Positions 1 through 64,000 of a stretch of 64,000 nt of DNA are shown here, in pieces. Location: contig NZ_BJVJ01000013.1 of NCBI RefSeq assembly GCF_007989085.1, positions 1-64,000 of the forward strand. Reading direction: 5' to 3'. Numbering within the stretch: the first letter of the stretch is position 1; every line of letters begins with the position of its first letter. The notes beneath the pieces were generated by a model. The model saw nothing but the letters and a program-made list of their open reading frames with translations. It was not told the DNA's origin and made no database searches. Origin of the DNA: Pseudonocardia sulfidoxydans NBRC 16205 (lineage in GTDB: Bacteria; Actinomycetota; Actinomycetes; Mycobacteriales; Pseudonocardiaceae). The position numbers and the translations under genes were made by a program.

Positions 1-96
1 TGGGCGTCACCAGGTGAGCGGCGGCATGGGCGTCACCAGGTGAGCGGCGGCATGGGCGTCACCAGGTGAGCGGCGACATGGGCGTCACCAGGTGAC
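1..96. repeat. 26-bp tandem repeat, three full copies plus a partial fourth
   Basis: The unit begins TGGGCGTCACCAGGTGAG and repeats with a 26-base period at 1, 27, 53 and 79; the third copy has one base change near its end and the fourth is cut off by the start of the next gene. Every unit holds ATGGGCGTCACCAGGTGA, a five-codon reading frame Met-Gly-Val-Thr-Arg-stop, and its AGGTGA is the same stop/GTG-start overlap at which the downstream gene begins. This looks like amplification of a translational coupling junction between an upstream gene (outside the window) and octT. The array may extend beyond the left edge. Confidence 0.9.
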
Positions 97-841
97 CGAG
101 GGCGGGTCGGCCCGCGCTCCGACGGCACTGCTCGTCCTCGCCGACTCGCTCGCCTTCCACGGCCCCGAGCGCGCCGAACCCGCCGACGACCCGCGGCTCT
201 GGCCCAACATCGCGGCCACCGCGCTCGGGGCGCGCACCGAGCTCGTCGCCGGGGCCGGCTGGACCGCCCGCCACGCCTGGCATGCGTTGACCCACGACCC
301 CCGCGCCTGGGCCGCCGTGCCGCACGCCCGGGCACTCGTCCTCGGCGTCGGCGGCATGGACGCGCTCCCGTCGCCGCTCCCGACGGCGCTGCGCGAGCTG
401 ATCCCGGTGCTGCGGCCCCCGTCCCTCCGTCGTGTCGTCAGGGATGGCTACCTGCGTGCCCAGCCGGAACTCGCCCGCGCGTTCGCCCGGCTCCCCGGCG
501 GCGGGCCCGTCGCGCTGCCCCCGTGGCTCACCGTCGCCCACCTCGAACGCTGCCGTGCCGCCGTCACCGCACTGCGCCCCGGGCTCACCGTCGTCGCCGC
601 GCTGCCCGCGCCGCACCGGGCCGCGATCTACGGCGGCGTCCACCCCGGCCGCGCCGCCGCCGAACGAGCCACCCGTCGCTGGGCCGCCGAGACCGGCGTC
701 CGGGTACTCGACGTCCCCACGCTCGTCGGCGACCACGTCCTCGGCGGTCACGGCAACCCCGACGGCATGCACTGGGGCTGGTCCGCCCACGCCGCCGTCG
801 GGGCCGCGGTCGCCGAACTGATCGACACGGGCCGCGCCTGA
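92..841 (+). CDS. octT: SGNH-hydrolase-fold diglucosylglycerate octanoyltransferase (OctT-like)
   Basis: Predicted 249-residue protein. The N-terminal strand ends in A-D-S (residues about 17-19), the place of the GDS nucleophile block of SGNH/GDSL enzymes, and the C-terminal D-G-M-H-W-G-W-S-A-H carries the expected Asp/His pair. In mycobacteria the same position, just before a DegV protein and comEA/comEC/holA, is held by Rv2418c (OctT), which adds octanoate to diglucosylglycerate during methylglucose lipopolysaccharide synthesis. Function is therefore inferred from fold plus synteny. The GTG start lies inside the last unit of the 26-bp repeat and would overlap a stop codon as GTGA. No strong Shine-Dalgarno is visible, which fits translational coupling. 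Confidence 0.75.
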   Translation: MTEGGSARAPTALLVLADSLAFHGPERAEPADDPRLWPNIAATALGARTELVAGAGWTARHAWHALTHDPRAWAAVPHARALVLGVGGMDALPSPLPTALRELIPVLRPPSLRRVVRDGYLRAQPELARAFARLPGGGPVALPPWLTVAHLERCRAAVTALRPGLTVVAALPAPHRAAIYGGVHPGRAAAERATRRWAAETGVRVLDVPTLVGDHVLGGHGNPDGMHWGWSAHAAVGAAVAELIDTGRA

Positions 842-881
842 AGTGTCCGGATACACCGTCGAGGCGCTAGGGTCCGTCGTC

Positions 882-1769
882 GTGCCCGTCGCCGTCGTCA
901 CCGACTCGACCGCCTACCTCCCTGCCGGACTCGCCGCCCAACGCGGCATCCGCGTCGTCCCCCTCGAAGTCCGGCTCGGCGACCGTACCGGCCGCGACGG
1001 CACCGACATCGGCCCCGCCGAGCTCGTCACCGCCCTCGCCGACAAGACCCTCGCCGTCCACACCTCCCGGCCCACCCCCGCCGCGTTCGAAGCCGTCTAC
1101 CGCGAGGCCCTCGACGCCGGCGCCACGGGCGTCGTCTCCGTGCACCTGTCCCGCGAGCTCTCCGGCACCTGGGACGCCGCGCGGCTGGCTGCCGAGGAGG
1201 TCGGGCCCGACCGGGTCCGGATCGTCGACTCGCGCGCCGTCGCGATGGGCCTCGGTTATGCCGTCCTCGCCGCCTGCGACGCCGCCGATGCCGGCGCGGG
1301 CGGGGCCGACGTCGAGGACGCCGCGGCCGACGTCGCCTCCCGGTGCCGGGTCTTCTTCTCCGTCGACAACCTCGAACGGCTCCGCCGCGGCGGGCGGATC
1401 GGCGCGGCCGCGGCGCTGTTCGGGACCGCGCTCGCCGTCAAACCCCTGCTGCACCTGGCCGAGGGCCGGATCATGCCGCTGGAGAAGGTGCGCACGAGTG
1501 CCCGTGCGGCGCAACGACTTCTCGACCTCGCCGTCGCCGCCGCGGGGGAGGGGGCGGACCTGGCCGTGCATCATCTCGGCGCCGCCGCGCGTGCCGAGGA
1601 GCTCGCGGCGACGCTGCGGGAACGACTGCCCTCCGCGGCCCGGCTGCTGGTGTCGGAGGTGGGCGCGGTGATCGGCGCGCACGCCGGGCAGGGGCTGCTG
1701 GGGATCGTGGTGGTGCCGCGGCGCTCGGGCCCCGATGCGGCCGACGACGCCGCGCCCGCCGAGCACTGA
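882..1769 (+). CDS. DegV family fatty-acid-binding protein
   Basis: The 295-residue product starts V-P-V-A-V-V-T-D-S-T-A-Y-L-P, the hallmark opening of DegV proteins, and later has the family-typical T-S-R-P-T-P (fatty-acid contact loop), H-L-S-x-x-L-S-G-T and R-I-V-D-S-R-A-V-A-M-G-L-G. DegV (FakB-like) proteins bind a fatty acid; a role alongside an octanoyltransferase is plausible but only inferred. An in-frame GTG at 843 would lengthen it by 13 residues, but family alignment favours 882. It lies 40 bases after octT and is probably cotranscribed with it. The mycobacterial locus has eis between this gene and comEA; here that slot is empty. Confidence 0.88.
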   Translation: MPVAVVTDSTAYLPAGLAAQRGIRVVPLEVRLGDRTGRDGTDIGPAELVTALADKTLAVHTSRPTPAAFEAVYREALDAGATGVVSVHLSRELSGTWDAARLAAEEVGPDRVRIVDSRAVAMGLGYAVLAACDAADAGAGGADVEDAAADVASRCRVFFSVDNLERLRRGGRIGAAAALFGTALAVKPLLHLAEGRIMPLEKVRTSARAAQRLLDLAVAAAGEGADLAVHHLGAAARAEELAATLRERLPSAARLLVSEVGAVIGAHAGQGLLGIVVVPRRSGPDAADDAAPAEH

Positions 1770-2163
1770 TCTCCCGGTTCCCGGCGTCCCGCTGTTCGGG
1801 GTCGAGGCGTGCGCGTCGCCCGCGGTCCGACGTGTCGTGAGGCCCGGTCCCGGCGTGCCGGTGAGCGGGGCGAGCGGCCGTCGGTGTGGATCGAAGGGGT
1901 GGTGGGTGCGGGGCAGGCTGCCCCGGTCACACGTTCGGCGGGATCGGGGCCGGCGTCGTGCACCGAGGGTGTCGTGAGCGCATCGGAGCAAGGGCTGACG
2001 ACACGTTCGCGTTCGTCGGGAAGCAGATCCGGCTGAGCGGTCCGACCGACCGATCCGTTTCGCGCACTGGGCCCCGCCCAGCTTCGCACACCGCTCCGAC
2101 ACGAACTGCGGTGGCGACCCACGTCGCAGCCGAGCTGTCCACATCGGTTCCGGATCATCCACA
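1770..2163. other. 394-bp intergenic region between degV and comEA
   Basis: No reading frame with recognisable protein features. All long frames here are low-complexity antisense or frame-shadow extensions. No strong hairpin or -35/-10 pair stands out. The comEA promoter probably lies here, because the next gene starts at its right end. Confidence 0.5.
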
Positions 2164-3189
2164 GTGCTCGCTCGACGACCCCTCAGCCGGCCTTCTGCTC
2201 CTACGGTCGATCCCGTGGCAGGTGTGGTGGATCCCGGACGGCGGCTCGCGGCTGCGCTGGGCTCGGCGCCACGTCGACAGCCCTCCGTGGACTCCTCCGC
2301 CGTCCCCTCTCCCGCTGTCCCCGGCCCCGGCCCCGGCCCCGGCCCCGGCCCCGGACCCGGACCCGGACCCGCCGCCGCAACGGACGGGCGCACCGGCGGC
2401 GATCACTGGCTCGACCATCCTGAATGGATCGTCGAGCCCGACACCGTCGACATGCCTGTGGGTGCACCGGAGCAGTCGACGCCGAGTCGTGCCGCACGCC
2501 TCGGCGACCGGCTCCGTCGTCGGCGTGGCGCCGCGGTGCGGCGATGGGTTCCCGAGTCGGTACAGGGGGCGCGCCTGGATCCCGGACGTCCCGGCGCGGT
2601 CGCACTGACGGTCGTCACCCTGCTCGCAGCGCTCGCCGCCGCGGCGGGCGTGTGGCTCGACCGCCCCCGCGCCGATCCGCTGCCGCCCGGCCCGGTAGCG
2701 GGCCTGTCGCCGATCGCCGACGTACCGACCGGCTCCGGTCCTTCCGCCACCCCCGGCGGGGAGATTGTCGTGAGTGTCGTCGGCACGGTGGCCAGACCGG
2801 GCCTCGTCCGGGTGCCCGACGGCGCCCGGGTGGCCGACGTCGTCGAGGCCGCGGGTGGTGTCTCACCCGGTACCGACGTCGCGGGGCTCAACCTCGCACG
2901 GCGGGTGTCCGACGGGGAGCAGCTCGTCGTGGGTGCCCCGGCCGTACCCGACGCCGGTGCTGCGCCGGCGGAGCCCGCCGCCGGGGCGGCCGGGGGCAAG
3001 GTGGACCTCAACTCCGCGACCGTCGCCCAGCTCGACGGGCTGCCCGGCGTCGGCCCCGTCACGGCGCAGCGCATCGTCGACTGGCGCACCCGCAACGGTC
3101 GGTTCAGCCGCGTCGACCAGCTGCGCGAGATCGACGGCATCGGTGAGCGCAAGTACGCCCAGATGCGTGAACTGGTGGTCGCGGGATGA
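2164..3189 (+). CDS. comEA: ComEA-like competence protein, helix-hairpin-helix DNA-binding
   Basis: 341 residues from GTG. Order: low-complexity N-terminus with a (Pro-Gly)8-Pro run (about residues 53-69), a cytoplasmic basic segment, one transmembrane helix near 140-160 (A-V-A-L-T-V-V-T-L-L-A-A), a SLBB-type domain (V-S-V-V-G-T-V-A-R-P-G-L), then the C-terminal HhH module with V-D-L-N-S-A, L-P-G-V-G-P-V-T-A and I-D-G-I-G motifs. ComEA binds incoming DNA at the outer face of the membrane. The gene overlaps comEC by ATGA, so the two are translationally coupled. The start is uncertain: the first 100 residues are poorly constrained and a later GTG is possible. Confidence 0.88.
   Translation: MLARRPLSRPSAPTVDPVAGVVDPGRRLAAALGSAPRRQPSVDSSAVPSPAVPGPGPGPGPGPGPGPGPAAATDGRTGGDHWLDHPEWIVEPDTVDMPVGAPEQSTPSRAARLGDRLRRRRGAAVRRWVPESVQGARLDPGRPGAVALTVVTLLAALAAAAGVWLDRPRADPLPPGPVAGLSPIADVPTGSGPSATPGGEIVVSVVGTVARPGLVRVPDGARVADVVEAAGGVSPGTDVAGLNLARRVSDGEQLVVGAPAVPDAGAAPAEPAAGAAGGKVDLNSATVAQLDGLPGVGPVTAQRIVDWRTRNGRFSRVDQLREIDGIGERKYAQMRELVVAG
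2320..2370 (+). repeat. Hexanucleotide repeat CCCGGM x8 encoding (Pro-Gly)8-Pro
   Basis: Eight consecutive Pro-Gly codon pairs inside comEA, five written CCCGGC and three CCCGGA, followed by a final CCC. Because the unit is 6 bases, slippage changes only spacer length and keeps the frame. Confidence 0.85.
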
Positions 3190-5609
3190 CGTCCGCCGTG
3201 CGGGAGGGGGCCGAGGACCAGACGCGTGTCCCGCCCGACCTGCGACTGGTCCCGGCAGCCCTCGCGGTCTGGGCGGTGACGGTCGTCGGGCTGCTCGGTG
3301 GGGTGGCGGGCGTGGTCGTCGTCGCGGGCCTGCTGCTCGTCGGCGGAGTCGTGCTCGCCCGGCGCGCCCGCGGCCGCGGCTGGGCCGCCGGGGTCGCGGC
3401 CGCGCTCGGTTGCGCCGCGGCGGCTGCGGTCGTCGTCGGTACCAATGTCGTGATCGTGGCCGGGCACCCGCTGGCCGCGGCGGCGTCCACCGGCGCGGCG
3501 GCGACGGTCCGGGTCACGCTCACCGACGACCCACGCCTCGTCCGGCCGACGACGGGCGCCCCGATCGCGGCGGGCGGCCAGGTCACGATCGCCGCCGACC
3601 TCGTCGAGGCCGCCGCCGGCGCCGGCCGCTGGAGCGCCGGTGGCCGGGTGCTGCTGATCGCCCCCGCCGACGGCTGGTCCGGGCTGCTGCCGGGACAGTC
3701 GGTGCGGGCGGAGGGACTGCTCGCCCCACCCTCGCGCAGCGACCTCACCGTCGCGGTGCTGCGGGTCCACGGCGCACCCGCCGACGTCACCGCACCGCCC
3801 TGGTGGCAGAGCGCAGCCGGGACGCTGCGCGACGGCCTGCGCAGCGCGTCGGGGGTGCTACCGGAACGGTCTGCGGGCCTGCTGCCGGGGCTGACCGTCG
3901 GCGACACCCGCGACCAGGCCCCGGAGGTGTCCGACGACTTCCGCGCCGCCGGACTGACCCACCTCACTGCCGTGTCGGGTGCGAACCTGGCCGTGATCGC
4001 GGGTGCGGTGCTGCTCCTGCTCCGGTTGTTGCGCGCCGGGCCGCGCGTGTGCGCGGCGGGGGCCGGGCTCGCGCTCGTCGGGTTCGTCGTGCTGGCCCGG
4101 CCGTCGCCGAGCGTGCTGCGGGCCGCGGTCATGGGCGGGGTCGTCCTGCTCGCGCTGGCCATGGGCCGCAAGCGGTCGGCTGTACCGGCGCTCGCGGCGA
4201 CCGTCGTCGTGCTGCTGCTGTGGATGCCGCGGCTCGCCGTCGACCCGGGGTTCGCGTTGTCGGCCGTCGCCACCGCTGCCCTGGTGCTGGTCGCCCCGGG
4301 GTGGGCGCGTCGGCTGCGCGACCGCGGCGTCCCGCCCGGTGTCGCGGAGGCGCTGGTCGTCCCCGCGGCGGCCGGGATCGCGACGGCACCGCTGATCGCC
4401 GGCCTGAGCGGCACGGTCAGCCTGGTCTCACTGGTGGCCAACCTGCTCGCGGCACCCGTCGTCCCACCCGCGACGGTGCTCGGGGTCCTGGCCGCGCTGT
4501 TGTCGGTCGTGAGTCCGACCGCCGCCGAGGTGTGCGTGTGGCTGGCGGGGCCCGAGGTCGGGTGGCTCGTCCTCGTCGCCGACCGGGCCGCGGCCGTGCA
4601 GGGCGGGGTCGTGCCGTGGCCGTCGGGATGGGTCGGCGCGCTGCTGCTCGTCGTCGTGATCGTGGTGCTCGCGGTGCTGGTCCGGTCGCGGCGGCTGCGG
4701 GCGTTGCTCGTCGCCGTGCTGGTCGGTGTGCTGCTCGTGCTGGTGCCGACGCGCGTCGTCACCCCCGGCTGGCCGCCCGTCGGATGGACGGTCGTCGCGT
4801 GCGACGTCGGGCAGGGCGATGCGCTCGTCCTGTCGACCGGCGCACCCGGCCATGCGGTGCTCGTCGACGCCGGCCCGGACGACGGGCCCGTCGACGCCTG
4901 TCTCGCCCGGCTGGGTGTGCACTCGCTCGACCTCGTGGTCGTCAGCCACCTGCACGCCGACCACGTCGGAGGGATGTCGGGCGCGCTGCGGGGCAGGGCC
5001 GTCGGCGGGATCGCGATCGGCCCCTCGCGTCAGCCCGGCGCAGCGCTGCGCAGCCTCGGCGTGCAGGCGCGGGAGGCGGGGACGAGCGTCGTGGCGCTGA
5101 GCCCCGGGCAGCGGCTGACCTGGCCCGGGCTGGTGCTCGACGTGCTCGGGCCCGTCCACCCGGCCACCGACGTCGATCCCGACGACGGCACCGCCGTCAA
5201 CGACGGGTCGCTCGTGGTCCGGGCCCAGACCCGGGCGGGTTCGGTGCTGCTCACCGGCGACGTCGAGATCGCCGCACAGGCCGACCTGCTCGCCGCCCGC
5301 GTCCCGTTGCGCGCCGACGTCCTCAAGATGCCCCACCACGGCTCGCGCTACAGCCTGCGGGAGTTCCTCGCCGCAGTGGCGCCGAGGGTCGTGCTGGTCT
5401 CGGTCGGGGCCGGCAACAGCTACCGGCACCCCGACCCGCAGCTGCTCGGCGTCCTCGGCTCCGCGGGGGTGGCGGTGCGCCGCACCGACCACGACGGTGA
5501 CACCGCCGTCGTCGCGGACACGGCAGACGGCCACGGCGGGCCGTCGGTGGTGTCGCGCGGTGATCCGCTCCCGGGCCGCCGACGACGTGCGCGGCCCGGG
5601 CGGGCTCGG
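3186..5609 (+). CDS. comEC: ComEC/Rec2 DNA-uptake channel; no in-frame stop at its expected end
   Basis: Starts at ATG overlapping the comEA stop. An N-terminal hydrophobic region and DUF4131-like segment are followed by the Competence domain (G-L-T-V-G-D-T-R, L-T-H-L-T-A-V-S-G-A-N-L) and about ten membrane helices. The C-terminal metallo-beta-lactamase-like domain runs from about residue 535 (V-G-Q-G-D-A) with H-L-H-A-D-H-V-G-G near 588, L-L-T-G-D-V-E and L-K-M-P-H-H-G-S. The recognisable protein ends near V-V-S-R (about 5558). Oddly, this frame has no stop there: it stays open through the antisense of thrC and joins holA in frame, ending at 8132. The end given here is the thrC stop and is a placeholder. 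A TGA at 5561-5563 sits in another frame just before a hairpin, so a small indel may hide the true end. Confidence 0.85.
5570..5600. terminator. Hairpin between convergent comEC and thrC
   Basis: Perfect 10-bp stem CCCGGGCCGC / GCGGCCCGGG with an 11-base loop. It begins 10 bases after the thrC stop on the minus strand and 7 bases after an out-of-frame TGA on the plus strand. There is no U-tract, as is common for GC-rich actinobacterial terminators. Confidence 0.65.
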
Positions 5610-6875
5610 TCAGTCGCGCCCGGCGAGCGCCTCACGGACGGCCTTGCTCGTGGCCGCGACGGTCGCGCTCGGGGCGACGCGGTCGGCGACGGCGTCGAGC
5701 GTCTTCAGCCCGTCACCGGTGATGAGCAGAACGGTCTCGGCGTCGGGGTCGATCTGGCCGGCCTCGATCAGCTTCTTGGCGGTCGCGACCGTGACCCCGC
5801 CCGCGGTCTCGGCGAAGACACCCTCGGTGCGGGCCAGCAGCTGGATGCCGTCGCGCACCTCGTCGTCGGAGACGTGCCCGATCGCGCCACCGGTGCGGCG
5901 CACCGAGTCGAGGACGTACGGGCCGTCGGCCGGGTTGCCGATCGCCAGCGAGCGGGCGATCGTGTCCGGCTTGACCGGGCGGATGACGTCGTGGCCCTCG
6001 GCGAACGCCGTCGCGACCGGCGAGCAGCCGGTGGCCTGCGCGCCGAACATCTTGTACGGGGTGGGCTCGACGAGCCCGAGCTTGCCGAACTCCTGGAAAC
6101 CCTTGTCGATCTTCGTCAGCTGGGAGCCGGACGCGATCGGGACGACGATCTGCTCGGGCAGGCGCCAGCCGAGCTGCTCCGCGACCTCGTAGCCCAGCGT
6201 CTTCGAGCCCTCGGCGTAGTAGGGGCGGACGTTGACGTTGACGAACGCCCACTCCTCGTGCTCGGCCGCCAGCTCGGTGGCGAGCCGGTTGACGTCGTCG
6301 TAGTTGCCGTCGACGGCCAGCAGCGTGCCGCCGTAGACGGCGGTCGTGAGGACCTTGGCCTTCTCCAGCGACGACGGGATCAGCACGACCGAGTCCCACC
6401 CGGCGCGCGACGCCGCGGCGGCGACGGCGTTGGCGAGGTTGCCGGTCGAGGGGCAGCACAGCACGGTGAAGCCGAGCTCACGGGCCGCGGCGAGGGCGAT
6501 GGCGACGACGCGGTCCTTGAACGAGTGCGTCGGGTTGCCGGTGTCGTCCTTGACCCACAGGGAGCGCACGCCCAGGGCGGCGGCGAGCCGGTCGGCCTTG
6601 ATCAGCCGCGTCATGCCCGGCTCGGTGTTAGGGTGCGACTGCACGTTCGACGGCACGGGCAGCAGGTCGCGGTAGCGCCAGATCGACTGCGGACCGGCCT
6701 CGATCGACGCGCGCGTGACGGCCGGGAAGTCGTAGGCCACCTCGAGGGGGCCGAAACACTGCGGACAGGCGAACTCCGCGGCGAGGGGCGTCTCGTGGCC
6801 GCACTCGCGGCAGGAGAGGGCACGGGCCGAACCGAGGTCGAGGCCGGTGGCGCGCGCGGGCGCAACAGAAGTCAT
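5610..6875 (-). CDS. thrC: Threonine synthase
   Basis: 421 residues; a pyridoxal-phosphate enzyme converting O-phosphohomoserine to threonine. The N-terminus carries a zinc-ribbon-like C-R-E-C...C-P-Q-C pair (residues about 23-40) typical of one branch of threonine synthases. The PLP lysine lies in N-P-T-H-S-F-K-D-R, and the phosphate-binding loop is S-T-G-N. The length is normal. It sits inside the comEC-holA block on the opposite strand and ends convergently with comEC. A SAM-I riboswitch occupies its leader and the gene has a clear GAGGAGA ribosome site, so its translation is probably set by the SAM level. Confidence 0.95.
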   Translation of the reverse strand: MTSVAPARATGLDLGSARALSCRECGHETPLAAEFACPQCFGPLEVAYDFPAVTRASIEAGPQSIWRYRDLLPVPSNVQSHPNTEPGMTRLIKADRLAAALGVRSLWVKDDTGNPTHSFKDRVVAIALAAARELGFTVLCCPSTGNLANAVAAAASRAGWDSVVLIPSSLEKAKVLTTAVYGGTLLAVDGNYDDVNRLATELAAEHEEWAFVNVNVRPYYAEGSKTLGYEVAEQLGWRLPEQIVVPIASGSQLTKIDKGFQEFGKLGLVEPTPYKMFGAQATGCSPVATAFAEGHDVIRPVKPDTIARSLAIGNPADGPYVLDSVRRTGGAIGHVSDDEVRDGIQLLARTEGVFAETAGGVTVATAKKLIEAGQIDPDAETVLLITGDGLKTLDAVADRVAPSATVAATSKAVREALAGRD

Positions 6876-6886
6876 CGGAGAATCTC

Positions 6887-7003
6887 CTCATCTTCCCCGC
6901 ACGAAGCGGGTCGGAATTGGCACCGTGATCGTCACTCGCGATGGTCGTGCGACGCCGGTTGCCGGGGTGTCAACGGGCCGTTCCCTCTACCCCTCTGGAT
7001 GAG
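6887..7003 (-). promoter_or_regulatory. SAM-I (S-box) riboswitch in the thrC leader
   Basis: On the minus strand the 117-nt element reads CTCATCCAGAGGGG, then TAGAGGGAACGGCCCG, then CACCCCGGCAACC, then GGTGCCAATTCC, and closes with AAGATGAG, which is the S-box consensus in order. P1 pairs CTCATC (7003-6998) with GATGAG (6892-6887). The 3' strand of P1 runs directly into GAGGAGA, the thrC ribosome-binding site. SAM binding, which stabilises P1, should therefore mask part of the Shine-Dalgarno. No transcription terminator with a U-tract lies between the aptamer and the start codon, which supports translational control. Confidence 0.93.
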
Positions 7004-7151
7004 CCATATTCGATTGTGCGAGCCCGGGGCCACGCGGACCGTGCCGGTGCTCGTGACAACCGTACGACATCTGTCTCCCGGACGCGAAACAGTGGTCCGG
7101 GATCTGGGAGGCGGGTCACGTCCTAGGCGGGTGCTGGGCCACGATGAGGGG

Positions 7152-8132
7152 GTGACCCCACCGGCTGCCGACGCGACGCCTCCGCACCCCGTCCACCTCG
7201 TCGTGGGTGAGGAGGAGCTGCTCGCGGAGCGGGCGGTGCAGGACGTCGTGAGCAGGGCGCGGGCGGCCGATCCCGACACCGACGTGCGTCGGATGCGCAT
7301 CGGCGAGCTCGCCCCCGAGGACCTCGCCGAGCACCTCAGCCCGTCGCTGTTCGCCGAAGGGCGGGTCGTCGTGCTCACCTCCGCGCAGGAGGCAGCCAAG
7401 GACATGGCTGCCGCCGTGCTGCGTTATGCCGCGGAGCCTGCCGACGGGATCGTCGTCGTCCTGGTCCACCAGGGCGGGGCCCGGGGCAAGTCGTTCGCCG
7501 ACGACCTGCGCAAGGCGGGCGCCGAGGTCGTCCGCTGCGACCGGCTGACCCGCCCGGCCGAGCGTGCCGACTTCGTCCGCGCGGAGGTGCGTCGTCTCGG
7601 TGGGAAGATCACCGGCGACGCCCTCGAGGTGCTGATGGAGGCTGTGGGCTCCGACCTGCGGGAGCTCGCGTCGGCGGCCGGGCAGCTGGTCGCCGACACC
7701 GGCGGCGCGATCGACGAGAAGTCGGTGCGGCGCTATCACCGGGGCAAGGCCGAGTCGTCGGGGTTCACCGTGGCCGACAAGGTCGTCGCGGGCGACCGGG
7801 CCGGTGCGCTCGAGGCGCTGCGCTGGGCGCTGGTGCTGGGGGTGGCGCCGGTGCTGGTCGCCGATGCGCTGGCCGACGCGGTGCGGACGCTCGCGAAGGT
7901 CGGCGCGGCAGGGCGGGGCGACCCCAACCGGCTCGCGAGCTCGCTGGGCATGCCGCCCTGGAAGATCCGCAAGGCGCAGGGGCAGGTCCGCTCCTGGCGG
8001 CCCGAGGGGCTGACGGTGGCGTTCGCGGCGGCCGCGGAGGCGAACGCCGACGTCAAGGGCGCCGCCGCCGATCCGGAGTTCGCGCTGGAACGCGCGGTCC
8101 GCCGCATCATCGACGCCCGCGAGATGCGCTGA
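7152..8132 (+). CDS. holA: DNA polymerase III subunit delta
   Basis: 326 residues from GTG. The opening P-V-H-L-V-V-G-E-E-E-L-L-A-E-R, the central V-R-A-E-V-R-R-L-G-G-K-I-T and F-T-V-A-D-K-V-V-A-G-D-R, and the C-terminal P-W-K-I-R-K-A-Q-G-Q-V match actinobacterial HolA. This clamp-loader subunit opens the beta clamp at the replication fork. The same order comEC-holA-rpsT is seen in mycobacteria. The reading frame upstream is open all the way back into comEC, but the family start and usual length of about 320 residues support 7152. Confidence 0.9.
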   Translation: MTPPAADATPPHPVHLVVGEEELLAERAVQDVVSRARAADPDTDVRRMRIGELAPEDLAEHLSPSLFAEGRVVVLTSAQEAAKDMAAAVLRYAAEPADGIVVVLVHQGGARGKSFADDLRKAGAEVVRCDRLTRPAERADFVRAEVRRLGGKITGDALEVLMEAVGSDLRELASAAGQLVADTGGAIDEKSVRRYHRGKAESSGFTVADKVVAGDRAGALEALRWALVLGVAPVLVADALADAVRTLAKVGAAGRGDPNRLASSLGMPPWKIRKAQGQVRSWRPEGLTVAFAAAAEANADVKGAAADPEFALERAVRRIIDAREMR

Positions 8133-8150
8133 CGCACCGGAGGACCTCGT

Positions 8151-8210
8151 CGAGCTCGACACCGGACTGGTCCCGACCATGATCGAACCAGCCGCACGTC
8201 GAACTCGGCG
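8151..8210. repeat. Dispersed 60-bp hairpin repeat, degenerate copy (family 2)
   Basis: Aligns without gaps over 60 bases to 22441-22500. The outer arms CGAGCTCGAC / GTCGAACTCG have one mismatch and the inner arms are imperfect. It sits 18 bases after the holA stop, between convergent holA and rpsT. Confidence 0.8.
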
Positions 8211-8245
8211 CGGGCTCAGACGTGCAGCCCGTCGCGGAACACGAC

Positions 8246-8280
8246 GACGGCGCCGCCCGCGGGATGCGGACGGCGCCGTC
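8246..8280. terminator. Hairpin between convergent holA and rpsT
   Basis: Perfect 10-bp stem GACGGCGCCG / CGGCGCCGTC with a 15-base loop, 36 bases beyond the rpsT stop on the minus strand. It may serve both directions; no U-tract. Confidence 0.65.
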
Positions 8281-8316
8281 GGTGAGAACAGGTCCGGCGC
8301 GACGCGCCGGGGGTGC

Positions 8317-8592
8317 TCAGCTCGTGGACGCGGTGAGGGCGTCGGCGCGCTTGGCGATGGCCGACTTGCGGTTCGCCGCCTGGTTGCGGTGGATGACACC
8401 CTTGCTGGCGGCCTTGTCGAGGGCCTTGGCGGCGGCGCGCTGCAGCTCCACGGCCTTCTCGGTCTCGCCGGCCGCCTCGGCCTCACGGAACCGGCGGATG
8501 GCGGTGCGGACCGACGACTTGACCGCCTTGTTGCGCTGGCGGCGCTTCTCGTTGGTCTTGACCCGCTTGATCTGGGACTTGATGTTGGCCAC
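8317..8592 (-). CDS. rpsT: 30S ribosomal protein S20
   Basis: 91 residues, beginning [10 protein letters not shown] and rich in Lys/Arg/Ala throughout, with [14 protein letters not shown] near the end. These are the standard S20 sequences. The protein binds 16S rRNA early in 30S assembly. The gene is monocistronic and converges on holA, as in mycobacteria. Confidence 0.97.
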
Positions 8593-8824
8593 GCGTCTGC
8601 CTCGAGTCTTCCTACCTGGAACGTGTACGGGGGCCGGCGTTACGACCCGTACCGCAGGTCGTGTGACCCGGATCGAGCGAGCACGCCGTGCGCTCGGTCA
8701 TTCATGCTAACAGCGGCCCCGCCGCCCCCTCACTCGCCCCCGTCGGGTGACGTCGTGAACCGGGCGATCGTCGGTCCCGCCGGCGACCGTCAGGCGATGA
8801 CCGTAGTCCGAGCTCGCCGAGCGG

Positions 8825-9034
8825 ATGGGTGCGGCACCGGTCGCGCGGCGCGGGGAGGGGCTCGCGGCGCAGGGGACGGACGCGGACGTGGCCGACAAGG
8901 TCGCCGCCGCGTCGGACCCGGCGATGGCCGCGTGCATCCTGCGGCTGTACCGGTCGGCGGCGCAGCCTGCGCCGGCCGATCCGGGGCCGGTCCGGAGGCC
9001 GCGGCGCTCACCCGCTTCTGGTCGGGGATCTGGG
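8825..9034 (+). pseudogene. Possible eroded alpha/beta-hydrolase C-terminus
   Basis: One frame reads A-D-V-A-D-K-V-A-A-A-S-D-P-A-M-A-A-C-I-L-R-L-Y-R-S-A, a helix resembling the cap-to-core segment of haloalkane-dehalogenase-like hydrolases. About 30 bases later another frame reads P-E-A-A-A-L-T-R-F-W, which resembles the final helix of the same fold. The catalytic blocks that should lie between are missing, so this would be a deleted and frameshifted relic. It fills the space between the rpsT leader and the stop of the next minus-strand gene. Evidence is by eye only and may be coincidence. Confidence 0.3.
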
Positions 9035-10831
9035 TCAGAGCGCTCGCAGGTCCAGCGTCAGTTCCGACGGCGCGCCGGTGACCAGCCGGACCGGGATGCC
9101 CCAGTCCTGCTGGTAGCGGTGGCAGGCGGCGTAGATGCCGTCGCCCTCGTCGCACGCCGCGGCGGCGACGCTGATCGACAGGACGCCCTCGGTGACCTCG
9201 CCCGAGAGCTCGACGGACCGCACGAGGCCCGGAGCGGTCCCGGCCCCGCTCAGCAGCAGCGACGGCGGCGAGGCCGTCACGGTCAGGGAGGTGGGGTCGC
9301 CGAAGCGGTCGTCGAGGTGCTGGCCGGTGGGCGGGGTGAAGTCGATCCGCAGCCGCAGCGGGCCCGGTGCCAGGTCGGTGCGCGAGCGGCGGACCGTGTG
9401 GGCGCCGGCGTCGACGCGGGCGCCCGCCGGGATGGGCAGCCGCACGAGCCGGTGCGCCGCGGACTCGACGACGACGAGGGTGTCACCGTCGACGATGACG
9501 TCCGAGGGCTCGGCGAGGTCGCGCGCCAGGGTCGTGACGGTGCGGGTCCCGGGGTCGTAGCGGCGGATGGCGCCGTTGTAGGTGTCGGCGACGGCGACGG
9601 ACCCGTCGGGCAGGGCGCCGACGCCGAGCGGGTGCTGCAGGAGCGCCTCGTCGGGGGCGGGGCCGTCGCGGAACCCGAAGTCGAACAGGCCCAGCCCGAC
9701 GGCGGTGGTGACGGCGGCGCCGACCGTGGGGGCGGCGACGACCGAGCGCAGCGCGGAGGTCTCGGCGTCGGCCACCCACAGGGTGCCGTCGGGGCTGGTG
9801 GCGAGCCCGGAGGGCTGGGCGAAGAAGGCGTCGGCGGGCGGGCCGTCGCGCAGGCCCTCGGTGGTGGTCCCGGCGAGGACGGACGCGGTGCCGGTGCGCG
9901 GGTCGAACGCCCACAGCTGGTGCGACCCGGCCATGGCGACGACGACGCGGTCCTCCCACCAGGCGACGTCCCACGGCGTGGACAGCTCCTGCGCGGACGC
10001 TCCGACGGCGGCCCGCTCGCGCAGCTGCGAACCCGTCCCGGCGACCCTGCGCAGCTCGCCCGTGGACAGCGTGAGTCCTTGCAGCGCATGGTTCACCGAG
10101 TCGGCGACGACGACGTCGTAGCCGACCTCGGCGGCGACGTCGGGGGGAAGCGCGACCAGGCCCTGCGGCTCCGACAGCGGTCCGCGGCGGCCGGTCCCGA
10201 ACCGGCGCCGTTCGGTGACGAGGTCGGGCTCCAGCTCGACGAGCTGGTGGTGGGTGGTGTCGGAGACGAGGTACGTCCCGCCGGGCAGGGCGATGACCTT
10301 GCCGGGGAAGCGCAGCGCCGTCTCCGGCTCCGGGGGTGCGACGTAGGGGCCGTCGCCGCGGTGCAGCGTCCCGGCGGCCTCGTGTTCGGCGACCAGCTCG
10401 CCGATGAGGACGTCGAGGCCGTGCGCGTGGCCCTCGCCGGACATCTGGGCGACGACGTAGCCGGTGGGGTCGACGACGACGAGGGTCGGCCAGGCGCGGG
10501 CGGCGTAGGCGTCCCAGGTCTGCAGCGCGGGGTCGTCGAGCACCGGGTGCCCGACGCCGTAGCGCTCGGCGGCGGCCTCGACGGCCGCGGGCTCGCCCTC
10601 GTGCACGAATTTGGGTGAGTGCACGCCGATGACGACGAGCACGTCGGACCAGCGCTCCTCGACCGGGCGGAGCTCGTCGAGGACGTGGAGGCAGTTGACG
10701 CAGCAGAACGTCCAGAAGTCGAGCAGGACGATCTTGCCGCGCAGGTCGGTGAGGGAGAGCTCGCGCCCTCCCGTGTTCAGCCAGCGACGGCCGTGCAGCT
10801 CGGGGGCACGCACACGCATCCGGGTCGTCAC
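9035..10831 (-). CDS. Thioredoxin-like/NHL-repeat protein (NHLRC2 type)
   Basis: 598 residues from GTG (alternative ATG at 10819). The N-terminal 150 residues form a TlpA/thioredoxin-like domain with L-L-D-F-W-T-F-C-C-V-N-C-L-H, in which C-x-x-C replaces the usual C-G-P-C. The rest is a beta-propeller of NHL repeats (V-A-D-S-x-N-H, V-A-D-T-Y-N-G-A-I-R-R-Y) followed by a small C-terminal beta domain. This is the domain order of animal NHLRC2 and bacterial relatives; the substrate is unknown. No signal peptide is visible, so it probably acts in the cytoplasm. It lies downstream of the ABC ATPase gene on the same strand, separated by a palindromic element. Confidence 0.85.
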   Translation of the reverse strand: MTTRMRVRAPELHGRRWLNTGGRELSLTDLRGKIVLLDFWTFCCVNCLHVLDELRPVEERWSDVLVVIGVHSPKFVHEGEPAAVEAAAERYGVGHPVLDDPALQTWDAYAARAWPTLVVVDPTGYVVAQMSGEGHAHGLDVLIGELVAEHEAAGTLHRGDGPYVAPPEPETALRFPGKVIALPGGTYLVSDTTHHQLVELEPDLVTERRRFGTGRRGPLSEPQGLVALPPDVAAEVGYDVVVADSVNHALQGLTLSTGELRRVAGTGSQLRERAAVGASAQELSTPWDVAWWEDRVVVAMAGSHQLWAFDPRTGTASVLAGTTTEGLRDGPPADAFFAQPSGLATSPDGTLWVADAETSALRSVVAAPTVGAAVTTAVGLGLFDFGFRDGPAPDEALLQHPLGVGALPDGSVAVADTYNGAIRRYDPGTRTVTTLARDLAEPSDVIVDGDTLVVVESAAHRLVRLPIPAGARVDAGAHTVRRSRTDLAPGPLRLRIDFTPPTGQHLDDRFGDPTSLTVTASPPSLLLSGAGTAPGLVRSVELSGEVTEGVLSISVAAAACDEGDGIYAACHRYQQDWGIPVRLVTGAPSELTLDLRAL

Positions 10832-10878
10832 GCCGTGATCAACTCCGCTCCACCCGCTGGTGTTCCACGAACGAGGTC

Positions 10879-10918
10879 GTGAGTGGCGATAGTCGCGATA
10901 GCGACTATCGCCACTCAC
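10879..10918. repeat. Palindromic gene-end element, copy A
   Basis: 40-base inverted repeat: stem GTGAGTGGCGATAGTCGC with its exact complement (18 bp) and loop GATA. It contains the stop codon of the ABC ATPase gene (minus-strand TGA at 10917-10915), so that protein ends Pro-Leu-stop on element sequence. Confidence 0.95.
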
Positions 10919-11745
10919 AGGGGGGCCAGGACCCGGCGGGCGCGGGCGGCCCAGCGGCCGTCGTCGTGCACGATCCGCACGGGGTGGCCGAAGCACTGGC
11001 TCACCAGCTCGGTGGTCAGGACCGCCGACGCGGGGCCGGCGGCGAGGCAGCGGCCGTCGCGCAGCAGGTAGGCGTGCGTCGTCGAGGGCGGGAGCTCCTC
11101 GAGGTGGTGGGTGACCAGCACGGTCGCGAGGCCGGGGTGTTCGCGCCGCAGCGTGTCGAGCGCGGTCAGCAGCTGTTCGCGAGCGGCGAGGTCGAGGCCG
11201 GTGGCGGGCTCGTCGAGGAGCAGCAGCCGCGGTGCGGGCATGAGGGCGCGGGCGATCAGCGCTCGGCCGCGTTCGCCCTGCGACAACGTCGGCCAGCGGT
11301 CCGACGCCCGGTGCGAGACACCCAGCAGCGCGATGAGCCGATCGGCCTCGGCCTCCTCGGACGCCGACGGCCCCCAGCGCGGCACGAGCTCGGTGGTGTT
11401 GGTCAGCCCGGTGAGCACGACCTGGCGCAGCGTCAGCGGAGACTGCACAGGATGGCGCGGGTCGACGTGCCCGAGGTAGGAGCGCAGCTCGCGGACGTCG
11501 ACCCGCCCGAGCCGGCGGCCGAGGACGTGGACCTCGCCGCGGGTGGGGTGGGTGCGGGCGCCGAGGATGCCCAGCAGGGTCGACTTGCCGGCGCCGTTGG
11601 GACCCAGCAGGGCCCAGTGCTCGCCGTGCTCGACGCGCAGCGACACCGAGTCGAGCAGCCGGGCCTCGCCGCGGACGAGGTCGACGTCGCGGGCGAGGAG
11701 GACGGGTCCGGCGTCGGCGGGGGTCGAGGTCACCACGACCGGCAC
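10915..11745 (-). CDS. ABC transporter ATP-binding protein
   Basis: 276 residues from GTG. Walker A G-P-N-G-A-G-K-S-T near 45, a Q-loop region, signature L-S-Q-G-E-R, Walker B L-L-L-L-D-E-P followed by A-T-G-L-D, and the switch histidine in L-V-T-H-H. It is a lone nucleotide-binding subunit: no permease or binding protein is adjacent, so the transported substrate cannot be inferred. Its start is divergent from the Fpg-like gene with 53 bases between. The final codons CCC CTG TGA belong to palindromic element A, which suggests the present C-terminus was created or reshaped by the element. Confidence 0.88.
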   Translation of the reverse strand: MPVVVTSTPADAGPVLLARDVDLVRGEARLLDSVSLRVEHGEHWALLGPNGAGKSTLLGILGARTHPTRGEVHVLGRRLGRVDVRELRSYLGHVDPRHPVQSPLTLRQVVLTGLTNTTELVPRWGPSASEEAEADRLIALLGVSHRASDRWPTLSQGERGRALIARALMPAPRLLLLDEPATGLDLAAREQLLTALDTLRREHPGLATVLVTHHLEELPPSTTHAYLLRDGRCLAAGPASAVLTTELVSQCFGHPVRIVHDDGRWAARARRVLAPL

Positions 11746-11798
11746 GCTAATCCCGCGCCCGCCGCGCGATCCCGGTTCGGCGGCGCGACACTGATCAC

Positions 11799-12575
11799 GT
11801 GCCCGAGCTCCCCGAGGTCGAACAGGCCAGGCGCGTCCTGGAGCACGCGCTGGACCGCCGGATCGTCGCCGTGGATGACACCGACGAGTGGGTGTGCCGC
11901 CCGCACCCGCCGGGTGAGATCGCATCGGTGCTGGTCGGGGGCGCACTCACGGCGGCGCACCGGCGCGGGAAGACGATGTGGTGCGACACCCGCGACCCCC
12001 ACGGCGACGAGGGCCCGACCCTCGGGGTGCACCTGGGGATGGGCGGACGGATCGTGGTGACGGACGCCGAGCACGACCAGGCACCCCGCAAGCCCGAGTG
12101 GAACCGCTTCACCGTCCGCTTCGACGACGGTGGCGAGCTGCGGCTGTTCGACAAGCGCCGGCTGGGACGGGTGCGCCTCGACCCGGACGTGGACGCGCTC
12201 GGCCCCGACGCCGAGGACATCACCGCGGCCGAGCTGCGCACCAGGCTGGGCCGCAGCCACGCCCCGCTCAAGGCGCGGCTGCTCGACCAGAAGGTGCTCT
12301 CGGGCGTGGGCAACCTGCTGGCCGACGAGACGCTGTGGCAGGCCAGGCTGTCGCCGTCGCGACCGTCGGACGAGCTCGACCGCACCGAGGTGAACCGTCT
12401 GCACCGCAACCTCGAACGGGCGTTGCAGGCGGCGATCGCGAACGGCGGTGTCCACACCGGACGGATCATCGAGCACCGCCACCCCGGTGCGACGTGTCCG
12501 CGCTGTGGGGCGCCGATGGTCCACGGGACCGTGGGTGGCCGGTCGACGTGGTGGTGCGAGAAGGAACAGCGCTAG
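11799..12575 (+). CDS. Fpg/Nei family DNA glycosylase
   Basis: 258 residues. It starts M-P-E-L-P-E-V-E, giving the catalytic N-terminal proline and glutamate after Met removal. It has G-V-H-L-G-M-G-G and the helix-two-turn-helix block L-L-D-Q-K-V-L-S-G-V-G-N-L-L-A-D-E. The C-terminal zinc finger is incomplete: C-P-R-C is present but the second half ends W-W-C-E-K-E-Q-R with only one cysteine, so the finger may be zincless or use another ligand. The enzyme should remove oxidised bases and cut the DNA strand; its base preference is not readable here. Its stop codon overlaps the convergent PAP2 stop in the tetramer CTAG. Confidence 0.9.
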   Translation: MPELPEVEQARRVLEHALDRRIVAVDDTDEWVCRPHPPGEIASVLVGGALTAAHRRGKTMWCDTRDPHGDEGPTLGVHLGMGGRIVVTDAEHDQAPRKPEWNRFTVRFDDGGELRLFDKRRLGRVRLDPDVDALGPDAEDITAAELRTRLGRSHAPLKARLLDQKVLSGVGNLLADETLWQARLSPSRPSDELDRTEVNRLHRNLERALQAAIANGGVHTGRIIEHRHPGATCPRCGAPMVHGTVGGRSTWWCEKEQR

Positions 12576-13267
12576 CGGTCGTCGGCGGGCTCGACCGGAT
12601 CGGCGTCCACCGGCGCCGGCTCACCCGGCCGGCTGCCCCACGACCGGCGCACGACGACGCACACCGCGAGCCAGGTCGCGCCGACGAACCAGCCGGCGAG
12701 GACGTCGCTGAACCAGTGCACGCCCAGGTAGATGCGGGTCGCCCCGACGGCCACCACCCACAGCGTCGCCGCGGTGAGGAGCGCGACACGCGCCACGGTG
12801 CCGCGTCCCGTCCACAACAGGACGACGAGCGCGCCGACGATCACGACCGACATCGTGGCGTGCCCCGACGGCAGGGACTCGTTGGTCTCGTTGACCAGCC
12901 GCGTCGCCACCGGCGGGCGGGGCCGGTCGAAGAAGACCTTGAGCAGCCGGAACAGCGCGCTCCCGCCGATCGCGGCGGCCGCGACGAACAGGGCGTCGGC
13001 GCGGTGGCCGCGTAGCCAGCTCACGACGCACATGGCCGCGGCGAGCAGCGCCATCGCGGCGGTGCTGCCGATCGTCGTGATCGTCACCGCGGTGGTGGTG
13101 AGGGCCGGTTCGCGGACGGCGATGGCGTCGGTGAGCAGTGCCGCGTCGGCGTCGGCGGGACCGCTGCCGGTGGCGCCGAAGTGCAGGAGCCACCCGGCGG
13201 CCAGGGCGAGCAGCGCCACCAGGACGGCGCCGAGGACCAGCGGCAGCCGGGTGGGCGACGATCGCAT
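12572..13267 (-). CDS. PAP2 superfamily membrane phosphatase
   Basis: 231 residues, five or six membrane helices. The acid-phosphatase triad motifs appear in order: K-V-F-F-D-R-P-R-P, P-S-G-H-A-T-M and R-I-Y-L-G-V-H-W-F-S-D. Such proteins hydrolyse lipid phosphates or undecaprenyl diphosphate at the outer membrane face; the exact substrate is unknown. The ATG at 13267 is chosen because residues upstream are arginine-rich non-coding-like sequence. It shares its stop tetramer with the convergent Fpg-like gene. Confidence 0.88.
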   Translation of the reverse strand: MRSSPTRLPLVLGAVLVALLALAAGWLLHFGATGSGPADADAALLTDAIAVREPALTTTAVTITTIGSTAAMALLAAAMCVVSWLRGHRADALFVAAAAIGGSALFRLLKVFFDRPRPPVATRLVNETNESLPSGHATMSVVIVGALVVLLWTGRGTVARVALLTAATLWVVAVGATRIYLGVHWFSDVLAGWFVGATWLAVCVVVRRSWGSRPGEPAPVDADPVEPADDR

Positions 13268-13336
13268 CCGTCCAGTCTGGCCGGGCCGGCGCCCCGCCGC
13301 ACCCGGCCGACCGGCCAGGTGCGGCCCGGCGGGGTC

Positions 13337-13376
13337 GTGAGCGGCAATGGTCGCTATGGCGACCATTGCCGCTCAC
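13337..13376. repeat. Palindromic gene-end element, copy B
   Basis: Stem GTGAGCGGCAATGGTCGC paired with its exact complement (18 bp), loop TATG. It starts 4 bases after the pgi stop codon on the minus strand and lies upstream of the PAP2 start. One stem pair (A-T to G-C) differs from copies C and E on both arms. Confidence 0.95.
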
Positions 13377-13380
13377 AGGG

Positions 13381-15042
13381 TTACGAGCGGCCGCGCAGGG
13401 ACCGGTAGCGCTTCACCAGCGCGACGGACGAGGCGTCGAGGCCGTCGTAGGACGGGTCGGCGTCCGAGAGCACCGGCACCATCTGCTTGGCCATGACCTT
13501 GCCCAGCTCGACGCCCCACTGGTCGAAGGAGTCGATGCCCCACACCGAGCCCTCGACGAACGTCACGTGCTCGTAGAAGGCGATGAGCTGGCCCAGGACC
13601 GACGGGCTGAGCTCGGGGGCGAGGATCGTCGACGTCGGGCGGTTGCCCGGCATGACCTTGTGCGCCACGACGTCGGCGGGGGTGCCCTCGGCAGCGATCT
13701 CCTCGGCGGTCTTGCCGAACGCGAGCGCCGCGGTCTGGGCGAACAGGTTGGCGGAGAACAGGTCGTGCATGTCGGCCGCGCCCTCGCCGGGCAGGTCGTG
13801 CGCGGGCCGGGCGAAGCCGATGAAGTCGGCCGGGACGAGCCGGGTGCCCTGGTGCAGCAGCTGGTAGAAGGCGTGCTGGCCGTTGGTGCCGGGCTCGCCC
13901 CACCAGATCTCGCCGGTCGTGGTGGTGACGGGGACGCCGGTCTGCTGGACGGACTTGCCGTTGCTCTCCATGGTCAGCTGCTGCAGGTAGGCGGGCAGCC
14001 GGTGCAGGTACTGGCTGTAGGGCAGCACGGCGTGGGTCTGGACGCCGAAGAAGTTGGCGTACCAGACGTTGAGCAGCCCGGCGATCAGCGGCACGTTGCG
14101 CTCGGGCGGCGCGGTGCGGAAGTGCTCGTCCATGGCGTGCATGCCGGCGAGGAACTCGCCGAACCGGTCGGGTCCGACGGCGACCATGAGGGAGAGCCCG
14201 ATCGCGGAGTCGACGGAGTAGCGCCCGCCGACCCAGTCCCAGAAGCCGAACATGTTGGCCTCGTCGATGCCGAACTCGCGCACCTTCTCGGCGTTGGTCG
14301 ACACCGCGGCGAAGTGCTTGGCGACGGCCGAGTCGTCGCCCAGCCCGGCCAGCAGCCAGTCGCGGGCGTTGCGCGCGTTGGTCAGCGTCTCGAGGGTGGT
14401 GAAGGTCTTGGACGAGACGATGAACAGCGTCGACGCCGGGTCGAGGTCGCGGACGGTCTCGGCGAGGTCGGTGGGGTCGATGTTGGACACGAACCGGACG
14501 GTGAGGTCGCGGTCGGAGTAGGCCTTCAGCGCCTCGTAGGCCATGACCGGGCCGAGGTCGGAGCCACCGATGCCGATGTTGACGACGGCGCGGATGCGTT
14601 CACCGGTGTGCCCGGTCCACGTGCCCGACCGCACGGAGTCGGCGAAGGCGCCCATGCGGTCGAGGACCTCGTGCACGTCGGTGACGACGTCCTGGCCGTC
14701 GACGGTCAGCGACGCGTCGCGCGGCTGCCGCAGCGCGGTGTGCAGGACGGCACGGTCCTCGCTGGTGTTGATGTGGTCGCCGCGGAACATGGCGGTGACC
14801 CGGTCGGGGATGCCGGCACGCTCGGCCAGCGCGAACAGCAGCGGCAGCGTGTCGCGGGTGATGCGGTGCTTGGAGTGGTCGAGGACGAGGTCGGCCGCGG
14901 TGGCGGTGAAGGCCTCGACCCGGTCGGGGTCGGAGTCGAACAGCTCGCGCAGGTGGAGTGGCTCGACCTCGCGGTGGTGGGCGGCCAGTGCGGCCCACTC
15001 GGGTGTCGACGTGATGTCGGCGGGACGGCTCGATGCGCTCAC
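13381..15042 (-). CDS. pgi: Glucose-6-phosphate isomerase
   Basis: 553 residues from GTG, the normal length for the large bacterial enzyme. Signature blocks: [30 protein letters not shown], and [18 protein letters not shown] near the end. It interconverts glucose-6-phosphate and fructose-6-phosphate in glycolysis and gluconeogenesis. It has a long open upstream region; no coding gene shares its promoter side. Confidence 0.97.
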
Positions 15043-15650
15043 GGCCCCATCATGGCTGAGACCGGCACACGTTGAGGAGAACGAAGTCGGCCGGGCGGCG
15101 CTCCCCAGAGCCGCCCGGCCGGTGGGGGTTCTCGACACCCCCGTCGGCAACCCCGTCCACCCGTGTCGCGGCCCGCTCCCCAGCGGCGGCGACGTGGTGG
15201 TCGTCCGTGCCGGGCGGACCCCCCAGGTGCTGCCCTCCCGCCCGGCACGGGGAACTCTGCCGGACCGCGGCCGTCGCGACGACCGTGCTGACCCGCATCC
15301 GGGGGTGGTGCTAGCCCCACCCCCGTACGGACGCACGCGGTCGTGACGGATGCGTAGATGCATGCTTTCGGGTCCGAAGATCGCCCCTGAGTGGTTGTCG
15401 TAACCCGGAGCGTCACCTTTTCCGTCGGGGTGCGTTACACGGATGAGTGGTCGATGTGTGACAGCTCACCGCGCAGGACCGTTCGGTCGTCGTAGAAGCG
15501 GCCGTTCGTCTCTGCGCACAGCGGCGTCCGGGCTAACGTCGGCTCCACGACCGCTACGGAAAGCGTTCGACCGGGCACGCAGCGTTGCTGCCGAGCGCGT
15601 CGCACATGCCCTGCCGGACACGACGAACGATCGATGCACAGGAGGCTGAG
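15043..15650. other. 608-bp divergent intergenic region pgi / DoxX gene
   Basis: No convincing protein frame. It holds a strong hairpin (15088-15121) and a weaker one (15301-15324, GGGGGTGG paired with CCACCCCC). It must carry the pgi and DoxX promoters. The length suggests one long leader, but I recognised no known riboswitch class. Confidence 0.5.
15088..15121. other. Perfect 12-bp hairpin upstream of pgi
   Basis: CGGCCGGGCGGC pairs exactly with GCCGCCCGGCCG across a 10-base loop, 46 bases before the pgi start. On the minus strand the hairpin would lie in the pgi leader and be followed by CTTCGTTCTCC, mildly U-rich, so attenuation is possible but unproven. Confidence 0.55.
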
Positions 15651-16433
15651 ATGGCCCGCACGCTCCCCGCACAGGTCCGCGACCGGGCCGAGGACTGGTA
15701 CCGCGACGTGCTGATCCTCGTCGCGCGCGTCCTCGTCTCGGTGGTGATGCTCGCGCACGTCTGGCAGACGTTCGTGCAGACCGGGTTCGCCTCCACGACG
15801 GTGGTGTTCGCCAACTTCGGCATCCCGATCGCCATCGCCGCCACCGCCTTCACCCTCGTCGTGGAGCTCACCGGCTCGCTGCTGCTGCTGTTCGGCGTGA
15901 TGGTCCGCTGGGCCGCGGCCGGTTTCGTGTTCGTCATGGCGGGCGCGGTCTGGTTCGTGCACGCCAAGAACGGCATCTTCGTCAAGGACGGCGGCTGGGA
16001 GCTCGTCGGCATGATCATCGCGGTCGTCCTGGGCATCGCCGCGTTCGGCCCGGGCCGGCTTAGCCTGTCCCACGTCGCCGCCGGGTGGCGGGCCCGCGCC
16101 GAGGCCCGCCGCGCCGAGCGTCGCTCCGTCGTCGTCACCGTGCACGACAACGGCCGCCCGGCCGCCCCCGCGATGGCCGGCGCGACCGTCACCGAGTCGA
16201 CCACCGCTCCCGCTGCCGACGACGTGCCCACCGAGGCCCGCGGCTTCCCGATGCTGAGCGAGACCTTCGTCCCGATGGGCCGCCCGGCCGCCCGCCCGGC
16301 CGAGGCACCCGTTGCGGCGCAAGACGAGTCCGCCGTCGGCACGCCCGCGTACACCAGGGCGGACACCCAGGAACCGGCCCGCTACGTCCCGGCGTGGACC
16401 GAGCCCGAGCCGCACCTGTTCTCCGCCCGCTGA
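15651..16433 (+). CDS. DoxX family membrane protein with long polar tail
   Basis: 260 residues. The first 140 hold four membrane helices with the DoxX-like L-I-L-V-A-R-V-L-V-S-V-V-M-L opening and W-A-A-A-G-F-V-F-V-M. The C-terminal 110 residues are Ala/Pro/Glu-rich, cytoplasmic and probably disordered. The start is well supported by AGGAGG nine bases upstream. DoxX proteins in actinobacteria are linked to thiol and redox homeostasis complexes; no partner gene is adjacent, so the role is not specified. Confidence 0.85.
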   Translation: MARTLPAQVRDRAEDWYRDVLILVARVLVSVVMLAHVWQTFVQTGFASTTVVFANFGIPIAIAATAFTLVVELTGSLLLLFGVMVRWAAAGFVFVMAGAVWFVHAKNGIFVKDGGWELVGMIIAVVLGIAAFGPGRLSLSHVAAGWRARAEARRAERRSVVVTVHDNGRPAAPAMAGATVTESTTAPAADDVPTEARGFPMLSETFVPMGRPAARPAEAPVAAQDESAVGTPAYTRADTQEPARYVPAWTEPEPHLFSAR

Positions 16434-16551
16434 GCCGGACCCCCGCAGGTCCCCGCACACGCCGGACCGCCCCCCGCGGCGCACGCACACCCCGCACTCC
16501 CGCACGACGGCCATCGGCAAGGATGGTCGTCGAGCGAGAGGACGGGGTGTC

Positions 16552-17406
16552 GTGCTGCGAGGGGTCACCGCGATCCGCTACGTCACGCCGTTGCGTGAGG
16601 GCGGGTCGCTGCCGGGGCTGATGGAGGCCGACGACCTCGGCACCTACGTCGTGAAGTTCCACGGCGCGGGCCAGGGGCGCAAGGTGCTGGTCGCCGAGAT
16701 CGTGGCGGGGGAGCTGGCACGCGGGCTCGGCCTGGCGGTGCCCGAGCTCGTCACCGTCGACGTCGACCCGCGGCTGGGGCTCGCCGAGCCCGACCAGGAG
16801 GTCCAGGAGCTGCTGCGCAACTCGCCGGGCCGCAACCTCGGTGTCGACTTCCTGCCCGGCGCGCTCGACCTCGATCCGCTCGCGTTCGACCCCGGCCCGG
16901 AGTTCGCCGGCCGGGTGCTGTGGTTCGACGCGCTCGTCGGCAACGTCGACCGCTCGTGGCGCAACGCCAACCTGCTGCTGTGGCACCGGCGTCCGTACCT
17001 GATCGACCACGGCGCAACCCTGACGTTCCATCACGGCTGGTCGGGCCCACCCACGGCCGAGGCGCTCGCGCAGCGCGCCGCCCGTCCCTACGACGCGGGC
17101 GACCACGTGCTGCTCGGCTGCGCCCCCGACGTCGACGCCGCCGACGCCGAGCTGGCCCCGCGCGTCACGCCTGCGCTGCTGGCCGCGGCCACCGCCGCCG
17201 TGCCCGACGCGTGGCTCGACGGCGAACCCGGTTTCGACGAGCCCGACGACGTCCGCGCCGCCTACGTCGCCGCCCTCACCGCCCGCCTCGACGCCCGCGC
17301 CGCGTGGCTGCCGCCGCTGCGCGAGGCCGCGGCCGCAGGTGCCGAGCGCCGCACCCGGCCGGCGAAGCACCCGTCGTGGCTCGCGGAGTGGCGGGCGGCC
17401 CGGTGA
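16552..17406 (+). CDS. HipA-like protein kinase
   Basis: 284 residues from GTG. It has Y-V-V-K-F (nucleotide-binding lysine), a HipA-like W-F-D-A-L-V-G-N-V-D-R-S-W-R-N-A-N-L-L-L catalytic segment (D and N in HRD-like positions) and Y-L-I-D-H-G-A (DFG-like aspartate). Unlike classical HipA it has no HipB antitoxin partner. Instead it overlaps a DUF3037 gene by GTGA, an arrangement I recall from many actinobacteria. Toxicity is not implied. Substrate unknown. Confidence 0.82.
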   Translation: MLRGVTAIRYVTPLREGGSLPGLMEADDLGTYVVKFHGAGQGRKVLVAEIVAGELARGLGLAVPELVTVDVDPRLGLAEPDQEVQELLRNSPGRNLGVDFLPGALDLDPLAFDPGPEFAGRVLWFDALVGNVDRSWRNANLLLWHRRPYLIDHGATLTFHHGWSGPPTAEALAQRAARPYDAGDHVLLGCAPDVDAADAELAPRVTPALLAAATAAVPDAWLDGEPGFDEPDDVRAAYVAALTARLDARAAWLPPLREAAAAGAERRTRPAKHPSWLAEWRAAR

Positions 17407-17831
17407 ACGTGCACCTCTACGAGTACGCCCTGCTGCAGGTCGTGCCCCGCCCCGACCGGGGCGAGGCCGTCAACGCCGGCGTCCTCGTCTACTGCCGGGC
17501 CGTCGACTTCCTCGGCGCGGCCGTCCACCTCGACGCCGCCCGGGTCGCCGTCCTCGACCCGCACGCCGACGTCGAGGCCATCGGGCTCGCCCTCGACGCC
17601 GTCGCGGGGATCACCGCGGTGGCCGCGCCCGCGCGGTCCGACCGGCTCACCGACGGCGCGCTCGCGGCGACCGGCCCCGCCGACGGCGAGGACCTGGGCC
17701 GCCGGTTCCGCAGGCTCACCGCACCGCGGTCGACGGTCGTGCGCCCGGGGGCCGTCCATACCGGACTCACCGCCGATCCCGCGGCGGAACCGGCCAGGCT
17801 CCTTGCCCGCCTTGTGCTGCCGCTCACGTGA
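17403..17831 (+). CDS. DUF3037 family protein
   Basis: 142 residues from GTG, overlapping the HipA-like gene by four bases. It has the family opening Y-E-Y-A-L-L-Q-V-V-P-R-P-D-R-G-E-A-V-N-A-G-V, and R-R-F-R-R-L-T-A-P-R-S-T-V later on. Soluble, no membrane segment. The tight coupling suggests it modulates or is modified by the kinase. No biochemical function is known to me. Confidence 0.82.
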   Translation: MNVHLYEYALLQVVPRPDRGEAVNAGVLVYCRAVDFLGAAVHLDAARVAVLDPHADVEAIGLALDAVAGITAVAAPARSDRLTDGALAATGPADGEDLGRRFRRLTAPRSTVVRPGAVHTGLTADPAAEPARLLARLVLPLT

Positions 17832-17877
17832 GTGCCGTCTGCGTGACACTCCGCCGCCGACGACATTCAATGGGCGC

Positions 17878-18942
17878 ATGAGCCGATCGACGGAGATCGC
17901 CACCGACGACCCCGTGCCCGTGGCGCCCCTGGCCCGCTGGCTCGACGCGCACGTCGACGAGGTGTCCACCGCGTCCGGGACGTTGCGCGCCGACCGTATC
18001 GCCGGCGGGCACTCGAACCTGACCTACCGGATCGTCGACGACGCCGGCGCCTCCTGGGCGCTGCGCCGCCCACCGATGGGCGGCGTACTGGCCACCGCGC
18101 ACGACATGAGCCGTGAGTGGCGCTTCATCTCCGCGCTGCACCCGACGCCGGTGCCCGTGGCCCGGCCGGTCGCCTACTGCGCCGACACCGACGTCATCGG
18201 GGCCGAGTTCTACGTGATGGGGTTCGTCGAGGGGGCGGTCCTCGGTGACGACGCGGCGGGCGCCGCCTACCCCGAGGTGTCCCGGCACGCCGCGGGTCTC
18301 GCCACCGTCGACGTCCTCGCCGACCTGCACGCCGTCGACCCCGACGAGGCCGGCCTCGGCGACCTCCACCGGCCCGGCAGCTACCTGCAGCGCCAGCTCA
18401 AGCGCTGGCACAAGCAGGCCCATGCGTCGGCGGTCGAGGACCTGACGGGCATCGACGCCGTCCACGACCTGCTGGTCGCGGCCGCCCCGGAGGCGACGAC
18501 GACGCGTATCGCGCACGGCGACTTCCGCGCGGGCAACCTCATGTACGCACCCGACGGCGAGGTCCGCGCCGTCCTCGACTGGGAGCTCGCGACGCTCGGC
18601 GACCCGCTCGCCGACCTCGGCTGGCTGCTCATGTCGTGGACCCGCCCCGGCGACGCCGTCCCCGCCGGCACCAACAGCCCGTCGGCCCAGCCCGGCTTCC
18701 CGGAGCGCGACGAACTGGTGGCGCGCTACGTCGAACGGACGGGGACCCCGCTGGCCGGCGACGTCGTCGACTACTACGTCGCGTTCGCCCGCTGGCGTTC
18801 GGCGTGCATCGGGGCGGGCGTGTACTGGCGCTACGTCGCGGGGCACATGGGTCCCGGCGCCGAGCAGGGCGCCGCGACCGCGACGCGGCTCGAGGTGCTC
18901 CAGGCCCAGGTCGACGAGGCGCGCCGGATGCTCGGCGGCTGA
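17878..18942 (+). CDS. Phosphotransferase family protein (APH fold, ACAD10-like)
   Basis: 354 residues. It has the aminoglycoside-phosphotransferase fold: G-G-H-S-N-L-T-Y glycine loop, W-A-L-R-R-P with the ATP lysine position occupied by Arg, the catalytic loop H-G-D-F-R-A-G-N-L-M-Y, and the metal aspartate in L-D-W-E-L-A-T-L-G-D-P-L-A-D-L-G-W. This subgroup is often found with acyl-CoA dehydrogenases and may phosphorylate hydroxyacyl substrates; antibiotic resistance is not implied. The ATG at 17878 places the conserved region 30 residues in, as usual. Confidence 0.82.
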   Translation: MSRSTEIATDDPVPVAPLARWLDAHVDEVSTASGTLRADRIAGGHSNLTYRIVDDAGASWALRRPPMGGVLATAHDMSREWRFISALHPTPVPVARPVAYCADTDVIGAEFYVMGFVEGAVLGDDAAGAAYPEVSRHAAGLATVDVLADLHAVDPDEAGLGDLHRPGSYLQRQLKRWHKQAHASAVEDLTGIDAVHDLLVAAAPEATTTRIAHGDFRAGNLMYAPDGEVRAVLDWELATLGDPLADLGWLLMSWTRPGDAVPAGTNSPSAQPGFPERDELVARYVERTGTPLAGDVVDYYVAFARWRSACIGAGVYWRYVAGHMGPGAEQGAATATRLEVLQAQVDEARRMLGG

Positions 18943-19097
18943 CCCGCACGATCGGGGGGAGGCGGTCGTCACCGGATCGGAACACTTCCGGTGGACGTTT
19001 CGCAGGCTGCATCCCCGGCGATGTGCGCGACAATCGCGCGACGCGCTGCCGGGACCGGCGCGCGCAGCGACGCACTCGGTGGGGGAGACGGACGACG

Positions 19098-19700
19098 ATG
19101 ACACGGGGATACGGGACCGGGGACGAGTACGGGACCCCGCGCAACCCGTCGCAGTACGACGACCGCACCCGCGAGATGCCCGCCGAGCACTACGGCGACG
19201 ACCGTTACGACCAGCAGTACGGTCGCCAGCAGTTCTCCGGTGGGCGCGCCGCGCCGCCCGGCACCCGGGCACCGGTCGTCAACGCCGGGCGCCTCTGGGC
19301 GGGCGGTGTGGCCACGGCGATCGTCGCGGCCCTGATCGCGCTCGTCGGGGTGCTGATCGCCCGGGCCCTGCCGAAGGTGGAGTTCCTCGGCCCGCTCGCG
19401 TCGGGCCCCCTGGGCAGCGGGCAGACCGTCGTGCTGTGCCTGTCGGCGGCCGTCGCCGCCCTCGCCGCGACGGGGCTCGCGCACCTGCTGCTGGTGAGCA
19501 CCCCGCGGCCGCTGGCCTACTTCGGCTGGATCGTCGCGCTGGTGACGGTCGTCGTGATCCTGCTGGCGTTCCTCGGCGGCGGCGACCTGGGCGTCAAGAT
19601 CGCGTCGGGGGTCATCTACCTGGTCATCGGCATCGCGATCGGCTCGCTCGTGACGGGCGCGGCCATCTCGGCGACGGGCGGGCGCGCGGCCTCACGCTAG
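19098..19700 (+). CDS. Four-helix membrane protein, possibly DUF6069
   Basis: 200 residues. The first 65 are hydrophilic and rich in Tyr, Asp, Arg and Gln (a cytoplasmic, probably disordered tail). Four membrane helices follow, the first L-W-A-G-G-V-A-T-A-I-V-A-A-L-I-A and the last V-I-Y-L-V-I-G-I-A-I-G-S-L-V. A GGGGGAG ribosome site lies 10 bases before the ATG. No function known. Its stop codon is 5 bases before palindromic element C. Confidence 0.7.
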   Translation: MTRGYGTGDEYGTPRNPSQYDDRTREMPAEHYGDDRYDQQYGRQQFSGGRAAPPGTRAPVVNAGRLWAGGVATAIVAALIALVGVLIARALPKVEFLGPLASGPLGSGQTVVLCLSAAVAALAATGLAHLLLVSTPRPLAYFGWIVALVTVVVILLAFLGGGDLGVKIASGVIYLVIGIAIGSLVTGAAISATGGRAASR

Positions 19701-19705
19701 GTCCT

Positions 19706-19745
19706 GTGAGCGGCAATAGTCGCTATAGCGACTATTGCCGCTCAC
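19706..19745. repeat. Palindromic gene-end element, copy C (fully symmetric)
   Basis: Perfect 40-base palindrome (stem GTGAGCGGCAATAGTCGC, loop TATA), extended to 46 bases (19703-19748) by CCT/AGG. It lies between two convergent stops: 5 bases after the plus-strand membrane-protein gene and 6 bases after the glutamate decarboxylase stop on the minus strand. Core sequence identical to copy E. Confidence 0.96.
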
Positions 19746-19751
19746 AGGGGT

Positions 19752-21173
19752 TCAGCGGGTCGAGGACCCCGCAGGCCGGCCCGCGCCGTGCGCGAACGAC
19801 GACGACTCCGCGCCGCGCTGCGGCGACGGCTGCTTCTCCAACTGCTCCAGCGCCCGCCCGAGGTCGTCGATCAGCAGCCCGGCCAGGTCGTGGGAGAACC
19901 CGTTGCGCACCACGACGCGCAGCGCCGCGAGGTCCTCGCGGTCGGCAGGGAACGTGTAGGCCGGGACGAGCCAGCCGGCCTCCCGCAGCGCCGCCGACAG
20001 GTCGAACGCCGAGAACGGTGCGTCGTCGTCGACGGTGAACGCGAACACCGGCAGCTCGGAGCCGTCGGTGAGCAGGTGCAGCCGGTCGAACTCCGCGATG
20101 CGCGCCGACAGTGCCGTCGCCACGTCCCGGCAGGTCTGCTGGACGCGGCGGTAGCCGGCCGTGCCCAGGCGCAGGAAGTTGTAGTACTGCGCGATGACCT
20201 GCCCGCCGGGGCGGGAGAAGTTGAGCGCGAACGTCGGCATGTCACCGCCGAGGTAGTTGACCCGGAACACCAGCTCCTCGGGCAGGGCGTCGGCGTCGCG
20301 CCACAGCACCCAGCCGACGCCGGGGTAGACGAGCCCGTACTTGTGGCCGGAGGTGTTGATCGACGCCACCCGGTCGAGCCGGAAGTCCCATTCCAGGTCC
20401 GGGTCGCAGAACGGCGCGATCATCGCGCCCGAGGCGCCGTCGACGTGGACCTTCACGTCGACACCGGTGCGTTCCTGCAGGTCGTCGAGAGCGGCGCACA
20501 CCTCGGCGACGGGTTCGTAGCTGCCGTCGAACGTGGACCCGAGGATGACGACGACACCGATCGTGTTCTCGTCGCACAACGCCACGGCCTCGGCGGCGCC
20601 CAGGTGCAGCCGGTCGCCCGCCATCGGCACCAGTCGCGGCTCGACCTCGAAGAAGTTCGCGAACTTGTCCCAGCAGATCTGGACGTTGACGCCCATGACG
20701 ATGTTGGGCCGGTCCGTCGGCTTCCCCGCGGCGCGGCGCGCGATCTGCCAGCGCCGCTTGAGCGCCAGCCCACCCAGCATGCAGGCCTCCGACGAGCCGG
20801 TCGTCGAGCAGCCGACGGCGTGCTGCGGGTCCGGGGCGTTCCACAGCTTCGCGAGCATCCGCACACAGCGGGCCTCGAGGTCGGCGGTGCGCGGGTACTC
20901 GTCCTTGTCGATGACGTTCTTGTCGAACGACTCCGTCAGCAGCCGCTCGGCCTGCGGGTCGGCCCAGGTGGTCACGAACGTCGCCAGGTTGAGCCGGGCG
21001 TTGCCGTCGAGCATCAGCTCGTCGTGCACGACCTGGTAGGCGATCTCGGGGTCGAGTCCCTCCTCCGGCAACGCGAAGCGGGGGATCGAGATCGGTTCAC
21101 GGGCGAAGATCGGGTTGACGGGGACGTCCGGCCGGTGGCCACCGGTCTCCGACGGCGGCTGCGCGATGGGCAT
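19752..21173 (-). CDS. gad: Glutamate decarboxylase
   Basis: 473 residues. Typical blocks: L-P-E-E-G-L-D-P-E-I-A-Y-Q, N-L-A-T-F-V-T-T-W, G-C-S-T-T-G-S-S-E-A, V-D-G-A-S-G and the PLP lysine in I-N-T-S-G-H-K-Y-G-L-V-Y-P-G. It converts glutamate to GABA with proton consumption and usually serves acid resistance. No glutamate/GABA antiporter is adjacent. An in-frame GTG three codons upstream is an alternative start. Converges on the membrane-protein gene through element C. Confidence 0.93.
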   Translation of the reverse strand: MPIAQPPSETGGHRPDVPVNPIFAREPISIPRFALPEEGLDPEIAYQVVHDELMLDGNARLNLATFVTTWADPQAERLLTESFDKNVIDKDEYPRTADLEARCVRMLAKLWNAPDPQHAVGCSTTGSSEACMLGGLALKRRWQIARRAAGKPTDRPNIVMGVNVQICWDKFANFFEVEPRLVPMAGDRLHLGAAEAVALCDENTIGVVVILGSTFDGSYEPVAEVCAALDDLQERTGVDVKVHVDGASGAMIAPFCDPDLEWDFRLDRVASINTSGHKYGLVYPGVGWVLWRDADALPEELVFRVNYLGGDMPTFALNFSRPGGQVIAQYYNFLRLGTAGYRRVQQTCRDVATALSARIAEFDRLHLLTDGSELPVFAFTVDDDAPFSAFDLSAALREAGWLVPAYTFPADREDLAALRVVVRNGFSHDLAGLLIDDLGRALEQLEKQPSPQRGAESSSFAHGAGRPAGSSTR

Positions 21174-21237
21174 GGAGGTCACGGTAGGGCGGTTGTCGTT
21201 CTTGGCGCGTCGTCCCTTCGAGGTGAAGACTGCCGCG

Positions 21238-22425
21238 ATGGACGCCGACGCCGCTCCGGCCGCCGTAGGAGAACCCGACGACGCGGCGCAGCGGGAGAAG
21301 GTCGTCGCCGAGCAGGCGCTCGCCGTCGCGGCGGCGTGGTCACCGCCCGGGGCGCCGCAGAGCTGGTGGTTGACGGCCGCGGCGCTCACCGCCGTCGCCC
21401 GTGACGACGTCCTGCGTGCCCTGGCCGCGTCGCTCCCGCCGGACCGGCTGCCCGCGCTGCTGGTGGTGGCGGCGTTGTCACGGCAGGCGGCGCTGCGGCC
21501 CGACACGGCGTTGGCGCGCTACTTCCCCCGTCCCGGGGGCACCCAGCCCGCCGACGACGGCGGCTTCCCCGTGGCCGTGGCGGCGTTCGCCCGGCAGGAG
21601 CGCGAGGCGTTGGCCGCACTCTGCGCCGGGCACCGCTACCAGATGAACGAGGTCGCCCGCTGCCTCGACGTGCTGCCCGTCCTGAACGGCATCGCCGCGC
21701 GCGACCGACGACCGCTCGCGCTGGTCGACCTCGGCACCGGCGCGGGCCTCGCCCTGCACCTCGACCGCTTCGCCTACACCTACCGGCTCGCCGGGGGAGC
21801 GGCGTTGACCTGCGGCGATCCGGGCGCGACGGTGCAGCTCGACTGTGCCGTGCACGGGGTGGCGCCCGACGTCCCGCAGCGGGTTCCGCCGATCCTGGCC
21901 CGCATCGGCGTCGACGTGGAGCCGCACGACCTCGCCGACCCCGACACCTACGGCTGGCTCGCCGCCTGCGTCCCGCCCGAGGCCGGCGCGGTGACGCGGT
22001 TCGCCGCCGCGGCCGCGATCACGCGGTCGGACGGGGCCCGCGCAGTCCGCGGGGACCTGCTCGACGTGCTGGAGGACGCCGTCGCCGGGCTGCCCGAGGA
22101 GGCGACGGTCTGCCTGCTCGACACCTACGTGCACGTCTTCCTGCCGCCCGCCCAGCTCGCCCGGTTCGACGCCCTGCTGGAGCGGCTGAGCCGGACCCGG
22201 ACGATCGAGTGGATCTCCGTCGACCCCCTCGTCCCGCTGGGTCCCGACGCCGACTCGACGGTGCAGGGGCTGCCCGTGCCCGACGGCTGGGTCGAGCACA
22301 ACCGGGCCGGTGGGGTGTTCGGCGTGATCGGGCACGTCTCGCTGCGCGACGGGCGCCGTACCGGCCGCGTCGTCGGCCGGGCCCACCCGAGCGCGGCGTG
22401 GCTGGAGTGGTTGCCCGCCCGCTGA
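21238..22425 (+). CDS. DUF2332 family protein
   Basis: 395 residues, alanine-rich, soluble. It carries the family blocks N-E-V-A-R-C-L-D-V-L-P-V-L, L-V-D-L-G-T-G-A-G-L-A-L-H-L-D-R-F-A-Y, and the late W-I-S-V-D. The glycine-rich V-D-L-G-T-G-A-G-L segment resembles an S-adenosylmethionine-binding motif I, so a methyltransferase-like fold is conceivable. Divergent from gad with 64 bases between start codons. Its stop is followed at 13 bases by the intact family-2 hairpin repeat. Confidence 0.8.
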   Translation: MDADAAPAAVGEPDDAAQREKVVAEQALAVAAAWSPPGAPQSWWLTAAALTAVARDDVLRALAASLPPDRLPALLVVAALSRQAALRPDTALARYFPRPGGTQPADDGGFPVAVAAFARQEREALAALCAGHRYQMNEVARCLDVLPVLNGIAARDRRPLALVDLGTGAGLALHLDRFAYTYRLAGGAALTCGDPGATVQLDCAVHGVAPDVPQRVPPILARIGVDVEPHDLADPDTYGWLAACVPPEAGAVTRFAAAAAITRSDGARAVRGDLLDVLEDAVAGLPEEATVCLLDTYVHVFLPPAQLARFDALLERLSRTRTIEWISVDPLVPLGPDADSTVQGLPVPDGWVEHNRAGGVFGVIGHVSLRDGRRTGRVVGRAHPSAAWLEWLPAR

Positions 22426-22437
22426 CGGCCACCCCCG

Positions 22438-22500
22438 CGCCGAGTTCGACAGGGGACTGGTCCTGATCATGATCCAACCAGTCCCGCGTCGAACTCGGCG
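22438..22500. repeat. Dispersed hairpin repeat, intact copy (family 2)
   Basis: Outer arms CGCCGAGTTCGAC / GTCGAACTCGGCG (13 bp, perfect) enclose inner arms GGACTGGT / ACCAGTCC (8 bp, perfect) with a loop containing GATCATGATC. The element lies between the DUF2332 stop and the polysaccharide deacetylase stop (convergent), so it probably acts as a two-way terminator. Homologous to 8151-8210. Confidence 0.9.
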
Positions 22501-22508
22501 GCGAGCCG

Positions 22509-23417
22509 TCAGGGGAAGACGTACGTGTAGCCCTGCGAGGTCAGCCAGGGCAGCAGCCGTTCCAGCGCGGCGACGGTCTGGGCGCGGTTGCCGCCGCCGT
22601 CGTGGAGCAGCACGATCGCGCCGCTGTGGACGTTCTTCTGCACGGTCGCGACGATCGAGTCGGCGCCCGGCCGTTTCCAGTCTCGCGGATCGACCGACCA
22701 GCCCAGCGGCTGCAGGTCGTGGGTCGCGGCGTCGGTGAGCATCACCGGCGACCAGAACCCCCCGGGCGCGCGGAAGTAGCGCACGTCGGCACGCGGGTCG
22801 TTCACGGTGCGGTCGCGGACGTCGGTGATCTCGGCGAGCATCGCCGGTTCGGGACGGGTGGCCAGCGACTCGTCGTGGCTGCGCGAGTGCGAGCACAGCC
22901 GCATCCCGGCCCCGGTGACCTGGGCGACCAGTTCGGGATGGCGCTCGATCTGGGTGCCGACCATGCAGAAGGTGGCGACGGCGCCGTTGCGGGCCAGCAC
23001 GTCGAGGACCTTCGGCGTCCAGGTCGGGTCGGGACCGTCGTCGAAGGTGAGGGCGACCGTCCGGGCCCCGGCGGTGCCGTTCTGCCGCACCTCGGTGATC
23101 ACCTGCGGCACGGCCGGCAGTCCGGCGGGCTCGACCGCGACGGGCGGGGCGGGCGGCGCGACGATCCGGAACGGCGAGTCGGGCGCGCTGACGAACGTGA
23201 TCATCCCGAACAGCAGGGCGGTGAGGACGGCCGACGTGCGGGTCAGCGCGGGCCGCGACGGGAACGCGGGTCCCCGGGCAGGCGCGTCCGGCCAGGGCAG
23301 CGCCGCACGCGAGGATGGGATCCGGCGCGGAGCGGAACGGGTCGCGACGGGGCGGTCGGGGCCACCGTCGGCCGTCTCGTCACCCGGTGTCCCGACCCGC
23401 ACCGGTACGTCCTGCAC
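22509..23417 (-). CDS. Polysaccharide deacetylase (NodB domain), membrane-anchored
   Basis: 302 residues from GTG. About 60 basic/disordered residues, then a single membrane helix (S-A-V-L-T-A-L-L-F-G-M), then the NodB domain: V-A-L-T-F-D-D-G-P-D-P (catalytic base and metal Asp), H-S-R-S-H (metal histidines), F-R-A-P-G-G and I-V-L-L-H-D. It should remove N-acetyl groups from peptidoglycan or another surface glycan outside the membrane. It is the last gene of a minus-strand run with the preceding membrane protein and P450. Confidence 0.87.
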   Translation of the reverse strand: MQDVPVRVGTPGDETADGGPDRPVATRSAPRRIPSSRAALPWPDAPARGPAFPSRPALTRTSAVLTALLFGMITFVSAPDSPFRIVAPPAPPVAVEPAGLPAVPQVITEVRQNGTAGARTVALTFDDGPDPTWTPKVLDVLARNGAVATFCMVGTQIERHPELVAQVTGAGMRLCSHSRSHDESLATRPEPAMLAEITDVRDRTVNDPRADVRYFRAPGGFWSPVMLTDAATHDLQPLGWSVDPRDWKRPGADSIVATVQKNVHSGAIVLLHDGGGNRAQTVAALERLLPWLTSQGYTYVFP

Positions 23418-23473
23418 TCGCGTGATGATGACCCGATGGGGGCATCAAGTCCGCAGGACACGCCGGTGCGCGG

Positions 23474-24322
23474 TCAACCCTTGCCCGACTGGCCACCCGG
23501 CGCGGCACCGTCGACCGTGCCCGGCGTCGCGGGGTCCGGTGCGTCGACGTGTGCGACGGCGGGCCCGAACTCGACGACGGACGGTGCGGCCGGGCCGACG
23601 GGGCGGGGTGCGGGCGGTCGGGCGAGCCAGTCGACGACCTTGTCCCACCGGTTGAGCCGGCCCGGCGGGAACCGCCGCAGCGACCGTTCGAGCTTGCGCG
23701 ACCCGGGCTTGTACCGGCGGCGGGCCCAGAACGAGCGCGGCCGCGCGAGGCGGCACGTGGCGACGAGCGCGACGACGGGGATGAACACCCCGAGGAGGCC
23801 GAGGATGTTGCGGCCCTTGAGGATGGCGAGTGCGGCGAACACGAGGTTGATCGCGATGTTGAGCGCCACCAACGGCGCCCCGTCGCCGGCGTCGGCGTCG
23901 TTGAGCGGGTTGCTGCCGACGAGCAGCAGGCCGCCGACGACGGCGGCCATCATCACGGCATCGACCGATCGGCGGCCCTCCTCGGCCCAGTAGACGTCGT
24001 CGAGACGCAGCCACAGCGCGAACTCGTCGAGGGTGAGCGAGGCGCCGGCGCCGAACACGACGGCGAGGATCTCCGCCCAGGGCGCGTCGGGCCGGTAGGT
24101 GAACATCAACGTCCCGGCGCCGATCATCATGAAGATGCCGTACACCTGATGGTGGATGTGGACGCCACCGATCGTGGTGTTCCGGAACGGTCCGCGACCG
24201 CTCGCGATCAGGCGGGTGATCACCCGGGTCACGACGAACGTCACCACGAACGAGGCGAGCAGCCAGGCGACCAGTGCGCGGCCCTCGCCGATGCGCGGCA
24301 CCAGGTCGATGGTGATGTCCAC
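23474..24322 (-). CDS. Conserved actinobacterial integral membrane protein
   Basis: 282 residues. About seven membrane helices in the first 200 residues, then a basic region and a Pro/Ala tail. Distinctive conserved-looking motifs: G-G-V-H-I-H-H-Q-V-Y-G with three histidines, and S-L-T-L-D-E-F-A-L-W-L-R-L-D-D-V-Y-W with several acidic residues, which together could form a metal site in the membrane. I do not recognise a characterised family. It sits between the P450 gene and the deacetylase gene, all on the minus strand with short gaps. Confidence 0.7.
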   Translation of the reverse strand: MDITIDLVPRIGEGRALVAWLLASFVVTFVVTRVITRLIASGRGPFRNTTIGGVHIHHQVYGIFMMIGAGTLMFTYRPDAPWAEILAVVFGAGASLTLDEFALWLRLDDVYWAEEGRRSVDAVMMAAVVGGLLLVGSNPLNDADAGDGAPLVALNIAINLVFAALAILKGRNILGLLGVFIPVVALVATCRLARPRSFWARRRYKPGSRKLERSLRRFPPGRLNRWDKVVDWLARPPAPRPVGPAAPSVVEFGPAVAHVDAPDPATPGTVDGAAPGGQSGKG

Positions 24323-24370
24323 GCGCCGAGCCTGCCATCAGGGTGGCGGCATCGACCAGCAGCCCGGGGA

Positions 24371-25696
24371 TCAGGCGGGGACGGACGTCCTCGCCAGCGA
24401 CACCGGCAGGCAGGCGTAGCCGCGCAGGGTGCGCGTCGGCCGGCGCCGCCCGGGCCCGGCGGCGGTGAGGTCGGGGAAGCGCTCGAACAGCTTCCGCAGC
24501 GCGACCTCGCCCTCCATCTTCGCGAGCGCGGCTCCGAGGCAGTAGTGGATGCCGCCGGAGAACGCGATGTGGTCGCCGGCGTTGGCGCGCAACACGTCGA
24601 AACGCGTGGGGTCGTCGAACACCGCGGGGTCGCGGTTGGCGCCGCCGAGCTGCACGATCACCACCGACCCGGCGGCGAGCCGGGTGCCCGCCACCTCGAC
24701 GTCGACGTCGGCGACCCGGCCGGTGCGCTGCACGGGGGAGTCGATGCGCAGCATCTCGTCGATCGCGTTGGCCCAGCGCGACGGGTCCTCGTGCAGCAGC
24801 GCGAGCTGGTCGGGGTGCTCCAGCAGCAGTGCGGCGCCGCTGCCGATCAGGTTGACCGTCGTCTCGAACCCGGCGGCGAGCAGCAGCATCGCGATGCTGG
24901 ACAGCTCGTCCTCCGACAGCCCGCCCTCCTCGTCGTGGACGCCGACGAGCGCCGACAGGATGTCGCTGCCGGGGTTCGCGCGGATGCGGTCGAAGTGGCC
25001 GAGCATCCAGTCGTGCAGGGCGTCGATGTCGCGCTCGGTCCGTCGGAACTCGGCGAAGGTGAGGCCCATGTCGAGGGAGAGCGCGCCGCCCTCGCCCCAC
25101 CGCAGGAACTGGTCGCGCATCGCCGGCGGCGCGCCGAGCATCTCGGCGATCACCGTGGCGGGCAGCAGGGCCGCGTAGTCGGCGACGAGGTCGGCGGTGG
25201 CGCCGGGGCGGGCGGCGAGGTCGTCGAGCAGGCCGTCGGCGATCTCCTCGGTGCGGTGCCGCAGCGCCGCGACCTGTTTGGCGCTGAACGCGCGGGTGAC
25301 GAGCTTGCGGTAGCGGGTGTGGTCGGGCGGGTCGGCCGCGAGCATCGACGGCGGCTGCGCCGGCCCGAGCGCCCACGTGCCCCCGGCCTTCAGTGCGAGC
25401 CGGATCGCGCCGGGCAGGTTCTCCGGCATCCGCATGCCGACGCCGAAGTCCTTGCTGCGCAAAATCTCCGTCACGGCGGCGTGGTCGACGGTGGTGACGG
25501 CCAGCCCGGTGTCGACGAAGCGGCCGCGGGCGCGGACCTGTTCGTAGAAGGGGTAGGGCTCGTCGAGGACGGTGGGGTCGAGCATGAGCCGGGCGCCGAG
25601 GTCGCCCGCGGCGGCCCGCTTGCCGACCGCGCGGCGCACCATCCCGTGCCGCAGTGCCCACCGGATGAATCGTCGTGGTCCGCCCGAAGCCGCCAT
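24371..25696 (-). CDS. Cytochrome P450
   Basis: 441 residues from ATG (a TTG three codons earlier is possible). I-helix A-A-G-F-E-T-T for oxygen activation, K-helix E-M-L-R (ExxR), and the haem loop F-S-G-G-I-H-Y-C-L-G with the axial cysteine. Soluble bacterial class that needs a ferredoxin and reductase, neither of which is encoded nearby. Substrate unknown. The upstream region has a TTAC-N5-GTAA inverted repeat that could be a TetR-family operator. Confidence 0.93.
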   Translation of the reverse strand: MAASGGPRRFIRWALRHGMVRRAVGKRAAAGDLGARLMLDPTVLDEPYPFYEQVRARGRFVDTGLAVTTVDHAAVTEILRSKDFGVGMRMPENLPGAIRLALKAGGTWALGPAQPPSMLAADPPDHTRYRKLVTRAFSAKQVAALRHRTEEIADGLLDDLAARPGATADLVADYAALLPATVIAEMLGAPPAMRDQFLRWGEGGALSLDMGLTFAEFRRTERDIDALHDWMLGHFDRIRANPGSDILSALVGVHDEEGGLSEDELSSIAMLLLAAGFETTVNLIGSGAALLLEHPDQLALLHEDPSRWANAIDEMLRIDSPVQRTGRVADVDVEVAGTRLAAGSVVIVQLGGANRDPAVFDDPTRFDVLRANAGDHIAFSGGIHYCLGAALAKMEGEVALRKLFERFPDLTAAGPGRRRPTRTLRGYACLPVSLARTSVPA

Positions 25697-25704
25697 ACGA
25701 TCCA

Positions 25705-25721
25705 ACTTACTTCCGGTAACT
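25705..25721. promoter_or_regulatory. Candidate TetR-type operator before the P450 gene
   Basis: AACTTAC, five bases, GTAACTT: arms TTAC (25707-25710) and GTAA (25716-25719) are complementary and the flanking AA/TT pairs extend the symmetry with one mismatch. It is 11 bases upstream of the P450 ATG and could also cover the metallophosphoesterase promoter. No cognate regulator is adjacent. Confidence 0.35.
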
Positions 25722-25792
25722 TAGGTGCGTCCAGGGGTGGGCCCGCGCACGCCGCCCACACCGGGGCCGACGCAACGGGTAGGACTGTGCGG

Positions 25793-26680
25793 GTGCCCGC
25801 CCCCCGCCTCCTCGCCGTCAGCGACCTGCACGTCCGCCACCCCGAGAACCGCGAGACCGCCGCCGCGCTGCGCCCCACCCATCCCGGCGACTGGCTGATC
25901 GTCGCGGGCGACGTCGCCGAACAGGTCGAGGACACCGTGTCGACGCTCGCGTCCCTGCGCGACCGCTTCGCGACCGTGATCTGGGTGCCGGGCAACCACG
26001 AGCTGTGGACCCGGCCCAAGGAGGAGGGCGCGCCGCGCGGGGTCGCGCGGTACGAGCGGCTCGTGCAACGGTGCCGGGAGATCGGCGTCGTCACCCCTGA
26101 GGACCCGTACCCGGTGTGGACGGGTGTGGACGGGCCGATCGTCGTCGCCCCGCTGTTCCTGCTCTACGACTACTCGTTCCTGCCCGCCGGCACCTCGACC
26201 GTCGAGGAGGGGATCGCCGCGGCGCAGGCCGCCGGGGTGGTGTGCACCGACGAGTTCCTGCTGTACCCCGACCCGTACCCGACGCGGCACGCGTGGAGCG
26301 ACGCACGGATCTCCTCGACGGAGCGCAGGCTCGACGCGATCGACCCCGAACTGCCGACGGTGCTGGTCAACCACTGGCCGCTCACCCGCAGCCCGACGCG
26401 CATCCTGCGCTACCCGGAGTTCTCGCTGTGGTGCGGCTCGACGCGCACCGCGGACTGGCACGTCCGCTACCGGGCCCGCACGGTCGTCTACGGCCACCTG
26501 CACGTGCCTCGGGTGACATGGGAGGACGGGGTGCGCTTCGTCGAGGCCTCGCTCGGCTACCCGCGCGAGCAGAGGTTCCGGGCCGAACGGGGCATCGTCA
26601 CCGAGTCGCTGCCGCGCCAGATCCTCCCCGTCCCGGCGCCGGAGCCCGACCCGCTGGCCCAGTACGACAAACCCCTGTGA
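25793..26680 (+). CDS. Metallophosphoesterase family protein
   Basis: 295 residues from GTG (another GTG two codons upstream). Calcineurin-like motifs in order: S-D-L-H-V-R-H, A-G-D-V-A-E, W-V-P-G-N-H-E-L, V-N-H-W-P and Y-G-H-L-H. Binuclear metal phosphoesterase of unknown substrate. In many actinobacteria this family sits next to a 4'-phosphopantetheinyl transferase, which is absent here. The last codons CCC CTG TGA lie in palindromic element D, giving the same Pro-Leu-stop ending as the ABC ATPase gene. Confidence 0.87.
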   Translation: MPAPRLLAVSDLHVRHPENRETAAALRPTHPGDWLIVAGDVAEQVEDTVSTLASLRDRFATVIWVPGNHELWTRPKEEGAPRGVARYERLVQRCREIGVVTPEDPYPVWTGVDGPIVVAPLFLLYDYSFLPAGTSTVEEGIAAAQAAGVVCTDEFLLYPDPYPTRHAWSDARISSTERRLDAIDPELPTVLVNHWPLTRSPTRILRYPEFSLWCGSTRTADWHVRYRARTVVYGHLHVPRVTWEDGVRFVEASLGYPREQRFRAERGIVTESLPRQILPVPAPEPDPLAQYDKPL

Positions 26681-26716
26681 GTGGCGATAGTCGCTATAGC
26701 GACTATCGCCACTCAC
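26677..26716. repeat. Palindromic gene-end element, copy D
   Basis: Perfect 40-base palindrome, stem GTGAGTGGCGATAGTCGC, loop TATA. The metallophosphoesterase stop (TGA, 26678-26680) is inside its left arm. On the other side a minus-strand lipoprotein gene ends 99 bases away. Confidence 0.96.
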
Positions 26717-26815
26717 GAGGGATCAGCGGCGCCGGCGCCGTAGCGGCCTCGTCGGGCATCCGCGTCGTGCCCGCCCAGAACGGGTGCGACGCGCCGCACA
26801 GCTCGTGTGCCGGGC

Positions 26816-27841
26816 TCAGGAACCGAGGAGGCGTTCCAGGTCGTCGAGGACCCGGCCCGCGCCGATCGGCCCGAGGCCGAGGAACCAGGTCTCGTCCTCG
26901 ACCGGGCGCACGTGCCCCGCCGCCACACCGGGCAGGCCCTTCCACAGCGCGCTGTCGAGCACCGTGGCCTGCGCCGTCCGCTCGGGCGGGCCGTAGCTGG
27001 AGTAGAAGATCCAGCCACCGTCGGCCTGGTCGATGCGCTCGGCCGAGATCTCGGTCGCGAGCTCGTCGAAGTTCTGCGTCGCCGGGCGCGGCAGCCCGAC
27101 GTCCTGCAGGACGACGCCGATGAACGACAGGTTGCCGTAGAGCCGGATGCGGCCCGGCATGAAGCGGACCATCGAGATCGTCGGCGGGTCGCCGGAGACC
27201 TTGTCCCGCACGGCGTCGGCGCGGCGCTGGTAGTCGTTGAGCAGCTCGACGGCCTTCGCCTCCTCGCCCGTCGCGGCCCCGACGAGCAGCAGGTTCTCCT
27301 TCCACGGGAACCCGGGCCGGATGCTCATCACGGTCGGCGCGATGGCGGAGAGCCGGTCGTAGAGCTGGTCGGCGCGCAGCTTGCTGCCGAGGATCAGGTC
27401 GGGCTTCGCGGCGGCGATCGCCTCGAGGTTGAGCGTGCTGACGTCGCCTGCGGTCGGGATTCCGGCGGTCTTGTCGGCGAGGTAGGACGGCGCGGTGTTG
27501 TTGGGGTTGGCCATGACCACGGGCGTGAGCCCCAGCGCGACGACGTCGTCGAGCTCGCCGCTGTCGAGGACCGCGACGCGCTGCGGCTTCTTCTCGAGCC
27601 GCGTGGTGCCGTTGGCGTGGGTGACCGTCCGCGGGAAGACGCCCGGGGCGACGTCGGCGCCGAACTTCGCGGTCGCCTCGTCGGCGGTCGAGAACTGCTT
27701 GCCGCCGGTGGCGACGTCGGTGTTGCCGGGGCGGACGTCCTGGGACTGGCCGGAGCACGCCCCGGCGACGAGGGCCACGGCCAGGACGACGGCGGCGGCG
27801 CCCCAGGTGGGACGCCGGCGCGGTCGATTTCTCGAGAGCAT
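26816..27841 (-). CDS. Iron-siderophore ABC transporter substrate-binding lipoprotein
   Basis: 341 residues. Lipoprotein signal peptide with lipobox V-A-G-A-C (Cys about residue 29), then a FecB/FepB-type periplasmic-binding fold: R-V-A-V-L-D-S-G-E-L-D-D-V-V-A-L-G-L, D-L-I-L-G-S-K, and V-M-S-I-R-P-G. It should deliver a ferric siderophore to an uptake permease encoded elsewhere. A DtxR/IdeR box lies 5-23 bases before the ATG, so the gene is very likely repressed by iron. Confidence 0.9.
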   Translation of the reverse strand: MLSRNRPRRRPTWGAAAVVLAVALVAGACSGQSQDVRPGNTDVATGGKQFSTADEATAKFGADVAPGVFPRTVTHANGTTRLEKKPQRVAVLDSGELDDVVALGLTPVVMANPNNTAPSYLADKTAGIPTAGDVSTLNLEAIAAAKPDLILGSKLRADQLYDRLSAIAPTVMSIRPGFPWKENLLLVGAATGEEAKAVELLNDYQRRADAVRDKVSGDPPTISMVRFMPGRIRLYGNLSFIGVVLQDVGLPRPATQNFDELATEISAERIDQADGGWIFYSSYGPPERTAQATVLDSALWKGLPGVAAGHVRPVEDETWFLGLGPIGAGRVLDDLERLLGS

Positions 27842-27845
27842 TCGG

Positions 27846-27864
27846 TGAGGTTAGCCTGCCCTGG
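27846..27864 (-). promoter_or_regulatory. DtxR/IdeR iron box
   Basis: The 19-base site contains AGGTTAGCCT and CCT in the right phase and matches the DtxR/IdeR consensus TTAGGTTAGSCTAACCTAA at about 14 of 19 positions, weaker in the right half. It overlaps the start region of the siderophore-binding lipoprotein gene. Confidence 0.75.
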
Positions 27865-27869
27865 GCGGA

Positions 27870-28319
27870 TCAGTGAGCGTGGTGCGCATGGACCACGGCG
27901 TGTCCGAGCCCGCGGCCGATCATCCAGCGGTTCACCGGCGTCGTCAGCAGGAACGCGACGACGAGCGACCCGGCGAGCGTTCCCCAGAACAGGGCCGAGG
28001 TGAGCCCGGCGTCCATCGCGCCCGGCACGGTGGCCATCACCGTGTTGTCGACGACCTCCATCACCGCGATCGAGACCGTGTCCGCCGCGAGCGCGATCCG
28101 CAGCGCGCGGCGCAGTCCGACGCCCGCGCGCAGCACTCCGCGCATCGTCAGCGCGTAGCCGAACACGAACGCCAACGCGATCGACAGCACGATCGTCGCG
28201 GCGTTGTGCAGGCCGAGCGCCGTGCCGATCACCATGCCGAGAACCTCGCCGATCGCGCAGCCGACGAGGCAGTGCAGCGTGGCCTGTGCCGCGGTTCCCC
28301 AGGTGACCCGAGTGCTCAT
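27870..28319 (-). CDS. DUF4396 family membrane protein
   Basis: 149 residues, four membrane helices. T-L-H-C-L-V-G-C-A-I-G-E (two Cys, one His in a helix), A-L-A-F-V-F-G-Y-A-L-T and M-E-V-V-D-N-T-V-M match the family as I know it; the tail ends H-A-V-V-H-A-H-H-A-H, histidine-rich. Conserved Cys/His and a CsoR-like operator upstream suggest a metal-related role. It ends 29 bases before the iron box of the next gene on the same strand. Confidence 0.78.
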   Translation of the reverse strand: MSTRVTWGTAAQATLHCLVGCAIGEVLGMVIGTALGLHNAATIVLSIALAFVFGYALTMRGVLRAGVGLRRALRIALAADTVSIAVMEVVDNTVMATVPGAMDAGLTSALFWGTLAGSLVVAFLLTTPVNRWMIGRGLGHAVVHAHHAH

Positions 28320-28347
28320 CGCGAGGACCTCCTTCGATACCCTCAAC

Positions 28348-28368
28348 ATATACCACCAGGGGGTATAT
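28348..28368 (-). promoter_or_regulatory. CsoR/RcnR-like metal-repressor operator
   Basis: Inverted repeat ATATACC-N7-GGTATAT around ACCAGGG; on the minus strand the core reads TACCCCCTGGTGGTA. This resembles operators of CsoR/RcnR-family copper, nickel or persulfide sensors. It lies 29 bases upstream of the DUF4396 start. Confidence 0.55.
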
Positions 28369-28459
28369 GGGTGACCTCCGTCGCTGTCGCCGGCGACGTC
28401 GCATCCGACAGAATGACCGGACATTAACCAGTGCGGTCGGACCGACCGGGGAGGCGACC

Positions 28460-29839
28460 GTGGCCCGAAGACCCTCCGAGCGACGACGCGAACCCGCACC
28501 GCTGCTGCGCAACCGGATCGCATCCGGCCGCGGCGCGATGGAACAGCCCAACGCCACCGGCGACGGCGACGTCCCGCTCACCGCCCGGTTCTGGGCCGCC
28601 GTCGTGCTCACCGGGATCGCGGCGGGATTCGTCGGCGTGGCGCTGATGCTCGTCCTCTACTCGGTGCAGGGACTCGCGTTCGGCGCCGGGACCCCCACCT
28701 CCGACGTCGAGGCCGCCGTCGCCGCCGCCGACCCGCTCCACCGCGTCCTCCCGCTGCTCGCCGCCGGCGTGATCGCGGGCGTCGGCTGGTACGTCCTGCG
28801 CCGCGTCACCGCAGGAAAAGCCTCCGAGGTCGACGACGCCATCTGGCGCGGCGACGGCACACTCTCGGTCGCCCGCAGCACCGGGACGTCCGTGCTGTCG
28901 GTGATCGTCGTCGGGCTCGGGGCGTCGCTCGGCCGGGAGGCCGCGCCCAAACTCATGGGCGGCGTGTGCGGCAGCATCCTCGCGGGCCCGCTCGGGCTCA
29001 GCGCGGCGCAACGCCGGCTGCTCGTCGCCTGCGGCGCGGGCGCCGGTGTCGCCGCCGTCTACAACGTGCCCCTCGCCGGCGCCCTGTTCACCGCCGAGGT
29101 GCTGTGCGGCACCGTCCGGCTGCCCGTGATCCTCCCGGCGCTCGCGTCGTCGGCGACGGCCACGCTCGTCGGCTGGATCTACCTGCCGACCGGGCCCGTC
29201 TACCCGGGAATCCCCAGCTACCCGTTCCACCTCTCCGAGATCGTGTGGGCGCTGCTCGCCGGGCCACTCATCGGCCTGGCCGCCGTCGGGTTCGTGCGGC
29301 TCGTCGCGTGGGTGTCGCACCGCCGCCCGCGCGGCCGCTGGGAGCTCGTCGCGCCACTCGGCGCCTTCGCCGTTCTCGCCGCACTCGGCCTGCTCTGGCC
29401 CCAGCTCTACGGCAACGGGCAGGGCATGGCCCGCGACGCGTTCCTCGGCGTCGGCGGCATCGGCCTCTTCACGATCCTGATGGTCCTCAAACCGCTGGTC
29501 ACGACGCTGTGCCTCGGCAGCGGCGCCGCCGGCGGACTCCTCACCCCGACGCTGTCCACCGGAGCCGTCCTCGGCGGGTTCCTCGGCTCGGCGTGGGCGC
29601 TGCTGTGGCCGGGCGCGCCCGTCGGCGCCTTCGCGATGATGGGGGCCGCCGCGATGCTCGGCGCCGGGATGCAGGCGCCGCTCGCCGCGCTCGCGCTCGT
29701 CCTGGAGCTCACCCACAGCGGCTTCGAGCTCATGGTCCCCGCAGCCGCCGTCACGTTGATCGCGACGGCCGTGGCCCGCTGGGTCGACGGCTACTCGATC
29801 TACTCCGCGCGCCTGTCGGAGGTGCCGTCACCACACTGA
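28460..29839 (+). CDS. ClC family chloride channel or antiporter
   Basis: 459 residues from GTG, preceded by GGGAGG. A short basic N-terminus and about ten membrane helices. Selectivity motifs: G-L-G-A-S-L-G-R-E-A-A-P in the place of GxGREGP, and G-S-G-A-A-G-G-L-L-T-P for the GxFxP segment. No CBS domains, so this is a minimal prokaryotic form. Whether it is a channel or a proton-coupled exchanger cannot be told from the altered motifs. Confidence 0.85.
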   Translation: MARRPSERRREPAPLLRNRIASGRGAMEQPNATGDGDVPLTARFWAAVVLTGIAAGFVGVALMLVLYSVQGLAFGAGTPTSDVEAAVAAADPLHRVLPLLAAGVIAGVGWYVLRRVTAGKASEVDDAIWRGDGTLSVARSTGTSVLSVIVVGLGASLGREAAPKLMGGVCGSILAGPLGLSAAQRRLLVACGAGAGVAAVYNVPLAGALFTAEVLCGTVRLPVILPALASSATATLVGWIYLPTGPVYPGIPSYPFHLSEIVWALLAGPLIGLAAVGFVRLVAWVSHRRPRGRWELVAPLGAFAVLAALGLLWPQLYGNGQGMARDAFLGVGGIGLFTILMVLKPLVTTLCLGSGAAGGLLTPTLSTGAVLGGFLGSAWALLWPGAPVGAFAMMGAAAMLGAGMQAPLAALALVLELTHSGFELMVPAAAVTLIATAVARWVDGYSIYSARLSEVPSPH

Positions 29840-29872
29840 CGCCCTTGCCCCACCTCAACGTACAGCGCCTGC

Positions 29873-29893
29873 GGGGGCTTGCCACAAGCCCCC
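29873..29893 (+). promoter_or_regulatory. Rifamycin-associated element (RAE)
   Basis: Inverted repeat GGGGGCTTG - CCA - CAAGCCCCC, arms of 9 bp, perfectly complementary. This matches the RAE found before rifamycin-inactivating genes in actinomycetes (consensus GGGGCTTGCRGCAAGSCCCC, from memory). It lies 81 bases upstream of the rifampicin monooxygenase start. Confidence 0.85.
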
Positions 29894-29929
29894 GCCGCTG
29901 CCGCACAATCGCCCGGCCGAACGTCGTGA

Positions 29930-31402
<1,473 letters not shown>

Positions 31403-31474
31403 AATTCGGCCTCGGCCGGCACAGAGCGCCCCCGCCCGTGTCGACCTGGGAGACCGCTCGCCGACAGCCGGATC

Positions 31475-32722
31475 TCAGGGCCCGGAAACCGGTGGCAGAC
31501 CCGTGTAGCCGGGAGTGAGAGCCTGTTCCGGAGTCAGCCCGAAACCGAGGTCCGGACCGTAGAGCGCCATCGCCAGGGCCTGGAACATGAGCGTGGGCGT
31601 GATGCCGTTGGGCTGCTTCGTGGCGACGACCTCGATCGTCGTATGTCGGGAGGGCGAGTACATGGTGATCGACTCGTAGCCGGGGAAGCTGCCTTCCTTG
31701 CCGATGAAAGGGCCAGACCTGACGAAGCCCAGCCCCTGGAACCAACGACCGGTGCCGTTGTAGCCGTCGGAGAAGACGTAGGGGATCGGGTCCTTCGTGG
31801 CCTCGCGCCATACTTCCGGCTCCAGCAGCGCGCCGGTCGCCAGGGCCCGGGACCAGACACGCAGATCCGAGAGCGTGGAGACCATGCCCCCCGACGCCCC
31901 GACGCAGGACTGGTGGAGGGAGGTGACGTCGTCGGACGCAACACCCGGCGCTACGGCGGAGAGGACGCCACCGGTCCCGTACCCGTGGGTGAAGGGCTTG
32001 GTCAGACCGTTGCCCGACCTGGGCAGGAAGGTGCGGTGCAGCCCGAGGGGTTCGGCGATGCGCTGCTGGATGGCTGTGCTGATGTCCACGCCGGTGGTCA
32101 GTTCCACGACCCGTCCCAGCAGGTCGTAGCCGTAGTTGCTGTAGGACCACATCTCACCCGGCTCGGCGACGGGCGGCTCTGCCGCCCCGGCCGCGAGCAC
32201 CTCCGCTTCGGTGCATCCGGTGGCCAGCTTGTTCACGTTCGCCTCCTGGACCAGGAAGCCGGTGCTCAGGCCGCTGGTCATGGTCAGGAGCTGACGAATC
32301 GTGATCCGGTCACCGTTGGGTACCCCGGCCACCCACCTCGAGATGTGATCGTCGAGCGCCACCCGCCCCTCTCCGACAAGCTGCAGGACGAGGTTGCCCG
32401 TGAAGGCCTTCGTCTGGCTGGCGATCTTGAACTGCATGTCCGGGGTGAGCGGCGCCCCCGTCGTGAGATCAGCGACGCCCGTCGCGCTGACGAAGTTCCC
32501 CTTGGGACTCCAGATGCCGACCAGGACACCGGGAGTGTGGTTCGTGTCCTGGAACCGGGCGATGATGCGCTGGACCTCCGCCAGCGTCGACGGGTCGAGG
32601 GACCTGCCGGCGCTGTGGCCACCCGTCGGCGACGCGGTGGCGGCGGCCGGGCCGGCGCCCGCCACGGTCAGCGTGATCGTGAGGCCCACCACGCCGATGT
32701 ATCGCACCCACGATCGGCCCAT
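31475..32722 (-). CDS. Secreted serine hydrolase (class C beta-lactamase / DD-peptidase family)
   Basis: 415 residues with a Sec signal peptide (hydrophobic I-G-V-V-G-L-T-I-T-L-T-V-A-G-A-G, cleavage after A-A-A). Active-site serine in S-Q-T-K (SxxK), Y-S-N as the YxN motif, and G-K-E-G-S-F-P-G-Y for the third (HxG-like) motif. It may be a DD-peptidase, esterase or beta-lactamase-related enzyme. Base composition looks slightly lower in GC than its neighbours. Convergent with rox. Confidence 0.85.
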   Translation of the reverse strand: MGRSWVRYIGVVGLTITLTVAGAGPAAATASPTGGHSAGRSLDPSTLAEVQRIIARFQDTNHTPGVLVGIWSPKGNFVSATGVADLTTGAPLTPDMQFKIASQTKAFTGNLVLQLVGEGRVALDDHISRWVAGVPNGDRITIRQLLTMTSGLSTGFLVQEANVNKLATGCTEAEVLAAGAAEPPVAEPGEMWSYSNYGYDLLGRVVELTTGVDISTAIQQRIAEPLGLHRTFLPRSGNGLTKPFTHGYGTGGVLSAVAPGVASDDVTSLHQSCVGASGGMVSTLSDLRVWSRALATGALLEPEVWREATKDPIPYVFSDGYNGTGRWFQGLGFVRSGPFIGKEGSFPGYESITMYSPSRHTTIEVVATKQPNGITPTLMFQALAMALYGPDLGFGLTPEQALTPGYTGLPPVSGP

Positions 32723-32941
32723 GAAACCCGCTCCCTCGGCGCCGGAGGCGACCCACAGGGGAAGCCCCCTACGGTCTACCGCTCCGAGATGTGTCGCATA
32801 AGCGCCGATTGGTCCATTGTGGCCATCGCGATCGGCCGATCGTCACGAACGTTGCCGGCCGTCGTCCAGCGCCGACGCTGTGCGACGGCGCCCGGCGAAT
32901 CCCACCGTCCCGGCCGCCGGGACGTGACGAACCGAACATGC

Positions 32942-32974
32942 AAAAGGGCCCCGTCCGCGTTGCGGACGGGGCCC
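32942..32974 (-). terminator. Intrinsic terminator of the tRNA-Gly-Cys-Val operon
   Basis: Perfect 13-bp stem GGGCCCCGTCCGC / GCGGACGGGGCCC with a 3-base loop, followed on the minus strand by TTTT. It starts 8 bases after the tRNA-Val gene. Confidence 0.93.
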
Positions 32975-32982
32975 TGACCTTG

Positions 32983-33054
32983 TGGGCGATACAAGGATTG
33001 AACTTGTGACCTCTTCCGTGTCAAGGAAGCGCTCTCCCACTGAGCTAATCGCCC
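32983..33054 (-). tRNA. tRNA-Val (GAC)
   Basis: 72 nt. Acceptor GGGCGAT/ATCGCCC, D-arm TAGCTCAGTGGGAGAGC, anticodon loop with GAC, T-arm GGTTCAAT-like (AGTTCAATCC). CCA is not encoded. Last gene of a three-tRNA operon. Confidence 0.95.
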
Positions 33055-33055
33055 G

Positions 33056-33127
33056 AGGCGGAGGCGGGAATCGAACCCGCGTACAGGGCTTTGCAGGCCC
33101 TTGCCTAAGCCACTCGGCCACTCCGCC
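33056..33127 (-). tRNA. tRNA-Cys (GCA)
   Basis: 72 nt. Acceptor GGCGGAG/CTCCGCC, anticodon GCA in CTGCAAA, T-loop GGTTCGATTCCC. One base separates it from tRNA-Val. Confidence 0.95.
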
Positions 33128-33193
33128 CGATCCTCCGGATCACTCCGGCGGTTCGAGACCTGGAGGTCCAGACGTTGACTCAAGGTTCCTCCG

Positions 33194-33266
33194 AGCGGAC
33201 GACGGGATTCGAACCCGCGACCCTCACCTTGGCAAGGTGATGCGCTACCAGCTGCGCTACGTCCGC
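33194..33266 (-). tRNA. tRNA-Gly (GCC)
   Basis: 73 nt. Acceptor GCGGACG/CGTCCGC, anticodon GCC in TTGCCAA, T-loop GGTTCGAATCCC. First gene of the Gly-Cys-Val operon, an order common in actinobacteria. Confidence 0.95.
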
Positions 33267-33368
33267 ATGTGCACCGTGTCGGTGCGATGGGGAAACATTA
33301 GCGCAAGCCTGGAGGGACGGTGCAAGCACCCCCCTCCAGGACCTACGCGCGGCCCCTGATCAGCGCAA

Positions 33369-33785
33369 TCAGTCCATGGTCTTCTCGAGCAGGTCGGTGA
33401 GCGCCGCGTCGAAGTCGAGCCACGAGTACTCGCCGCCCTGGGGGACGGCCGCGTAGGTGTGCTCCAGGAAGTCCGACAGCACCGACGCCGACGCGTGGAA
33501 GCGCGCATGACCCGACGGCGAGGTGAGCACGAGCTCCACCTGGTCGCGCTCGATCGGGGCGACCGTCACGTCGCCGTCGCCCGAGGCCTCCGACAGGCCG
33601 TCGGCCAGCAGCTCGCGGGCGAAGACCCAGACGACCGGCTGCGCATTGCCCGTGCGGAACGACGCCTCGACCGCGAAAGGGTCCTTGACCGAGTAGGCCA
33701 GCTCGACGTTCACCGAGACCGTCGAGTCGGGAGCGATCAGCTCGAACACCGTCTGCTTGCAGATGATGTTGGTTACGTCGCGCAT
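33369..33785 (-). CDS. SsgA family sporulation/cell division regulator (SALP)
   Basis: 138 residues. Opens with V-T-N-I-I-C-K-Q-T-V-F-E-L and has V-E-L-A-Y-S-V-K-D-P-F-A-V-E-A-S-F, V-V-W-V-F-A-R-E-L-L and F-L-E-H-T-Y, all SsgA/SsgB-like. In Streptomyces these proteins position FtsZ for sporulation septa; SsgB-type members occur in all sporulating actinomycetes. The single family member seen here could be the SsgB orthologue. Divergent from the ECF sigma gene. Confidence 0.9.
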   Translation of the reverse strand: MRDVTNIICKQTVFELIAPDSTVSVNVELAYSVKDPFAVEASFRTGNAQPVVWVFARELLADGLSEASGDGDVTVAPIERDQVELVLTSPSGHARFHASASVLSDFLEHTYAAVPQGGEYSWLDFDAALTDLLEKTMD

Positions 33786-34028
33786 CGTGCTCCTCTTCCT
33801 GGGGTCCCGCGTGGTCCGTCATGCACAAAAACGAGCGTGTCGCGAAGATGTGACGGGTCGACTGCGGCGAGTCCGCCCGAAAGATCGGCGAAATCCACCC
33901 GGGAGGGTGCTCCGAGGGCCTCGGCAACGCCCCGACCTGCATGATCGCCGCGCGGGGGGACGTGTGGGCAACATAGGGTGAACCGCGCACCCGGGACGGT
34001 GCGAACTACGAGCGTGAGGAACACCCTG

Positions 34029-34706
34029 GTGGCCGACCCGACCGGCGAGCGTGACCCGTCGGGTCCGCGCGGCCGCTCGCACGACGGCCCGGGTCGCCCG
34101 CCACGGCCCCTGGCGGAACCCGCCGACGACACCCTCGTCCGCCGCATGGCCGGCGGCGACTCCACCGCCCTCGCCGCGCTCTACGACCGCTACGGCCGGC
34201 CCGCCTTCTCCCTCGCCCGCAGGATCTGCGCCGACGAGGGCATCGCCGAGGACGTCGTCCAGGAGGTGTTCCTCGCCGTGTGGCGCGACCCCGCCCGCTT
34301 CGACCCGCGGCGCGGCGCCTTCGGCTCCTGGCTGATGACGCTCGTCCACCACAAGTCCGTCGACGCCGTCCGCCGCGAGAGCGCCGTCCGCCGCCGAACC
34401 GTGCCCGCGAGCGACGACACCGACGACCGCTCCGCCCCCGCCGGACCCGGCGCCGACCAGGCCGCGCTCGGCGCCGTCGTCGCCGGGCAGGTCCGCGACG
34501 CCCTCGGTGCCCTGCCCGACGAACAACGCGAAGCCCTCGCCCTCGCCTACTTCGGCGGCTACACCCAACGCGAGGTCGCCGCCCTCGTCGGCGTGCCCCT
34601 CGGCACCGTCAAGTCACGCATGTTCACCGGCATCCAGAAACTGCGCGGCAAACTCGGCCCCCTGTTCGGCGACGTCCCCGGCGACGCGACCGGAGGTGCC
34701 CGGTGA
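34029..34706 (+). CDS. ECF RNA polymerase sigma factor
   Basis: 225 residues from GTG, preceded by GAGGA at eight bases. In-frame GTGs at 33978 and nearby are alternatives. Region 2: L-Y-D-R-Y-G-R-P-A-F-S-L-A-R-R-I and A-E-D-V-V-Q-E-V-F-L-A-V-W. Region 4: L-P-D-E-Q-R-E-A-L-A-L-A-Y-F-G-G-Y-T-Q-R-E-V-A and L-G-T-V-K-S-R. These resemble SigK/SigL-type sigma factors paired with RskA-like anti-sigma proteins. It overlaps the anti-sigma gene by GTGA. Confidence 0.92.
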   Translation: MADPTGERDPSGPRGRSHDGPGRPPRPLAEPADDTLVRRMAGGDSTALAALYDRYGRPAFSLARRICADEGIAEDVVQEVFLAVWRDPARFDPRRGAFGSWLMTLVHHKSVDAVRRESAVRRRTVPASDDTDDRSAPAGPGADQAALGAVVAGQVRDALGALPDEQREALALAYFGGYTQREVAALVGVPLGTVKSRMFTGIQKLRGKLGPLFGDVPGDATGGAR

Positions 34707-35554
34707 ACCGTCCCGCCCGGCCCGGCTGCCCACGCGTCGAGCAGGCCGTCGGCCTCGTCCTGCACACCCTCGAACCCGACGAGGAACTCCAGGTCCTCGC
34801 GCACCTGCCCGGCTGCCCCGACTGCACCGCCGCCGTCCGCGACGCAGAGGACGCCCTGGCGACCCTCGGCAGCTCCGTCGACCAGGTCGACCCGCCGCCC
34901 CGGCTGCGCGAGTCGATCCTCGACGCGGCCGCGCGGACCCCGCAGATCGGGCCGCCGCCGAACCCGGCCCCCGCCCCGCCCGCACCCGCGCCGGGACGTC
35001 GTCCTGCGCCGTCGCGGACCGCTGCCCCCACACGTCCCCCGACCGGCGGCGGGCACCGCGCGCCCCGGCGACGCACCCGCACCCTCGTCGCCGCCGCGCT
35101 CGCCCTGATCGTCGCCGCCGGCATCGGCGGGCTCGCCGCCCGCACCGTCCAGCTGCAGAACCAGCGCGACGCCCAGATCCAGCAGACCCAGACGATCGTC
35201 GACATGGTCGCCCAGTTCGACCGCCCCGGCGTCCGACACGCCTGGCTCACCGCCGAACCCGGCCAGAGCCCCGTCGCCGCCGTCATGGTCGACGGCGCCA
35301 CCCGCGCCGTCGTCACCGTCGGCCTCCCCACCAACTCCGCCGCCGACGACACCTACGTCCTCTGGGGAATGGGCGACGGCGACCCCCGCGCGCTCGGCAC
35401 CTTCGACGTCACATCCGCGCAAACCGGACCGCACGACATAGGATCGGGCACTGCGACGGTGGACTACGCCGGGTACGCGATCTCCCTCGAACCCGGCAGA
35501 GCACTCCCCGCCGTCCCCACGAACGTGGTCGCGACCGGGCAGGTGGAGATCTGA
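34703..35554 (+). CDS. Membrane anti-sigma factor (RskA-like)
   Basis: 283 residues from GTG with GGAGG upstream. N-terminal zinc-finger-like sensor-of-sigma domain with H-L-P-G-C-P-D-C (HxxxCxxC) near residue 35, a Pro-rich linker, one membrane helix (L-V-A-A-A-L-A-L-I-V-A-A-G-I-G-G-L-A), and an extracytoplasmic RskA C-terminal domain (V-L-W-G-M-G-D-G-D-P). It should hold the upstream sigma factor at the membrane until proteolysis releases it. Confidence 0.9.
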   Translation: MNRPARPGCPRVEQAVGLVLHTLEPDEELQVLAHLPGCPDCTAAVRDAEDALATLGSSVDQVDPPPRLRESILDAAARTPQIGPPPNPAPAPPAPAPGRRPAPSRTAAPTRPPTGGGHRAPRRRTRTLVAAALALIVAAGIGGLAARTVQLQNQRDAQIQQTQTIVDMVAQFDRPGVRHAWLTAEPGQSPVAAVMVDGATRAVVTVGLPTNSAADDTYVLWGMGDGDPRALGTFDVTSAQTGPHDIGSGTATVDYAGYAISLEPGRALPAVPTNVVATGQVEI

Positions 35555-35979
35555 GCGAGAAGACCGACGAACGCGAGGAGCCCAGAGGCATCACCGCGTT
35601 CCGGGCACGGATCGAGGAACGGCCCACCTGGCGCCGGGCCTGGAAGATCGGCGTCGGTGTCGTCGGCGCCGCCGTCCTCGCCGCCGGGATCATCGCCATC
35701 CCGTACCCCGGCCCCGGCTGGCTCATCGTCTTCGCCGGCCTCGCGATCCTCGCCACCGAGTTCACCTGGGCCAAGCGCGTCCTCGGATACGCGCGCGGCA
35801 AGTACGACGCCTGGACCGACTGGCTGGGCCGCCAGCACTGGGCCGTCAAGATCCTCGTACTGCTCGCCACCGCCGCGATCGTCGTCGCCACCCTGTGGCT
35901 GCTGAACGCCTTCGCGCTCGTCGCCGGCTGGGTCGGGCTGGAACACTGGACCTGGCTGAAGAGCCCGATCTTCGGGTGA
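35551..35979 (+). CDS. TIGR02611/PGPGW-type small membrane protein, apparent CTG start
   Basis: 142 residues, three membrane helices. The family motif is P-Y-P-G-P-G-W-L-I-V-F-A-G-L-A-I-L-A-T-E-F. The conserved N-terminus S-E-K-T-D-E is reached only from CTG at 35551, which overlaps the anti-sigma stop as CTGA and follows GGTGGAG at the right distance. No in-frame ATG or GTG lies nearby, so a rare CTG start, possibly a decayed ATGA coupling, is the best reading. Third gene of the sigma operon; function unknown. Confidence 0.75.
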   Translation: MSEKTDEREEPRGITAFRARIEERPTWRRAWKIGVGVVGAAVLAAGIIAIPYPGPGWLIVFAGLAILATEFTWAKRVLGYARGKYDAWTDWLGRQHWAVKILVLLATAAIVVATLWLLNAFALVAGWVGLEHWTWLKSPIFG

Positions 35980-36000
35980 TGTAGGGTTGCCGATGGCAGC

Positions 36001-36072
36001 GGGCGATTAGCTCAGGGGGAGAGCGCTTCGTTCACACCGAAGAGGTCACTGGTTCGATCCCAGTATCGCCCA
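36001..36072 (+). tRNA. tRNA-Val (CAC)
   Basis: 72 nt. Acceptor GGGCGAT/ATCGCCC identical to tRNA-Val(GAC), anticodon CAC in TTCACAC, T-arm GGTTCGATCCC. Follows the sigma operon by 21 bases. Confidence 0.95.
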
Positions 36073-36076
36073 CAGC

Positions 36077-36133
36077 CGAACGGCCTGGTCAGAGACTCAA
36101 TACGAGTCCTGAGACCAGGCCGTTCGTCGTTTT
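36077..36133 (+). terminator. Intrinsic terminator after tRNA-Val(CAC)
   Basis: Outer 14-bp perfect stem CGAACGGCCTGGTC / GACCAGGCCGTTCG with an inner GACTC/GAGTC stem, followed by TCGTTTT. A classical hairpin plus U-tract. Confidence 0.93.
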
Positions 36134-36707
36134 CGGTAGTGCTGTCGTGCACAGCGCCCGGTCCAGTCTCCGCCGCCCCGTCGTGATGTGGCCGCCGCGG
36201 TCGCGATGGTCGGCGCGGGGATGTCGAGCGTCGTGAGCGCGAGGGGCACGCTGATCGCGCCGGCTGCGTCGGGCACAGGGTGCAGGGCGCAGGCAGCGGG
36301 ACGGCTCTGCGCCGGCTTTGTCGCTGGGTACCCCCTGCTCGACGCCGGAGTGCTGATGCGCATGGTCGGGGCCCGGCGCGCGGGTTTTCGGAGGATCGCG
36401 CCGGTTCCGGGGGCCTGCGCGTCCTGCAGGGTGAGCCTCAACTACACAACCTGCGGGCTGATCGGAATGGCGCCGCGGTGGCTGTACCCGTTCGGTGTGC
36501 CCGGCACCTCTGCGACCGGTGCTGAGCCTCTGCCCGGGAAGCGGGGCCTTACATGGGGTGCCGGGCCCACGACGGGGTGCGGGACGGCTTGCCGCGGCGC
36601 GCGTTGTGAGGTTGCCGCGCGGGTTCTGATGGCCTCACGTGCTCTGCAGCGTGGGCGTCGACTGTGGAAGGTGCGCGCCGATCGCAGTTGCCGGGCGGGC
36701 GCCGGGG
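36134..36707. other. 574-bp region without a supported gene
   Basis: Frames on both strands are open but give Cys/Arg/Gly-biased translations without motifs, and none has a good ribosome site. It follows a strong terminator and precedes a minus-strand gene end, so it may be a relic or simply spacer. No repeats or strong hairpins seen. Confidence 0.45.
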
Positions 36708-37406
36708 TCAGCGGCGACGGGTGCCGCGGCGGGGCGGGGTGCGGCGGGTGGGGGTCTTCTTCGTGGGGCGGGTGTCCCGCTTCGCCGGTTCAGCCTTCGG
36801 TGCGGGGGTGCGGGTGGTGTTGGCGGTGCGTCCGCGGACGATCCCGATGAACTCCTCCATCAGTTCGGTGTTCTCCGCGTCCGGCCAGGTGAGGACGACG
36901 TCGGACCCGGGGGCGTCGACAAGTGGCCGGTAGGTGAGGTCCCGGCGGTGGTGCAGGCGGGCCAGCGACTGCGGGACGACCAGCAGCCCGACCCCGGCGG
37001 CGACCAGCTCGACGGCCTCGGCGGTGGTGGCGGGCTCGTAGGCGCCGGCCCGGCCGGGCCGGCCGTCGGGCCAGCCGAGGGTGTCGTCGTGCGGCCGGAG
37101 GACGATCTCGTCGGCGAGCTCCACGATCGTGGTCTCGTCGGCGGCGGTGAGCAGGTGGTCCTTGGGGACGACGACCACGGTGGTCTCGGTGTAGAGCGGG
37201 ATGGCGTGGAGCCCGGTCCGGTCGATCGGCAGCCGGACGAGGCCGGCGTCGAGCGAACCGGCCCGGATCTGCTCGACGGCCTCGTCGGTGGTTGCCGGGA
37301 CGAGCTCGAGGGAGACCCGGGGTCGGCGGTCGGCCCACATCCGGGCCCACTTTCCCGGCGTGACGCCGGGGACGTAGCCGAGCCGGAAGGAGTCGGGGGC
37401 GCTCAC
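36708..37406 (-). CDS. LysR-type substrate-binding domain protein without HTH
   Basis: 232 residues. Starts directly with F-R-L-G-Y-V-P-G-V-T-P and follows the LysR effector-binding fold (L-V-P-A-T-T-D-E-A-V-E-Q-I-R-A-G-S-L-D-A-G-L-V, G-V-G-L-L-V-V-P-Q-S). The winged-helix DNA-binding domain is absent. The C-terminal 40 residues are Lys/Arg/Pro/Thr-rich and could bind nucleic acid. Divergent from the DUF5997 gene by 43 bases, a pairing recurrent in actinobacteria; together they may form a split regulator. Confidence 0.85.
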   Translation of the reverse strand: MSAPDSFRLGYVPGVTPGKWARMWADRRPRVSLELVPATTDEAVEQIRAGSLDAGLVRLPIDRTGLHAIPLYTETTVVVVPKDHLLTAADETTIVELADEIVLRPHDDTLGWPDGRPGRAGAYEPATTAEAVELVAAGVGLLVVPQSLARLHHRRDLTYRPLVDAPGSDVVLTWPDAENTELMEEFIGIVRGRTANTTRTPAPKAEPAKRDTRPTKKTPTRRTPPRRGTRRR

Positions 37407-37449
37407 CGGCCCAGGTTATCCGCCGTCACGGCCCCGATATCCTGGGCGT

Positions 37450-37842
37450 ATGGCGCGTCAGAGGTCGGTCCAGACGATGAAGCCCGCGACGGCGGCGAAG
37501 AAGCTCGGCGTGCACCTCGACTCGACGCCCGCGGAGTTCCGTGAGGGCGTGGTCTCCCGCGACGAGCTCGACGCCCTGCAGGCCGATCCGCCCGAGTGGC
37601 TGCGTGAGCTGCGGGCCAACGGCCCGCACCCGCGCCCGGTGGTCGCGGACAGGTTGGGGGTGTCGATCTCCGGGCTGGCCCGCGCCGAGATCACCGAGCC
37701 GCTGACCACGGCCCAGATCGCGGCGATCAAGGAGGAGCAGCCGGAGTGGCTGCGCCGGGAGCGCACCATACGGGCCGAGGCCCAGCGCGAGGAGGCCCGC
37801 GTGAAGGCGCTGCGGGTGGAGAAGCCGCGGGCCGGACGCTGA
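37450..37842 (+). CDS. DUF5997 family protein
   Basis: 130 residues. M-K-P-A-T-A-A-K-K-L-G-V-H-L, the twin P-E-W-L-R motifs (P-P-E-W-L-R-E-L and Q-P-E-W-L-R-R-E), R-L-G-V-S-I-S-G-L-A-R and a charged C-terminal helix match the family. The central segment D-R-L-G-V-S-I-S-G-L-A-R-A resembles a helix-turn-helix, so DNA binding is possible. Its neighbour supplies a LysR-type sensor domain that lacks its own DNA-binding part, which fits a two-protein regulator (inference). Confidence 0.82.
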   Translation: MARQRSVQTMKPATAAKKLGVHLDSTPAEFREGVVSRDELDALQADPPEWLRELRANGPHPRPVVADRLGVSISGLARAEITEPLTTAQIAAIKEEQPEWLRRERTIRAEAQREEARVKALRVEKPRAGR

Positions 37843-38152
37843 GCTCGACGGTCCCGGCCCGCGGCGCGGGTGGGCGAGTCGGGCTGTCTGCCCGGACCGC
37901 GACGGCGGTGGGGCCCGTCAGCGGCGGTGGACCCGCCGCGATGACCAGCGGCGGAGCGGACTCGGTCGGCTTCGTGCACGTGTACTGCGCTGCCGACGAC
38001 GACGACATTTCTGTTTGACCCTCATACTCGCGGCGGCGTAAACGCTATTCTGAGGATGTGGGTCAATTCGGGTCGAGTATCGCTGGTCGCACGTCATACA
38101 TTCCGGGACGTTCCCCGATCCGCCCCCACCGCTCGGTGCCGACGGCCCGCCG
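37843..38152. other. 310-bp intergenic region before the MFS exporter
   Basis: Contains TTGACC at 38015 and AT-richer sequence around 38035-38065 that probably holds the exporter promoter. A 25-codon frame at about 37941-38018 ends in D-D-D-D-I-S-V, without a ribosome site; not called. No iron box is recognisable. Confidence 0.45.
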
Positions 38153-39427
38153 ATGAGCCGGTCGGCCCGTCGTTCGGTGCTCGTCGACGTGGGGCCGCTG
38201 CGCGACAGCGTCGCCTTCCGGTACCTCTTCGTCGCCCGCGCGATCCTGCTGCTCGGCGTCGGGCTGGTCGCGGTGACGGTCCCGCTCGAGGTGTACGCCC
38301 TCACCGGCTCCACGCCGACGGTCGGCGTGGTTGCGGCCGCCGAGGGGTTCGCGTTCTTCGCCGGCTACCTCGCCGGCGGGGTGCTCGCCGACCGCGGGGA
38401 CCGCCGGCGGCTGATCGTCCAGACGTGGTTCGTGTGCGGGACGAGCTTCGCCGGGCTGGCCCTCAACGCGTTGTTCCTCCACTCGGTGTGGGCCGTCGCC
38501 GTGTTCGTGGTGCTGAACGGTGTGTCCGGGTCGATCTGCATCACCGCGCTGCTCGCGGTCCTGCCCGAACTCGTCGACAGGTCCCAGCTCCACGCGGTCG
38601 GCGCCCTCAACACGCTCGCGATGCGCCTCGGAACGGTCCTCGCACCGGCGGCCGGTGGTGCCGTGATGGCGGTGGCGGGGCCGGAATGGAACTACGGTGC
38701 GGGTGCCGTGGCCGCGCTGTCGACGTGGGTCGGGTTGTTGGCCGCGCGGGACCGGATGCGGCCGGAACCCGCTGCCGCGCAAGCGGTCTCGCCTGTTGAG
38801 GGGCCGATCCGCTCGCTGGTGAACGGCTACCGTTTCATCGTCGGCGAGCCGGTGGTGCGGGGGGTGATGGTCGCCGGGGTCGTCGGCATGTGCGGTGGGG
38901 GGTCGCTGGTTCTCGTCCCCGCGTTCGTCGACGCCGAGCTGGGGGGCGACCCGAGGGTCGTCGGCCTGATGTACTCCGCACTGTCGGCGGGACTGATCAT
39001 CGGTGCGGTCGGCAGCGGCAGGCTCGTGGGAGTGGCCCGGCCCGGTCGGCTGCTGCTCGTCATGATGGTGGTGAGCTTCCTCTGCTACGCCGCGGTCGGG
39101 TTCGCCTCGGTGGTTCCGGTGGTCCTGTTGATCGTGGTCGCCGCGGGGATCAGCGTGTCGGTCGAGGAGGTCCTGCGCTACGCGCTGCTCCAGATCCGGA
39201 CGCCGGCCGCGATGCTGGGCCGGGTCAACAGCGTCTTCGGGGCGCAGAACATGTCGGGCGCGGCGGTGGGGGCCCTCGTGGCCGGTGTCTTCGGTGCCGC
39301 CCTCGGGCCCGCCCGTGCATTCTGGATGTACAACGTCGCGATGGCCGTCGTCAGCGCGGGTGTTCTCGTCGCACTTCCCGGCCTGCGCCGCGCCCGGATC
39401 GGCGACCCGCCCACGACCGGCAATTAG
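38153..39427 (+). CDS. MFS exporter, EntS-like
   Basis: 424 residues, twelve membrane helices. E-G-F-A-F-F-A-G-Y-L-A-G-G-V-L-A-D-R-G-D-R-R-type loop 2-3 motif, and L-G-R-V-N-S-V-F-G-A-Q-N-M in the second half, as in MFS_3/EntS siderophore exporters. It lies just before a TetR regulator and a siderophore-binding lipoprotein, which favours a siderophore or drug export role (inference). Confidence 0.85.
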   Translation: MSRSARRSVLVDVGPLRDSVAFRYLFVARAILLLGVGLVAVTVPLEVYALTGSTPTVGVVAAAEGFAFFAGYLAGGVLADRGDRRRLIVQTWFVCGTSFAGLALNALFLHSVWAVAVFVVLNGVSGSICITALLAVLPELVDRSQLHAVGALNTLAMRLGTVLAPAAGGAVMAVAGPEWNYGAGAVAALSTWVGLLAARDRMRPEPAAAQAVSPVEGPIRSLVNGYRFIVGEPVVRGVMVAGVVGMCGGGSLVLVPAFVDAELGGDPRVVGLMYSALSAGLIIGAVGSGRLVGVARPGRLLLVMMVVSFLCYAAVGFASVVPVVLLIVVAAGISVSVEEVLRYALLQIRTPAAMLGRVNSVFGAQNMSGAAVGALVAGVFGAALGPARAFWMYNVAMAVVSAGVLVALPGLRRARIGDPPTTGN

Positions 39428-39430
39428 CGC

Positions 39431-39462
39431 GAATTCCGCCGGCAAATGGGCGGGAATTCCGC
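39431..39462. promoter_or_regulatory. Paired GAATTCCGC sites upstream of the tetR gene
   Basis: GAATTCCGC occurs at 39431-39439 and 39454-39462, and the first half also pairs imperfectly with GGCGGGAATTC. It sits between the exporter stop and the regulator start, so it could be an autoregulatory operator or a terminator. Confidence 0.35.
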
Positions 39463-39488
39463 ACCGGGCGCTGCGGCACCGTCGACCC

Positions 39489-40067
39489 GTGCTGAATCTC
39501 GACCAGATCCTGGAGACGGCGATCGCCCAGGGGCTCGACCGCTTCAGCATGGTCGCCGTCGCCCGGGAGCTCGGCGTGACCGACATGGCGCTCTACCGCT
39601 ACGTCGGGTCCCGGGAGGAGCTGTACTCGCGGGCCGCGGCGCGCGCCCACGCCACGTACCCGCTGCCGGCGGAGCAGACGGGATGGCGCCCGCACCTGCT
39701 GGAGGTCGCCGAGCAGATGTGGCAGCTCGCCCGCCGCCATCCCGGGATCGAGCGCTACCTGCTGGACGGTCCCTACCATCCCGAGACCCTGCAGCTGTTC
39801 TCCGAGAGCATCGCCCGTTTCCGGGCGATGGCCCCGGAGTTCACCGACGACCAGGCCTACGTCCTGCTCAGCCGCGTCGTCTCGGTCACCCTCGCCGCGG
39901 CGGACAACGCCCTGAGCAGGCGCTGGCAGGCCGATCCCGACGAGCCGAGCGAGCTCTTCCGGTGGACGGTGCGTGCCCTCGTCGACGGTATGGTCGCCGG
40001 CCTCGCCGATCTCCCGGGCGACGGATCGGCCCGCGCGCTCGGCCCGGAGAGCGCCGTCAGCCCGTAG
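39489..40067 (+). CDS. TetR/AcrR family transcriptional regulator
   Basis: 192 residues from GTG. The HTH is formed by F-S-M-V-A-V-A-R-E-L-G-V-T-D-M-A-L-Y-R-Y-V-G-S-R-E-E-L; the C-terminal part is helical with the TetR_C-like L-V-D-G-M-V-A-G-L near the end. It is placed between the exporter and the convergent siderophore-binding protein gene, with which it overlaps by 11 bases at the 3' ends. Likely represses the exporter. Confidence 0.88.
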   Translation: MLNLDQILETAIAQGLDRFSMVAVARELGVTDMALYRYVGSREELYSRAAARAHATYPLPAEQTGWRPHLLEVAEQMWQLARRHPGIERYLLDGPYHPETLQLFSESIARFRAMAPEFTDDQAYVLLSRVVSVTLAAADNALSRRWQADPDEPSELFRWTVRALVDGMVAGLADLPGDGSARALGPESAVSP

Positions 40068-41013
40068 CGGTACGCAGGAACGGCAGCATCGCGTCGATGC
40101 CGTACGGGATCGACAGCACCGACGGTGACGACAGCGCCAGGTCGGGCAGGAAGTACGCGTGCCCGTTCTTCACCGCGTTCAGGTTCGCGAGGCCGACGTT
40201 GCCCGCCAGGACCTCGTCGCGGCTCGAACCGAACCCGTAGACGAGCAGCACGTCGGAGTCGATACGGGGGAGCAGCTCGGCGGAGAGGGCGTGCTGGGTG
40301 TCGGAGGCGGGCAGCGCCTCGACGTACGGGGTGTCGACGAAGCCCAGTTCGTGCATCGTCGTGACCACGGTGGCCTCTTTGCCGCCGACGTAGGTCTCGC
40401 CCGAGACGACGTCGAGATAGGTCACGGTCTTCCCGGCGAACGACGGGTTGTCCGTGGCGGTACGCCGCAGGTAGGCCTCGGTGGCGGTCACGAGTGTGTC
40501 GCCCTCGGCCGGCTTGCCCAGGGCCTGCGCGATCAGCCGGGTCGAGTCCTGCCACCGGGGTGAGTAGGGCTGGGCGCCGGTCGGCAGCGCGACGGTCGGG
40601 GCGATCTTGGAGAGCGTGTCGAACTCCTCGCGGTCACCGCCGGAGGCGACGTTGATGATCAGGTCGGGACGCGCGGCGGCGATCGCCTCGTACGACAGTT
40701 CGCGTCCGCCCGTCACCGCGGGGGTCGCCGTCCCGAGCTTCTGCTCGGCCCAGGCGCCGACGCCGCGTTCGAACCCGTAGCGGCTGTGGATCGCAACCGG
40801 GACAACGCCCAGCGCGAGCACCGCGTCGGCGTCCGACGGGCCGAGCGTGACGACGCGGACCGGCTCCTTCGGGATCGTGGTCGAGCCGAGCGAGTGCGTG
40901 ACGGTCACCGGGAAGGACGTCGTCTCGGCGGGCTGCTGCTCCGCCGCCGGGGGTGTGGCGCTGCACCCGGCCAGCACCAGGACGAGGGCGGCGGCGCCCA
41001 GGAGTCGCTTCAT
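40057..41013 (-). CDS. Iron-siderophore ABC transporter substrate-binding lipoprotein
   Basis: 318 residues. Signal peptide with lipobox V-L-A-G-C (Cys about 17). FecB-like fold: V-R-V-V-T-L-G-P-S-D-A-D-A-V-L-A-L-G, A-R-P-D-L-I-I-N-V-A-S-G, V-L-L-V-Y-G-F-G. Second such lipoprotein in the window, only distantly similar to the one at 26816-27841. Upstream lies a perfect 8-5-8 inverted repeat; a poor half iron box (CTTAGGAT) also precedes the ATG. Confidence 0.9.
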   Translation of the reverse strand: MKRLLGAAALVLVLAGCSATPPAAEQQPAETTSFPVTVTHSLGSTTIPKEPVRVVTLGPSDADAVLALGVVPVAIHSRYGFERGVGAWAEQKLGTATPAVTGGRELSYEAIAAARPDLIINVASGGDREEFDTLSKIAPTVALPTGAQPYSPRWQDSTRLIAQALGKPAEGDTLVTATEAYLRRTATDNPSFAGKTVTYLDVVSGETYVGGKEATVVTTMHELGFVDTPYVEALPASDTQHALSAELLPRIDSDVLLVYGFGSSRDEVLAGNVGLANLNAVKNGHAYFLPDLALSSPSVLSIPYGIDAMLPFLRTATG

Positions 41014-41029
41014 GAGGGCATCCTAAGTC

Positions 41030-41050
41030 GTTGTTTGGACATCAAACAAC
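41030..41050 (-). promoter_or_regulatory. Perfect inverted repeat GTTGTTTG-N5-CAAACAAC
   Basis: 8-bp arms with spacer GACAT, 17-37 bases before the siderophore-binding protein start. AT-rich against its surroundings, typical of a MarR- or TetR-type operator. The adjacent TetR protein is a candidate binder. Confidence 0.65.
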
Positions 41051-41447
41051 AGGGGTTGCACAGGGCGACGACGCCGGGGCGGCACGGGCGTCGAGCAGGG
41101 CGTGGCCGCGCCGCGCACACGATCGGGCACACCCTCGGCGACGCGAGGACGTCGTCCCCGATCAGGTCCGTGGCGGACCCGGTCGCCGGCGCGCCGGCGA
41201 CGACCGTCGCGCCCTCGGGTGCCTGCACCGCAATGCGGAACTCGCAGCGTCAGCCTCTGGTGGAGGGAAAGATCGGCCCCGCGGGACGACGTGCAGGAGC
41301 AGCCGGAGGGCCTGTGCCCGTCCGAAGGTGGTGGAAAGGGGGGTTTACCCCCTCCTGTCCGGGGGTGCACTCGATCCACATCGCGGCAGGAAACCGGCAA
41401 AGTTCTCGTCAGCGAAGGAACACCGGAAACGACGAAGGAGCCCCAGA
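41051..41447. other. 397-bp region upstream of the DKY-repeat gene
   Basis: No supported coding frame. It must contain the promoter of the downstream small gene; GGGGGGTTTACCCCC at about 41338-41352 is a short hairpin-like sequence, and GACGAAGGAG gives the ribosome site. Confidence 0.45.
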
Positions 41448-41732
41448 ATGTTCAAGAGCACCTGCCCCTCCAAGTCCTACGACAACGACAAGTGGGACGG
41501 CGGCTACGGCGGCTACGGCGGCAAGAACGACAAGTGGGACAACGACAAGTGGGACGGCTACGGCGGCAAGGACAAGTGGAACGACTGCGACGACAAGTAC
41601 GGGAAGTACGACAAGTACGAGGACTGTGACAGCAAGTACGACAAGTACGACGACTGCGACGACAAGTACGGCAGCAAGTACGACTGCGACGACAAGTACG
41701 GCAAGTGCGACGACTGGTCCTACAGCAGCTGA
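41448..41732 (+). CDS. Asp/Lys/Tyr/Gly/Trp/Cys-repeat small protein of unknown function
   Basis: 94 residues starting M-F-K-S-T-C-P-S-K-S-Y-D, with AAGGAG seven bases before the ATG. The protein is almost wholly built of short charged-aromatic units: first D-K-W-D-G/G-Y-G-G repeats, then D-K-Y-G-K-Y-D-K-Y, D-C-D-D-K-Y and similar. Six cysteines, five of them in the repeat part, each next to Asp. No signal peptide or membrane segment. Codons are strictly AAG, TAC, GAC, consistent with a translated host gene rather than noise. Divergent from a siderophore-binding lipoprotein. Possible roles are metal chelation, an extracellular or spore-surface matrix component, or a precursor peptide; none is proven. 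Confidence 0.75.
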   Translation: MFKSTCPSKSYDNDKWDGGYGGYGGKNDKWDNDKWDGYGGKDKWNDCDDKYGKYDKYEDCDSKYDKYDDCDDKYGSKYDCDDKYGKCDDWSYSS

Positions 41733-41826
41733 TCCGACGACCACACGACATGCGCGTCCGGGCCCACCGCCCGGGCGCGCATCGCCGTGTCCGGCCCCGG
41801 CGCCCCGCACCGACCGCGGGGAGCGG

Positions 41827-42641
41827 TCAGCCCTCGACGGGGGACACCGACAGCACTTCGCCGCGCACCGTCGCCGTGAGCATTCCGCTCTGCCTGTGCT
41901 CGTTGGCGACGTAGACGCCGATCTGGTCCACGGGCCGCGTCGGGAAGCCGAACAGCACGTACGTCGAGGTCGGGTCGCTGACGCGCAGCCGCTCCGGGGC
42001 AGTGGCGAGCAGGGCCCGCACCGCGGCGTCATCGACACCTGCGAGGTCGACGAGGGGGCCGTCGAGCTTCCGGTTCCCCGTGAGGTCACTCGCGCCGGAC
42101 CGCGGCGGGTAGGCCACCCGGCGGGTGTGCCGGGCATCGTCGGGCTCGACGATCTCGATCCGCGCGTACGTCGGATAGACGGTCGCCCCGACGACGACGG
42201 TCCCACCGTGCTCCGACCGCAGCCACCCGAGCATCGCCTGCCAGCCCGTCGCGCCGAAGAGGTCCGTGTCCGCGGACGGCGGCGCACCGGCGGCGCCGGG
42301 CGACGTCGACACCGCCGGTCGCGAGCTCGCGATCCCGCACATCGTCGCGACGAGACCCACGCACAACACCACCGCCACGCCGACCAGGTAGGCCCGCGGA
42401 CCGGACCGGACCCGGTGCGCGGCGGGCGCGCGGCGGCGACCGGTGCCGGGTCCGGAGTCTGCAGGTCGGTGGTGAGCGCCGCGAGCTCGGCGAGCGTGGT
42501 CGCGGTCATCGCCGTGGAGATGCGTTCGCGGTGCTCGACGGTGTCGAGCTGCCCGTCGACGAGCGCGCTGTCGAGGATCGCGCAGGTCGCGGACCGGTCG
42601 GCGTCGCGCGCCCGGGTGGCCCGCCGCGACACCCCGCTCAC
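41827..42641 (-). pseudogene. DUF1707 / membrane-anchored protein broken by a 5-bp repeat expansion
   Basis: The start GTG at 42641 overlaps the DUF998 stop (GTGA). The first frame encodes a DUF1707 domain (R-A-T-R-A-R-D-A-D-R-S-A-T-C-A-I-L-D, L-D-T-V-E-H-R-E-R). Near residue 80 the reading runs into three tandem GGACC units (GGTCC on the coding strand) and leaves frame. The remaining frame encodes a membrane helix (A-V-V-L-C-V-G-L-V-A-T-M-C-G) and an extracellular 150-residue domain to the stop at 41827. Removing one 5-base unit restores one continuous frame of about 270 residues. It could be a sequencing or assembly error, a recent mutation, or a phase-variable switch. Confidence 0.8.
42398..42412 (-). 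repeat. GGACC x3 short tandem repeat
   Basis: Three exact copies of a 5-base unit inside the DUF1707 gene; two copies would keep the gene in frame. Confidence 0.9.
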
Positions 42642-43237
42642 GACACGTCCCGGGTGCGGTCGGGCAGGTCGGCGATGCCCACCGCCGCGACCGCGAGCAT
42701 CCACAGCGAGCACCCGACGAGATAGACGCGTTGCGCGACGCCGAACGCCCCGTGCAGGTCGGCCGCGAGCACCGCGACGACCGCGACGACGAGCCCCGCC
42801 GCTGCGGGCGGCGCCCACCGCCATCGCGGCGACAGCGCCCGCACCGCGAGGACCGCCGCCAGCGGCAGCGTGAAGAATGCGATGTTGCCGAGGACGTTGT
42901 GCACCTGCCCGGTGGTCGTCACCACCCCGGCCGGGTCGATCGGGAAGAACGCCTGCGCCACCTTCGCCGCCCCGAAGATCGCGAGCACGACCGCGGCGGG
43001 CCGCGTCTGCGTCCGCACCGCCCAGGCGAGCGCGAGTGCACCGAGGCCGACGATCCCCGTCGCCACCGCTGCCGCCCACCCGTACGCGCCCAACGCGTAC
43101 TCGCTGGTCGGGCGCGTCAGCGGATCCACCTCCGGGCGCGCGATGTGGAACACCGCGAGGACAACGAGATCGACGATCGCGGCGACGATCGTGACCACCA
43201 GGAAGGGCATCGTCGCAGCCCGGCGCGAAGGAGACAT
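42638..43237 (-). CDS. DUF998 family membrane protein
   Basis: 199 residues from ATG with GAAGGAG just upstream. Six membrane helices, with R-P-T-S-E-Y-A-L-G-A-Y-G-W in the first loop and F-F-P-I-D-P-A-G, H-N-V-L-G-N-I-A-F-F later, typical of DUF998. Translationally coupled to the DUF1707 gene. Function unknown. Confidence 0.85.
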   Translation of the reverse strand: MSPSRRAATMPFLVVTIVAAIVDLVVLAVFHIARPEVDPLTRPTSEYALGAYGWAAAVATGIVGLGALALAWAVRTQTRPAAVVLAIFGAAKVAQAFFPIDPAGVVTTTGQVHNVLGNIAFFTLPLAAVLAVRALSPRWRWAPPAAAGLVVAVVAVLAADLHGAFGVAQRVYLVGCSLWMLAVAAVGIADLPDRTRDVS

Positions 43238-43455
43238 ATCCGCCTTTCGAGGCTGAGGATTATGCGCTGCCCCCTCGCACGACGGCACTGCGGTGCCGGG
43301 CTCAGCCCTCGCCGCGCTCCAGGTCGGTACCTGGGGCGACCGGGCGCCCGAGCAGTGATGTGCTGTGGGCCTCGCGGTTCCGAACGTCTCCTTCGAATCT
43401 TCGCGATACGTCGTAACACGGGCGCAGTTCGGGGCGACGGTCCTGTTGATCGAGT

Positions 43456-46400
43456 GTGGACGTGTGTGCGGTGTGGGCTGCGGTGGAGGGCGAGTACGTG
43501 GAGCACGGTGTCGCGAATGGGGAGCGGGAGCGGCTTGTCCGCGACACGGTGCGGTCGTGGCGGGACGGCCTCGTCAACTTGTCCGCGTCGAACAGACTGC
43601 TGAACTTTCGCCCGAGAAAGACGAGTGCGGTAACGATCGTCGGACCCGACGCGTCAGGCATCCTGCGCCGCCTCGCTGCCGGGCGGCACTTCACGTTCAC
43701 GGAATTAGTCGTCGACATGACCAAGGACGCCGTGGTCGGGGCCGCCGAGCGATCAGGGCGAGGGCTCGAGGAACTCCGGACAACAGCCTCGGACGGAGAG
43801 CTCAGCGGTGCACTCCGGAACCTGCTCCGGCGGTCGCACCAGGAGTATCTCGATCGAGGCCTCCGGATCCTGTACCTGGCGATCGGGACTCTTGAGTGGG
43901 TCGATGTCTCCGGTGCGAAGTTCTCGAGTCCGCTGCTGCTGGTGCCCGTGGAGCTGATGTACACCGGGCCGCGGATGCTTCCGCACCTCGCGCCCGCCGA
44001 GGACGACGCAGTCCTCAATCCGGCCTTGACGCTCAAGCTCGCCGACTCGGAGGTGGAGCTGCCGGACGTGTCCGGCGCCGACGAGATCGACCCGTCGGCT
44101 GTGCTGGATCAGGTTCGGCGTGCCGTTGCGAGACAGCGTGGATGGCGGGTCGAGGACCGCACGGTCCTGTCCTACTTCACCTTCGCCAAAGAAGCGATGT
44201 ACCGCGACCTGCTCGACAACGAAGATCTGATCGCGGCGCATCCGGGCGTCGTCGCTCTGACGGCTGGTGGCCGCGGTGAGGATGTCACCGACTTCGACTT
44301 CGCCGAGTTGCGAGACCAGGACGTCGACGAGCGAGCGCCGGTCGATCGCACTCCGCTCGTGCTCGACGCGGACTCTTCGCAGCGGGCCTGTATCGCCGCG
44401 GCGGTCGGCGGGCGGTCCTTCGTCATGGACGGCCCTCCCGGCACCGGCAAGTCGCAGACGATCGCCAACATGATCGGGGCCCTGCTCGAGGCCGGTCGGA
44501 CCGTCCTGTTCGTCTCGGAGAAGGCCGCCGCCCTCGATGTCGTCCGCAACCGTCTCGCCGGGGCGGGTCTGGGCCCGTTCCTCTTGGAGCTGCATTCGAG
44601 CAAGGCGACCCGCAAGGAGGTCGCGACTGAGCTGGGACACGCGCTCACACATCGGCCGATTGCCCCGCCGAGCATGGACGCGGTCGAGCTCGACCGGCTG
44701 CGGACGAGATTGACCCAGCTCAACCGCTACGCCGCGGCGATGAACGAGCCGAGGGCTCCCTTCGGTAGGTCGTTGCACAGCGTCGTCGGCCGGATTTCCG
44801 AGCTCTCCGACGTCGCGTCGGCCCCTGCGACCGGCCACCCCGTTGACAACCTGACCCAGAAGCGGTTCGGAGACATCACGCAGCATGCGCAGGATCTGGC
44901 GCGCGCGTGGCGACCGGCGTTGGAGGGATCGACATTCCTGTGGCGTCGCGTCACGCGTCGGCCGGCGCTCACGTCGCACCTCGAAGCGGGTCTACGGGCT
45001 CTGGACCGTCTCGATGCGATGCTGCAGGTCAACAACGCCGTCGTCCGGGAATTCGGGATCGGTCGCCTTTCGCAGGCAGCGAGGGTCGCCGATCTGCTGG
45101 AGCACTACCTCGCGCGTCCAGCAGGCGTGCCCGAAAGCTGGCTCACCGTTCCGTCACCTGCGGGGATCGAGGCTGCTCTCGATCAGCTCTCAGCGCAGTT
45201 GACGACGCTCCGTCGGCTGCGTGACGAGGTGTCGGGCCGCGCCGGGGTGTCGTGGTCGTCGCTACCTCTGGGGTTCGCTCAGGGGACTCTGAGCCCCGGC
45301 TACCCCGAGAACCTTGCGCCGAGGCCGTTGGACGTCGAGCAGCTGACGACACCTGCCATCGACCGGCTCGTCGAGAGACTGCTCGCCGATCGGACACGGC
45401 TCGACACCGCCCGGTCTGCACTCGACGACCTGGCCGGCCTGCTTCGTCTGCCGACCCCGCGAACGCTCGCCGAGTGCGACGACCTGCTCTTCGTCGCGTC
45501 GGTCGCGGAGGACGTCGACCGCCCGGAGGCCGCATGGTTCCGGAACGCTGCTCGGGACACTGCACGGCGGGCACTGGACGACCTCCAGGCCAGGGGCGCC
45601 GCACTCGACCACGCCGAGGCCGCTGCCGTCCGGCTGTTCGACGAATCCGCCCTCGATGCGGATGCAGCGGGCCTGATGGAGCGATTCCGCACCGTGCACA
45701 CCGGTATCCGCAAGTTCGGCGGCGCGTGCCGGCGGGACAAGGCGACGGTCGTCTCGTTCACACGCGAGGGCGTCGGGGCCGCCGACGCACGAGCGCAACT
45801 CGGGCTCATCGTCGATTGGCAGAAGGCGGTCGGCGAGTTCGCCGACGCAGCAGGGGGCTATTCGCGCGAACTCGGCAGCTACTTCCGGGGCCGTAAGACA
45901 GATGCGGCGCGGGTGTCCCGTGCACTTGCCCGTGCGGCCGCTGTCTCCGATCGATACCCGGGAATGCTCCTCGACGGCGCCGCTGCTCAGATCGCGCACA
46001 ATGCGTACACCTCGCCTTCGTTGAAGCGCGCGTTCGAAACGGCCGGAGCGGCCCTCACGGAATGGCGTGCCGCGTTCGACGTCGCGGTCGAGGTCGGTCC
46101 CAGACCACAGCTGATGACAGGAACCGTCGACGGCGCGATCGAGTGGATCGACGAACATCTGAGGGCGCTGCAGTCGGTCCGGAAGGAGCTGGCGCCGGTC
46201 GATGACGCAACGGATCGCACATGGAACGTGGCCGACGCCCGGGGGCTTCTCCTGCTCCAGCGGGAGATGCAGCACGCACTCGCCTCGTTCGAGTCGGCGG
46301 CGGAGGACGATCGAACCGCTTTCGGCGACCTGTACGCGGGCGACCGGACGGATCTCGACGGACTGCACGCTGCTCTTGTCTGGCTGCACCGACTGCGCGA

Positions 46401-48945
46401 CATGACCGGCGGCGCACTCACCGCCGCGCAGGTTGCTGCGCTGGGCGAGGGTGGCGATCCTGCCGCTGTGCGAACAGCTTCGGACGGCTGGCGTGAGCGT
46501 CGCGGTTCCGTCGTCGCAGCGTTCGACGACTCACGGCGAGCCGAGCTGACTGCCGAACTCGATGACGTCGAGGGAGCACGCGAACTACTGACGGCGCTGC
46601 TCGACGATGCTGCAGGGCAGGACGACTGGTTCGCGTACCGCACGAGCAGGGACGCGCTGGAGGTCCTGGGCCTCGGCGAGGCGGTCGAGTTCTGTGTGCG
46701 GACGCAGGTGTCTGCAGAACAGGTTCCAGCGGTCATCGAGAAGGCTGTCCTGCGTGAATGGGTCGACCACCACATCGCAGAGGACGAGGCTCTGAGCCCG
46801 GTCCGTGGGACGGATCGTGACGCCCTGGTGGCCGACTTCCGGGAGCTCGACCGCCGACTCGTCGAGACGAGCGTCGGACGGATCATCAACAAGTGCAACG
46901 AGCGCCGTCCGCGCCGTCAGGTCGGACAGGCTGCTGTGATCAGCAATGAGGCAAAGAAGAAGAAGAAACACATGCCAGTGCGGACGCTGATCGAGCGGAC
47001 GCAGGATGTCGTGCAGGCGATCAAGCCGGTTTTCATGATGTCGCCGCTTGCCGTCACCCAATACTTGCCGGCCAGTCTCAAATTCGACGTGGTGATCTTC
47101 GACGAGGCGAGTCAGGTGGCTCCGATGGACGCGATCAACTGCGTCTATCGCGGCTCGGCTCTCATTACGGCGGGCGATGCAAAGCAGTTGCCTCCGACGA
47201 ACTTCTTCGCACTCGCCTCGGACGACGGCGACGAGTGGGTCGACGAGGCCGACGACGCGATGGACTTCGAATCAATCCTGGACCTTGTGAAAGGCTCGGG
47301 ATCGTTCCGCAGTCTGACGCTCAAATGGCACTACCGATCCCGACACGAATCGCTGATCGCCTTCTCGAACACTTCGTTCTACAGCGGCGAGCTCGTGACA
47401 TTCCCCGGCGCCGATCATGAGGGTCCCGATGTCGGGGTCGAGCTGATTCCTGTCCAGGGCGTGTACAGGCGTGGGTCGTCACGGGACAACCCGATCGAGG
47501 CGGCGAAGGTGGCTGAGCGCGTCATCCACCACTACGACTCCCGCCCTGGAAGGTCGGTGGGAGTCGTGACGTTCTCGGAGGCTCAGGCGTCGGCGATCGA
47601 GGCTGCCGTCGAGGAGGCTCGGCGCGATCGAGCGGACCTGGACGAGGCATTCGCCGAGAGCCGCCTGGACGGGTTCTTCGTCAAGAGTCTGGAGTCCGTC
47701 CAGGGCGACGAGCGCGATGTCATGATCTTCTCGATCGGCTACGGACCGGATGAGAACGGGAAGACAACCAATACGTTCGGCCCTCTCAACCGGGCCGGCG
47801 GTTGGCGTCGGCTCAACGTCGCCGTCACCCGGGCTCGGTACCGCAATGAGATCGTCAGCTCGCTCAGGGCCGGCGACATCGGGAACTCGACGTTGAACGA
47901 GGGAGTCCGGCACCTCCGCCGCTACCTTGATTTCGCCGAGCGCGGTCTTCCCGCGCTGTCGCTCAGCACAGCAACAGGAGGCGACGCGGAGTCGCCTTTC
48001 GAAGAATCGGTCATCCGGACGATCCGTTCCTGGGGGTACGACGTCACACCCCAGGTCGGCGCGGCCGGATATCGCATCGACATGGCTGTGCACCACCCCG
48101 ATCTGCCGGGGGTCTACGTGCTCGGTGTCGAGTGCGACGGCGCTCAGTACCACTCGTCACGGGTCGCCCGTGACAGGGACAGGCTTCGCGACCAGGTGCT
48201 CGTCGGTCTCGGCTGGTCCATGCACAGGATCTGGGGCACAGCGTGGTACCGCGACCGGCAGGGCGCCGAACAGCACCTGAAGAAGGCGATCGAGAGCGCC
48301 GTCCGCATGCCGGTCCGGGGCCTGCTCGGAGGGAAGACGCCGGAACCGGCGCCGGAACGTCCGGTGCCACGACTCGTGGAAGTGGAGTTCTCGGAAGTTC
48401 CCGAGTGGGCGGAGGAGTACCGCGTCGCGCGGATCGGCCGCAGGCCTCGATGGGTCGAACCGCACGAAGCGGGCGCAGTGGACGAAATGATCTTTGCGCT
48501 GCAAAAGATCGCCGCAATGGAAGGCCCTGTCCACATGGACATCGTCCACCAGCGCTTTCGCCAGGCCTGGTCCATCGGGCAGATGGGTGTGCGGATCCGC
48601 CGCCGCCTCGACGAAGCTCTGCAGCGCTCAGCGGTCGTCCGGGACGGCGACTTCCTCGACCCTCCCGGAGGCGCCGCGGTACGCGTGAGGACTCCCGCCG
48701 ACGAGTGCCGGCGGACGGTTGAACAGGTGCACCCAGCCGAGTTGGAGGCGGCTGTCTTCAACCTTGTCCGCGACTCTGCCGGCATAGAGGCAGACGACGT
48801 GTCGGTGCAGGTTGCCCGGCTGTACGGCTGGAATCGGGTCGGACCCGAGATTTCGCGGCGGCTGACGGCCACGACGAACGAACTCGTGGAGCAGGGTCGG
48901 TTGGAGAGGTCGGAAAGCGGACTGCGGGTCGGGTCGATCGGCTGA
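43456..48945 (+). CDS. Giant DUF4011-SF1 helicase-nuclease protein, probable antiviral defence
   Basis: 1829 residues. Domain order: DUF4011-type N-terminus (W-R-D-G-L-V-N-L-S-A-S-N-R-L-L-N-F, about 35-55); helicase Walker A G-P-P-G-T-G-K-S (326-333); a long helical insertion to about 1150; Walker B V-I-F-D-E-A-S-Q-V-A-P (about 1213-1223); G-D-A-K-Q-L-P-P; W-H-Y-R-S-R-H-E; V-Q-G-D-E-R-D-V; L-N-V-A-V-T-R-A-R; then a Vsr/MTES_1575-like nuclease domain from about 1513 (F-E-E, R-I-D near 1542, V-E-C-D-G-A-Q-Y-H near 1560, R-I-W-G-T-A-W-Y) and a DUF3320-like C-terminus from about 1676. This matches single-gene DUF4011-helicase-Vsr defence proteins (named Hhe in defence-system surveys, from memory). 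GC is visibly lower than in flanking genes, which suggests transfer. The GTG start is uncertain; a later GTG is possible. Confidence 0.88.
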   Translation: MDVCAVWAAVEGEYVEHGVANGERERLVRDTVRSWRDGLVNLSASNRLLNFRPRKTSAVTIVGPDASGILRRLAAGRHFTFTELVVDMTKDAVVGAAERSGRGLEELRTTASDGELSGALRNLLRRSHQEYLDRGLRILYLAIGTLEWVDVSGAKFSSPLLLVPVELMYTGPRMLPHLAPAEDDAVLNPALTLKLADSEVELPDVSGADEIDPSAVLDQVRRAVARQRGWRVEDRTVLSYFTFAKEAMYRDLLDNEDLIAAHPGVVALTAGGRGEDVTDFDFAELRDQDVDERAPVDRTPLVLDADSSQRACIAAAVGGRSFVMDGPPGTGKSQTIANMIGALLEAGRTVLFVSEKAAALDVVRNRLAGAGLGPFLLELHSSKATRKEVATELGHALTHRPIAPPSMDAVELDRLRTRLTQLNRYAAAMNEPRAPFGRSLHSVVGRISELSDVASAPATGHPVDNLTQKRFGDITQHAQDLARAWRPALEGSTFLWRRVTRRPALTSHLEAGLRALDRLDAMLQVNNAVVREFGIGRLSQAARVADLLEHYLARPAGVPESWLTVPSPAGIEAALDQLSAQLTTLRRLRDEVSGRAGVSWSSLPLGFAQGTLSPGYPENLAPRPLDVEQLTTPAIDRLVERLLADRTRLDTARSALDDLAGLLRLPTPRTLAECDDLLFVASVAEDVDRPEAAWFRNAARDTARRALDDLQARGAALDHAEAAAVRLFDESALDADAAGLMERFRTVHTGIRKFGGACRRDKATVVSFTREGVGAADARAQLGLIVDWQKAVGEFADAAGGYSRELGSYFRGRKTDAARVSRALARAAAVSDRYPGMLLDGAAAQIAHNAYTSPSLKRAFETAGAALTEWRAAFDVAVEVGPRPQLMTGTVDGAIEWIDEHLRALQSVRKELAPVDDATDRTWNVADARGLLLLQREMQHALASFESAAEDDRTAFGDLYAGDRTDLDGLHAALVWLHRLRDMTGGALTAAQVAALGEGGDPAAVRTASDGWRERRGSVVAAFDDSRRAELTAELDDVEGARELLTALLDDAAGQDDWFAYRTSRDALEVLGLGEAVEFCVRTQVSAEQVPAVIEKAVLREWVDHHIAEDEALSPVRGTDRDALVADFRELDRRLVETSVGRIINKCNERRPRRQVGQAAVISNEAKKKKKHMPVRTLIERTQDVVQAIKPVFMMSPLAVTQYLPASLKFDVVIFDEASQVAPMDAINCVYRGSALITAGDAKQLPPTNFFALASDDGDEWVDEADDAMDFESILDLVKGSGSFRSLTLKWHYRSRHESLIAFSNTSFYSGELVTFPGADHEGPDVGVELIPVQGVYRRGSSRDNPIEAAKVAERVIHHYDSRPGRSVGVVTFSEAQASAIEAAVEEARRDRADLDEAFAESRLDGFFVKSLESVQGDERDVMIFSIGYGPDENGKTTNTFGPLNRAGGWRRLNVAVTRARYRNEIVSSLRAGDIGNSTLNEGVRHLRRYLDFAERGLPALSLSTATGGDAESPFEESVIRTIRSWGYDVTPQVGAAGYRIDMAVHHPDLPGVYVLGVECDGAQYHSSRVARDRDRLRDQVLVGLGWSMHRIWGTAWYRDRQGAEQHLKKAIESAVRMPVRGLLGGKTPEPAPERPVPRLVEVEFSEVPEWAEEYRVARIGRRPRWVEPHEAGAVDEMIFALQKIAAMEGPVHMDIVHQRFRQAWSIGQMGVRIRRRLDEALQRSAVVRDGDFLDPPGGAAVRVRTPADECRRTVEQVHPAELEAAVFNLVRDSAGIEADDVSVQVARLYGWNRVGPEISRRLTATTNELVEQGRLERSESGLRVGSIG

Positions 48946-49014
48946 CGCGCTGCGGGTGTCCTCGTCATCCCACGGGTTCGACGAGTTTCACCGTCGCGAA
49001 CGGTCGTATCGGAC

Positions 49015-49683
49015 ATGAGCCCCACATCCCCGGCCGCACTGCCCCGCGAGGTCGTCGACGCCGCGGTGTCCGCCGAGCGTCGGCGCCTCGCCGTTCACGT
49101 CGCCGCCCTCTCCGAGACTCAGCTCGCGACCCGCTCGCTGTGTACGGGGTGGACGGTCCGTGACGTCCTCGCCCACCTCACGACGACCACCCGGCTGACG
49201 GTGCCGATGCTGGTGGCGGCCGCGATCCGGGCGCGCGGGTCCTTCGACCGGATGGAGGTCGACCTCGCCGCGCGCCGGGCGGCGGCGTTCACCACCGGCC
49301 AGCTGGTGGCGCAGCTGCGGGAGAGCGCGGAGTCGTCACGGCGGTTCCCCGGCAGCGGCCCCATGGACCCCCTCATGGACCTCGTGATCCACGGACAGGA
49401 CATCTTCCGTCCGCTCGGCGTGCCCTACGGGTCGCCGCCGGAGGTGGTGACCGCGAGTCTCGATCACGTCGCCTGCAACGCGTTCATGGGCGGGCCGAAG
49501 CGGTTGGCCGGGGTGCGGTTGGTCTCGACCGGCTCCGGCTGGGTCCATGGCGACGGACCGGAGGTGCGGGGCGCGGACGTCGATCTCCTGCTCGTCGCCT
49601 CCGGACGCGGGTCGGGGCTGGCGGGGCTCGAAGGACCGGGTGTCGACGTCCTCGGCGCGCGGCTGGGGGTCACGCCGAGCTGA
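49015..49683 (+). CDS. Maleylpyruvate isomerase family (mycothiol-dependent DinB fold) protein
   Basis: 222 residues. G-W-T-V-R-D-V-L-A-H-L-T near residue 44 and D-L-V-I-H-G-Q-D-I-F-R-P-L-G supply the metal-binding histidines of the MDMPI/DinB-2 fold. Members use mycothiol or another low-molecular-weight thiol in isomerase or transferase reactions; this one has no pathway context. ATG chosen; a GTG lies further in. Confidence 0.85.
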   Translation: MSPTSPAALPREVVDAAVSAERRRLAVHVAALSETQLATRSLCTGWTVRDVLAHLTTTTRLTVPMLVAAAIRARGSFDRMEVDLAARRAAAFTTGQLVAQLRESAESSRRFPGSGPMDPLMDLVIHGQDIFRPLGVPYGSPPEVVTASLDHVACNAFMGGPKRLAGVRLVSTGSGWVHGDGPEVRGADVDLLLVASGRGSGLAGLEGPGVDVLGARLGVTPS

Positions 49684-49748
49684 GGTGTGTACGGGAGGCG
49701 CGGTAGGTGAGTGCTTCCCGTGAGGGGTCGGCGCGATCCTCACCCCTT

Positions 49749-49788
49749 GTGAGCGGCAATAGTCGCTATAGCGACTATTGCCGCTCAC
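49749..49788. repeat. Palindromic gene-end element, copy E
   Basis: Perfect 40-base palindrome, stem GTGAGCGGCAATAGTCGC, loop TATA; core identical to copy C. The stop of the truncated hydrolase gene (minus-strand TAG, 49777-49775) is inside it, and the last five residues of that fragment are encoded by it. Confidence 0.96.
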
Positions 49789-49951
49789 AGGGTCTGAACC
49801 AGGCGTCGCGGTCGGGGTGGTGGACGCGGCGGGCGGCGGCCATGGCCTCGCCCAGGTCGGCGGCGTGCACGACCGCCATCGACAGCGTGCGGCCCAGCTG
49901 ACCGTCGTAGTCGGCGTCCGTGAAATGGATCCGTGCCGGGTCGCCACTCAT
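49775..49951 (-). pseudogene. Truncated alpha/beta-hydrolase N-terminal fragment
   Basis: 58 codons: I-H-F-T-D-A-D-Y-D-G-Q-L-G-R-T-L, A-D-L-G-E-A-M-A-A-A-R-R-V, D-A-W-F. This pattern resembles the N-terminal helical region of the 2,6-dihydroxypseudooxynicotine-hydrolase-like alpha/beta hydrolases (normally around 350-400 residues and continuing after the W-F). Here the frame enters palindromic element E and stops. No catalytic region is found downstream, so the rest of the gene has been lost. It could still be expressed as a small protein. Confidence 0.6.
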
Positions 49952-50001
49952 CGTCCTCGTCCCCCTCCGGGTCGGCGGCGGAGCTTCCCTGGGGCCGATC
50001 C

Positions 50002-50679
50002 CTAGTTCTTCGCGCCGTGCAGGCGCGCGGACTGCTCGTCGAGCTGCCCGTCGAGGCGCCGGCGCAGGATCGTCACCCACGAGTCCGGCAGCAGGTCGGG
50101 GGTGGTGAGCAGGCGTCGCGCGGCGGGCAGGTCGTCGCGGTCGATGTTCAGCACGCGGTGCACCTCGGCGGCGGTGATCCCGTGCTCGGGCACCCGGATC
50201 GCCTCGACGACGTCGCCGCCGCCGATCCGGCCGGGTTGCAGCACGCGGGCGTAGAAGCCGGTGCGGCCCGTGTTCTGGACGCGGACCGCCATGTCGTGGA
50301 TGCCGTGGTGGGCGGCGAGCTTGAAACACGGGCGGCGCGGCTGGGACACCTGCAGCACCGCCGTGCCCACGGCGTACACGGCCCCGATCACGGCGTCGGA
50401 CTCGAGGATGCCCTCGACGGTGATGTTCTCGCCGAACGCGGGGCGCTCGACGTCGTCGGGAAGGTGCTCCCAGGCCCGGTAGTGCTCGCCCGGGTAGAGC
50501 AGGACCGCCTTGTCGGGCCCGCCGTGGTTCTTCCGGTCGGCCTGTTCGTCGCCGAGGAACCCGAGGGTGCCCACCTCCACCGGGCCGCGCGCGGGGACCT
50601 TCGCCATCGCGGACGGCACGGTGCGCCCGTTCCAGCGCAACGAGTCCGTGTCACCGACGGACACGATCAGCACGCGCAT
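50002..50679 (-). CDS. MOSC domain protein (YiiM-like)
   Basis: 225 residues. G-F-L-G-D-E-Q-A-D-R-K-N-H-G-G-P-D-K-A-V-L-L-Y-P and F-G-E-N-I-T-V-E-G, followed by V-S-Q-P-R-R-P-C-F-K-L-A with the conserved MOSC cysteine, and a 3-alpha C-terminal domain. MOSC proteins bind molybdenum cofactor or a sulfur-carrying cofactor and deliver it to molybdoenzymes or reduce N-hydroxylated substrates. The ATG at 50679 fits the family start. Confidence 0.88.
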   Translation of the reverse strand: MRVLIVSVGDTDSLRWNGRTVPSAMAKVPARGPVEVGTLGFLGDEQADRKNHGGPDKAVLLYPGEHYRAWEHLPDDVERPAFGENITVEGILESDAVIGAVYAVGTAVLQVSQPRRPCFKLAAHHGIHDMAVRVQNTGRTGFYARVLQPGRIGGGDVVEAIRVPEHGITAAEVHRVLNIDRDDLPAARRLLTTPDLLPDSWVTILRRRLDGQLDEQSARLHGAKN

Positions 50680-50860
50680 CGCACGTCTCCTCCCACCTGT
50701 CGGGGCTCCCCGAGGGCCGCAGCTCGGGGCGCGACCCGATGCCGAGTTTTCCACGTTGCCGAGGTGGCAGGCGCCGGCGTCGTCACCGACGCAGCGCTCC
50801 GGACGGGCAGCGTTCACCCCGCCCTGCCGATCCGGCGGTCGTGGGCGACGCTGACCGACG

Positions 50861-52069
50861 ATGCCGCTCACCGCCGCCCTCGACGAACGCGGGCTCCGCC
50901 GGGTCCTGGTCGTGCTGTGCCTGACCCAGATCGTCGGCTGGGGCGTCCTCTACTACGCGTTCCCGGTGCTGGCGCCGTCGGTCGCGGGGGACACGGGCTG
51001 GTCGGTCGCCACCGTGACCGCGGCGTTCTCGGCCGGACTCGTGGTGTCGGCGATCGTCGGCATCTGGACCGGACGCGTGCTCGACCGCATCGGCCCGCGG
51101 CCCGTCATGACCGTGGGATCGGTCCTCGCCGTGCCCGCGGTGGTCGGGGTCGCGTTCGCGCCGACGCTGCCGCTGTTCGTGGCGGCGTGGCTGGTGGCGG
51201 GCGTCGCGATGTCGGCGACGCTGTACCCACCCGCGTTCGCCGCGCTGACCCGCTGGTGGGGGCCGCGGCGGGTCACCGCGCTCACCGCCGTCACGATGCT
51301 GGGCGGGCTCGCCGGCACGGTGTTCGCGCCGCTGTCGGCGACGCTGCTCGACCACCTCGGCTGGCGGCACACCTACCTCGTCCTCGCGGTCGTGCTCGCC
51401 GTCGTGACGATCCCGGCGCACGCCATCGGGCTGCGCGGCCCATGGCCCGCGGCCGCCCGCACGGGCACGTCGGACGACGACACCGGCGCCCCACGCACGA
51501 TCGCCCGCAGCCGGCCGTTCGTGCTGATCGTCGTCGCCGTCGCGCTCGGGACCTTCACGTCCTTCGCGGTGCTGGTCAACCAGGTCCCGCTGCTGATCGA
51601 ACGCGGCCTCTCCACCCACGCCGCAGCCTGGGCCCTCGGCCTCGCCGGGGTCGCGCAGCTCGTCGGCCGCCTCGGCTACCGACGCATGACCGGGCGCCTC
51701 ACCCCACGCACCCGTGCCGTCGTCATCCTCCTCGCCGCCGCCGCGACCACCGCCCTGCTCGGGCTCGTCCCCGGGCCCACCGCGCTGCTGTTCGGGGCGT
51801 CGCTGCTGATGGGCGTGAGCCGCGGGGTCGTGACGCTGCTGCAGGCCACCGCCGTCAGCGACCGTTGGGGCGCAACGCACTACGGCCGGCTCAACGGGAT
51901 CGTCTCGGCCCCGGTGACCGTCGCGACCGCCCTCGCCCCCTGGGCCGGCGCCGCCCTCGCGGGGGTGTTCGGCGGCTACCCGCCGGTGTTCGTGCTGCTC
52001 GCCGGCTGCGCGGTGCTGGGTGCGGTGCTCGCGCTCGGGACGGCGGCACCGGTTCCGGACCACGCCTGA
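50861..52069 (+). CDS. MFS transporter
   Basis: 402 residues, twelve membrane helices, with G-I-W-T-G-R-V-L-D-R-I-G-P-R-P in the loop between helices 2 and 3. The second half has L-G-L-A-G-V-A-Q-L-V-G-R-L and L-M-G-V-S-R-G. Related in style to monocarboxylate/OxlT-type carriers; the substrate is not predictable. Divergent from the MOSC gene. Confidence 0.85.
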   Translation: MPLTAALDERGLRRVLVVLCLTQIVGWGVLYYAFPVLAPSVAGDTGWSVATVTAAFSAGLVVSAIVGIWTGRVLDRIGPRPVMTVGSVLAVPAVVGVAFAPTLPLFVAAWLVAGVAMSATLYPPAFAALTRWWGPRRVTALTAVTMLGGLAGTVFAPLSATLLDHLGWRHTYLVLAVVLAVVTIPAHAIGLRGPWPAAARTGTSDDDTGAPRTIARSRPFVLIVVAVALGTFTSFAVLVNQVPLLIERGLSTHAAAWALGLAGVAQLVGRLGYRRMTGRLTPRTRAVVILLAAAATTALLGLVPGPTALLFGASLLMGVSRGVVTLLQATAVSDRWGATHYGRLNGIVSAPVTVATALAPWAGAALAGVFGGYPPVFVLLAGCAVLGAVLALGTAAPVPDHA

Positions 52070-52148
52070 CGCGCGTCGCCGCGAGCCGCGCTCTGATCCA
52101 CTGGTTCCGCTAGCGTCGGGGCCGGGACCCGACGAAGGGGAGACGCGG

Positions 52149-53819
52149 ATGACCACGACGGTCGCAACGGCACCGGCAGCCCGGCAGGCCGGGCGAGGAA
52201 TGCGGCTCGCCGACCGGATCATCGACCGCGTCTGGAAGCTCCCACCCGGCGGCCGCTACACCGTCACCCTCGGCTTGCGCGCACCGATGCGCGACGGCAT
52301 CGACCTGATCGGCGACCTCTACACCCCCGCCGACGAGACCCCGCTCGGCACGATCCTCGTCCGCGGCCCCTACGGCCGCACCACCCTCAACAGCCTCGCC
52401 TTCGCCCGCGTCTACGCCGCCCGCGGCTGGCAGGTGCTGCTGCAGAGCGTGCGCGGGACCTTCGGGTCGGGCGGGGCGTTCGAACCCATGCGACGCGAGA
52501 TCGAAGACGGCCAGGACACCGTCGCATGGATGCGCGACCAGCCGTGGTTCATCGGCAGCTTCGCGACGCTCGGCATGTCCTACCTGGGCTTCACCCAGTG
52601 GGCGCTGCTCATGGACCCGCCGCCCGAGCTCGCCGCGTCGGTCATCGTCGTCGGCCCGCACGACTTCAACCGCTCCACCCACGGCATCGGCTCGTTCTCG
52701 CTGGCCGACTTCCTCGGCTGGAGCGACATGGTCGCCCACCAGGAGGACGGCTCGCTCACGCAACGGCTGCTGCGGGAACGCTCCACCCAACGCCGCCAAC
52801 GGACCGCCATGGACGGAATCCCGCTCGTCGCGGCCGGTGAGACCCTGCTCGCCGGTCAGGCCCCGTGGTACCGCGACTGGGCCGCCCGGCCCGACGCCGC
52901 CGACCCCTTCTGGAAGCCCATGCAGCTCTCCGCCGCGCTCGACCGCGTCCAGACGCCGGTCCTGCTCGTCGGCGGCTGGCAGGACATCTTCATCCGCCAG
53001 ACCCTCGACCAGTGGGCCCACCTGCGCGGACGCGGCCTCGACGTCGCCCTGACCGTCGGGCCCTGGACCCACACCGACGCCGCCGCCCGCGGTGGCGGGC
53101 GCGTGGTGAAAGAAACCCTCGACTTCCTCGGCGCCCGGCTGGCGGGCCGCCCCGAAGGGCGCCCGACCCCGGTGCGCGTCCACGTCACCGGTGCCGACGC
53201 CGGCTGGCGCGGCTCCGCCGACTGGCCCCCGCCGACCTCACCGCGGGAGCTCTACCTCGAACCCGGCCGCGGCCTCGCGGCGACGGCGTCCACGCAGCCC
53301 GCCGCGCCCGTCACCTTCACCTACGACCCCACCGACCCGACCCCCGCGCTCGGCGGGCCGCTGCTCGACGGCAAGACCGCGGGCGTGGTCGACAACGGGC
53401 CGCTGGAGTCACGCGACGACGTCGTCACCTTCACCGGGGAGCCGCTCACGCGGACGCTGGAGGTGGCGGGCACGGTCGTCGTCGAGCTCGCGCACCGCAG
53501 CGACAACCCGCACGCCGACCTCTTCGTCAGAATCTGCGACGTCGACGAGCGCGGCCGGTCGTTCAACGTGACCGACGGCTTCGTCCGGCTCACCGACGCC
53601 GACCGCGACCAGGTCGTGCGCGTCGAGCTCGCTGGCACCGCGCACCGCTTCGGCCCCGGCCACCGCGTCCGGCTGCAGATCTCCGGCGGCGCGCACCCCC
53701 GCCTCGCCCGCAACCTCGGCTCGGGCGAACCCGCCGCCACCGGCTCGACCCTGCGCCCGTCGACGAGAACCCTCCCCGTCGACGGCCGCTCCCGCGTGGT
53801 GTTGCCGGTCGTCGGCTGA
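52149..53819 (+). CDS. CocE/NonD family hydrolase (X-Pro dipeptidyl-peptidase S15 fold)
   Basis: 556 residues from ATG with AAGGGGAG upstream. N-terminal alpha/beta hydrolase with nucleophile G-M-S-Y-L-G near residue 142, Y-G-R oxyanion region (R-G-P-Y-G-R), the aspartate around G-G-W-Q-D-I-F and the histidine in G-P-W-T-H-T-D. A C-terminal jelly-roll domain ends R-V-R-L-Q-I-S-G-G-A-H-P-R. CocE members cleave esters such as cocaine and alpha-amino-acid esters, or antibiotics. Convergent with the tandem TetR gene. Confidence 0.9.
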   Translation: MTTTVATAPAARQAGRGMRLADRIIDRVWKLPPGGRYTVTLGLRAPMRDGIDLIGDLYTPADETPLGTILVRGPYGRTTLNSLAFARVYAARGWQVLLQSVRGTFGSGGAFEPMRREIEDGQDTVAWMRDQPWFIGSFATLGMSYLGFTQWALLMDPPPELAASVIVVGPHDFNRSTHGIGSFSLADFLGWSDMVAHQEDGSLTQRLLRERSTQRRQRTAMDGIPLVAAGETLLAGQAPWYRDWAARPDAADPFWKPMQLSAALDRVQTPVLLVGGWQDIFIRQTLDQWAHLRGRGLDVALTVGPWTHTDAAARGGGRVVKETLDFLGARLAGRPEGRPTPVRVHVTGADAGWRGSADWPPPTSPRELYLEPGRGLAATASTQPAAPVTFTYDPTDPTPALGGPLLDGKTAGVVDNGPLESRDDVVTFTGEPLTRTLEVAGTVVVELAHRSDNPHADLFVRICDVDERGRSFNVTDGFVRLTDADRDQVVRVELAGTAHRFGPGHRVRLQISGGAHPRLARNLGSGEPAATGSTLRPSTRTLPVDGRSRVVLPVVG

Positions 53820-53861
53820 GACGCCCCGGCGGGGAGCGATCGACGCGAGGTCCGGCGCGTG

Positions 53862-55085
53862 TCACGACCCCGCAGGTCGGACCGACTCTCGGCCGTCGGG
53901 TCCGGACAGCCCCAGGGCGGCCAGCGCCGCGAGCGACAGTTCACCCGCCACCGTCGGGTAGCGCCGGAAGTGGGGGATCCTTGCGCAGTCGTCGACGATC
54001 GTCTTCGCGGTCTTGACCAGCGTCGCGGCGTCGGCGTCGGAAAGGCCGGGGCGGGCCACCGTGAGCCAGCGCTGCCATTCGGCCAGATTGTCGGCCTGAA
54101 TCCGGTCGATGCGCTCGCGGGCGGCGTCGGGTAGGTAGAGCCGTTCGGTGAGCCAGACGGCGAGGAGATCGGTCGCGTCGAGTGCGACGCGGACGTACCC
54201 GTCGACGAGCCGGCCGAGAACCGCGGCATCCGGGCCGGGGGTGCGCAGGGCGCGGATCGTCTCCAGGGCCAGCCACTCGTGCAGCCGGGTGACGGCGGCG
54301 ACCAGGACGTCGGCCTTGGTGTCGAAGTAGCGGTACAGGGCCGGCCCGACGACGCCGACCCGGCTGCCGATGTCGTCGATGCCGACGCCCGCGAAGCCTT
54401 TCGCGCGGAACTCGGTCGCCGCGGCAGACACCAGCTGCTCCCGACGGGCCAGCGGGACGCGTTCGGCGGACCGCGCAGGCTCCTCCGCGGCGGGCGCCGC
54501 CGGGGCGTCGATCACCCGCCTGCTCGCCGCGGCGAGCTCCCGGGAGAGATGAGCCCGGGGGAGCGGACTGTCGTAGAACCCGGCGCCGGAGATGACGCTG
54601 ACGATCACCCAGCTGCGGATGTCGGTGACCTGAGCGCCCAGCTCGGGCTGCCGGTCGGCGAGGAGCAGCTGGTCCAGCTGGTCGGCGATCCACCGCGTCC
54701 GGCTCCGGACCAGCCGGAAGTCGTCGGGGTCGAGGTGGCGTGCCTCGCGCTGCCACAGCAGGGAGAGTCGCCGACTGTCCAGCGCGGCCTCGGTGAGCGC
54801 GGCCAACGTGGTGTCCAGGTCGCGTCGCCCGGGTGGCTGCGCGCTCAGCTCCGTGATCGTGTCGACGACGTGTTGCTGATCCTCCAGCACCACGTGGGAG
54901 AGCAAGGCCTGCTTGTTGGCGTAGTGGCGGTACAGGGCGCGGGCCGTGATGCCGCTCGCCTCCGCGATGTCGTCCATGCGCACGGCGTGGAAGCCACGGA
55001 CGCTGAACAGCTCGCCGGCGTTGCGGGCGATCTCGGCCCGCCGGTTGCGTGGCCGCGAACGCGGCGGCGCGCTCGCTGCGTCCAT
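53862..55085 (-). CDS. Tandem TetR transcriptional regulator (two complete TetR units)
   Basis: 407 residues, twice the usual TetR length. The first HTH is at about 17-62 (F-S-V-R-G-F-H-A-V-R-M-D-D-I-A-E-A-S-G-I, A-L-Y-R-H-Y), the second at about 215-260 (F-R-A-K-G-F-A-G-V-G-I-D-D-I-G-S-R, A-L-Y-R-Y-F). Each is followed by its own helical ligand-binding half, with a Pro/Ala linker near 195-205. A covalent pseudo-dimer of this kind can read asymmetric operators. It is the last gene of the acyl-CoA operon and its likely regulator. Confidence 0.9.
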   Translation of the reverse strand: MDAASAPPRSRPRNRRAEIARNAGELFSVRGFHAVRMDDIAEASGITARALYRHYANKQALLSHVVLEDQQHVVDTITELSAQPPGRRDLDTTLAALTEAALDSRRLSLLWQREARHLDPDDFRLVRSRTRWIADQLDQLLLADRQPELGAQVTDIRSWVIVSVISGAGFYDSPLPRAHLSRELAAASRRVIDAPAAPAAEEPARSAERVPLARREQLVSAAATEFRAKGFAGVGIDDIGSRVGVVGPALYRYFDTKADVLVAAVTRLHEWLALETIRALRTPGPDAAVLGRLVDGYVRVALDATDLLAVWLTERLYLPDAARERIDRIQADNLAEWQRWLTVARPGLSDADAATLVKTAKTIVDDCARIPHFRRYPTVAGELSLAALAALGLSGPDGRESVRPAGS

Positions 55086-55113
55086 GCCGTGGCCTCCTCC
55101 CGCCGCACGGATC

Positions 55114-55970
55114 CTAGCGAGGGAGTCCGGTCCGTCCGACCGACGCGGTGGCGATCGCGCCCTTGGACTGCCCCTGGACGAACTCCTCGAGCGTGGTGGC
55201 GTTGCAGCTCATGTACAGCGTGGCGAGGTCGTCGCCGCCGAAGGCGCATGCGACGGCCTGCGCCCCCGTCACCGGCACCTTGTCGGTGAGCTCGCCACCC
55301 TCGACCACGCGGAAGAAGCCGGCGTCGTCGCCCGTGGTGAGCGCGTTGCCGAACCAGACGCCGCCGTCGGTGTCGAGGGCGATGCCGTCCGGCATGAACG
55401 TCTCCGGCAGCTGCGCCCAGACCTGCTGGTTCGACAGGGTGCCGTCGGTCGCGCGGTCGTAGGCGGTGATGCGGTGCAGGAAGGTCTCCGCGAGCAGCAG
55501 GCGTCCGTCGGCGGCGAGGGCCATTCCGTTGGGGAACAGCACCTCGCCGTCGACGCGGTGTACGGCGCCCAGCGGGTCGATGTGGGCCAGCGCAGTCGGC
55601 TTCGGCTCCTCCGTCCCGACAGCGAACCCGAAGTTGCCGACGTAGGCGTGACCGTCAGGAGCCACCAGCAGATCGTTCCCGGGGCCGCCCGCGAGGGGGC
55701 TGAAGTCGGCGTAGATGCTCAGTGAGCCGTCCGGGCCGATCCGCTGGACCGTCGCGTCGGCCTGGGAGACCACGAGCGGGGTGCCGTCGGGCAGGAACCC
55801 CAGCCCCGACGGCGCCCCCGGTACCTCGGCGACCGTGGTGGCCACGCCGTCAGGGGCGAAGGTCAGAACCGTGCCGGCGAAGAAGTCGCTGGCCCACAGC
55901 GCGCTCTCGTGCCAGCGCAGGCCCTCGAGGAAGCGGTGCCCGGAGGCGAGCTCGGTCAGGCGGTGCAGCA

Positions 55971-55974
<4 letters not shown>
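55114..55974 (-). CDS. SMP-30/gluconolactonase-like protein
   Basis: 286 residues, start ATGATG overlapping the ligase stop. Six-bladed propeller signs: R-F-L-E-G-L-R-W-H, G-G-P-G-N-D-L-L-V-A-P-D-G, F-P-N-G-M-A-L-A-A-D-G and P-D-G-I-A-L-D-T-D-G. Metal-dependent lactone hydrolase fold. In this operon it may open a lactone arising in ring or side-chain breakdown (inference). Confidence 0.87.
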
Positions 55975-57571
<1,597 letters not shown>

Positions 57572-57575
<4 letters not shown>

Positions 57576-58615
57576 CTCGGACTCCCGGTGGTCAGCAGCG
57601 CGGTGCCGATCCGGTGCTGCAGCTCGGTCGCGTCGCCGTACCAGCCGCGCAGCGCCAGGGCGCGGCGGTAGTACCAGCTCACGTCGGCCTCGGTGGTGAA
57701 GCCCATGCCGCCGTGCAGCTGGATCGCGTCCTCGCAGACCTGTACCGCTGCGTCGGCGGCGTGGGCCTTGGCCGTCGCCGAGATCAGGTCCAGGTCCGCG
57801 TCCGACACGCCATCGGCGTCGGCGAGGGCGGCCAGACACAGATTGTTCAGGCTGGTCGACCGGGCGGACATGTCGGCGGCGAGATGCTTGACGGCCTGGA
57901 AGGTGCCGATCGGCCTGCCGAACTGCTCGCGTTGCGCGACGTACTCGACGGTGCGGTCGAGGGCTCCTCGTGCGACGCCGCTGAGCTCGCACGCGAGCAG
58001 CAGCCGCGCCCACGCGCGGATCCGGTCGACGAGTCCGCCGTCGGCGAGGACCCTGCGCACGACCGTGCCGTCGAAGCAGACGCGGCCGAACGCGGTCCCC
58101 GGATCGGCGCTGTCGAGAGCCTCGATGCGCACCCCGGGGGCGTCCGGGTCGACCAGACAGACCGTCCCGCCGACGAGGACCACCAGGACGCCCGCCTGCA
58201 CGGCGAAACGCACGGCGTCGACGGTGCCGTCGAGCTCGCGTCCGGTCAACGCGAGCGTGCCCAGGTCGTCCACCCAGTCGTGCGTGACGCCCGGGTCCAC
58301 GAGTGCGGCGGGGATGCCGGCGGGGTCCGGGGTGAGGCCCTCGACCAGCGCCGGGAGCAGGCTGTTCTCCAGCTGCGGCCCGACGACGAGGTGCCGCCCG
58401 TACTCCATGAAGACGCGGCCGAGGTCGGCGGGCGACGCCCCGATCCCGCCACGCTCCTCGGGCACGGCGAGCGAGTACCACCCGAGGTCGGCGAGCTCGG
58501 CGGAGAGGCGCGTGTCCCAGCCTCCGGCGTCGAGGAGCTTGCGACGGCGGTCGCCGTCGTAGGTCCGGGTCAGGTAGTCGTCCACTGCGGACGCGAGGTC
58601 GTCGTGCTCAGCCAC
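57572..58615 (-). CDS. Acyl-CoA dehydrogenase, smaller subunit-like
   Basis: 347 residues from GTG. L-G-W-Y-S-L-A-V-P-E-E-R-G-G-I-G near the N-terminus, R-E-Q-F-G-R-P-I-G-T-F-Q-A-V-K-H and Q-L-H-G-G-M-G-F-T-T-E near the C-terminus. Shorter than the usual 380 residues. With the adjoining, different dehydrogenase it resembles the heteromeric FadE pairs of steroid side-chain catabolism in mycobacteria, where two unlike subunits build one enzyme (inference). Overlaps the next gene upstream by 8 bases. Confidence 0.9.
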
Positions 58616-59753
58616 GGGGCAGTCCCAGGAGTCGTTCGGCCACGATGGTGCGTTGGATCTGGCTGGAACCGCCGTAGATGGACGCGGCCCGCGAGTACAG
58701 GTGCTCGTGGGCCCATCGTCCGGAGCCCAGCCCTGCCGGCCGGGAGCCCGGCACCGCGCGCAGCGGTCCCAGCAGCGCGGCGATCTCGGCGAACACGGTC
58801 TGCTCGACCTCGTTGAGCACGAGTTTGTCAACCGAGTCCACGGGGGTCGGGCCCGCGTCGGCGAGCAACCGTTCGGTGGTCCGGCGGGTCTGGGCGTCGA
58901 GGACCCGCATGGCGACGTGCGCGCGCCCGACCGCGGCCCGGGCCCGGTGACCGAGGGTGCCCCGGCTCCGGAGCGCGTCGACGGCGTCCTCCAGCGCGAC
59001 CTCCAGCTCCACCCTGCGACGCAGGGTCGCGGCTCCGCGCTCACTGCCCAGGGTGTGAGTGGCGATCGCCCAGCCCTCGTTCTCCGCGCCGAGCAGGTTG
59101 CGCCGCGGCACCCGGACCTCGTCGAGGAAGACCTCGCAGAACTCCTGGTCGCCGGTCATCTGCCGGATCGGGCGGGCTGTGATGCCGGGACTCGCCATGT
59201 CGACGAGCAGGTAGCTGATGCCCGCCTGCTTGCGGACCGAGGGGTCGGTGCGGACGAGAAGGGCACACCACTGCGCCTTGTGCGCCCAGCTGGTCCAGAT
59301 CTTCTGGCCGGTGACCAGCAGATCGGCTCCGTCGGCGACCGCGCGGGTGCGCAGTGAGGCGAGGTCGGACCCGGCGTCGGGCTCGGAGAAGCCCTGGCAC
59401 CAGATGTCGTCCCCGGAGAGCAGGCGGGGCAGCAGCTCGCGGCGTTGCTCGTCCGTGCCGTAGCGGTCGATCGACGGCCCGACGACCTCCAGCCCGATCA
59501 GCCCGACGGGCTGAGGTGCCCGCGCCCGGACGAGCTCCTCGACGAACACGAGCTGGTGAGCGTGGGTCAGGCCGCTCCCGCCCGCCTCCCGCGACCACGC
59601 GAGCCCGACCCAGCCCGCGTCGAACAGGGTTCGCTGCCAGCGCCGCAACACGTCGAACCGGGCGTCCGGGTCCGCCGGGACCTCGAGCGGACCGACGTCG
59701 GCGAGCCAGGACCTGGCGCGGGCCCGGAATTCCTCCAGCGACTCCACGGTCAC
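58608..59753 (-). CDS. Acyl-CoA dehydrogenase, larger subunit-like
   Basis: 381 residues from GTG. Q-G-F-S-E-P-D-A-G-S-D-L-A-S-L and V-T-G-Q-K-I-W-T-S-W FAD/substrate motifs, E-V-F-L-D-E-V-R-V-P, and C-terminal I-Y-G-G-S-S-Q-I-Q-R. The last motif has Gly where many homotetrameric enzymes carry the catalytic Glu (Y-E-G), as expected if the base lies elsewhere or in the partner subunit. Coupled to the hydratase gene by GTGA. Confidence 0.92.
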   Translation of the reverse strand: MTVESLEEFRARARSWLADVGPLEVPADPDARFDVLRRWQRTLFDAGWVGLAWSREAGGSGLTHAHQLVFVEELVRARAPQPVGLIGLEVVGPSIDRYGTDEQRRELLPRLLSGDDIWCQGFSEPDAGSDLASLRTRAVADGADLLVTGQKIWTSWAHKAQWCALLVRTDPSVRKQAGISYLLVDMASPGITARPIRQMTGDQEFCEVFLDEVRVPRRNLLGAENEGWAIATHTLGSERGAATLRRRVELEVALEDAVDALRSRGTLGHRARAAVGRAHVAMRVLDAQTRRTTERLLADAGPTPVDSVDKLVLNEVEQTVFAEIAALLGPLRAVPGSRPAGLGSGRWAHEHLYSRAASIYGGSSQIQRTIVAERLLGLPRG

Positions 59754-60523
59754 CGCCCCGTGTAGACCGGGTTGCGGCGCTCGAGGAACGCGTTGACGGC
59801 CTCCTTGGAGTCCGCGTAGCCCGACAGCTCGCGTGTCTTGCCCTGTTCGAACTCGTAACCGGTCTTGAGATCGCGGTACTCGATGCCGTTGAGGCTGCGC
59901 TTCGCGAGCCGCAGCGTGACGGGGCTGTGCCGCCCGATCGACCGGGCCAGCTCCCGGGCCGTGTCGAGGAGCTGCGCCTGCGGAACGATGTCGACGATCC
60001 CGCCGTAGGGCAGCAGCTGCTCCGCCGGGTAGAGGTCGCCGGTGTAGTGCATCAGCCGCACCATGCCCTGCGGCACCAGCCGGGAGAGGTGCTTCGCGCC
60101 ACCGAGAACTCCCACGTTGACCTCGGGCGTGGCGAACCGGGCTCCCTCCGCGGCGACGAGGAGGTCGCACGAGGCCGCGATGGCCAGACCGGTACCGACG
60201 GCGACGCCGTGCACCGCGGCGATCACCGGGTACGACGAGTCGTAGATCGCCCAGAACGCCTCCCGGGCCCGCTCCAGCTGCGTCGGCGCGTTGCCCGGGT
60301 CGAGTGTCTGGAAGTCGGCAAGGTCGTTGCCCGCACAGAAGTGCTTGCCCCGCCCCGCCAGCACCACCACCCTCGCCTCCGGGAGGTACTCCTCCACGTT
60401 GCTGAAGAAGGTGTGGATCTCGCGGTAGAACTGCTGGTCGACCGCGTTCACGGGCGGCCGGTTCAACCACACGGTGGCGACCGGGCCGTCGGTCTGCCAG
60501 TCGAGGAACGTCAGGTCCTGCAT
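59750..60523 (-). CDS. Enoyl-CoA hydratase/isomerase family protein
   Basis: 257 residues. Crotonase fold: G-K-H-F-C-A-G-N-D-L for the oxyanion hole, A-A-V-H-G-V-A-V-G-T-G, C-D-L-L-V-A-A-E-G-A-R-F-A-T-P-E-V for the second part of the active site. Should hydrate the enoyl-CoA made by the neighbouring dehydrogenase pair. Confidence 0.92.
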   Translation of the reverse strand: MQDLTFLDWQTDGPVATVWLNRPPVNAVDQQFYREIHTFFSNVEEYLPEARVVVLAGRGKHFCAGNDLADFQTLDPGNAPTQLERAREAFWAIYDSSYPVIAAVHGVAVGTGLAIAASCDLLVAAEGARFATPEVNVGVLGGAKHLSRLVPQGMVRLMHYTGDLYPAEQLLPYGGIVDIVPQAQLLDTARELARSIGRHSPVTLRLAKRSLNGIEYRDLKTGYEFEQGKTRELSGYADSKEAVNAFLERRNPVYTGR

Positions 60524-60549
60524 GGGGTCGGAGTCCTCCGGTCGAGGTG

Positions 60550-61524
60550 TCAGCGGTGGTAGGCGGCGGCGAACGCCTCGAGCTCACGGGGGATGTCGCC
60601 GCCCGCCGGCTGGAAGTGGACCCAGTCGCAGCCGGCCTTCTCGAGCTCTGCGAACCGGTCCCGCCACTGGTCACGGGACAGCGCGAGCCCGGCCGCGGTC
60701 AGCACCTCGCCGTTCACGAAGGGACGGTCGATGTCGTTGACGCCGACCACGTGCCGGTCGTGCAGGGCGATGTGACGGACATTCTCCGGGATGTGGTCGT
60801 AGGCCGCGGCCCAGGCATGACCCGCCTCGCCCAGCAGCTCGTCGATCACCCCGTGCTCGACGGCCCAGTGCAGGAACAGCCCGGCGCCGTGGCCCGCGGC
60901 GTCGATCGCCCGGGCGGAGCCCGGATCCTCGCCGTCGTCGAGCACCGTGCCGATCAGCATCATCATCTGCGTGGGGAAGTCGGGCTCGGGCACGGTGATC
61001 CGGAACAGCTCCGCTCCGAGGTCCTGGGCGACCCGGGTTCCCTTCGGTCCCTCACCGGCGACACCCCAGGCGACAGCGATCGGCAGTGCCGGGCCGAACC
61101 GCACGTCGGGGTGGATGAGCTGCATGATCGCGCCCTCCCACTCGACCTGTTCCCCACGCAGCAGCGCCTGTACGACCTCGGTGTAGTGCTGGACCTGCGC
61201 CCAGGGAACCGGAGGCCTGCCCATGGCGAGCCGGCCGGTGAAGCCGCTCCCGACCCCGATCAGGACCCGGTCGGACCCGGCCGCGTGGACCAGCGTGGTG
61301 ATCGCCGAGGCAGTGACCATCGGATGGCGCAGGCTCGGGATCAGCACCCCCGGCCCGAGAACGATCCGGTCGGTCCGTTCGGCCGCCTGGTTGAGGATCA
61401 TCCAGACGTCCGGGTACAACGCGGGCGAGTCGTAGCACAGCGCCCGCTCATAACCGAGCCCCTCCGCGATGCGGATGTGCTCCGGAGTCTCCAGCGACGT
61501 GGCGAACGAGCATCCCAGCTTCAT
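60550..61524 (-). CDS. LLM-class flavin-dependent oxidoreductase (luciferase-like, probably F420)
   Basis: 324 residues from ATG. Opens M-K-L-G-C-S-F-A-T-S-L-E-T-P-E-H, with R-I-V-L-G-P-G-V-L, S-D-R-V-L-I-G-V-G-S-G-F-T-G and A-W-G-V-A-G-E-G-P-K. These luciferase-like TIM barrels in actinobacteria mostly use coenzyme F420. First gene of the seven-gene operon; a clear promoter lies upstream. Confidence 0.87.
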   Translation of the reverse strand: MKLGCSFATSLETPEHIRIAEGLGYERALCYDSPALYPDVWMILNQAAERTDRIVLGPGVLIPSLRHPMVTASAITTLVHAAGSDRVLIGVGSGFTGRLAMGRPPVPWAQVQHYTEVVQALLRGEQVEWEGAIMQLIHPDVRFGPALPIAVAWGVAGEGPKGTRVAQDLGAELFRITVPEPDFPTQMMMLIGTVLDDGEDPGSARAIDAAGHGAGLFLHWAVEHGVIDELLGEAGHAWAAAYDHIPENVRHIALHDRHVVGVNDIDRPFVNGEVLTAAGLALSRDQWRDRFAELEKAGCDWVHFQPAGGDIPRELEAFAAAYHR

Positions 61525-61558
61525 TGTCGGGTCTCCCGGTCGAAGGTGTCGAGACTGC

Positions 61559-61588
61559 AAGTTAGGTGTACCGGCTCAGACTTGTCAA
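61559..61588 (-). promoter_or_regulatory. Sigma-70-like promoter of the acyl-CoA operon
   Basis: On the minus strand TTGACA (61588-61583) and TAACTT (61564-61559) are spaced by 18 bases, about 35-64 bases before the LLM oxidoreductase start. The site is unusually AT-rich for this genome. A TetR site may overlap it but no clear inverted repeat was seen. Confidence 0.6.
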
Positions 61589-61682
61589 TCATCGATAACT
61601 GGCGAAGGCGACTATCGTGCTGGTCACGAGGTTGGCTGCAGGCTAATGTCCATGACTACTCACTGATGCAACGGAGGTCGCC

Positions 61683-61976
61683 ATGCTCGTGCACTGCCTC
61701 ACGGTCAGGTTCACGCCGTCGGCGAGCGCCGCCGACGTCGGAGCCTTCCGCGATGCGATCGGTCGGCTGCCGGGCCAGGTGGACTTCCCCCTCCGCACCC
61801 GGCAGGGCCCCGACCTCGGGGAGCGCGCGACGAACGCCGACTACGCGGTGGTCAGCGAGTTCGCGAACGTCGAGGACTTCCGCCGGTACCTCACCCATCC
61901 AGCACACCTCGCGGTGCCCCGCGACCACGTCGAGTCCGCGCACAGCGTCCAGTTCATCGTCGACGACCTCGACTGA
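61683..61976 (+). CDS. Dabb (stress-response A/B barrel) domain protein
   Basis: 97 residues starting M-L-V-H-C-L-T-V-R-F. D-Y-A-V-V-S-E-F-A-N-V-E-D-F-R-R-Y-L-T-H-P-A-H is the Dabb core. Small dimeric ferredoxin-like fold found as enzyme or lyase partners. Divergent from the acyl-CoA operon, so the two may share control. Confidence 0.87.
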   Translation: MLVHCLTVRFTPSASAADVGAFRDAIGRLPGQVDFPLRTRQGPDLGERATNADYAVVSEFANVEDFRRYLTHPAHLAVPRDHVESAHSVQFIVDDLD

Positions 61977-62104
61977 TGCACGGGCCGCGTTCGACCGAGC
62001 AGGTCGCGTAACGTCCTGTGGACGGAGCGCGAAGCCCCCGACGCGCCAAGGCCTGACGCGGAGATCCCGTGGTCGAGGTGTGCGACCCCGGTGTGACGCA
62101 GGAG

Positions 62105-63121
62105 TCAGCCGGTACCGCGGAGGTCGCCGATCCCCAGGTCACCGTGTGCGTGCGCGGGGTCGGGCTCGTCGGCGACAGCGGCGGTGCGGGCGGGGGGCGG
62201 GTCGTCGAGCATCGCCGTCGACGGCACGAAGAACAGGTTGCCAGTCACGGCCGTCGAGAACTCCAGGAGCCGGTCGGTGTTGCCCTCCGGCTCGCCGACG
62301 AACATCCGCTGCAGCATGCGCTCCGGGACGTCGGGGTCGGCGGCGTAGCCGATGAAGTACGTGCCGTACTCGCCGTCGGCGATGGAGCCGAAGGGCATGT
62401 TGTCGCGCAGGATCTCCCGCTCGGTGCCGTCCTCCTCGACGATCGTCGTCAGCGCGACGTGCGAGTCCGTGGGCTTGGTGGCGTCGTCGAGCTCGACGTC
62501 GTCGAGCATCCGACGGCCGACGGCGTGCTCACGGGCCTCGACGCTGGTCGCCTGCCACCCGTCGAGGTCGTGCAGGTACTTCTGCGTCATGACGTAGGTG
62601 CCGCCCGCGAAGTCGGGGTCCTCGTCGCCGACCAGGACGGCGGCCGCGGCGTCGTCGCCGACGGGGTTCTCGGTGCCGTCGACGAACCCGAGCAGGTCGC
62701 GGCGGTCGAAGTAGCGGAACCCGTGCACCTCGTCGATGACCTCGACGGCGTCGCCGAGCCGGGTCCGCACGAGCCGGGCCAGCTCGAAGCACGGGAACAG
62801 CCGCAGCGCGCGCAGGTGCAGGAACAGGTCGCCGGGTGTCGACGGCGCGTGGTGGCGCGCCCCGCGGACCTCGCGGAACGGGTGCAGGGCTGCGGGGCGG
62901 GGGCCGTCGAACGTGCGGTCCCACAGCTCGGCTCCGACGCCGACGATGCAGGTCAGACCTTCGTCGGGGAGGCGGAAGCCGACGGAGCGGACGAGGCCTC
63001 CCAGCTCCGGGAGCAGGTCGCGGACGGCCTGCTCGGCGCCCTCGGCCACGGTCAGGGTGAGGAACACCGCGCTCTCGGTGAGCGGTGAGAGCACCGCCTG
63101 CGGCTGGGGGTCCACCGGCAC
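62105..63121 (-). CDS. DyP-type haem peroxidase
   Basis: 338 residues from GTG. G-F-V-D-G-T-E-N-P is the GXXDG distal motif. V-G-R-R-M lies in the arginine region and L-L-E-F-S-T-A-V-T-G-N-L-F-F-V-P near the end. No Tat signal, so probably the cytoplasmic type. No encapsulin gene adjoins it. Confidence 0.92.
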   Translation of the reverse strand: MPVDPQPQAVLSPLTESAVFLTLTVAEGAEQAVRDLLPELGGLVRSVGFRLPDEGLTCIVGVGAELWDRTFDGPRPAALHPFREVRGARHHAPSTPGDLFLHLRALRLFPCFELARLVRTRLGDAVEVIDEVHGFRYFDRRDLLGFVDGTENPVGDDAAAAVLVGDEDPDFAGGTYVMTQKYLHDLDGWQATSVEAREHAVGRRMLDDVELDDATKPTDSHVALTTIVEEDGTEREILRDNMPFGSIADGEYGTYFIGYAADPDVPERMLQRMFVGEPEGNTDRLLEFSTAVTGNLFFVPSTAMLDDPPPARTAAVADEPDPAHAHGDLGIGDLRGTG

Positions 63122-63262
63122 CGTGCGTCTCCGATCGTCGGACCGCCGAGCCTGCCCCGGCGTCCGCGGACGATCATGCCGTTTGCACGGCCCGTGCGTC
63201 GAGACCAACGCCAGTGCTGTCCGCCCGCTCGCCGGCAGCACTCCTGTCGGTCTCGACGGCGG

Positions 63263-64000
63263 TCAGGACGCCTTGCGGACTGCTGCGGCCAGCTCGTCTC
63301 GGGTCATGGAGGAGCGGCCGCGGATGTCGAGCTTCTTGGCCAGCGCGGTGAGCTCGGTCTTCGTGGCGCCGTCGATGTCCGGGGCCTTCCCCGTCTTCTT
63401 CCCGGCGGCCTTCTTCCGCGCTGTCTGCTTCTGCGGCGGCTTCTTTCCTGGTGACTTCGTCCCTGGCGTCTTCTTCCCGGGTGCCTTCTTCCTGCCGGTG
63501 CCCGGTGTGCGTCCCCGCGCCTGCTCGACGCTGCGCTCCAGCGCCGCGAGCAGGTCGGACATCTCCGTCGCGTCCGGCGGCTCGGCCTCGACGACGGTCT
63601 CGTTGCCGGCCACCTTGTCCTCGATCAGCTTCTCGACGCGGTCGCGGTAGGTGTCGCGGTACCGCGTGGGGTCCCAGTCGGTGCTCATGGAGTCGATCAG
63701 GCTCGTCGCCATCTGCAGCTCCTTGCCCTTGACCTCGACGCGCCCCGGGACGTCGAGGTCGTCGGTGTCGCGCACCTCGTCGGCGAAGAACAGCGTCTGC
63801 AGGACGAGCAGGTCCCCGTCGGGTCGCACCGCGGCCAGGTACTCCTTGCCACGCATCACGAACGTGCCGATACCGGCGCGGCCGGTCTCCTCCATCGCGC
63901 GACGCAGCAGCGCGTAGGGCCGCGCGTACTGCTCCTCGGTGGGTGCGAGCCGGTAGGTGCGCTGGTACCAGATCGGGTCGATGTCGGAGAGCTCGACGAA
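63263..64000 (-). CDS. ku: Ku protein, non-homologous end joining (5' part outside the window)
   Basis: Partial: about 246 codons; the N-terminus lies beyond the right edge. The core reads Y-L-A-A-V-R-P and D-E-V-R, with E-L-Q-M-A-T-S-L-I near the end of the ring-forming domain. A long lysine/proline-rich tail (repeats of P-G-K-K and K-K-A-G-K-K type) is followed by a SAP/Rho-N-like end, T-K-T-E-L-T-A-L-A-K-K-L-D-I-R-G-R-S-S-M. Lys-rich tails in mycobacterial and streptomycete Ku bind DNA without free ends. LigD is not in the window. Confidence 0.93.
   Translation of the reverse strand, partial: FVELSDIDPIWYQRTYRLAPTEEQYARPYALLRRAMEETGRAGIGTFVMRGKEYLAAVRPDGDLLVLQTLFFADEVRDTDDLDVPGRVEVKGKELQMATSLIDSMSTDWDPTRYRDTYRDRVEKLIEDKVAGNETVVEAEPPDATEMSDLLAALERSVEQARGRTPGTGRKKAPGKKTPGTKSPGKKPPQKQTARKKAAGKKTGKAPDIDGATKTELTALAKKLDIRGRSSMTRDELAAAVRKAS

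Follow-up and report, generated by a model that had tools for sequence, protein, structure and literature searches.

The window analysed here, a 64-kb (64,000-nucleotide) stretch of Pseudonocardia sulfidoxydans DNA, encodes a 94-residue protein belonging to a family that is undescribed as far as our searches reach. We refer to its members as MFKS proteins. There are 33 copies in 4 of 62 Pseudonocardia genomes, 26 of them full-length. Our preferred reading, to which we give a probability of roughly 0.4, is that these disordered proteins stay inside the cell, bind metal, are prone to form condensates and are produced as a co-regulated set. We call the family novel because the libraries searched returned no family match and because it failed tests of membership among the metallothioneins and the chaplins and rodlins; its mode of action may yet turn out to be akin to a known one.

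The Gene and Its Protein

The features of the locus are collected in Table 1. The window protein begins MFKSTCPSK and continues in DKW, GGYGG and KYDDCDDKY-like units. It has 6 Cys, 13 Tyr, 5 Trp, 25 Asp plus Glu, 17 Lys plus Arg and no His; Cys and His together amount to 6%, and Gly to 12.8%. The coding DNA carries imperfect tandem repeats with periods of 9 to 39, and codon choice is strict, with AAG for all 17 Lys, TAC for all 13 Tyr and GAC for all 24 Asp. The initial annotation had described a small protein with six cysteines, a good ribosome site and strict codon use, and this is borne out by the sequence. The segment holding the terminator-like hairpin (41733–41800) folds at −40.1 kcal/mol.

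Table 1. Features at and around the MFKS gene of the window
Feature	Position	Strand	Basis or comment
SAM riboswitch	6885–7005	−	
SsgA-domain gene, divergent ECF sigma factor, RskA-type anti-sigma gene	33369–35554		about 6–8 kb from the MFKS gene
Siderophore-binding gene	40057–41013	−	start at 41013
695-residue frame	40786–42873	+	overlaps the MFKS gene and its neighbours; taken as spurious
Palindrome	41030–41050		perfect 8-base arms
LysR-like match	41286–41309		24 bases
Box A, G-rich dyad GGGGGGTTTACCCCC	41338–41352	+	33-copy upstream alignment; departs from the exact form GTGGGGTYNNCCCC
Box B, CGGGGGTGCACTCGATC	41360–41376	+	spacing to box C in text
Box C, AAACCGGCAAAGTTCTCGTCA	41391–41411	+	3 mismatches to the 21-base form
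Possible −10 element CAAAGT, in box C	41398–41403	+	inferred
Shine–Dalgarno AAGGAG	41435–41440	+	sequence; C-rich spacer after it, counted
MFKS coding sequence, 94 aa (ATG 41448, TGA 41732)	41448–41732	+	ORF and relatives in other genomes
Terminator-like hairpin 3′ of the gene	41750–41782	+	two 14-base arms, 5-base loop; no T run after

High-G+C DNA yields many long spurious frames, and a 695-residue frame overlaps this very gene. Judged by its relatives, the MFKS frame is a gene and more than a chance repeat, because they keep the N-terminus, the composition and the promoter boxes in three other Pseudonocardia genomes. The search for homologues with a conserved N-terminus, proposed in the initial annotation, thus had a positive outcome, and we reject the chance frame, whose probability is virtually nil.

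Family Membership and Distribution

A protein-level search of 60 related genomes gave matches in 2 of them, with one further copy in the window's own genome and four in one other. With a relative as the query, matches appeared in 4 of the 62 genomes of the genus; the back-translated start returned the same four, and a profile search reached paralogs at a greater distance, still in four of the 62 genomes. A second subfamily, with the start MFKS[HS]C, was exposed via loci having an upstream dyad (see below), and its members were listed with the pattern ATGTTYAARWSNNNNTGY, which gave 37 rows in 8 of 62 genomes. Five rows unlike the family were dropped (G020, G033, G077, G081 and G000:C79). The remaining 32, plus one copy of the window's genome that starts with ATA, make up the 33. 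That copy (G000b, at G000:C31:45863, locus L016) has an ortholog with ATG in Pseudonocardia sp. N23. The carriers are the window's own genome (G000, 4 copies), G017, which we take to be P. dioxanivorans CB1190 (9), G075 (9) and G078, which is N23 (11). Among the incomplete copies, G075a, e, f and h and G078d are cut off by the ends of their contigs and G075b is interrupted by N, and G075c is a short form of 33 residues.

A family-level profile search of 390 genomes in 46 genera returned the same four carriers and none outside the genus. Order-level searches with two profiles, the second having one wrong residue, each matched 1 of 397 genomes, the window's own. A scan with the window protein of one genome per species in 84,980 species, which is sensitive to close relatives only and did not pick up G017, gave three loci, each of them in N23. 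These distributions are samples of genomes, and relatives too distant for the profiles may exist in the collections; ATGTTCAAGWSNNNNTGY with box C 5′ of it is the signature we suggest for a wider search.

The statement that the protein resembles no known family has held up: the window protein matched no family in Pfam, NCBIfam or PHROGs, and a nine-member profile matched no chain in the PDB. Nine sister proteins, one with a wrong residue, had no Pfam family, and the one weak match in the family searches, to Crl in one of nine members, had a nonsignificant E of 0.13. Two members run against PHROGs had no match. A viral origin was rejected, as one DNA pattern and one profile found no relative in viral contigs (31 stretches matched a pattern, none of them related), and so was a plasmid origin, the window protein having no relative in the plasmid collection. 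At the level of titles and abstract openings, the literature, including queries with five family peptides, held nothing on the family.

A Shared Promoter Design

The alignment of the upstream regions of all 33 copies contains three boxes. The box C core GGCARAGTTCTYCTCA is exact in 20 copies and within one mismatch in 27, as compared to 4 to 8 mismatches for the best core in a shuffle control with one shuffle per upstream region. The end of the best box B match and the box C core are separated by exactly 19 bp in 28 of 33 copies; these 28 matches have 0 to 5 mismatches to a 16-base consensus. The distance from the start of box C to the ATG varies from 50 to 108 bp in 32 copies; for the remaining one, G017g, the scan took another site. 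A hexamer CA(A/G)(A/G)(G/A)T lies inside box C in 32 of 33 copies and could be a −10 element.

A search of the 62 genomes for the longer 21-base form of box C, AAACGGGCAAAGTTCTTCTCA, which does not cover the variant of the second subfamily, gave 19 sites at up to 3 mismatches, none of them outside the four carriers. Seventeen of these precede family genes and two lie in units without an ORF. The reversed sequence, used as a control, has a single match, in a noncarrier genome. Counts of the exact dyad GTGGGGTYNNCCCC in six genomes gave 9, 9, 10 and 13 sites in the carriers versus 1 and 0 in the two others. Reading the 41 carrier sites by position, 12 lie before a family gene, 2 before an ORF-less unit and 27 before neither. 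Some of these 27 lie ahead of a histidine kinase/response regulator pair that diverges from a DnaK-like gene, an arrangement present in all four carriers (L119:13457, L126:3953, L129:2598 and L133:2628), the Pfam run covering the pair of the window's genome. As a guess, this pair is a candidate controller of the MFKS family. Elsewhere, two dyads 26 bp apart are conserved in two genomes (L120:4080–4119 and L130:4275–4314), flanked by genes that by eye are amidohydrolase-like and LmbE-like.

The Siderophore-Binding Neighbour

The initial annotation had suggested a connection to iron through the siderophore-binding gene on the other strand and a 21-base operator-like repeat between the two genes. 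The repeat is real, being the palindrome GTTGTTTG-GACAT-CAAACAAC, which is partly kept in G075, but its place is at the siderophore gene's own start, 16 bp upstream, and about 400 bp from the MFKS gene. It is probably the operator of the siderophore-binding gene. By flanking sequence or genes, the window copy corresponds to G078c and G075a. In G075, the siderophore ortholog is 85% identical and is separated from the family gene by some 5.4 kb, and the genes between them include one that is LysR-like by eye.

Five pieces of the 434-bp gap in the window have counterparts in G075 in the same order, with weaker out-of-order matches as well. The five are the upstream end of the siderophore gene (E 3e-9), the start of the LysR-like gene (E 3e-9), the promoter (E 4e-20) and two weak ones (E 7e-4 and 0.002). 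Because these pieces match in order, the siderophore neighbour was most likely brought close by a deletion in the window's lineage. The LysR-like match, 24 bases shared with the start of that gene in G075 and N23, is apparently a remnant of the deleted gene. Given the spacing in G075 and the matches in the gap, the adjacency looks secondary, and the link to iron and siderophores is not supported.

Neighbourhoods and Spread of the Copies

The MFKS copies are dispersed in their genomes, and several loci are syntenic between species. Four copies, G017a and b and G078d and e, are at or in a copper/heavy-metal island encoding an HMA/E1-E2 ATPase, CopC, CtaG, Nramp, a multicopper oxidase, a second E1-E2 ATPase, ArsR and CDF, along with a ZIP-like gene below the Pfam cut-off. 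G078g adjoins the cobalt genes CbtA/CbtB, and G017g adjoins a CDF protein and ArsR. Most copies have other, varied neighbours, and no metal gene adjoins the window copy. There are 37 E1-E2 ATPases in the four genomes, and 4 of 33 copies fall within 5 kb of one versus about 0.5 expected by a hand estimate. This statistic is weak, since all four copies represent one homologous island in two genomes, i.e., one or two independent cases.

Two copies, G017c and G017d, share 98.4% identity over the interval −131 to +367, which contains promoter, gene and tail, and are unrelated beyond it. Two explanations would fit: the unit duplicated recently, or older copies underwent gene conversion. Taken as duplication, and together with the island, where gene order is similar and orientation differs between G017 and G078, it would fit a selfish or mobile cassette in which the promoter–gene–tail unit spreads itself with little function for the host. 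We consider this very unlikely, since gene conversion between old paralogs would leave the same boundaries, several loci are syntenic between species, and pairs in two subfamilies have pN/pS ratios of 0.15–0.30.

Those ratios come from 15 pairs tested, of which 12 gave a value. The low ones belong to the four syntenic pairs G000q/G075q, G000q/G078q, G075q/G078q and G000d/G075g, and are as expected for constrained coding genes. The remaining eight pairs run from 0.37 to 2.34; the window gene and its ortholog G078c are at 2.34, with no sign of constraint. The high figures are soft, given the alignment of repeats and the few synonymous sites, and still provide no evidence of constraint.

Composition, Disorder and Comparison with Known Systems

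The bodies of the MFKS proteins are composed of D, K, Y, W, G, N, S, C and H, with many His in one subfamily. Among the 2,319 residues of the 26 full-length members, there are no Leu, 4 Ala, 3 Val and 2 Ile, whereas Asp makes up 22.7%, Lys 13.5%, Ser 10.9%, Tyr 10.2%, His 7% and Cys 6%. Every one of the 26 (78–105 residues) has 3 to 8 Cys (3–10%) and 12 to 18 Tyr plus Trp. Cys plus His comes to 5–14% in 16 members and 18–24% in the other 10. In an alignment of 17 members, M1, F2, K3, S4 and C6 do not vary, and the start M-F-K-S-x-C holds in all copies except the ATA-start G000b, which was outside that alignment. With AlphaFold2 (nine rows each), the window protein had a mean pLDDT of 44.2 and a sister protein one of 39.3, and the proteins are predicted to be wholly disordered.

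A short conserved start followed by a variable body is also what a precursor of a modified peptide would have, its enzyme being encoded elsewhere. This is extremely unlikely: the start has no helical leader, and no modifying enzyme is common to the inspected neighbourhoods, part of whose genes were run against Pfam.

Metallothioneins have Cys at about a fifth or more of their residues, arranged in CxC or CC clusters, have few or no aromatics, and bind metal in thiolate clusters. Like the bacterial examples MymT and SmtA, the MFKS proteins are small and possibly metal-binding with Cys along the chain, but they differ in their lower Cys content, in their numerous Tyr and Trp, in being rich in Asp and Lys, and in having no Pfam or NCBIfam match. 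Hydrophilins are defined by Gly above 6% and strongly negative hydropathy, are induced by water stress, and usually lack Cys and Trp. The MFKS proteins resemble these and LEA-like proteins in being very hydrophilic (GRAVY −1.76 to −2.48 in 26 of 26) and predicted disordered, and 15 of the 26, including the window protein, have Gly above 6%. A role as a strongly hydrated, hydrophilin-like protectant against osmotic stress or drying has these features in its favour; with Gly not above 6% in 11 members and with frequent Cys and Trp, we place it on the unlikely side.

Also somewhat unlikely is a structural or developmental matrix of cell, wall or spore, in which Tyr, Trp, Lys and Asp would drive condensation, and disulfides or dityrosine would harden the product. 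The abundance of Tyr, Trp and Cys and the high number of dispersed copies fit this, as does the presence, some 8 kb from the window copy, of a gene with an SsgA domain (sporulation/cell division). About 3.3 kb from G078c is a gene whose N-terminus is nearly that of this SsgA-domain gene, and genes looking similar to the SsgA/ECF/RskA set are near G078c. Most copies, however, have no such neighbour. The nearest bacterial precedents, the Streptomyces chaplins and rodlins, likewise have several dispersed paralogs of a short protein per genome; they carry a signal peptide and a hydrophobic domain and are recognised by family models, whereas in the MFKS proteins neither element is visible by eye, there is no Pfam family, and Ala, Val, Ile and Leu account for 9 of the 2,319 residues. 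Animal coacervate proteins such as those of mussel foot and squid beak are likewise of low complexity and built from Tyr, Gly, Lys, Asp, His and Trp, but they are eukaryotic and secreted, and the likeness is in composition only.

RNA Features

Among 27 tails (6,076 nt, six cut copies being left out), 8 carry hairpins with a GTGGG loop on a stem of 5 bp or more, 10 in all, as compared to two in both strands of the window. Of the 33 copies, 18 have CCCC in the last 14 nt before the start; among the genes of the window, 2 of 43 do. Three ORF-less units are present in N23, namely L077, L074 and L041:2858. L077 is, by eye, a place matching G075b from which the gene is missing. L074 (1350–1800) and L041 (2858–3090) have family-like promoter boxes, two hairpins each with G-rich loops (one of them a four-base loop) and a strong end hairpin, and are possible non-coding RNAs. 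An Rfam-type search of leader, tail and ORF-less units gave no plausible family, only weak matches to microRNA and rhizobial models plus a tRNA.

The GTGGG loop and the C-rich spacer are complementary, and it is speculation that they pair. Carried further, this would be a dedicated regulon of disordered, leucine-free metal-condensate proteins in which GUGGG tail hairpins, and ORF-less transcripts made from promoters of this design and bearing two such hairpins apiece, pair with C-rich ribosome sites of the family (such as GGAGCCCCCAAAUG) and set dosage, an idea we consider doubtful and quite unlikely. Counting against it at the window copy, CCCC is present there and no GTGGG hairpin occurs within 230 nt.

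Proposed Function

Returning to the metal-binding reading, the MFKS proteins would remain in the cell, as suggested by the lack of a signal peptide by eye, and would serve as soft sinks for metal. Clusters of Asp, Cys and His would each take up transition-metal ions in loose binding and in large numbers, and the chains would be able to condense through their alternating charges and through contacts of Tyr, Trp and Gly. Several co-regulated copies together could then form a sizeable metal buffer or store. Some copies sit at metal-resistance loci; on this reading, the window copy would be a general copy on the chromosome. Metal binding is plausible given the 18–24% Cys plus His of 10 of the 26 members and the several copies beside metal-transport genes. 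Counted against it are the window copy's own 6%, its lack of a metal neighbour, the other neighbours of most copies and the window gene's pN/pS of 2.3 with G078c.

The shared promoter offers an entry point toward the regulator. With their near-absence of aliphatic residues and their 4 to 11 copies per genome, these proteins would lend themselves to studies of how simple disordered chains of charged and aromatic residues function in bacteria and of whether such chains bind metals.
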